Below, piece by piece: positions 1-21,187 of a stretch of 21,187 nucleotides of DNA. Made by a program: the position numbers and the translations under genes. Every line of letters begins with the position of its first letter. Position 1 is the first letter of the stretch. Origin of the DNA: a virus; IMG/VR virus record IMGVR_UViG_3300013286_000077, positions 1 through 21,187 of that record. One strand, written 5' to 3'. The notes under the pieces were generated by a model, which saw only the letters and a program-made list of their open reading frames with translations, was not told where the DNA came from and ran no database searches.

Positions 1-1
1 G

Positions 2-115
2 ACCTTTGAAAAGGGCGGGGATAATTCAAAGAAAAAAAACGTATACTATACAGCTGAAGAAGCAATAAATAGAATCGTAGATGCTCTTAAGTATTCTGCA
101 AGATATGGAGCATAA
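2..115 (+). CDS. 3' end of an unidentified gene (partial)
   Basis: An open frame enters from the left edge and stops with TAA just before the ATG of the nuclease gene. The visible 37 residues are polar, with a Lys-rich run followed by a short amphipathic helix (ending in KYSARYGA). It is probably the C-terminus of the preceding gene in the same operon, since only two bases separate its stop from the next start. Too little remains to name it. The reading frame itself is supported by the tight junction with the next gene. Confidence 0.6.
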   Translation, partial: TFEKGGDNSKKKNVYYTAEEAINRIVDALKYSARYGA

Positions 116-117
116 CA

Positions 118-906
118 ATGGCAAGAGAACTTATAGCAAATTTAAAGTTTCAAAAGATGGCGGACCCTGAAGGGTTTGATCCAATTAAATTTGCAGAGAT
201 GTATGAGCAAGCAGTATTAAGTGGAAAGAGACCAAATGAATTTACACAGAAGAAAACTTTTAGTCCTAGCGGTGTTGGTTATGGTAATGGTAACTGCCCT
301 AGATATTGGTTCCTTGCTTTTACTGGTGCTGAGTTTGAAAATGAAACCGATGCTATGGGTATCTCTAATATGGATAATGGTACGTATGTGCATGATAGGG
401 TACAAAAGAACTTTGAGAAGTTATCAGTCTTCAAGCAAAATGAAATTGAAGTTACCCACGATGATCCTCCTATTAGAGGATTTGCAGACACTTTTATCGA
501 GTGGAATGGAAAAGAAGTTGTAGGTGAAGTAAAATCCGCCAAGCAAGAGATATTTGATATTAGAAAAGCAGAGATGCAAGGCTTACCTTACCATAAGGTA
601 CAACTCTTAACATACATGAAAATTCGTGGCGCAAAACAAGGATTTTTCTTTTACGAAAATAAAAATGATCAAACAGTTTTAATTATTCCAATTAACATGG
701 ATGAAAAAAATACTAAGCTTATTGACGGAGTTTGGGATTGGCTTAGAAAAGTTTATTCAGCATACGAGCAAGGAACTTTGCCCGAAAGAACATTTACAAA
801 ATCAACTTGGGCTTGTAAAGGTTGTCCTGTAAAAAATGTATGTTGGAAAGATAAGAAAAATGAAGATGGCGATATTTATATTGAGCCTTTGGTTCTTGAA
901 AAGTGA
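118..906 (+). CDS. Cas4/RecB-like PD-(D/E)XK nuclease with Fe-S cluster cysteines
   Basis: The 262-residue protein has the layout of a Cas4/AddB-type exonuclease. There is a lone Cys60, a helix with His92, then the nuclease core Asp124 (GFAD) and Glu137-x-Lys139 (GEVKSAK), followed by Gln162 in QLLTYM (the QxxxY motif). Three C-terminal cysteines at 233, 236 and 242 (CKGCPVKNVC) complete a 4Fe-4S site together with Cys60. Such phage enzymes process DNA ends during recombination or replication. No cas genes or CRISPR array lie nearby, so a role in phage recombination is more likely than spacer acquisition. The resolvase two genes downstream fits this. Its stop overlaps the next start (GTGA). 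Family assignment is confident; the exact substrate is not known. Confidence 0.9.
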   Translation: MARELIANLKFQKMADPEGFDPIKFAEMYEQAVLSGKRPNEFTQKKTFSPSGVGYGNGNCPRYWFLAFTGAEFENETDAMGISNMDNGTYVHDRVQKNFEKLSVFKQNEIEVTHDDPPIRGFADTFIEWNGKEVVGEVKSAKQEIFDIRKAEMQGLPYHKVQLLTYMKIRGAKQGFFFYENKNDQTVLIIPINMDEKNTKLIDGVWDWLRKVYSAYEQGTLPERTFTKSTWACKGCPVKNVCWKDKKNEDGDIYIEPLVLEK

Positions 907-1199
907 TCTGTTTTCGTGAAGAGTGTGGCAAAGATTTTGAACCAAAAACTCACAATCAAAAATATTGTTGTGATGAATGTTGCAGAACAGCAACTAATCA
1001 AAAGCTTAAAGATGCCTATTACGAAAAAAAAGCAAGGTTGCAGGGTAAACCTAGGACTTGCAAAACAAAAGACTGTAGCGTTATCTTAAGTAGATACAAT
1101 GAAGGCAAAATTTGTGATAGATGCGTAGGGGTTAAAAGAGAAGCTGAAAGAAAAGAATTAATAGATTTGGTAAGAAATGTCTCTCGCAAAATTAATTAA
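903..1199 (+). CDS. Small zinc-finger protein
   Basis: This 98-residue protein starts with GTG inside the stop of the nuclease gene (GTGA overlap), so the two are translationally coupled. It holds two Cys clusters. The first is C3...C8 plus C22/C23 and C26/C27, with the typical K-x-x-N-Q-K-Y-C context of phage zinc-finger proteins. The second is C53, C58, C70 and C73, around KTKDCSV and ICDRC. The rest is Lys/Arg-rich and helical, so nucleic-acid binding is plausible. It overlaps the resolvase gene by 23 bases, which suggests a shared role in DNA metabolism. No enzyme motif is visible. Confidence 0.75.
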   Translation: MICFREECGKDFEPKTHNQKYCCDECCRTATNQKLKDAYYEKKARLQGKPRTCKTKDCSVILSRYNEGKICDRCVGVKREAERKELIDLVRNVSRKIN

Positions 1200-1734
1200 A
1201 CCAAAATCTAACAAGGTTCTTGGGATAGATGCAAGTACCAATAGTATTGCTTTTTGCTTGATGAATGAAAAAATCCCTGTTAAGTGGGGAGAAATACATT
1301 TTGAAGGCGAAGATGTATATAAAAGAATTCTTGATGCTAAAAGAAAAGTTAAGGCTTTTAAAAAAGAATTAAACACAGATTTTGTTGTTATAGAGGCAGC
1401 TATATCTGTAAAGTCTGTTCACACGGGGATAAAGATGGCTTACGTGTTTGGTGCTATAATGGGAGAGTTGCTTAGTAATAACATGGAGGTAGTAGAGGTC
1501 CACCCAATTACGTGGCAATCCTACTTAGGAAATAAAAATTTTACTAAAGCAGAAAAATTGGCGGTTAAAAATGAATTCCCTGGAAAATCAGAAACTTGGT
1601 ACAAAGGAAAAATTAGAGAGCTTAGAAAAGCAAAGACTATTAGATTTGCTAATTCAATTGGCGTTGAGACGGAATCAGACAATGTTGCAGATGCTGTCGG
1701 AATTGCTTGGTATGCGGTAAATGAAATTGTGTAA
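1177..1734 (+). CDS. RuvC-like Holliday junction resolvase (RNase H fold)
   Basis: The 185-residue protein shows the RuvC acidic tetrad in order: Asp18 in LGIDAST, Glu73 in VVIEAA, then Asp168 and Asp172 in SDNVADAVGIAW. The length is close to that of bacterial RuvC. Enzymes of this kind cut four-way junctions, and in phages they resolve recombination intermediates or debranch DNA before packaging. The Cas4-like nuclease and terminase in the same block support a packaging or recombination role. The ATG at 1177 overlaps the zinc-finger gene. The stop is followed at once by a strong ribosome site for the next small gene. Confidence 0.9.
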   Translation: MSLAKLIKPKSNKVLGIDASTNSIAFCLMNEKIPVKWGEIHFEGEDVYKRILDAKRKVKAFKKELNTDFVVIEAAISVKSVHTGIKMAYVFGAIMGELLSNNMEVVEVHPITWQSYLGNKNFTKAEKLAVKNEFPGKSETWYKGKIRELRKAKTIRFANSIGVETESDNVADAVGIAWYAVNEIV

Positions 1735-1743
1735 GGAGGTATA

Positions 1744-1917
1744 ATGGCTAAAAGTACAAAGCTTTGGGATAACAAAGACTGGGTAGTTAAGAGATACAAG
1801 GTAGAACGAAAGAGTATCCTTCAAATGGCTATGGAAGCTAAATGTTCTCATATGACAATCCAAAGAGCATTGGAACGTTTTGAATTGATCAAGAAACCTA
1901 GAAAGTGGACTAAGTAG
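1744..1917 (+). CDS. Small helix-turn-helix protein
   Basis: A 57-residue basic protein begins at an ATG preceded by the near-perfect ribosome site GGAGG five bases upstream. The middle (about residues 23-48, KSILQMAMEA...TIQRALERF) looks like a helix-turn-helix of the homeodomain/resolvase type used by small phage DNA-binding proteins. The C-terminus is Lys/Arg-rich. Its stop TAG shares its last base with the GTG start of the glycosyltransferase gene. Target and function are unknown; a regulator or a recombination accessory factor are both possible. Confidence 0.7.
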   Translation: MAKSTKLWDNKDWVVKRYKVERKSILQMAMEAKCSHMTIQRALERFELIKKPRKWTK

Positions 1918-2573
1918 TGATACCAGTATTAGCAATACCAGTCTTAAATAGATACGATCTTTTAGATCAAAATTTAAAAACAATTGATTATTCAATTAAA
2001 GAAATACTTATTCTTAATAATGGTAGAGATACAGATTATATTCCGCCGATTACTGATTTAAATGTAAAAGTTCTTAATTTGCCATCAAACCTTGGAATGT
2101 CTGGATCTTGGAATTTATCAATTAAATTATATCCGCATGAAGAGTATTGGATGTTTTCTTCTGCAGATACACATTGGGTTCCAGGCTCTCTTGAGCAATT
2201 GCATAATGCAAGTGGTAAAGAAAAACTTGTTATGACAAACGAAGGTTGGAGTGCATTTTCAATTGGAGAAGACATTGTTAGAAATGTTGGGTTGTTTGAT
2301 GAATATTTTTATCCAATTTACTACGAAGATAATGATTATTATGAAAGAGTAATGCGTTCTGATATAAAGGATGGGTATGTTAATTCAACTATTAAAGTTA
2401 ATGCCCCTCATGGTGCTTCACAAACTATTAATAGTGACGAAAAATTAAAGAATAGAAACAATGAAACATTTGTAGTAAACGAGGCATATTTTAATCAAAA
2501 GAAAGAACAAGATTTTAAAATTAATGGTGTATGGGATATTGATCGTAGAAGGAGTCAAGAATGGCTGCGGTGA
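1917..2573 (+). CDS. GT2-like glycosyltransferase
   Basis: The 218-residue protein has a GT-A fold pattern. It begins with a hydrophobic strand and an NRYDLL loop, then the ILILNNG strand, NLGMSGSWN, and SSADTHW in place of the usual DxD. The acceptor segment NVGLFDEYFYPIYYEDNDYYERV follows the family-2 pattern GxFDExFFxYxEDxD. It should transfer a sugar from an NDP-sugar; the acceptor cannot be read. GTG is used as start, overlapping the previous stop by one base. The next gene encodes a sugar-nucleotidyltransferase-like protein, so donor synthesis and transfer may be coupled. The acceptor could be modified phage DNA or a surface polymer. Confidence 0.8.
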   Translation: MIPVLAIPVLNRYDLLDQNLKTIDYSIKEILILNNGRDTDYIPPITDLNVKVLNLPSNLGMSGSWNLSIKLYPHEEYWMFSSADTHWVPGSLEQLHNASGKEKLVMTNEGWSAFSIGEDIVRNVGLFDEYFYPIYYEDNDYYERVMRSDIKDGYVNSTIKVNAPHGASQTINSDEKLKNRNNETFVVNEAYFNQKKEQDFKINGVWDIDRRRSQEWLR

Positions 2574-3223
2574 TTGGTTTACTCCCCGCTTCTGGCAGTG
2601 CTTTAAGACTTGGCGGTATACCCAAGTTTTGTTTGCCAATAACAGATACTCAAAATATACTACAGTGGCATGTAGAACAAATGTTAAAAGTTTGTGATAT
2701 TGTAAAGATATCTACAAGAAAATCATGGCTTCCAATTGTAAATCAAATGGATTTGCCACCAACTGCTGTTGTTTATGAAATTGAGCCTTCAACAATGTCC
2801 GATGCTTTAGTAAAAATGATGGTAAACCCAAACTCCAAATATATTATTGGTATGCCAGATACTTATATGCCAGGATCTGATGGAGATTTTTATAGACAAC
2901 TTGCATGGTCTGATGCAGATGTGACATTAGCATCATTTCTTTGCCATGAAGATTTAATGGGCAGGGTGGGACAAATTAAATTTGATGAGTATGGTAAAGT
3001 TCAAGATGCTCTTGACAAAACCGCTGGATGTGAATATCCTTATATGTGGGGGGCATTGGCTATTCAAAATGTTTATATAAATGAAAAGTTACCTCATCCA
3101 GGCATACAGATAATGGACTGGGTGAATGAAGGAAAAAATGTAAAAGCAGTAGTTGCAAAAGGCAATTACCTAGATGTTGGTACAGTGAATGGTCTTAAAA
3201 TGTTATATAGAGAGGAGCTATAA
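2561..3223 (+). CDS. Sugar-phosphate nucleotidyltransferase-like protein
   Basis: The 220 residues match the NTP_transferase (RmlA/GlmU-like) pattern. The N-terminal loop LLPASGSALRLGGIPK corresponds to the G-x-G-x-R...PK nucleotide-binding signature. GMPDTY (about residue 97) carries the metal-binding Asp, and GNYLDVGT near the C-terminus is the usual second Asp site. Such enzymes make NDP-sugars from sugar-1-phosphate and NTP. It lacks the long C-terminal acyltransferase or oligomerisation domain of GlmU. The start ATG has the ribosome site AAGGAG in the end of the glycosyltransferase gene, and the two genes overlap by 13 bases. The sugar is not predictable. Confidence 0.8.
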   Translation: MAAVIGLLPASGSALRLGGIPKFCLPITDTQNILQWHVEQMLKVCDIVKISTRKSWLPIVNQMDLPPTAVVYEIEPSTMSDALVKMMVNPNSKYIIGMPDTYMPGSDGDFYRQLAWSDADVTLASFLCHEDLMGRVGQIKFDEYGKVQDALDKTAGCEYPYMWGALAIQNVYINEKLPHPGIQIMDWVNEGKNVKAVVAKGNYLDVGTVNGLKMLYREEL

Positions 3224-3564
3224 TGTCAGACTACCCAGATAGAAGAGGGTATCAAGCATGGATTACAGATTTACAATTGATGGCAACTAAAGCCCCGTCA
3301 GGGCATAAAATTATAGTTTCTTGTTTGGAAATTATGGAGATGCTTATTTGCAAAAATGTTTCATATGGAGATTCAGCATTAAACCCAGTTAGAATATTTG
3401 CACAATCTGACAATATTGAGCAAATTAAGATTAGAATTGATGACAAAATTAATCGCGTTAAAAATAATCAAGGATTTGCGGGAGACAATGATATTGATGA
3501 TTTGATTGGTTATTTAATCTTACTTAAAATTGCTATTGACAAAGACAGGTCTCAGGGAGTATAA
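3223..3564 (+). CDS. Nmad1/DUF1599-like protein
   Basis: This 113-residue protein carries the pattern KNVSYGDSALNP, then IKIRIDDKINRVKNN, then DDLIGYLILLKIA. That order (K-x-x-YG, R-x-x-DK-x-x-R, D-x-x-x-YxxL) resembles the nucleotide-modification-associated Nmad1/DUF1599 group found in phage loci for modified bases, and more distantly all-alpha MazG-like proteins. The start overlaps the nucleotidyltransferase stop by one base (TAATG) with AGAGGAG just upstream. Its position right after a glycosyltransferase and a nucleotidyltransferase is suggestive. The family match is by eye and only moderately certain. Confidence 0.6.
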   Translation: MSDYPDRRGYQAWITDLQLMATKAPSGHKIIVSCLEIMEMLICKNVSYGDSALNPVRIFAQSDNIEQIKIRIDDKINRVKNNQGFAGDNDIDDLIGYLILLKIAIDKDRSQGV

Positions 3565-3570
3565 TTAGAT

Positions 3571-3747
3571 ATGCCTATATATGAATATACTTGCATTGAA
3601 TGCGATGAAAGTACGGAAATTACACGGGGATTTAACGATAATGAAATAGTTCCAGCGTGTAAAGGTGGGCACAGAATGATAAGATCGTACACGGCACCAG
3701 GGGTTACATTCAAAGGATCAGGGTTTTATAAAACAGACAATGGATAA
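3571..3747 (+). CDS. FmdB-type zinc-ribbon protein
   Basis: A 58-residue protein starts MPIYEYTCIEC and ends near FKGSGFYKTD. Both ends are hallmarks of the FmdB/CxxC_CxxC_SSSS putative regulator family. The first zinc pair C8/C11 is intact. The second pair is changed: C30 is followed by GGH34 rather than CxxC, so the site would be Cys3-His or weakened. FmdB-like proteins are often carried by actinophages close to the terminase. The last bases overlap the next gene by eight bases. A regulatory role is only an inference from the family name. Confidence 0.8.
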   Translation: MPIYEYTCIECDESTEITRGFNDNEIVPACKGGHRMIRSYTAPGVTFKGSGFYKTDNG

Positions 3748-4264
3748 TGAAATAGAAGTTGCAGGAAAATTTGATCAAATGAATAAAGTGGTTGAAGAGC
3801 TACTTAAAGGAAACACGCCTGCAGCAATTGCTAGAAATTTAGAGCTGACCCGCGTTCAAGTTGAAAACCATATACAAACTTGGAAAGAATTTGTTCACGA
3901 TAATAATGCAATCAGAGATCGTGCAAAAGAAGCTTTGGCGGGAGCAGATGAGCATTACAACATGCTTATTAAAGAGGCTTGGGTAACAGTCAATCAAGCA
4001 GATGCAGCAGATGCATTAAGCGTAAAAGCTCAAACATTAAAGTTAATCTCTGATATTGAAGCAAAAAGAATTGATATGCTGAACAAGGCTGGCGTACTTG
4101 AAGATAATAGTATGGCTGATCAAATACTTGAATCAGAACGCAAACAAGATATTTTAGTTAGAATTTTAAAAGAAGTTACTGCAAAATGTGAAAATTGTAA
4201 ATGGGAAGTTTCAAAAAGATTGTCAGAAGTTACAGGGCAAGTTGAAGCAGTAATTGTAGACTAA
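3740..4264 (+). CDS. Probable terminase small subunit (TerS)
   Basis: The 174-residue protein has an N-terminal helix-turn-helix (about residues 14-50, ELLKGNTPAAIARNLELTR...VENHI), a long helical middle suited to oligomer formation, and a Cys pair C154/C157 near the C-terminus (CENCKW). It lies directly before TerL with a TAATG one-base overlap, the normal place for TerS. TerS recognises the packaging site on phage DNA and loads it onto the large subunit. Small subunits diverge quickly, so the call rests on the HTH, the length and the neighbour. The C-terminal CxxC is unusual and may bind a metal. Confidence 0.7.
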   Translation: MDNEIEVAGKFDQMNKVVEELLKGNTPAAIARNLELTRVQVENHIQTWKEFVHDNNAIRDRAKEALAGADEHYNMLIKEAWVTVNQADAADALSVKAQTLKLISDIEAKRIDMLNKAGVLEDNSMADQILESERKQDILVRILKEVTAKCENCKWEVSKRLSEVTGQVEAVIVD

Positions 4265-6102
4265 TGGAGTTTAACGATTTTATAGATGCCTTAGATGGCG
4301 ATGATTTTGCAGAAAAACCAACAGACCTAGAAACTTTTGTAACAAGTAAAAATTATTTAGGATTACCACCACTTTCTGAATATCAATATACAATGCTTCG
4401 TGCCTCTACTCAAATTTATAAAAGAGAAACACTTCATGCTGTTTATGGATTTGATGAAGGCGAAAAAATATGGAAACAAACTTGTAATGAAGTTATTTTG
4501 CAATTGGGTAAAGGATCTGGAAAAGATTATACATCAACAATTGCATGTGCATATATTGTGCACCTTTTGCTTTGTTTAAAAGACCCAGCGGTATATTATG
4601 GTAAACCTCCAGGCGATGCTATTGATATTATTAATATTGCTATTAACGCAGTACAGGCTAACCGAGTATTTTTTAAAGGCTTCAATCAACGTATCGAAAA
4701 ATCACCATGGTTTCAAGGAAAGTACATTGCTAAAGCAAATAGCGTAGAGTTTGATCATGAAGTAACTGTTCACTCAGGTCACTCACAAAGAGAGTCATGG
4801 GAAGGTTACAACGTTATTGTAGTTATCCTTGACGAAATTTCAGGCTTTGATTTAGATTCTACAAGTGGAAGCGAGCAAGCAAAAACTGCATCAAGTATTT
4901 ACAAAATGTATCGTGCTTCTGTTAACTCACGCTTTCCAGATTTTGGAAAATTAATTTTACTTTCATTTCCACGTTTTAAGAATGATTATATACAACAAAG
5001 ATATGAATCTGTCATTGCAGAAAAAGAAGTTGTTACAAGAAGCCATAAATTTAAAGTAGATCCCGATCTGCCAGATGGGACAGATGGAAATGAATTTGAA
5101 ATGGAATGGGAAGAAGATCACATTGTATCTTATAACATACCAAGAGTTTATGCATTAAAGAGACCTACATGGGAAATTAATCCTACAAGAAAAATTACAG
5201 ATTTTACAATAGATTTTTATACAGATCCACTTGATGCTCTTTCTCGTTTTGCATGCATGCCCCCAGATGCAGTTGATGCTTTCTTTAGATCAAAAGAATT
5301 AATTGAAAAAGCATTTTGTAATCCAATATCAAACGTTGATAAAGATGGCAGGTTTGATGATTCATTTTTGCCAGATAAAGATAAAGACTATTTTATACAC
5401 GTTGACTTAGCTCAAAAACACGATCATTGTGCTGTAGCGTTAAGCCATGTTGACGGATGGGTAAGCATGAAAATTGGTGATAAGATGAAAGAAGCTGCAC
5501 CAAAAATTATAGTAGACGCAGTTAGATTTTGGACACCAACAAAAGATAAGTCTGTAAACTTTGAAGATGTAAAAGATTATATTATTGAATTAAAAAAGCG
5601 GGGATTTAATTTAAAGATGGTTACATTTGACCGTTGGAACTCTCATGATCTTATGCAACAATTAAAAGCATATGGGATCAATACTGAATTGCTTTCAGTT
5701 GCTAAAAAGCATTATGAAGATATGTCACTTTGTTTAACAGAAGAGAGAATATCAGGGCCATATATTAAACTACTTATTGATGAATTGCTTCAATTACGTA
5801 TTGTAAGAGACAAGGTAGATCACCCTAGAAAGGGGTCTAAGGACCTCTCAGATGCCGTATGCGGGGCTATATACAATGCCACAGCATTAACTCCTAGAGA
5901 CTTAAATCAAGAGGTGGATATATATACCTACTCTGGCGTATTTGCACAAGAACTTGAACAATTAAAAGCTGAATCTGATGCAAGGCTAAAGCATACTATT
6001 AGAATGCCAGAGCGCAGAGAGATGCCAGATCATTTAATCAGACATCTTGAACAAGAAGATCTTGATGATGAGTTGCCCGTTGACAGCTTTAGAATACTCT
6101 GA
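4264..6102 (+). CDS. terL: Terminase large subunit (TerL), ATPase-nuclease
   Basis: The 612-residue protein has both TerL domains. The ATPase has a Walker A loop at 82-88 (GKGSGKD) and Walker B at 186-191 (VVILDE). The RNase H-like nuclease has Asp381 (HVDLAQKHDH), Asp456 (TFDRWNS) and Asp530 (KDLSDAV). It pumps DNA into the prohead and cuts the concatemer. The order TerS-TerL is normal, but the portal and capsid genes that usually follow are absent here. The C-terminal 70 residues past the nuclease are charged and poorly conserved looking. Length and motifs leave little doubt. Confidence 0.95.
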   Translation: MEFNDFIDALDGDDFAEKPTDLETFVTSKNYLGLPPLSEYQYTMLRASTQIYKRETLHAVYGFDEGEKIWKQTCNEVILQLGKGSGKDYTSTIACAYIVHLLLCLKDPAVYYGKPPGDAIDIINIAINAVQANRVFFKGFNQRIEKSPWFQGKYIAKANSVEFDHEVTVHSGHSQRESWEGYNVIVVILDEISGFDLDSTSGSEQAKTASSIYKMYRASVNSRFPDFGKLILLSFPRFKNDYIQQRYESVIAEKEVVTRSHKFKVDPDLPDGTDGNEFEMEWEEDHIVSYNIPRVYALKRPTWEINPTRKITDFTIDFYTDPLDALSRFACMPPDAVDAFFRSKELIEKAFCNPISNVDKDGRFDDSFLPDKDKDYFIHVDLAQKHDHCAVALSHVDGWVSMKIGDKMKEAAPKIIVDAVRFWTPTKDKSVNFEDVKDYIIELKKRGFNLKMVTFDRWNSHDLMQQLKAYGINTELLSVAKKHYEDMSLCLTEERISGPYIKLLIDELLQLRIVRDKVDHPRKGSKDLSDAVCGAIYNATALTPRDLNQEVDIYTYSGVFAQELEQLKAESDARLKHTIRMPERREMPDHLIRHLEQEDLDDELPVDSFRIL

Positions 6103-6114
6103 TAGACTGTCGTC

Positions 6115-6402
6115 ATGATAGCAAACGGAACAATTAAAACAATAGATGACGAAGATGATATTTATATTTCATTAACTGCTTTGTGTAGTTATTTTGCACA
6201 ATCTGCAATAAACATGAAACAAGAAGTTGACGAAGCCGAACCCAGAGACAAAAGGTATGCAAAAGGTTTGTTAGACATGATGCACACAATTGCTGATGAA
6301 ATGATTGAGTTGGGTAAATTTGAAGCACAACGTCGCATGATTAATAGTCCAGAAGATTTATTAAAAATGATTGACAGAAACCCATTTGGCAAGATAGAAT
6401 AA
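6115..6402 (+). CDS. Hypothetical helical protein
   Basis: A 95-residue protein of unknown function lies 12 bases after TerL. It is acidic at the N-terminus (TIDDEDDIY) and mostly alpha-helical afterwards, ending in DLLKMIDRNPFGKIE. I see no Cys motif, membrane segment or nucleotide loop. The start ATG has no clear ribosome site, so translation may depend on readthrough coupling from TerL. It resembles small actinophage proteins that sit next to packaging genes, but I cannot name a family. Confidence 0.65.
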   Translation: MIANGTIKTIDDEDDIYISLTALCSYFAQSAINMKQEVDEAEPRDKRYAKGLLDMMHTIADEMIELGKFEAQRRMINSPEDLLKMIDRNPFGKIE

Positions 6403-6408
6403 AAACAT

Positions 6409-6481
6409 TGCCCCATAGCTCAGTTGGTAGAGCACCGAACTGTTAATTCGGGTGTCCCTGGATCGAGGCCAGGTGGGGCAG
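6409..6481 (+). tRNA. tRNA-Asn (GTT)
   Basis: A full cloverleaf can be folded. The acceptor TGCCCCA pairs with TGGGGCA, the D arm is GCTC/GAGC, and the anticodon stem CCGAA/TTCGG holds loop CTGTTAA (anticodon GTT). The T arm is CCTGG/CCAGG with loop ATCGAGG, which departs from the usual TTCRANY. The discriminator is G and CCA is not encoded. It lies directly after the 6115 gene, apart from the main tRNA cluster. Confidence 0.9.
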
Positions 6482-6516
6482 CGAATTACTAATAAACTAA
6501 TTAAAGGAGTATAATT

Positions 6517-6735
6517 ATGAATATGACTATAAGCCAAGAAATTGAAGCAGTACAAGAAAAAGAATACATTTTGGGCCCCAGCACAAGATGCGATCAATGT
6601 TCTGCCGAAGCATTAGTTTTAGTAAAAGGTGTTGTTGGAGAATTAATGTTTTGTAAACATCACTACGAAAAAAATGAGTCTGCTTTATCAAAGTTTGCAT
6701 ATGAAACTATTGATGAAAGAGAAAAAATAAATTAA
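6517..6735 (+). CDS. DUF7455-like zinc protein
   Basis: The 72-residue protein contains TRCDQCSAEA and, about 20 residues later, ELMFCKHHYEKN. The pair CxxC...CxHH and the surrounding residues match a small actinobacterial family (DUF7455-like), in which it presumably binds one zinc. It is encoded by many actinobacteria and their phages, so it is one of the host clues in this window. An AAAGGAG ribosome site precedes the ATG at good spacing. Function is not established. Confidence 0.75.
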   Translation: MNMTISQEIEAVQEKEYILGPSTRCDQCSAEALVLVKGVVGELMFCKHHYEKNESALSKFAYETIDEREKIN

Positions 6736-6782
6736 AATCGCCTAATTGGGCAAATTAACAAACAACTAACAAAGGATAAAAA

Positions 6783-7079
6783 ATGAAGTTCAAGAAATTG
6801 ATCTCATCTGCTGTTCTATTTTTTGCAGCATTTATGGGAATTGCACCATCGTACGCAGATACACCAGTTGGATTTACACCAGCTTCAAATAAAATAATTG
6901 TTCAAACAACCACTCAAACCCCCGTTGGAGTAGGATTTACACCAGTTTCTCAGTATGTTGCAATTAAATCTTTTACGCTTTCTCCATACGTAACTTCTGT
7001 TTCTACAAATGTTCCTGCACAAATTTCTTCTTTAAAATTAGTACCAACAAATGTAACTTTTGGTATTCCAAAGAAGTAA
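6783..7079 (+). CDS. Small exported Thr/Val-rich protein
   Basis: The 98-residue protein begins with a clear signal peptide: Lys-rich n-region (MKFKKL), hydrophobic core (SSAVLFFAAFMG) and a likely cleavage after SYA near residue 25. The mature part is short and rich in Thr, Val, Ser and Pro, with two imperfect repeats (TPVGFTPAS and TPVGVGFTPVS). AAAGGA sits upstream of the ATG. No enzyme motif is present. It may be displayed on the host envelope during infection, for example for superinfection exclusion, but that is inference only. Confidence 0.75.
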   Translation: MKFKKLISSAVLFFAAFMGIAPSYADTPVGFTPASNKIIVQTTTQTPVGVGFTPVSQYVAIKSFTLSPYVTSVSTNVPAQISSLKLVPTNVTFGIPKK

Positions 7080-7086
7080 TGGGGTT

Positions 7087-7160
7087 GCGGGAATAGCTTA
7101 GTTGGTTAAAGCCCCGAACTCATAATTCGGTAATCGTAGGTTCAAGTCCTACTTCCCGCA
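7087..7160 (+). tRNA. tRNA with CAT anticodon (Met, elongator-like)
   Basis: The acceptor GCGGGAA pairs with TTCCCGC. The anticodon stem CCGAA/TTCGG carries loop CTCATAA, and the T arm GTAGG/CCTAC has loop TTCAAGT. The anticodon stem lacks the three G-C pairs of initiator tRNA and position 1 pairs with 72, so this is an elongator Met or a lysidine-modified Ile tRNA. The discriminator is A. It begins eight bases after the exported protein gene. Confidence 0.88.
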
Positions 7161-7164
7161 CTTC

Positions 7165-7237
7165 ACCCCAGTAATCCAGCGGTAGAGATAGTGGACTTAA
7201 AATCCATACAGCGACAGTTCGAATCTGTCTTGGGGTA
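7165..7237 (+). tRNA. tRNA with TAA anticodon (Leu codon UUA) but class I shape
   Basis: The acceptor ACCCCAG pairs with TTGGGGT (one G-T). The D stem is weak (three clear pairs). The anticodon stem GTGGA/TCCAT holds loop CTTAAAA, which gives anticodon TAA. The T arm GACAG/CTGTC has loop TTCGAAT and the discriminator is A. The variable loop is only five bases (ACAGC), whereas bacterial tRNA-Leu has a long variable arm. The amino acid charged is therefore uncertain. Confidence 0.75.
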
Positions 7238-7324
7238 CAAGGTCATAGATGGCACTTACTTAGGATGTTATAGTTACATATTACAAACTAACTGGGCACA
7301 TTCGCTCACCATCTATGATCCTTG
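7238..7324 (+). ncRNA. Long hairpin filling the gap between two tRNAs
   Basis: CAAGGTCATAGATGG (7238-7252) pairs with CCATCTATGATCCTTG (7309-7324). This gives fifteen base pairs with one bulged T. The stem begins on the base after the UAA tRNA and ends on the first base of tRNA-Gly. The 56-base interior contains a smaller stem (TAGTT at 7271-7275 with AACTA at 7286-7290). There is no T-arm sequence and no coding frame of note, so it is not a normal tRNA. It could be a processing spacer, a degenerate insertion or a small structured RNA. Confidence 0.5.
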
Positions 7325-7394
7325 CGGATGTTGCATATTGGTAGTGCCTCTGCCTTCCAAGCAGAAGGGGTCAGTTCGATTCTGATCATCCGCT
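7324..7394 (+). tRNA. tRNA-Gly (TCC)
   Basis: The acceptor GCGGATG pairs fully with CATCCGC. The anticodon stem TCTGC/GCAGA carries loop CTTCCAA, anticodon TCC. The T arm GTCAG/CTGAT (one G-T) has loop TTCGATT. The discriminator is T. Its first base is shared with the end of the preceding long hairpin. Confidence 0.9.
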
Positions 7395-7398
7395 CCAA

Positions 7399-7487
7399 GG
7401 AAGAATGGCTGAGTGGTCTAAAGCAATCGGTTGCTAACTGATCGTAGGAGTTAAATCTTACCGTAGGTTCGAATCCTACTTCTTCCG
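7399..7487 (+). tRNA. tRNA-Ser (GCT)
   Basis: A class II tRNA. The acceptor GGAAGAA pairs with TTCTTCC. The anticodon stem ATCGG/CTGAT holds loop TTGCTAA with anticodon GCT. A long variable arm follows (about 20 bases), then T arm GTAGG/CCTAC with loop TTCGAAT and discriminator G. The proper long variable arm here contrasts with the UAA tRNA nearby. Confidence 0.92.
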
Positions 7488-7492
7488 CTCTT

Positions 7493-7563
7493 TCCCAGAT
7501 CGTCTAACGGTAGGACACCGCCCTTTGGAGGCGGGTATCTTGGTTCGAATCCAGGTCAGGGAG
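7493..7563 (+). tRNA. tRNA-Gln (TTG)
   Basis: The acceptor TCCCAGA pairs with TCAGGGA except for one A-A mismatch. The anticodon stem CCGCC/GGCGG carries loop CTTTGGA, anticodon TTG. The T arm CTTGG/CCAGG has loop TTCGAAT. The discriminator is G. It is the last tRNA of the main cluster. Confidence 0.88.
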
Positions 7564-7578
7564 CAAATTTGGCTTTGG

Positions 7579-7607
7579 TTGCTAAATAATTAAATTGGTA
7601 GTAAAAT
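7579..7607 (+). promoter_or_regulatory. Promoter for the Cys-repeat gene; leaderless transcript likely
   Basis: TTGCTA (7579-7584) is followed after 17 bases by TAAAAT (7602-7607). Only six bases separate the -10 box from the ATG at 7614, so transcription would start at or next to the start codon. No ribosome site is present. The same -35 hexamer TTGCTA occurs at the minus-strand promoter near 9600. Confidence 0.55.
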
Positions 7608-7613
7608 GTATTT

Positions 7614-8285
7614 ATGACAACAACCAAATGTATGACTTGCGGATGTGATGATATGGGTAATGATCATCACTATATTTCAGATACTCAAAAATGTACATCT
7701 TGTATTGACAAGGGTCAAGGCCCATGTTGGGATGGATATGAATACGCTGGAACTAAAGATAAAGACGGAAAAACTGTTCCTAATTGTATTCCCGTTCAAA
7801 AAGGTGAGAAGTGCCCATCGTGCATGGAAAAAGGTCAGGGACCTTGTTGGGACGGTTATGAATATGCTGGAACCAAAGATAAAAATGGTAAAACCGTACC
7901 TAATTGTATTCCTGTAAAAAAAGCTGATGGATATCAACCAAATGCAGGCATGAAAGCAGCAGCCCGCAAAGCTTTAAAGTGGAAAGAAGATGGAAAAGCA
8001 AATGGTGCAGGTACGCCAGTTGGTTGGGGTCGCGCAAGCGATATAGTTGCAGGAAGATCAATGTCCTTAGATACAGTAAAAAGAATGTATTCTTTCTTTT
8101 CTCGTCATGAAGTTGATAAAAAAGGAAAAGATTGGGATAAACCATCACATGGAAATGTAATGTGGCACGCTTGGGGCGGAGATGCAGGGTTTGCATGGTC
8201 TCGTGCAATTGTTGCAAAAGAAGACAAAATTGCAAAAGAAATTTGGAATGGTGCATTTTCTCCAAGAATAAAAAATGGAAATTAA
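7614..8285 (+). CDS. Phage protein with Cys-rich tandem repeats and a conserved phage C-terminal domain
   Basis: The 223-residue protein has three parts. Residues 1-20 hold CMTCGC and an HH pair. Residues 27-61 and 67-101 are two copies of a 35-residue unit, C-x-x-C...GPCWDGYEYAGTKDK...PNC, each with four Cys that could bind zinc. Residues about 108-200 carry a domain I recall from various phage head or maturation proteins: ARKALKWKEDG, GWGRASDIVAGRSMSLDTVKRM, FFSRHEVDKKGK and WGGDAGFAWSRAIV. The C-terminus ends with W211-NGAFSP, a motif shared with two other proteins here. It is probably a virion or assembly protein. The start is fixed by the leaderless-type promoter just upstream. Confidence 0.7.
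   Translation: MTTTKCMTCGCDDMGNDHHYISDTQKCTSCIDKGQGPCWDGYEYAGTKDKDGKTVPNCIPVQKGEKCPSCMEKGQGPCWDGYEYAGTKDKNGKTVPNCIPVKKADGYQPNAGMKAAARKALKWKEDGKANGAGTPVGWGRASDIVAGRSMSLDTVKRMYSFFSRHEVDKKGKDWDKPSHGNVMWHAWGGDAGFAWSRAIVAKEDKIAKEIWNGAFSPRIKNGN
7692..7916 (+). repeat. Tandem 35-codon repeat, 120-base period
   Basis: Copy 1 is 7692-7796 and copy 2 is 7812-7916, both in frame inside the 7614 gene. The protein copies differ at only about four of 35 positions, all mild changes, while the DNA differs at many third codon positions. The duplication is therefore not recent and the protein sequence has been kept. Confidence 0.85.
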
Positions 8286-8673
8286 TAAAGAGTCTGCAGG
8301 CGCTGGTCGCATAAGCGGTGGCGTAGGTTTTAAACTTGAATATAATGTTCCAGATTGTCAAGGTGGCTACGCAGTAACTAAGGCGGGCACGGGACAAGTA
8401 ATTGGTTGTTATACAACCAAAGAACATGCAGAAGAAGCTTTAAAAGCAATTGCTGTTAATGAACCTGTAGTTAAAGGTGATCAAACAAAACAAGATCAAC
8501 AAGAAGGTATTGGTGCACTTCATACATGGTCTGGTTCATTTGCACCAGTTTTTGGTAATGAAAAAGTTCAATATGGATGGATGTCAACATATAACTCCCC
8601 ACCACAACATGATGGTGAACCATCAGTAGGCTATGCAAATAGCTCTAGCCCAAAGGGTAAATCTAACTCATAA
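8275..8673 (+). CDS. Small phage protein with a CxGGYAV...IGC domain and WSGSFAP motif
   Basis: The 132-residue protein overlaps the previous gene by 11 bases. Residues 28-60 (CQGGYAVTKAGTGQ, VIGCYTTKEHAEEALKAI) form a compact unit with two Cys, similar to a short domain I recall from actinophage structural or protease proteins. Residue W85 begins WSGSFAPVF, the motif also found at the ends of the 7614 and 11578 gene products. The C-terminal third is polar and low in complexity. Sharing of the motif and the tight coupling suggest that it acts with the 7614 product, probably in the virion. No catalytic residues are recognisable. Confidence 0.65.
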   Translation: MEINKESAGAGRISGGVGFKLEYNVPDCQGGYAVTKAGTGQVIGCYTTKEHAEEALKAIAVNEPVVKGDQTKQDQQEGIGALHTWSGSFAPVFGNEKVQYGWMSTYNSPPQHDGEPSVGYANSSSPKGKSNS

Positions 8674-8677
8674 AATA

Positions 8678-8686
8678 TGATATAAT
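8678..8686 (+). promoter_or_regulatory. Extended -10 promoter for hsp20
   Basis: TGATATAAT fits the TGnTATAAT extended -10 consensus and begins five bases after the stop of the 8275 gene. No good -35 is visible, which is normal for extended -10 promoters. Transcription would start near 8693, at the foot of the leader hairpin. Confidence 0.6.
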
Positions 8687-8693
8687 AATAGTA

Positions 8694-8746
8694 CAGAATG
8701 CCGTAAGGGTTCTGAATTTAACTAACTTGCTGAAAAGGAGCTAAGT
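8694..8746 (+). promoter_or_regulatory. hsp20 leader with two hairpins, one covering the ribosome site
   Basis: The first hairpin pairs CAGAA (8694-8698) with TTCTG (8710-8714), with an inner CC/GG around a GTAA tetraloop. The second pairs ACTTGCT (8725-8731) with AGC-T-AAGT (8739-8746), placing the AAGGAG ribosome site in its loop and stem. A weak stem over the ribosome site of a small heat-shock gene resembles an RNA thermometer. This is a hand-drawn fold only. Confidence 0.4.
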
Positions 8747-8749
8747 AAC

Positions 8750-9187
8750 ATGACTAATTTAACATATACAACAAATCCATTTGCACAAATTCAAACTATT
8801 TTTAATGACCCATTTTTTTTGGGCTTTGGTGATCAATTTGTAAGATGGGAAACAAACAAGAAAACAACATCTCAATTTCCACCATATAATGTAAAAAAGG
8901 TTGACGAAGACAATTATACAATTGAACTTGCAGTTGCGGGGTATTCTCGTGAAGACCTTGATATTAAGGTAGAAAAAGATACACTAACAATTAAAAGCGA
9001 GAGAGATAGCCTAGACATTGCAGATTATTTGCACAAGGGTATTGCTGGTCGCAATTTTACTCAACACTTTACATTGGGTGAATACATGGTTGTAAAATCT
9101 GCTTCTTTAGATAATGGATTGCTTTCAATTAATATTGAACGTGAGCTTCCAGAAGAGGCTAAGCCTAAGACTATTAAAATAAAGTAA
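8750..9187 (+). CDS. Hsp20 / alpha-crystallin small heat-shock protein
   Basis: The 145-residue chaperone has an alpha-crystallin domain at about residues 44-135. Visible landmarks are YTIELAVAGYSREDLDIKVE, LTIKSER, GIAGRNFTQHFTL and the end signature LDNGLLSINIERELPEE. An I-x-I tail (IKIK) at the C-terminus is the usual contact for oligomer assembly. The protein binds unfolding proteins without ATP. Phages of aquatic bacteria often carry such genes, possibly to help virion folding. It has its own promoter and a structured leader, and a good AAGGAG site. Family assignment is secure. Confidence 0.95.
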   Translation: MTNLTYTTNPFAQIQTIFNDPFFLGFGDQFVRWETNKKTTSQFPPYNVKKVDEDNYTIELAVAGYSREDLDIKVEKDTLTIKSERDSLDIADYLHKGIAGRNFTQHFTLGEYMVVKSASLDNGLLSINIERELPEEAKPKTIKIK

Positions 9188-9196
9188 TGCTATAAT
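9188..9196 (+). promoter_or_regulatory. Extended -10 element pointing into the convergent gap
   Basis: TGCTATAAT directly follows the hsp20 stop and matches TGnTATAAT. No plus-strand gene lies downstream; the next gene runs the opposite way. It may drive a short RNA (see 9202-9251) or be a chance match in AT-rich DNA. Confidence 0.35.
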
Positions 9197-9201
9197 TAAA
9201 T

Positions 9202-9251
9202 TCTGCACCCCTTCATCGGGGAGTCGCAGATTGAGGACCTGAGCATGTCCT
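9202..9251. terminator. Two hairpins between convergent genes (terminator or small RNA)
   Basis: Hairpin one pairs TCTGC with GCAGA and, inside, CCCC with GGGG around TTCATC (9202-9230). Hairpin two pairs AGGAC with GTCCT (9234-9251). On the minus strand hairpin one is followed by ATTTAATT, so it could end transcription of the 9265 gene. On the plus strand it follows an extended -10 element and could be a small RNA. The sequence does not decide between the two. Confidence 0.45.
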
Positions 9252-9264
9252 GTAATAAAAGGCT

Positions 9265-9564
9265 CTATTTATCTTTTTTGGTTACGGCTTCTTCAATTCT
9301 GTTGATTGCATCTCTTACAGATGAACCGCCGTTAGTAAATAATTCAGCTTTAATTGTACTGATTTCTTTTTCAAGAGTGTCAAATCTTGCATTACCATGC
9401 GCAAGGCGTTCAACAACTCCAGGAAATTCTTCAGTGCCATACCAGTCATCCATAAAACGAGTTGTAGATTGAATAAATTTAAACATTTTTGTTATAAAGT
9501 ATCCTATTGATCCAAGTGCAGTTGTAACACCGCCAATAAGCATTAATATATTAAGTGATGACAT
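9265..9564 (-). CDS. DUF2746-like membrane-anchored protein
   Basis: A lone minus-strand gene of 99 codons. The N-terminus has one membrane segment (about residues 5-26, NILMLIGGVTTALGSIGYFI). It is followed by an amphipathic stretch and a coiled-coil-like part ending in FTNGGSSVRDAINRIEEAV. The NGGSSxRDxxxRIE ending is the mark of the DUF2746 family of actinophages, often found near lysis genes. It may work with the lysis system, but direct evidence is lacking. The ATG is nine bases from a minus-strand TATAAT box and has no ribosome site, so the mRNA is likely near-leaderless. Confidence 0.75.
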   Translation of the reverse strand: MSSLNILMLIGGVTTALGSIGYFITKMFKFIQSTTRFMDDWYGTEEFPGVVERLAHGNARFDTLEKEISTIKAELFTNGGSSVRDAINRIEEAVTKKDK

Positions 9565-9573
9565 GATAGGTTA

Positions 9574-9602
9574 ATTATACAATAGTTTATCTCATATAGC
9601 AA
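9574..9602 (-). promoter_or_regulatory. Minus-strand promoter for the DUF2746-like gene
   Basis: Read on the minus strand, TTGCTA (9602-9597) is followed after 17 bases by TATAAT (9579-9574). The ATG begins nine bases later at 9564, giving a leader of about two or three bases. The -35 hexamer is identical to that at 7579. Confidence 0.6.
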
Positions 9603-9608
9603 GATTTC

Positions 9609-9638
9609 TTGACAAGAATATATTTAATATACTATAAT
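9609..9638 (+). promoter_or_regulatory. Consensus promoter, divergent to the minus-strand one
   Basis: TTGACA (9609-9614), 18-base spacer, TATAAT (9633-9638). Both hexamers are perfect sigma-70-type consensus. The -35 boxes of the two divergent promoters are only six bases apart, so a single bound protein could control both. Confidence 0.75.
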
Positions 9639-9671
9639 GTTATAAAGCAACAATTAACAGATTGGAATATA

Positions 9672-9809
9672 ATGGGAAAGCATCACGATAAAATCGTAGC
9701 AGCACTTAAGCAACGTCAAGCAGCAACAGGTCCAGGAGAAAAGAAAGCTGGATCTATGAACCCAAGAAAGACTGGATTTAGAGGGCATAAAGCTAAAGGC
9801 CCTAAGTAA
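9672..9809 (+). CDS. Small basic protein
   Basis: A 45-residue Lys/Arg/Gly-rich protein (MGKHHDKIVAALKQRQ at the start, GFRGHKAKGPK at the end). A longer frame opening with TTG at 9609 is rejected because that codon is the -35 box of the promoter. The ATG at 9672 leaves a leader of about 25 bases with only a weak TTGGA site. The charge suggests nucleic-acid binding or a capsid-associated role. No family recognised. Confidence 0.65.
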   Translation: MGKHHDKIVAALKQRQAATGPGEKKAGSMNPRKTGFRGHKAKGPK

Positions 9810-9814
9810 AATTC

Positions 9815-9823
9815 TGGTATAAT
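9815..9823 (+). promoter_or_regulatory. Extended -10 promoter for dps; leaderless
   Basis: TGGTATAAT lies six bases before the ATG at 9830, so transcription should begin at the start codon. There is no ribosome site. It follows the stop of the small basic gene by five bases. Confidence 0.6.
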
Positions 9824-9829
9824 AAGAAT

Positions 9830-10258
9830 ATGGAAGCAATACTAAAAGAACTACAGTCAATGGCAATGAAAATTTATGCCCAATCACACGGGTATCATTG
9901 GAATATAAAAGGACGTACATTCAAGCAAGATCACGCATTCCTACTAAAAATTTATAATGATGTATTTGATTCAATTGATACATATGCAGAAAGCTTAAGA
10001 AAAATAGGTGCAGTAGCGCCCTTTGGTTTAGAGCAACTACAACAAAATAGCGCATTAAGAATCAATGATTCATTAAATTTATCTTCAGAGCAAATGTTTG
10101 CTGAACTTATTAAAACAAATGCACAAATTATTGATAGATTAAAAGTTGGTTTTGATATTGCAACAGAAGCAAAAGAAAATGGTATCGCTAACTTTTTAGC
10201 AGATCGTCAAGATAAACATACATTTTGGCAATGGCAATTGACAGAAACATTAAAATAA
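9830..10258 (+). CDS. dps: Dps-like ferritin
   Basis: The 142-residue protein matches the Dps family of iron-oxidising, DNA-protecting mini-ferritins. The ferroxidase ligands have Dps spacing: His23 and His35 from one chain, Asp50 and Glu54 from the other (AQSHGYHWNIKG, FKQDHAFLL, DSIDTYAESLRKIG). The end LADRQDKHTFWQWQL is also typical. Dps dodecamers store iron and use up hydrogen peroxide. A phage copy could protect phage DNA or buffer iron during infection. There is no long basic N-terminal tail, so DNA binding may be weak. A clear terminator follows. Confidence 0.93.
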   Translation: MEAILKELQSMAMKIYAQSHGYHWNIKGRTFKQDHAFLLKIYNDVFDSIDTYAESLRKIGAVAPFGLEQLQQNSALRINDSLNLSSEQMFAELIKTNAQIIDRLKVGFDIATEAKENGIANFLADRQDKHTFWQWQLTETLK

Positions 10259-10283
10259 TAATATAATATAAATATGATTAAAC

Positions 10284-10310
10284 AAAAGGTCCTACGGGGC
10301 CTTTTGTGTT
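10284..10310 (+). terminator. Rho-independent terminator after dps
   Basis: AAAAGGTCC pairs with GGGCCTTTT around the loop TACG (a UNCG tetraloop), and a T-rich tail TTTTGTGTTT follows. It lies 25 bases after dps and just before tRNA-Arg. Confidence 0.8.
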
Positions 10311-10311
10311 T

Positions 10312-10384
10312 GCCCTTGTAGCTCAGAGGACAGAGCAAACGGTTTCTACCCGTAAGGTCGCAGGTTCGACTCCTGCCGAGGGCG
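10312..10384 (+). tRNA. tRNA-Arg (TCT)
   Basis: The acceptor GCCCTTG pairs with CGAGGGC (one T-G). The D arm is GCTC/GAGC. The anticodon stem has four pairs plus one A-A, with loop TTTCTAC and anticodon TCT. The T arm is GCAGG/CCTGC with loop TTCGACT, discriminator G. It reads AGA, a codon frequent in the AT-rich genes here. It follows a terminator, so it may be processed from readthrough or an unseen promoter. Confidence 0.9.
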
Positions 10385-10393
10385 CGGTATAAT
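10365..10393 (+). promoter_or_regulatory. Promoter for the CHAP lysin, overlapping tRNA-Arg
   Basis: TTCGAC in the tRNA T loop (10365-10370) and TATAAT (10388-10393) are separated by 17 bases. The -10 box is a perfect match, the -35 only partial. The lysin gene follows with a leader of about 26 bases and a strong GGAGG site. Confidence 0.5.
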
Positions 10394-10425
10394 AGAATTA
10401 ACAAATATTTATTGGAGGTAATACA

Positions 10426-10977
10426 ATGGGAGTAGCAAAAACAGTACCAACAGTAACAGGTGCAAAAGAAGGAACAGCAGCAAGATTTGTAGAAATTGCA
10501 CGTTCACAAGTTGGTGTTATTGAAGGGCCAAAAGATAACGAAACAGATTATGGTAAGTTTACAAAGCATGATGGGCAACCTTGGTGTGGATCTTTTATGA
10601 TGTGGTGTGGATCACAATCAAAAGTAAAACTATTTGATGTAGTTTCAACAATTGCGGGTGCAGCAGCATACAAGAAAGCAGGAAAATGGACAGATGCTAA
10701 AGATGCAACTCCAAAACCAGGAGACATTGTTTTCTTTCATTTTGCAGCAGAAGCAAAATCAACTGATCAAATTCAACATGTAGGTGTTGTTGTAAAAGAT
10801 AATGGAGACGGAACAATCGTAACCGTTGAGGGCAATACCAGCCCAGACTCAAAGCCTGCTGGATCACAAGCAAATGGTGGAGAAATTGCAATGAATGTTC
10901 GTGGATATAAAGTCGGAAATAAACGTGGTAAATGGGCGGTAGTAGTTGGATTTGGTCATCCAGATTACATTGTGTAA
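10426..10977 (+). CDS. CHAP-domain endolysin
   Basis: The 183-residue protein is a CHAP cysteine peptidase/amidase. Cys54 in QPWCGSFMMW is the nucleophile, His118 in IQHVGVVV is the base, and Glu135 or Asn137 (VEGNT) completes the site. PGDIVFFHF before the His is typical. The N-terminal helix (TAARFVEIARSQVGVIEGP) is the common lead-in of phage CHAP lysins. No separate cell-wall-binding domain is seen. It would cut peptidoglycan for host lysis; a virion-borne role at entry is also possible. The start has GGAGG nine bases upstream. Holin candidates are far away at 19597-20083 on the other strand. Confidence 0.9.
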   Translation: MGVAKTVPTVTGAKEGTAARFVEIARSQVGVIEGPKDNETDYGKFTKHDGQPWCGSFMMWCGSQSKVKLFDVVSTIAGAAAYKKAGKWTDAKDATPKPGDIVFFHFAAEAKSTDQIQHVGVVVKDNGDGTIVTVEGNTSPDSKPAGSQANGGEIAMNVRGYKVGNKRGKWAVVVGFGHPDYIV

Positions 10978-10980
10978 AAA

Positions 10981-11310
10981 ATGGAATATGACTACTCTAA
11001 CGAAGAGCATAGGGAATTAATGGAGTACCTTCTTGAAGAAGGAGCAGCAATTCTTGATGGTTTAGATGAAGATGGTCAACCTGTTTATAAGTTTGACATG
11101 GAAATTTTAGAAGAAGTAATGCCTGAGTTACATCAAGTTTTAACCGACGATATGGATGCAATATTACTTGATCTTTTTCAAAAAGATTTAATTGAAATAT
11201 CTTATGATGAGGATTTAAATGCCAGCATGAAAATGTCTTTAGAGGCCATAGACGCGCTTGAGCAGGCTGGTTTTGATCTTTCTGGTGAAGATGAAAACAA
11301 AGACTTTTAG
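10981..11310 (+). CDS. Acidic hypothetical protein
   Basis: A 109-residue, strongly acidic, helical protein starting three bases after the lysin stop with no clear ribosome site of its own, so it is probably translated by coupling. It contains repeated Glu/Asp/Leu segments (EYLLEEGAAILDGLDEDG, MSLEAIDALEQAGFDLSG). There is no Cys or membrane segment. The central part could be a winged-helix-like fold, but the charge argues against DNA binding. DNA mimicry or a partner of a basic protein such as the 9672 product are guesses only. Confidence 0.65.
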   Translation: MEYDYSNEEHRELMEYLLEEGAAILDGLDEDGQPVYKFDMEILEEVMPELHQVLTDDMDAILLDLFQKDLIEISYDEDLNASMKMSLEAIDALEQAGFDLSGEDENKDF

Positions 11311-11312
11311 TG

Positions 11313-11318
11313 TATAAT
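11313..11318 (+). promoter_or_regulatory. Possible -10 box before the 11342 gene
   Basis: TATAAT occurs three bases after the stop of the acidic gene, with no convincing -35. The ATG at 11342 follows 23 bases later with GGTGAGGAT in between as a possible ribosome site. Confidence 0.4.
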
Positions 11319-11341
11319 TAAGGTGAGGATGGTGATTAACA

Positions 11342-11578
11342 ATGGATAATAATCAACAAGTAGCAGGCGCTGGTACAGAACAACCCGCATCAGCTCAAGC
11401 AGTAACAGAACAAGCTGGACCAGAAGCAGGCCTTAAGCCTTCTCCTACAACCAATCTTGGTGTAAACAATGCAGGAACAATTGGTGTTGGATCACCTTTT
11501 ACTGGCAAAGATGTCTCTATGACAACCCCACAGTATGCTGGTGGTAATATTACAACTACAGAAGCTGGTTCAAAGTAA
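11342..11578 (+). CDS. Low-complexity hypothetical protein
   Basis: A 78-residue protein rich in Ala, Gly, Thr, Gln and Pro, with no hydrophobic core, so it is likely disordered. The second half (TNLGVNNAGTIGVGSPFTGKD) is Gly/Val/Thr-rich. It shares a one-base overlap (TAATG) with the next gene, which also encodes a mostly disordered protein. The pair may be virion decoration or scaffold-like components, by analogy with other disordered phage proteins. No family recognised. Confidence 0.6.
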   Translation: MDNNQQVAGAGTEQPASAQAVTEQAGPEAGLKPSPTTNLGVNNAGTIGVGSPFTGKDVSMTTPQYAGGNITTTEAGSK

Positions 11579-12177
11579 TGAATCAGAAAGACCAATTAAA
11601 TAAATTTATGGAAGATGTTAAAGAAGCTTTTAATAAAGCTATTGGAACATCTTCTTCAATTAATGAAGAGCGGGACGAAAGAACCGTAGAAAATTATGTT
11701 AGAGGAGGTAATACAATGGAAAATACAACAGAGCCAGATCCAAAGGGTGATATTGCAGTAACTAAAGTAATTAGCGGTGCAACAGCACCTGCAGGAGATC
11801 AACCAGTTTCAGATGCACCAAAAGGCCCAGTACCAACAGAGGAAACTTTTGTTAGTTCTGCAACTTCAGCAATTGCTCCATCAAAGACAGATGAGGTACA
11901 AAATCCTGACACTGTAACAAAAGCAGATGCAGGAAAGTGCGAATCATGTGGTCAAACATTACCAGTTGCTAAGGCTGATGAGCCAAAAGATGCAGATGAG
12001 ATTGCAAAATCAGCAGCATGTGCAGATTGCGGAAAGTCAATGGACTTATGCGATTGCATGGGCAAAGCAGTAGACGAAAAGGAAACTGCAGCAGAAGAAG
12101 CAAAAGAAACACCAGCAGATGAAAAGGCGGAAATGAAGAAGTCCTTATGGGGCGGAGCATTTGCACCAATTAAGTAA
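11578..12177 (+). CDS. Disordered protein with zinc-type Cys pairs and C-terminal WGGAFAP motif; internal start likely
   Basis: The full frame has 199 codons. Residues 1-46 are a charged helix. Residue 47 is an ATG (11716) preceded by a 16-base ribosome-site/start block (11704-11719) identical to that of the CHAP lysin gene. Two products, or a true start at 11716, are therefore likely. The middle is Pro/Thr/Asp-rich and disordered. Two Cys clusters follow (KCESCGQ, and CADCGKSMDLCDC), probably binding zinc. After an Ala/Glu/Lys helix the protein ends W191-GGAFAPIK, matching the ends or interior of the 7614 and 8275 products. This points to a shared partner such as the capsid or a protease. 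Confidence 0.65.
   Translation: MNQKDQLNKFMEDVKEAFNKAIGTSSSINEERDERTVENYVRGGNTMENTTEPDPKGDIAVTKVISGATAPAGDQPVSDAPKGPVPTEETFVSSATSAIAPSKTDEVQNPDTVTKADAGKCESCGQTLPVAKADEPKDADEIAKSAACADCGKSMDLCDCMGKAVDEKETAAEEAKETPADEKAEMKKSLWGGAFAPIK
11704..11719 (+). promoter_or_regulatory. Internal ribosome site and start codon
   Basis: GGAGGTAATACAATGG inside the 11578 gene is identical over 16 bases to the sequence at 10414-10429 that starts the CHAP lysin. It is stronger than anything before the ATG at 11578, so translation from 11716 is very likely. Confidence 0.65.
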
Positions 12178-12180
12178 TTA

Positions 12181-12198
12181 AATATATACGTATATATT
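12181..12198. promoter_or_regulatory. 18-base perfect palindrome (possible operator)
   Basis: AATATATACGTATATATT reads the same on both strands. It lies between the 11578 gene and a strong hairpin before the SLOG-like gene, and its last two bases overlap a TTGACA sequence. It could be an operator for a dimeric regulator; AT-rich palindromes also arise by chance. Confidence 0.4.
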
Positions 12199-12200
12199 GA

Positions 12201-12230
12201 CATAGAAGGACGGGAAACCGTTCTTCTATG
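12201..12230 (+). terminator. Strong 13-pair hairpin with GAAA tetraloop
   Basis: CATAGAAGGACGG pairs with CCGTTCTTCTATG (one G-T, rest Watson-Crick) around GAAA. A short CTTTT follows. It may end transcription of the 11578 gene, although the T tract is short, or act as a 5' leader structure protecting the next mRNA. The ribosome site AGAGG of the SLOG-like gene lies ten bases downstream. Confidence 0.55.
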
Positions 12231-12248
12231 CTTTTAAGAGAGGAAATC

Positions 12249-12617
12249 ATGAAAGTAATTGTTTTTGGTAGCAAAAATTACGGCAGTTATAATGAATTAA
12301 TTAGACAGATAACCGTTTTAATTGATGATAGAAAACATTTTTATCCAGAAGACAAAGAACACCTTTTTGTTCACGGTGGCATGAAAGGTGCCGAAAACAT
12401 GGTTACCGAATATATTGGTAAAGTAGAAAAATTTTTGCGTCAAAAAGGTTATTCAATCAAAGAAGAAGTAAAAAGATCAAAAGGTCAGTTAGATGATTTA
12501 TCATTAATTGAACAAGGATGCGATTTTGCTTTGTTATTTGGTAGATCTGAAAGAAATAATACATGCGAAAAGCTGCTAAAAGAATATGAAATACCCTATA
12601 GATATGTTGTAGAATAG
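12249..12617 (+). CDS. SLOG/DUF2493-like protein
   Basis: The 122-residue protein has a Rossmann-like order similar to the SLOG superfamily (YspA/DUF2493). It starts with strand MKVIVFGSKNY, followed by FVHGGMKGAENMVTEY (the glycine-rich ligand loop). It then has SLIEQGCDFALLFGRSERNNT (second loop). SLOG proteins bind nucleotides or nucleotide-derived signals. A longer frame from ATG 12228 is rejected because that codon lies inside the stem of the upstream hairpin; the ATG at 12249 has AGAGGAA at good spacing. The ligand and role in infection are not known. Confidence 0.65.
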   Translation: MKVIVFGSKNYGSYNELIRQITVLIDDRKHFYPEDKEHLFVHGGMKGAENMVTEYIGKVEKFLRQKGYSIKEEVKRSKGQLDDLSLIEQGCDFALLFGRSERNNTCEKLLKEYEIPYRYVVE

Positions 12618-12619
12618 TG

Positions 12620-12649
12620 TTGACATAACGCTGTAAATTCTGATACAAT
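12620..12649 (+). promoter_or_regulatory. Promoter for the GroES operon
   Basis: TTGACA (12620-12625), 18-base spacer, TACAAT (12644-12649). It begins two bases after the SLOG-like gene stop. The first gene, GroES, follows with a leader of about 30 bases and an AAAGGA site. It probably drives the long run of tightly packed genes that follows. Confidence 0.7.
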
Positions 12650-12686
12650 AAGATATAAGCAAAACACCTACTAATAAAGGAAATAA

Positions 12687-12998
12687 ATGACAAATATACA
12701 GCCATTAGGCAGTCTGGTTTTAGTTAAAGAAAATAAGATGGAAGATAAGACAACCAAATCAGGTTTAGTTCTTACCGCTTCAGTTATTGAAAGCGGAGTA
12801 AAAAGAGGACAGGTTGTAAAAGTTGGATCGGGAGATCACGACAACGCTGGTAATCATTATCCAGTACCTCTTAATATTGGAGATACTGTCATCTATTCTG
12901 AGAATCATGTAACAGAAGTTGAAGATGATAATGAAAGAGAAAAGTATTATTTTATTAACTGGAGAAACATCCTTGGAGTACAGGAAGAGACAAACTAA
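12687..12998 (+). CDS. groES: GroES-like co-chaperonin
   Basis: The 103-residue protein follows the Cpn10 pattern. It opens with IQPLGSLVLVKE, then KTTKSGLVLTASV, where the mobile loop that contacts GroEL should lie. GQVVKVGSG and NIGDTVIYSENHVTEVE follow, and it ends in NILGV. Cpn10 caps the GroEL cage. No GroEL is encoded in this window, so it would work with the host chaperonin, as T4 gp31 does for the major capsid protein. The predicted roof loop (DHDNAGNHY) is longer than in typical bacterial forms. The stop overlaps the next start by one base. Confidence 0.9.
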   Translation: MTNIQPLGSLVLVKENKMEDKTTKSGLVLTASVIESGVKRGQVVKVGSGDHDNAGNHYPVPLNIGDTVIYSENHVTEVEDDNEREKYYFINWRNILGVQEETN

Positions 12999-13228
12999 TG
13001 CCAACAATTGAATTAAACTACGATCAAGCACATGCTTTTGTAGAAAAAAATAAAAACAATTATTTTTATTGGGATGGTTACACAATTGTTAAGTGGACCC
13101 CTGGTCACAATGGATTTATGCAAACAAATGGTTTATTTAAAAATAATAAGTGGGGATATGCATCTCGCTACAAACTAAATGCAAATGGCACTTGGAGAAT
13201 TAGTGACAAATATGCCAGGTTTATTTAG
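12998..13228 (+). CDS. Hypothetical aromatic-rich protein
   Basis: A 76-residue protein rich in Trp, Tyr and Asn (NYFYWDGYTIVKWTPGHNGF, KNNKWGYASRYKL, GTWRISDKY). The likely fold is a small beta sheet. Similar short proteins with WDGW...W.P...G.F...WG patterns are familiar to me from actinophages, without a known role. It starts in a TAATG overlap with GroES and its 3' end overlaps the WhiB gene by 17 bases. Promoter and expression are presumably shared with GroES. Confidence 0.65.
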   Translation: MPTIELNYDQAHAFVEKNKNNYFYWDGYTIVKWTPGHNGFMQTNGLFKNNKWGYASRYKLNANGTWRISDKYARFI

Positions 13229-13526
13229 TCATTTAGGTATTGATGAATCTGATATTAAATGGTATCACCTTGCAGCGTGCACAAATATGCCAATCAATTG
13301 GTTTTATGATAATTATGAATCAGACAAAGAGCTTGCAAAGCAGATAGATCAAACTTGTTTACATTGCCCAGTTATTAAAAAGTGTCATAGTGAAGGTATA
13401 AAGAACAAAGAAAAAGGTGTATGGGGTGGAGTGTTTATGGATCTTGGAAGACCAGATAAGCAAAACAATTCACATAAAGAACCTGAAACATGGAAACAAT
13501 TAAAGAAGCTTCATGGAAAAAATTAA
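13212..13526 (+). CDS. WhiB-like Fe-S regulator
   Basis: The 104-residue protein has the WhiB signature. Cys23, then Cys49-x-x-Cys52 and Cys58 would hold a 4Fe-4S cluster, followed by the turn GVWGG (69-73) and a basic C-terminal tail. WhiB proteins occur only in actinobacteria and their phages and bind sigma factor to change transcription. Phage copies (for example TM4 gp49) can interfere with host WhiB function and superinfection. I chose ATG 13212, with GGAGA 14 bases upstream, over ATG 13179, which has no ribosome site and would overlap the previous gene by 50 bases; the choice is not certain. Confidence 0.88.
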   Translation: MPGLFSHLGIDESDIKWYHLAACTNMPINWFYDNYESDKELAKQIDQTCLHCPVIKKCHSEGIKNKEKGVWGGVFMDLGRPDKQNNSHKEPETWKQLKKLHGKN

Positions 13527-13794
13527 ATACACAACGGAGATGGCTAAAAAAATACGCGGGGTTAAAGTTCCTGTTAAAAATCTAGTATTAGATGTTAGAG
13601 CAAGACCAAATTATCTTGCTCTTACTGTGTATGAAAGTAATATCATGGAGATGAATGAAAGTCAACGTATGGCTGTAATGGATTATTTAGTTTTAGTTAG
13701 AGAACTTATTATGTCTTATGGAACACCATGTGAAATAGAGGGGATGAAACATACTCATGAGCAAGCAAGAGAACAACGAAGAAGAAATGACTAA
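13513..13794 (+). CDS. Hypothetical phage protein
   Basis: The 93-residue protein overlaps the WhiB gene by 14 bases. It has an N-terminal segment KKIRGVKVPVKNLVLDVRARPNYLALTVYESN that looks like two or three beta strands, then a helical part (MAVMDYLVLVRELI) and SYGTPCEIEGM. The tail is charged. I recall proteins of similar order in actinophages, with no function assigned. It is probably expressed with WhiB. Confidence 0.65.
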   Translation: MEKIKYTTEMAKKIRGVKVPVKNLVLDVRARPNYLALTVYESNIMEMNESQRMAVMDYLVLVRELIMSYGTPCEIEGMKHTHEQAREQRRRND

Positions 13795-14002
13795 TTTTCA
13801 AGGTGAAGAAGACCCAGTTGTTTATGTTTATATTCCTGATGAAGGATTAAACGGGTTTTTGATTAGAGAGGGAGCCTATATGTCAACTGTTCAATACTTT
13901 GATAATGGTGTGGGGTATATTGTTGATATGGCTAATGACGAGTTTATTGTTGTTGATGAAATAGGTATAGGATATATTGATGAACAGGATAAAAATTTAT
14001 AA
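13757..14002 (+). CDS. Acidic hypothetical protein
   Basis: An 81-residue acidic protein, mostly beta-strand in pattern (VVYVYIPDEGLNGFLIREG, YFDNGVGYIVDMANDEFIVVDE). The frame begins at ATG 13757 inside the previous gene; a second in-frame ATG at 13787, overlapping that gene by eight bases, is an equally good start and would remove the charged first ten residues. No motif is recognised. The fold might be a small SH3-like or Tudor-like barrel, which is a guess. Confidence 0.6.
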   Translation: MSKQENNEEEMTNFQGEEDPVVYVYIPDEGLNGFLIREGAYMSTVQYFDNGVGYIVDMANDEFIVVDEIGIGYIDEQDKNL

Positions 14003-14232
14003 TGTTATGTTTTAGTTGTAGCAAACAAAAAAATGAACTTCTACCCAAAAAATCCGCTATAATGGATGGAGTGCTTCTTTACATGTGTCAGTCATGTATA
14101 GATGAAAAATTTGAGCCCCGTTGGGTAATAATTTTGGCGGGTAGACAAAATGGCGCAGAATCTGTCAGAGACTATATTATTAAGCATCGCTACATAGGTA
14201 AAACAATTTTTGCCGAAGAGCTTATTGCGTAA
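14002..14232 (+). CDS. Small zinc-finger protein
   Basis: The 76-residue protein has two Cys pairs, C3/C6 (CFSC) and C29/C32 (CQSC), spaced as in a zinc ribbon or treble-clef. The C-terminal part (WVIILAGRQNGAESVRDYIIKHRYIG) is helical and basic. It starts in a one-base TAATG overlap. Comparable zinc proteins are frequent in actinophage operons. Function unknown; nucleic-acid binding is plausible. Confidence 0.7.
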   Translation: MLCFSCSKQKNELLPKKSAIMDGVLLYMCQSCIDEKFEPRWVIILAGRQNGAESVRDYIIKHRYIGKTIFAEELIA

Positions 14233-14240
14233 GAGATGTT

Positions 14241-14537
14241 ATGTTAAAAATTACAAATGATATGGAAGAAATTATTAGCCAAGAACGAGCTATAGTTTAT
14301 TTTGGCGCTACGTGGTGTGCTCCATGTAAACAATTAAAACCACAATTTGCAAAAGCATCTTTAGTTGATAAGGATACACCGTATTATGTAGTAGATGTAG
14401 ATCAGATTAATTTTAAATATTTAAATCAGTATAGCATTCAAAGTATACCGCAAGTTTTTGAAATGAATAAAGGTTTAATTAATAAAAAAATAATAGGAAA
14501 AACGTCAGATGCAATGCTGGCAGAAATGGGTAAATAA
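14241..14537 (+). CDS. Thioredoxin
   Basis: The 98-residue protein is a standard thioredoxin fold. The active site WCAPCK has Cys26 and Cys29, with the preceding FGATW strand. The cis-Pro is Pro70 in SIPQV. Asp52/Asp54 lie in the strand VVDVDQ. It lacks a signal peptide, so it works in the cytoplasm, reducing disulphides or supporting ribonucleotide reductase; none is encoded in this window. Phage thioredoxins can also serve as polymerase processivity factors. The next gene begins directly at its stop. Confidence 0.92.
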   Translation: MLKITNDMEEIISQERAIVYFGATWCAPCKQLKPQFAKASLVDKDTPYYVVDVDQINFKYLNQYSIQSIPQVFEMNKGLINKKIIGKTSDAMLAEMGK

Positions 14538-15080
14538 ATGAAACGTAATAAAATTATGTTAGTAATTGCAGTATTATTTACATTAATTAATGGTTCAGCA
14601 CTTGCTGCAACAAAAACAATTGATTGGGTTTTGCCAAATTTAAAGGTAACACCAGGAGCAATTAATGCTAATGTTACTCAATCAAATATTAAAAATAATG
14701 TTTGCAAAGCTAATTGGACAAGCACAGTACGCCCACCAGTATCTTATACAAATAAGCTGAAGGCTACACAAATGGTTGGAGATTATAAGTCTTTAGTTGC
14801 CACCTATGGCGCAGACCCCGCAGGATACGAAGAAGACCACCTTATCTCTCTACAACTTGGTGGAAGCCCAACAGATCCTAGAAACCTATGGCCTGAGCCA
14901 TATTCTGGCAATAATGCTCGTAAGAAAGATGTAATCGAAACTAAATTAAAGAATCTTATTTGCACAGGAAAAATTCAACTTGCGGACGCTCAAAAGGCTA
15001 TTGCCACAAATTGGGTTTTAGCGTATAATAAATATATAACCCCTACGGATGTAAAAGCTTCCGTAGATGCCAATAACTAA
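14538..15080 (+). CDS. Exported HNH-like nuclease
   Basis: The 180-residue protein has a signal peptide (MKRNKIMLVIAVLFTLINGSALA, cleaved near residue 23). The C-terminal domain carries EEDHLISLQLGGSPTDPRNL (Asp100-His101, Asn116) then WPEPYSGNN and ARKKDVIETKLKN. The DH...N arrangement with LGG and DPRNLWPEP is the pattern of secreted beta-beta-alpha-metal (HNH-type) nuclease-like proteins. Cys56 and Cys142 may form a disulphide. It would act outside the membrane, for example on host or competing DNA during entry or after lysis. An exported nuclease on a phage is unusual. The ATG follows the thioredoxin stop with no gap. Confidence 0.75.
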   Translation: MKRNKIMLVIAVLFTLINGSALAATKTIDWVLPNLKVTPGAINANVTQSNIKNNVCKANWTSTVRPPVSYTNKLKATQMVGDYKSLVATYGADPAGYEEDHLISLQLGGSPTDPRNLWPEPYSGNNARKKDVIETKLKNLICTGKIQLADAQKAIATNWVLAYNKYITPTDVKASVDANN

Positions 15081-15093
15081 TTAAGGATAAAAA

Positions 15094-15639
15094 ATGACAA
15101 CCATTGTAGCGGTATGTAAAAATGGTAATGTTACTATGGGTGCGGATGCACAAGTAACAGATAATTCAAGGCCTTCCAAGCATGTAAACATGGAAAAAAT
15201 TACTAAAAATAATGGTTATCTTATTGCTGGAAGCGGTGATTCTCAACCATGCGATATATTACAACACATTTTTATTCCACCAGTACCTACTGTACAAGAA
15301 AGAAAAAATCTTTACAAATTTATGATTGTTAAATTTGTTCCAGCAATGCGTGAAGTTTTAGAAGATAATGGTTGGAAGCCATCCACAGAAGATAAAGAAT
15401 CAGGATTTAATATGCTTTTTGCTTTTGATGGAGAAGTATTTGACATAGGCGATGACTTTAGTGTATTATTAAATGATAATGGCATATATGGGGTTGGAAG
15501 CGGTTCCCCATATGCTATGGGTGCTTTATATGCTGGGGTAAGTGTTGAAAAAGCTTTAGATATTGCTACTATTAATGATATTTATACATCTGGCCCTTAT
15601 CAAATTGTAAAACAGCAAAAACAAAATAAAACAAAATAA
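15094..15639 (+). CDS. HslV/proteasome-like Ntn hydrolase
   Basis: The 181-residue protein matches the HslV/20S-beta fold. The N-terminus MTTIVAVCKNG would expose Thr2 as nucleophile after Met removal. GADAQ supplies Asp18 (the D17 position), and the partly buried Lys35 (MEKITK) matches HslV K33. The stretch IYGVGSGSPYAMGALYAG corresponds to the GSGGxYAxAA motif, and ALDIATINDIYTSGP to the HslV end. Length is close to HslV. No HslU, Mpa or other ATPase is seen here. It may use a host ATPase or act alone on small or unfolded proteins. AAGGA precedes the ATG. The fold is well supported; the partner and substrate are unknown. Confidence 0.85.
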   Translation: MTTIVAVCKNGNVTMGADAQVTDNSRPSKHVNMEKITKNNGYLIAGSGDSQPCDILQHIFIPPVPTVQERKNLYKFMIVKFVPAMREVLEDNGWKPSTEDKESGFNMLFAFDGEVFDIGDDFSVLLNDNGIYGVGSGSPYAMGALYAGVSVEKALDIATINDIYTSGPYQIVKQQKQNKTK

Positions 15640-15642
15640 AAT

Positions 15643-15674
15643 TGATTACATCAGTAATCATTATCCTGATCAGG
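15643..15674. promoter_or_regulatory. Two adjacent inverted repeats upstream of the exported protein gene
   Basis: TGATTAC-ATCA-GTAATCA (15643-15660, seven pairs) is followed four bases later by the ten-base palindrome CCTGATCAGG (15665-15674). Neither has a T tract on the plus strand. They may be operator sites or a leader structure for the gene at 15697; no clear promoter was found between them. Confidence 0.4.
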
Positions 15675-15696
15675 GATACTAACTAGATAGGAAAAC

Positions 15697-16761
15697 ATGA
15701 AAACAAATAAGAAGATCGCCTTTGCTATTGCTGCAGCTCTAGCATTAACAGGCATCGCAACATCAGCACATGCTGCACCGCTTGCGGTTACAGTTGCTGG
15801 TGTATCAAATGCAACAACAACTGCAGCACCAAAGACAGTTGCAGTTCCAGTATCAAATGTAATTGATTCGTCAAATACAGTAGCACTTGCTGCTACAGCA
15901 GACACAGGAACAGCAGTCACATATGTTGCATCAGGCGTAAAGCTTGTTTCAGCACTTAACACTACACTTGCTCCAGTAACTGCAGCGTCAGGTGTTTCAT
16001 CAGTTTCAGTAACATCACAAGGTGTTGCAGTAACCGTATATGCTTATACAACAAGCACAAATGTTGGCTCGGTAACCATTACAAATGGTGCATATTCAAC
16101 AATTGTATACATCCAGGGAACAGCAGGAGTTGCAGCAAACGTTGCAGTTTCAGTCCCAGCAGCAACAGCAGTTGGAACAATTCCAACAATTAATGTTTCT
16201 GCAACAGATGTTTTTGGAAACGCAGTTGCCTCAGAAGCAATTTCAGTAACATTAATTAATGCAACATTTTCTGATGCATCAATTACAAAGACACTCACAA
16301 CTTCAGCAGTAACTTCTGCAGCGGGTGTAACACCAGTCACCGTTATTGGCTCAGCAACAGGAACTCTTGCTACAGCAGTAGCAGGGACAATTACTGTTGT
16401 TGCAACAGATTCATCAATTGCAACAACTGCAACAGGACTTCCTGTAGCGGTTAAGTCAGCAATTGCAACATTTTCTGTTTCAGATCTTGCAGCACAACTT
16501 GCAACAGCAAACGCACAACTTGCAGTTGAAAAAGCAGGTCGCGCAGCAGACAAGGTAGCAGCAGATAAGGCACTTGCAGATGCAAAGGCTCTTGCTGCAA
16601 CAGCACAAGCAGCAGCAGTTACAACAGCACAAGCTGCAGCACAAGCTGCATCAGATTCTGCAACAGCAATTGCTGCAGCAGCATATAAGGCAGAGTATAA
16701 CGCTCTTGCTACAAAGTGGAACAAAGCCCATCCAAAGGCTAAGGTTGCATTAAAGAAGTAA
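15697..16761 (+). CDS. Large exported Ala/Thr/Val-rich surface protein
   Basis: The 354-residue protein opens with a textbook signal peptide (MKTNKKIAFAIAAALALTG, cleavage near AHA|AP at residue 27). Residues 28 to about 265 are Ala/Thr/Val/Ser-rich beta-strand sequence, likely two or three Ig-like or S-layer-like domains (for example VGTIPTINVSATDVFGN). The last 90 residues form a helical Ala/Lys/Asp repeat (AADKVAADKALADAKAL) ending NKAHPKAKVALKK. Codon use is richer in GC-ending and GCA/ACA codons than its neighbours, and the start resembles a host envelope protein, so recent gain from a host is possible. It could coat the infected cell and block other phages. No sortase signal. Confidence 0.75.
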   Translation: MKTNKKIAFAIAAALALTGIATSAHAAPLAVTVAGVSNATTTAAPKTVAVPVSNVIDSSNTVALAATADTGTAVTYVASGVKLVSALNTTLAPVTAASGVSSVSVTSQGVAVTVYAYTTSTNVGSVTITNGAYSTIVYIQGTAGVAANVAVSVPAATAVGTIPTINVSATDVFGNAVASEAISVTLINATFSDASITKTLTTSAVTSAAGVTPVTVIGSATGTLATAVAGTITVVATDSSIATTATGLPVAVKSAIATFSVSDLAAQLATANAQLAVEKAGRAADKVAADKALADAKALAATAQAAAVTTAQAAAQAASDSATAIAAAAYKAEYNALATKWNKAHPKAKVALKK

Positions 16762-16774
16762 TTTAAATTAACCT

Positions 16775-16810
16775 GGGGGGGCGGGATTATGTTCCGTCCT
16801 CTTTGGTTTT
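16775..16810 (+). terminator. Probable terminator after the surface protein gene
   Basis: A G-rich run ending GGGGGCGG pairs with CCGTCCTC (one or two G-T pairs) around a loop of about nine bases, followed by TTTGGTTTT. It sits in the 60-base gap before the APS kinase gene. The loop and wobble pairs make it only moderately convincing. Confidence 0.5.
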
Positions 16811-16821
16811 AAAGGAAAATA

Positions 16822-17574
16822 ATGATAATTCAAATTATTGGTTTGCCTGGATCGGGTAAAACAACTTTAGCTACTGAGCTTTCTGGTCGTATAAACGCAG
16901 TACACCTTAATGCAGACCACGTTAGGTCAACAGTTAACTCTGATCTTGGTTTTACACCTGAAGATCGCAAAGAACATGCTCGTCGTATGGGGGAGATGTC
17001 TCGTTTATTGTCTGGACAGGGTTTAGATGTAGTCGTTGACTTTATCTGCCCAACACAAACAACTCGTGAGGCATTTGGTAAGGCCGATATCTTGGTTTGG
17101 ATGGACACCATTAAAGAGGGTCGTTTTGAAGATACCAATAAGATGTGGGAAATTCCTACCGTCTTTGACTACAAGTTTGAGACTTTTGACGCAAATGCTC
17201 ATGTAGATAACATTATTTTTACTTCTAATCTTCATGATTGGAAAGCTCCTACAACCTTGATGTTGGGGCGTTATCAGCCGTGGCATGAAGGACATCACGC
17301 TTTATACCATGAAGCTAAGGAACGCACCCAACAGGTAATGCTGGGTGTTCGTAATACTCAAGGAACCAGTGAAAAAGATCCGCTCAGCTTTTATGAGGTA
17401 AAGGGGTATATTTTATCAGATCCTGCTATGTCTGAGGCTATGGTTGTAAAGATGCCTAATATTACTAATATTGTTTACGGCAGAGACGTTGGATACAAAA
17501 TAGAACAAGTGCATCTTGGTGCAAACATTGAAGCTATTTCTGCCACGCAGAAACGTAAAGAATTGGGTATTTAA
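16822..17574 (+). CDS. APS kinase (CysC-like) fused to an HxGH nucleotidyltransferase
   Basis: The first half (residues 1 to about 135) is an adenylyl-sulfate kinase. It has P-loop GLPGSGKTT (7-15), NADHVR (30-35), DLGFTPEDRKEHARR (41-55) and FICPTQTTR. It phosphorylates APS to PAPS. The second half (about 143-250) is a small nucleotidyltransferase: LGRYQPWHEGH with the HxGH site at 155-158, then VYGRDVGY and ISATQKRK. This order (HxGH, GRD, IS-x-T-x-x-R) is shared by ATP sulfurylase and NMN adenylyltransferase families, so it may make APS or a nicotinamide nucleotide. A full ATP sulfurylase is much larger. Two sulfotransferases downstream favour PAPS synthesis. AAAGGA precedes the ATG. Confidence 0.85.
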   Translation: MIIQIIGLPGSGKTTLATELSGRINAVHLNADHVRSTVNSDLGFTPEDRKEHARRMGEMSRLLSGQGLDVVVDFICPTQTTREAFGKADILVWMDTIKEGRFEDTNKMWEIPTVFDYKFETFDANAHVDNIIFTSNLHDWKAPTTLMLGRYQPWHEGHHALYHEAKERTQQVMLGVRNTQGTSEKDPLSFYEVKGYILSDPAMSEAMVVKMPNITNIVYGRDVGYKIEQVHLGANIEAISATQKRKELGI

Positions 17575-17805
17575 ATGAAAGTGACTAAATCAAGGTCTTT
17601 ATTTAAAGCATTGCTTTGGAGATTAATTGGTTCTATAGATACGTTTATTGTTTCCTTATTGATTACTGGAAATGGTAAATGGGCAGTTGGAATTGCAAGT
17701 GTTGAAGTTTTTACAAAAATAATTTTATACTATTTACATGAAAGATTATGGAATTTTATTAAATGGGGTAAGATAGACAATGAATCAAACCTTAGAAATA
17801 AATAA
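17575..17805 (+). CDS. DUF2061 membrane protein
   Basis: The 76-residue protein matches DUF2061: KSRSLFKALLWRLIGSIDTF, a first membrane segment (SLLITGNGKWAVGIA), and a second ending KIILYYLHERLWNFIKWG. It starts immediately after the kinase stop, and its end overlaps the first sulfotransferase by 26 bases. The family has no proven function. From memory, it is found next to sulfate-assimilation genes in some bacteria, which fits this cassette; I could not check that here. It may recruit the sulfation enzymes to the membrane. Confidence 0.8.
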   Translation: MKVTKSRSLFKALLWRLIGSIDTFIVSLLITGNGKWAVGIASVEVFTKIILYYLHERLWNFIKWGKIDNESNLRNK

Positions 17806-18628
17806 AAAGCTTTATTTTTTACATATTCCTAGGGTGGGTGGCATGGCTATTACCCATATGGTAAATGCAACGTTAGATACAAATAATATTGCACGTTATC
17901 CTAGCAAATTTTTTGTAAACAATCTAAATTTAGAGCAGCCTTTAAATTTTAACAACTATTTATTTATACAAAGACATCTTGGCACTTATCCAATAGGAAA
18001 AGCAAAAAATTTGGATGTGGCTTGTTTATTTAGAGATCCACTTGAAAGAATAGTTAGCAATTTTCACCTTGCTTGGAATAAATTTATAATAGGAAATCCA
18101 AAATATGAAATTTTTGATGAAATAGAAGACAAATTAAAATATTATTTAATTGATGATGAACAGCACAAATTACAAAATAATTTGCAAACAAGATATATTT
18201 GCAATTCTATAGAGGAATGTGTTGCACAAATAAGGTTTAATGAAACACCTATGTTAAAAAAATATACTGATGATTTTAATTTAATTGATAAGTCAACGCA
18301 CAGCTGGCACATACTTAATAATCAAACTTCTGTAGAATTTGCAAAAAAACAAATAGATAGTTTTTCAATCATTGGAATTTCTGAAAAACATGATGATTTT
18401 AAAAATAAAATTAAAGATTGGTTTTTAAATAATTACGGATTAATATTAAATGATTCTTTTGTTATAAATAAAATTAATCAAACATTAATTAATTATAAAA
18501 ACAAACAATATTTAAATTCAGATTTAATTGCTATGTTAAATGATAATGACAAAAAAAACATATTAAAAAATAATCAAATGGATTTTGAAATTTATAATTA
18601 TGTAAAGGAAAAAATTAATGTTAAATAA
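17780..18628 (+). CDS. Sulfotransferase, copy 1 (altered PAPS loop)
   Basis: The 282-residue protein belongs to the Sulfotransfer_2-like group. The 3'-phosphate-binding site is intact (CLFRDPLERIVSNF, residues 82-95). The conserved His is present in RHLGTYP. The 5'-phosphosulfate loop is altered: HIPRVGGMA (15-23) instead of HIPKTGGTS, so the Lys is Arg and both Thr are lost. It may therefore have lower activity or bind PAPS without transfer. It shares clear similarity with the next gene over its whole length (for example LQTRYICN, IGISEKHDDF), showing a tandem duplication. The C-terminus is Asn/Lys-rich. The acceptor is unknown. Confidence 0.82.
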   Translation: MNQTLEINKKLYFLHIPRVGGMAITHMVNATLDTNNIARYPSKFFVNNLNLEQPLNFNNYLFIQRHLGTYPIGKAKNLDVACLFRDPLERIVSNFHLAWNKFIIGNPKYEIFDEIEDKLKYYLIDDEQHKLQNNLQTRYICNSIEECVAQIRFNETPMLKKYTDDFNLIDKSTHSWHILNNQTSVEFAKKQIDSFSIIGISEKHDDFKNKIKDWFLNNYGLILNDSFVINKINQTLINYKNKQYLNSDLIAMLNDNDKKNILKNNQMDFEIYNYVKEKINVK

Positions 18629-19334
18629 ACAATTTTATTTGTTGCATATACCAAAAACAGGTGGCACGTCAGTCAGTTTAAGCTTATATAATTCTTTGCA
18701 TCAAAATGGATTAAAATCTTATCCAAATAAAAGACCACCCCATGAAAAAAATTTGAGCGAATACGTTTATATTGGTGCACATTTAGGTAGAAATCCAATT
18801 AACTCAATAGATAATTTAAGTGTTGGCTGCATATTGAGAAATCCTATTTCAAGATCTATTAGTAATTTTTTGTGGATTAAAGATTCTATATTAGAAAACA
18901 AATACAAAAATGTTAAAGATAAATTAAGACATTATCTTTTTGAAGACCCAGATTATTTTGATCATTACAATATTCAAACAAGATTTATCTGTAATAATCA
19001 AAAACCTATTGATATGATAGATTATCAAATCTGGTCAAGAAACTGGTATTTAAATAATAAGTTGGATGTAAATTTTGCAAAATCAGAGTTAGATTGTTTT
19101 GAAATTGTAGGAACACAAGACAAACATCGTGATTTTACAGTTAAAGTACATGATTGGTTTGACAAAAACTATAATATTAAGATAGAATATAATATAGAAA
19201 GACATGATTTAAAATCGGAAACTTCTGAATATTTATTAAACACATTAACAAAATCAGAAAAAGAAAAAATTTTAAATAATAATTATAAAGATTATGAGCT
19301 TTATGCTCATGCAAAAGAAAGGGTATCAAAATGA
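18618..19334 (+). CDS. Sulfotransferase, copy 2
   Basis: The 238-residue protein has an intact PAPS loop, HIPKTGGTS (10-18), and the His motif GAHLG (53-57). The 3'-phosphate site is CILRNPISRSISNF (71-84), with Asn in place of the Asp of copy 1 (RDP to RNP). It should transfer sulfate from PAPS to a hydroxyl or amine. The gene overlaps copy 1 by 11 bases and uses AAGGA as ribosome site, so both are made together. The shared stretches (IQTRFICNN, DKHRDF, DWFDKNYNI) show common origin. The acceptor might be host exopolysaccharide, a glycan on phage particles or lipid. Confidence 0.88.
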   Translation: MLNKQFYLLHIPKTGGTSVSLSLYNSLHQNGLKSYPNKRPPHEKNLSEYVYIGAHLGRNPINSIDNLSVGCILRNPISRSISNFLWIKDSILENKYKNVKDKLRHYLFEDPDYFDHYNIQTRFICNNQKPIDMIDYQIWSRNWYLNNKLDVNFAKSELDCFEIVGTQDKHRDFTVKVHDWFDKNYNIKIEYNIERHDLKSETSEYLLNTLTKSEKEKILNNNYKDYELYAHAKERVSK

Positions 19335-19552
19335 CTAATGACATTCCAGTAGGGTTAAAAGATTTAGAAACAATTATTACTAAAGTGGCAGCGGATTTGC
19401 TTGAAGAATGGGCAATTAATGATAGGTTTAGTGAAGATGATATGGAAAAAGCTTCACAAATGGCAGTTGATGATACAGTATTTGTAATTAATGCTTATAT
19501 GGCAATCTTTAATGAGCTTATTATTCTTGCTCAAACTGCAAAGTTAACATAA
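19331..19552 (+). CDS. Small hypothetical protein
   Basis: A 73-residue acidic helical protein coupled to sulfotransferase 2 through an ATGA overlap. It reads MTNDIPVGLKDLETIITKVAADL and ends in AYMAIFNELIILAQTAK. No motif is recognised. It is the last gene of the plus-strand run and is followed by a bidirectional terminator. A partner of the sulfotransferases is possible only by position. Confidence 0.6.
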   Translation: MTNDIPVGLKDLETIITKVAADLLEEWAINDRFSEDDMEKASQMAVDDTVFVINAYMAIFNELIILAQTAKLT

Positions 19553-19556
19553 TGAA

Positions 19557-19580
19557 AAAGGCACTCAAATGAGTGCCTTT
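19557..19580. terminator. Bidirectional terminator
   Basis: AAAGGCACTC pairs perfectly with GAGTGCCTTT (ten pairs) around AAAT. On the minus strand it is followed by a run of five T, on the plus strand by TTTAATC. It separates the convergent plus-strand sulfation cassette from the minus-strand lysis genes. Confidence 0.88.
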
Positions 19581-19596
19581 AATCATATACAATTAA

Positions 19597-19896
19597 TTAT
19601 TTAGTCTTTGTTTTTGCTCTACGTAGTTCAACTTCAAGATCAGCAACAGATGGCTCAGCAGCATCAATTGTTGAGAATGCTGAATTAATTTCATCTCTTG
19701 TTAGTTTACCATCATCTATAAATCCACGAGCAAGTTTTTCAACTACTGCAGCAACTGCAGTTAAGCCTGCAATTGAAATAGCTTTTGCTGTTGATATACC
19801 TGCAATTGCACCCGCTCCAACTACTGCCAAACCGTTAGCAGCAAATACTGCTACAATACGCATTAGTATATTCCAAATATTTTTTACACCGTTCAT
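19597..19896 (-). CDS. Holin-like membrane protein
   Basis: The 99-residue protein has one or two membrane segments (IWNILMRIVAVFAANGLAVV and the following GAGAIAGISTAKAISIAGL). A conserved tail follows with VVEKLARGFIDDGKLTRDEINSAFSTID, an EF-hand-like acidic stretch. This order is familiar from actinophage holins or their partners. The ribosome site AAGGAAGGAG before the ATG (minus strand) is strong. It would form membrane lesions that let the endolysin reach the wall. The CHAP lysin lies nearly 9 kb away on the plus strand, which is unusual. Confidence 0.75.
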   Translation of the reverse strand: MNGVKNIWNILMRIVAVFAANGLAVVGAGAIAGISTAKAISIAGLTAVAAVVEKLARGFIDDGKLTRDEINSAFSTIDAAEPSVADLEVELRRAKTKTK

Positions 19897-19897
19897 G

Positions 19898-20083
19898 TTA
19901 TTCTCCTTCCTTTGGATTACGTAATCTTAATGTAATGATCCATAAGACAAAAGACACTAAAGTTACTCTTCCAATTACTGTTTTTGCAGATCCAGTCAAA
20001 ACTAACCATGCTGAAAATAATCCAACAAATGTCCAAATTTCTGACATAAAATCTTTTGATACATCTTTAATAAATTGCTTCAT
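19898..20083 (-). CDS. Two-segment small membrane protein (second holin candidate)
   Basis: The 61-residue protein has two hydrophobic helices (WTFVGLFSAWLVLTGS and IGRVTLVSFVLWIITLRL) and a short charged tail. Its ATG overlaps the stop of the upstream coiled-coil gene (ATGA on the minus strand) and has an AGGAGG site at ideal spacing. Small two-segment proteins of this kind often sit beside holins in actinophages. It may be a holin, antiholin or a helper. Confidence 0.7.
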   Translation of the reverse strand: MKQFIKDVSKDFMSEIWTFVGLFSAWLVLTGSAKTVIGRVTLVSFVLWIITLRLRNPKEGE

Positions 20084-21187
20084 GATGTAAACCTCCTTCT
20101 TATGGCAGTAACTACTACAGTTAATACCAATATTTTTTTAGCTTTTTTTCTTGTTACTGGCGACATATCGTTTCCAATATTAGCCATTGCTGTATATGCT
20201 GCTCCTATTGCTTGTACTGCTTGTCCCGCTCCAGGAATTGCGTTAAGTGCTGCGGGTAAAAATGTACATTGTGAAATAGGATGTTCTGCTCCGTTTACAT
20301 CTAAATGTATTTCTATACCATCCTTTGTGATTGTTTCACATACATATGTCATTAATACTGGCACAGCAATATCAGGGGCATTAAATGTTGTACCGCCAGG
20401 TTGCCCAATAAATGTATCTTGAGTTGTAATTGCTTCTGCAGGAATAGGAAGACCTGATCCTGGAGGTGGGGCGGGAGGAGTAAGTTTGCCATCTTCTCCT
20501 ACTACTTGAGGTGCAGACTTAGTACCAAAGAATTCAATACCACCATTTTCTACACCAGCTTTATCTGCTTGTATATGTGCTACCAATACTTCTTTAGGTG
20601 CTTCTTTAACTACATTATCAGAAAGTTGACTTGGATTGTTAGGCTTTAATCCAGTTTGTTCTTCAATTTTTTTATCTTCTTTTGCTTGAACTGCTTTGTC
20701 TTCTGCAACTTTTGCATCTTGTTCCGCTTTAGCATCTATTGCTTGTTGAGCTTTATCTGCTTGATTTTGAGCAATTTTATCTGCTTCAGCTTGTTGCTTA
20801 TCAGATTCTGCTTGAGCATTTGCTTCTTCTTGTGCAATACGATTAGCTTCATCTTGTACTTTTTGTTCTTCTAAAATTTTATCTGCTTCAGCTTTTGCTG
20901 CAGCCTCTGCTTCAGCTTTGGAATTTATTTCTGCTTGAATGCGAGCATCTTCTTCTGCTTTATCCGATGCTGCTTTAGCTTCTATGGCATCTTGTTCTGC
21001 TTTAATTCTTGCATTTTCTGCAGCTTTTGCTTCTTCTGCTGCCTTTTCTTGTGCAGCTTTTGCTTCTTCAATTGCTTTTTCTGCAGCTATTCTATTTGCT
21101 TCTGCTTGTGCATCTTTTGCTGCTTGTGCTGCAGCAGCAGCTTGTTGTGCAATTAATTGTTGTGCTGCTTCTTCTTGTCTTGCAGCA
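20080..21187 (-). CDS. Long coiled-coil protein with C-terminal domain (5' end outside window)
   Basis: The minus-strand frame is open without a stop from 20080 to the window edge (369 codons visible), so the gene starts beyond 21187. The first 180 or so visible codons are a nearly pure Ala/Glu/Lys/Gln/Asp repeat (for example EEAKAAQEKAAEEAKAAENA), a long coiled coil. A Pro-rich linker (KLTPPAPPPGSGLPIPAE) leads into a domain with TTFNAPDIAVPVLMTYVCETI, EIHLDVNGAEHPISQC and a Gly/Ala-rich hydrophobic region. It ends in a basic tail RKKAKKILVLTVVVTAIRRRF. A tail fibre, a tape-measure-like part or a spanin-like protein are possible. Position upstream of the holins favours a tail or lysis role. 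Confidence 0.7.
   Translation of the reverse strand, partial: AARQEEAAQQLIAQQAAAAAQAAKDAQAEANRIAAEKAIEEAKAAQEKAAEEAKAAENARIKAEQDAIEAKAASDKAEEDARIQAEINSKAEAEAAAKAEADKILEEQKVQDEANRIAQEEANAQAESDKQQAEADKIAQNQADKAQQAIDAKAEQDAKVAEDKAVQAKEDKKIEEQTGLKPNNPSQLSDNVVKEAPKEVLVAHIQADKAGVENGGIEFFGTKSAPQVVGEDGKLTPPAPPPGSGLPIPAEAITTQDTFIGQPGGTTFNAPDIAVPVLMTYVCETITKDGIEIHLDVNGAEHPISQCTFLPAALNAIPGAGQAVQAIGAAYTAMANIGNDMSPVTRKKAKKILVLTVVVTAIRRRFTS

Follow-up and report, generated by a model that had tools for sequence, protein, structure and literature searches.

PAPS is the universal sulfate donor. To our knowledge, the established ATP sulfurylases are of two kinds only, Sat and CysDN. The described systems closest to the phage protein considered here are PAPSS1/2 and bacterial CysNC: in all of them an APS-kinase domain is joined to a partner that transfers adenylyl groups, with PAPS, for use by sulfotransferases, as the product that we propose here, and in PAPSS, as in the phage protein, the kinase is N-terminal and the adenylyltransferase C-terminal. 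However, the phage protein has 250 residues against about 620, its kinase lid region diverges, and its C-terminal domain is NadM-like and has no sequence homology to ATP sulfurylase. Taken singly, the two halves recall CysC (PF01583, TIGR00455), with which the first shares the Walker A motif, the DGDxVR..N.DLGF..DR signature and the fold, and the NadM-type NMN adenylyltransferases, which share the motifs GRxQPxHxGH and ISxTxxR with the second and are its closest solved fold. Among phages, the phrog_10255 “kinase” of Stenotrophomonas, Xanthomonas and Clavibacter phages has the same two-domain build and is about 40% identical, but neither DUF2061 nor a sulfotransferase is annotated beside it in two loci, from Stenotrophomonas and Clavibacter phages. 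Phage-borne sulfotransferases are also represented by the Sulfotransfer_3 genes of marine OM43 phages; unlike the present locus, no sulfate-activating gene is mentioned with them in the part of that paper considered here, which states that the function of phage sulfotransferases is unclear (PMC10580990). In the literature searched, no PAPS synthase of such build from phages or SAR11 was found, subscription papers and preprints lying outside the search.

The window analyzed here is the whole of a 21,187-base virus contig from IMG/VR (IMGVR_UViG_3300013286_000077), and the features on which the argument turns are as follows.

16775-16803, plus strand: terminator-like hairpin of 13 pairs between the preceding gene and the cassette (pattern match only)
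16822-17574, plus strand: kinase-NTase gene, 250 aa, from ORF, Pfam, PDB search and fold models; residues 1 to about 135 are the APS-kinase-like domain, residues about 139-250 the NadM-like HxGH nucleotidyltransferase (NTase) domain
16840-16863, plus strand: Walker A motif GLPGSGKT, residues 7-14
16906-16968, plus strand: APS-kinase signature LNADHVRSTVNSDLGFTPEDR, residues 29-49
17266-17295, plus strand: nucleotidyltransferase motif GRYQPWHEGH, residues 149-158
17476-17496, plus strand: family-specific motif Y-G-R-D-V-G-Y, residues 219-225
17536-17556, plus strand: ISATxxR motif, residues 239-245
17575-17805, plus strand: DUF2061 small membrane protein, 76 aa, found with the kinase in most close relatives
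17780-18628, plus strand: sulfotransferase 1 (ST1), 282 aa, borderline Sulfotransfer_2 match, altered 5'-PSB motif HIPRVGGM
18618-19334, plus strand: sulfotransferase 2 (ST2), 238 aa, borderline Sulfotransfer_2 match, phrog_3347 match, motifs HIPKTGGTS and RNPISRSIS
19331-19552, plus strand: fifth ORF, 73 aa, no significant match
19557-19580, strand not assigned: symmetric terminator-like hairpin between the cassette and convergent lysis-type genes (pattern match)

The original prediction had described a cassette of four tightly packed genes with zero or overlapping gaps. The four ORFs are indeed present, with spacings of 0, -26 and -11 bases across kinase-NTase, DUF2061, ST1 and ST2, but the unit reaches beyond them: the 73-aa ORF shares 4 bases with the end of ST2 and is likely a fifth member. 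Terminator-like hairpins flank the five-ORF unit on both sides. Its GC content is a mosaic, at 41% in the kinase gene, 27% in DUF2061 and 23-25% in the sulfotransferases, against 36% in the remainder. With rather more belief than doubt, we propose to read the 250-aa protein as a compact PAPS synthase whose NadM-like domain would serve as the sulfurylase; it would pass PAPS to swappable sulfotransferases, and the cassette would thus be a self-sufficient sulfation module.

The identity of the N-terminal half as an APS kinase is well supported by its sequence and predicted fold, its activity being a prediction. The Pfam APS_kinase model matches with 61.2 bits (cut-off 21.1), the best matches of a PDB sequence search are all APS kinases (E 2e-11), and the AlphaFold2 model of this half (pLDDT 92.8) finds APS kinase or PAPSS chains in all of its best 50 Foldseek matches against the PDB (E 6e-9 to 4e-7). 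Alignment by hhalign with a bona fide CysC, taken from a cysH-cysC locus, gives E 3e-17 and places the signature on DGDNVR..LNRDLGF..DR of CysC with D32, R35, N39, F44 and R49 at matching positions. These lines of evidence agree with the kinase domain first read from the DNA. G7, P9, G10, G12 and K13 of the Walker A motif are invariant in 61/61 sequences, as are D32, R35, F44 and R49 of the signature; the D, R, F and R of DGDxxR...GF...DR are the established APS-contact residues of APS kinases. Filing this half simply as CysC would nonetheless be wrong, because the Pfam match covers residues 2-84 only (profile positions 4-91 of 152), leaving the second half of the profile without a match, and because the NCBIfam apsK model (TIGR00455) gives 61.3 bits over residues 2-84, below its curated cut-off of 138.7.

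The C-terminal half, of 112 residues (model pLDDT 92.3), is a nucleotidyltransferase by its Pfam CTP_transf_like match (21.4 bits, cut-off 21) and is nearest to NadM-type NMN adenylyltransferase both by PDB profile search (E 6e-10) and by fold (Foldseek, E 9e-4), and it carries the two NadM motifs. It is not a plain NadM: the curated NadM model TIGR01527 gives 18.9 bits against a cut-off of 181.2, the domain is shorter, and it has invariant residues of its own, among them R177, N213 and YGRxVGY, the last with G220, R221, V223, G224 and Y225 invariant and D222 variable. An oxyanion substrate would be in keeping with the two arginines, both invariant. As for the known sulfurylases, Sat-type homology (PF01747) was found neither by Pfam nor by PDB profile search nor among the top 50 Foldseek matches, and hhalign against Sat aligned 12 columns only, with a probability of 5.7% and ISxTxIR as the sole common motif. 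We therefore rejected a degenerate Sat; a likeness to the GRDHAG motif of Sat was also discarded, the Asp of the NTase not being conserved. No domain of the CysD/CysN type (PP-loop CysD plus GTPase CysN) was found in the cassette by Pfam.

The kinase family is not phage-specific. A genome scan placed kinase-NTase genes on contigs from SAR11 and SAR86, from further alphaproteobacteria and from a small number of other organisms. The two domains are fused in phages and some SAR11, and are adjacent genes of about 136 and 124-130 aa in other SAR11 and in SAR86; since they are fused in some genomes and split but adjacent in others, it is very probable that both halves serve one pathway. Sulfotransferases recur in these cellular settings. 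A Rhizobium ORF of 555 aa holds Sulfotransfer_2 (E 2.9e-7), APS kinase and NTase in one frame, and in SAR11 a Sulfotransfer_2 gene directly follows the kinase (L224), Sulfotransfer_1 genes directly precede it (L293, L297), or an ASST arylsulfotransferase (E 6e-32) and a Sulfotransfer_3 gene lie between the two halves (L219).

HldE, acting on heptose, and NadR, acting on nicotinamide riboside, each couple a kinase step to a subsequent nucleotidyl transfer. By analogy, the fused enzyme might activate a substrate other than sulfate, the kinase phosphorylating an alcohol, sugar or nucleoside before the NTase adenylates or cytidylates the product, in which case the sulfotransferases would be neighbors only through shared glycan-decoration islands. 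The nearness of the NTase to NadM would fit this, as would the many phage loci without a sulfotransferase and the SIS isomerase-like, glycosyltransferase-like, NeuB-like and pyruvate-kinase-barrel genes that neighbor the SAR11 kinase-NTase. We nevertheless consider it possible but doubtful, given that the kinase, which has CysC as its nearest relative, retains the residues through which APS kinases contact APS, that the neighboring sulfotransferases come from several different families with one directly fused, and that the NTase is shorter than NadM (112 against about 167 residues).

Several other features of the SAR11 loci may be recorded here. The split genes also occur among one-carbon/betaine-type genes, named by sequence inspection. 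A truncated pyruvate-kinase-barrel protein of about 325 aa adjoins the kinase-NTase or a second APS-kinase-like gene in several loci (L290:2034-3014, L296:2031-2996, L294:1692-2699 and L289:3126-4100); the barrel match is 9e-47 in L290, and the other three were assigned by inspecting the sequence. At L289:4097-6909, a 184-aa APS-kinase-like gene has sulfotransferases on both sides, in a genome where Sat was not detected. In L286, L287 and L288, the split kinase and NTase genes are separated by the genes of two or three very large secreted-type proteins of about 590-780 aa.

The distribution of the known sulfurylases bears on the compact PAPS synthase that we propose. Sat (PF01747 over cut-off) is absent from 48/50 bacterial genomes with the enzyme, CysD from 49/50 and both from 47/50 (Sat accompanies it in 2/50, CysD in 1/50), absences that are soft, as are the p-values below, because bacterial genomes are often incomplete, their completeness is not reported here and related genomes are not independent. 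Within 118 SAR11-family genomes, the NTase is found in 59, PF13469 sulfotransferases in 49 and Sat in 5, and the NTase and PF13469 co-occur (32/27/17/42, Fisher p 0.009). Seven genomes of this family have an APS kinase in a frame of CysNC size (607-630 aa), one of them with CysN-like and CysD-like genes side by side (L285); the NTase is present in one of the seven, so that mutual exclusion of CysNC and NTase in SAR11 is a trend only (p 0.11), and we do not claim it. Because 47/50 genomes with the pair have neither Sat nor CysD, supply of APS by the HxGH domain, as first suggested from the DNA, stands as the best remaining explanation, although in both sequence and fold the domain resembles NadM rather than any ATP sulfurylase. 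A wider proposal, on which we are evenly divided, is that the NadM-like domain represents a third, unrecognized class of ATP sulfurylase and the family a minimal PAPS synthase that serves sulfation in SAR11, SAR86 and numerous aquatic phages without Sat and CysDN.

The same numbers bear on a second alternative, in which the kinase half makes PAPS from APS provided by a host sulfurylase and the NTase half is unrelated or regulatory. While the APS-kinase-like character of the first half and the three bacterial genomes in which the pair does coexist with Sat or CysD are compatible with it, the lack of both sulfurylases from the other 47, the strict conservation of the NTase motifs and the fusion or adjacency of the halves across distant bacteria make it quite unlikely.

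Relatives of the kinase-NTase were found in more than 580 viral stretches, including a divergent branch, at about 40% identity, that links to the Stenotrophomonas, Xanthomonas and Clavibacter phages. A DNA-level search of cultured phages gave no match. DUF2061 (71.9 bits, gathering 23.1) begins no more than 600 bp behind the kinase gene in 88/145 scorable viral loci and 18/42 non-redundant ones; it stands behind the kinase in 14/17 representatives of the close clade and 4/25 divergent ones. The pairing is more than chance. In one proteobacterium (L282:5873-7710, minus strand), DUF2061 lies directly behind cysH-cysC, which ties it to an APS kinase. This is the one clear cys link among 12 DUF2061-bearing bacterial loci (L273-L284), and we rejected DUF2061 as a general cys-operon gene.

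Sulfotransferases change places around this pair. In the closest relative (L004, kinase 93% identical), a sulfotransferase lies upstream, followed by an unrelated gene and then by the kinase and DUF2061; elsewhere one is found directly upstream of the kinase (L029, L013), directly downstream of DUF2061 (L028), or downstream after two other genes and DUF2061 (L007). Immediately upstream of the kinase in four divergent marine-type phages (L088, L094, L096, L101) is a tandem pair of sulfotransferase-like genes, with weak matches to Stf0 in two of these phages. Most viral kinase loci have no recognizable sulfotransferase within a few kilobases. The four-gene order occurs only in the source contig among the loci examined, being lost even in L004, so the idea that relatives would show the same set and order fails; in the gene-order check on related phages set beforehand, the kinase-DUF2061 core was kept and the four-gene order was not. 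Since sulfotransferases vary in presence and position, kinase-NTase and DUF2061 make up the conserved core and the sulfotransferases are exchangeable, in agreement with the GC split between the kinase (41%) and the sulfotransferases (23-25%).

ST1 and ST2 themselves are borderline matches to Sulfotransfer_2 (22.4 and 21.8 bits, gathering 22), and both carry motifs of the 5'-PSB and 3'-PB type (PKxGG; R.P..R..S). Those of ST2 are intact, and it matches phrog_3347, galactose-3-O-sulfotransferase (2e-5); a viral-contig search with ST2 confirmed no relative, so that by this method it is not widely conserved. The 5'-phosphosulfate-binding motif of ST1 reads HIPRVGGM where relatives have HIPKTGGM/T, and judging from this Lys-to-Arg change its activity may be altered. 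For viral loci, 149 non-redundant genes lying no more than 1.5 kb from the kinase were compared with 149 genes at a greater distance in the same loci: Pfam detected Sulfotransfer_2 in 7 of the near genes, Sulfotransfer_1 in 5 and Sulfotransfer_3 in 3, where one gene may match several models, versus Sulfotransfer_2 in 2 of the more distant ones. With 15 sulfotransferase queries, phmmer matched 14/149 near genes versus 1/149 farther ones, the near count being slightly inflated because 4/15 queries are themselves near-kinase genes. Counts from iterated sulfotransferase HMMs were dropped, many of their matches being without PAPS motifs, and Pfam and motif-checked counts are used instead. Sulfotransferases are thus recurrent but interchangeable partners of the kinase, and the original assignment of the two sulfotransferases to its pathway is supported by a tie seen again in divergent phages, in SAR11 and in one fusion. 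That unrelated cargo genes gathered by chance in a variable phage region, as the mosaic GC content and the four-gene order unique to this contig among the loci examined might suggest, is very unlikely in view of the recurrent kinase-DUF2061 pair, the enrichment of sulfotransferases beside the kinase and the overlapping genes in one hairpin-bounded unit.

Returning to the compact PAPS synthase, we suggest a plausible route for sulfate. The C-terminal NadM-like HxGH domain would adenylate sulfate with ATP to give APS, and the N-terminal domain, whose assignment is well supported by sequence and model, is predicted to phosphorylate APS to PAPS. The downstream sulfotransferases, swapped between phages, would then use PAPS to sulfate an acceptor that is most probably a glycan of the surface or the virion, as the neighboring glycosyltransferase, epimerase and tail genes suggest. 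DUF2061 may assist this pathway at the membrane, with sulfate supply or holding the enzyme there as candidate roles; the anchor first suggested from the DNA gained no support from the loci compared here. Because many bacteria with the enzyme are without known ATP sulfurylases, the phage would need no host PAPS.

Among the other genes of the contig are those for a terminase, a Holliday junction resolvase, a CHAP endolysin and a holin-like protein. The stretch 6409-10385 contains seven tRNA genes (Asn, Met, Leu, Gly, Ser, Gln, Arg), six of them clustered at 6409-7564; an HslV/proteasome-like peptidase (phrog_1040, 3.7e-31) is at 15094-15639. Hsp20, GroES-like and WhiB-like genes are found at 8750-9187, 12687-12998 and 13179-13526, respectively, and the presence of the WhiB-like regulator suggests an actinobacterial host. 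Far from the cassette, at 1917-2573, there is a family 2 glycosyltransferase, a possible partner in glycan decoration.

The question can be reduced to one purified 250-aa protein. If its NTase makes APS, it would be a new enzyme class. The cassette offers a first functional handle on phage sulfotransferases, and if our proposal is true, phages carry in a complete sulfation pathway, and a compact sulfurylase would explain how sulfate is activated in streamlined ocean bacteria that have many sulfotransferases.
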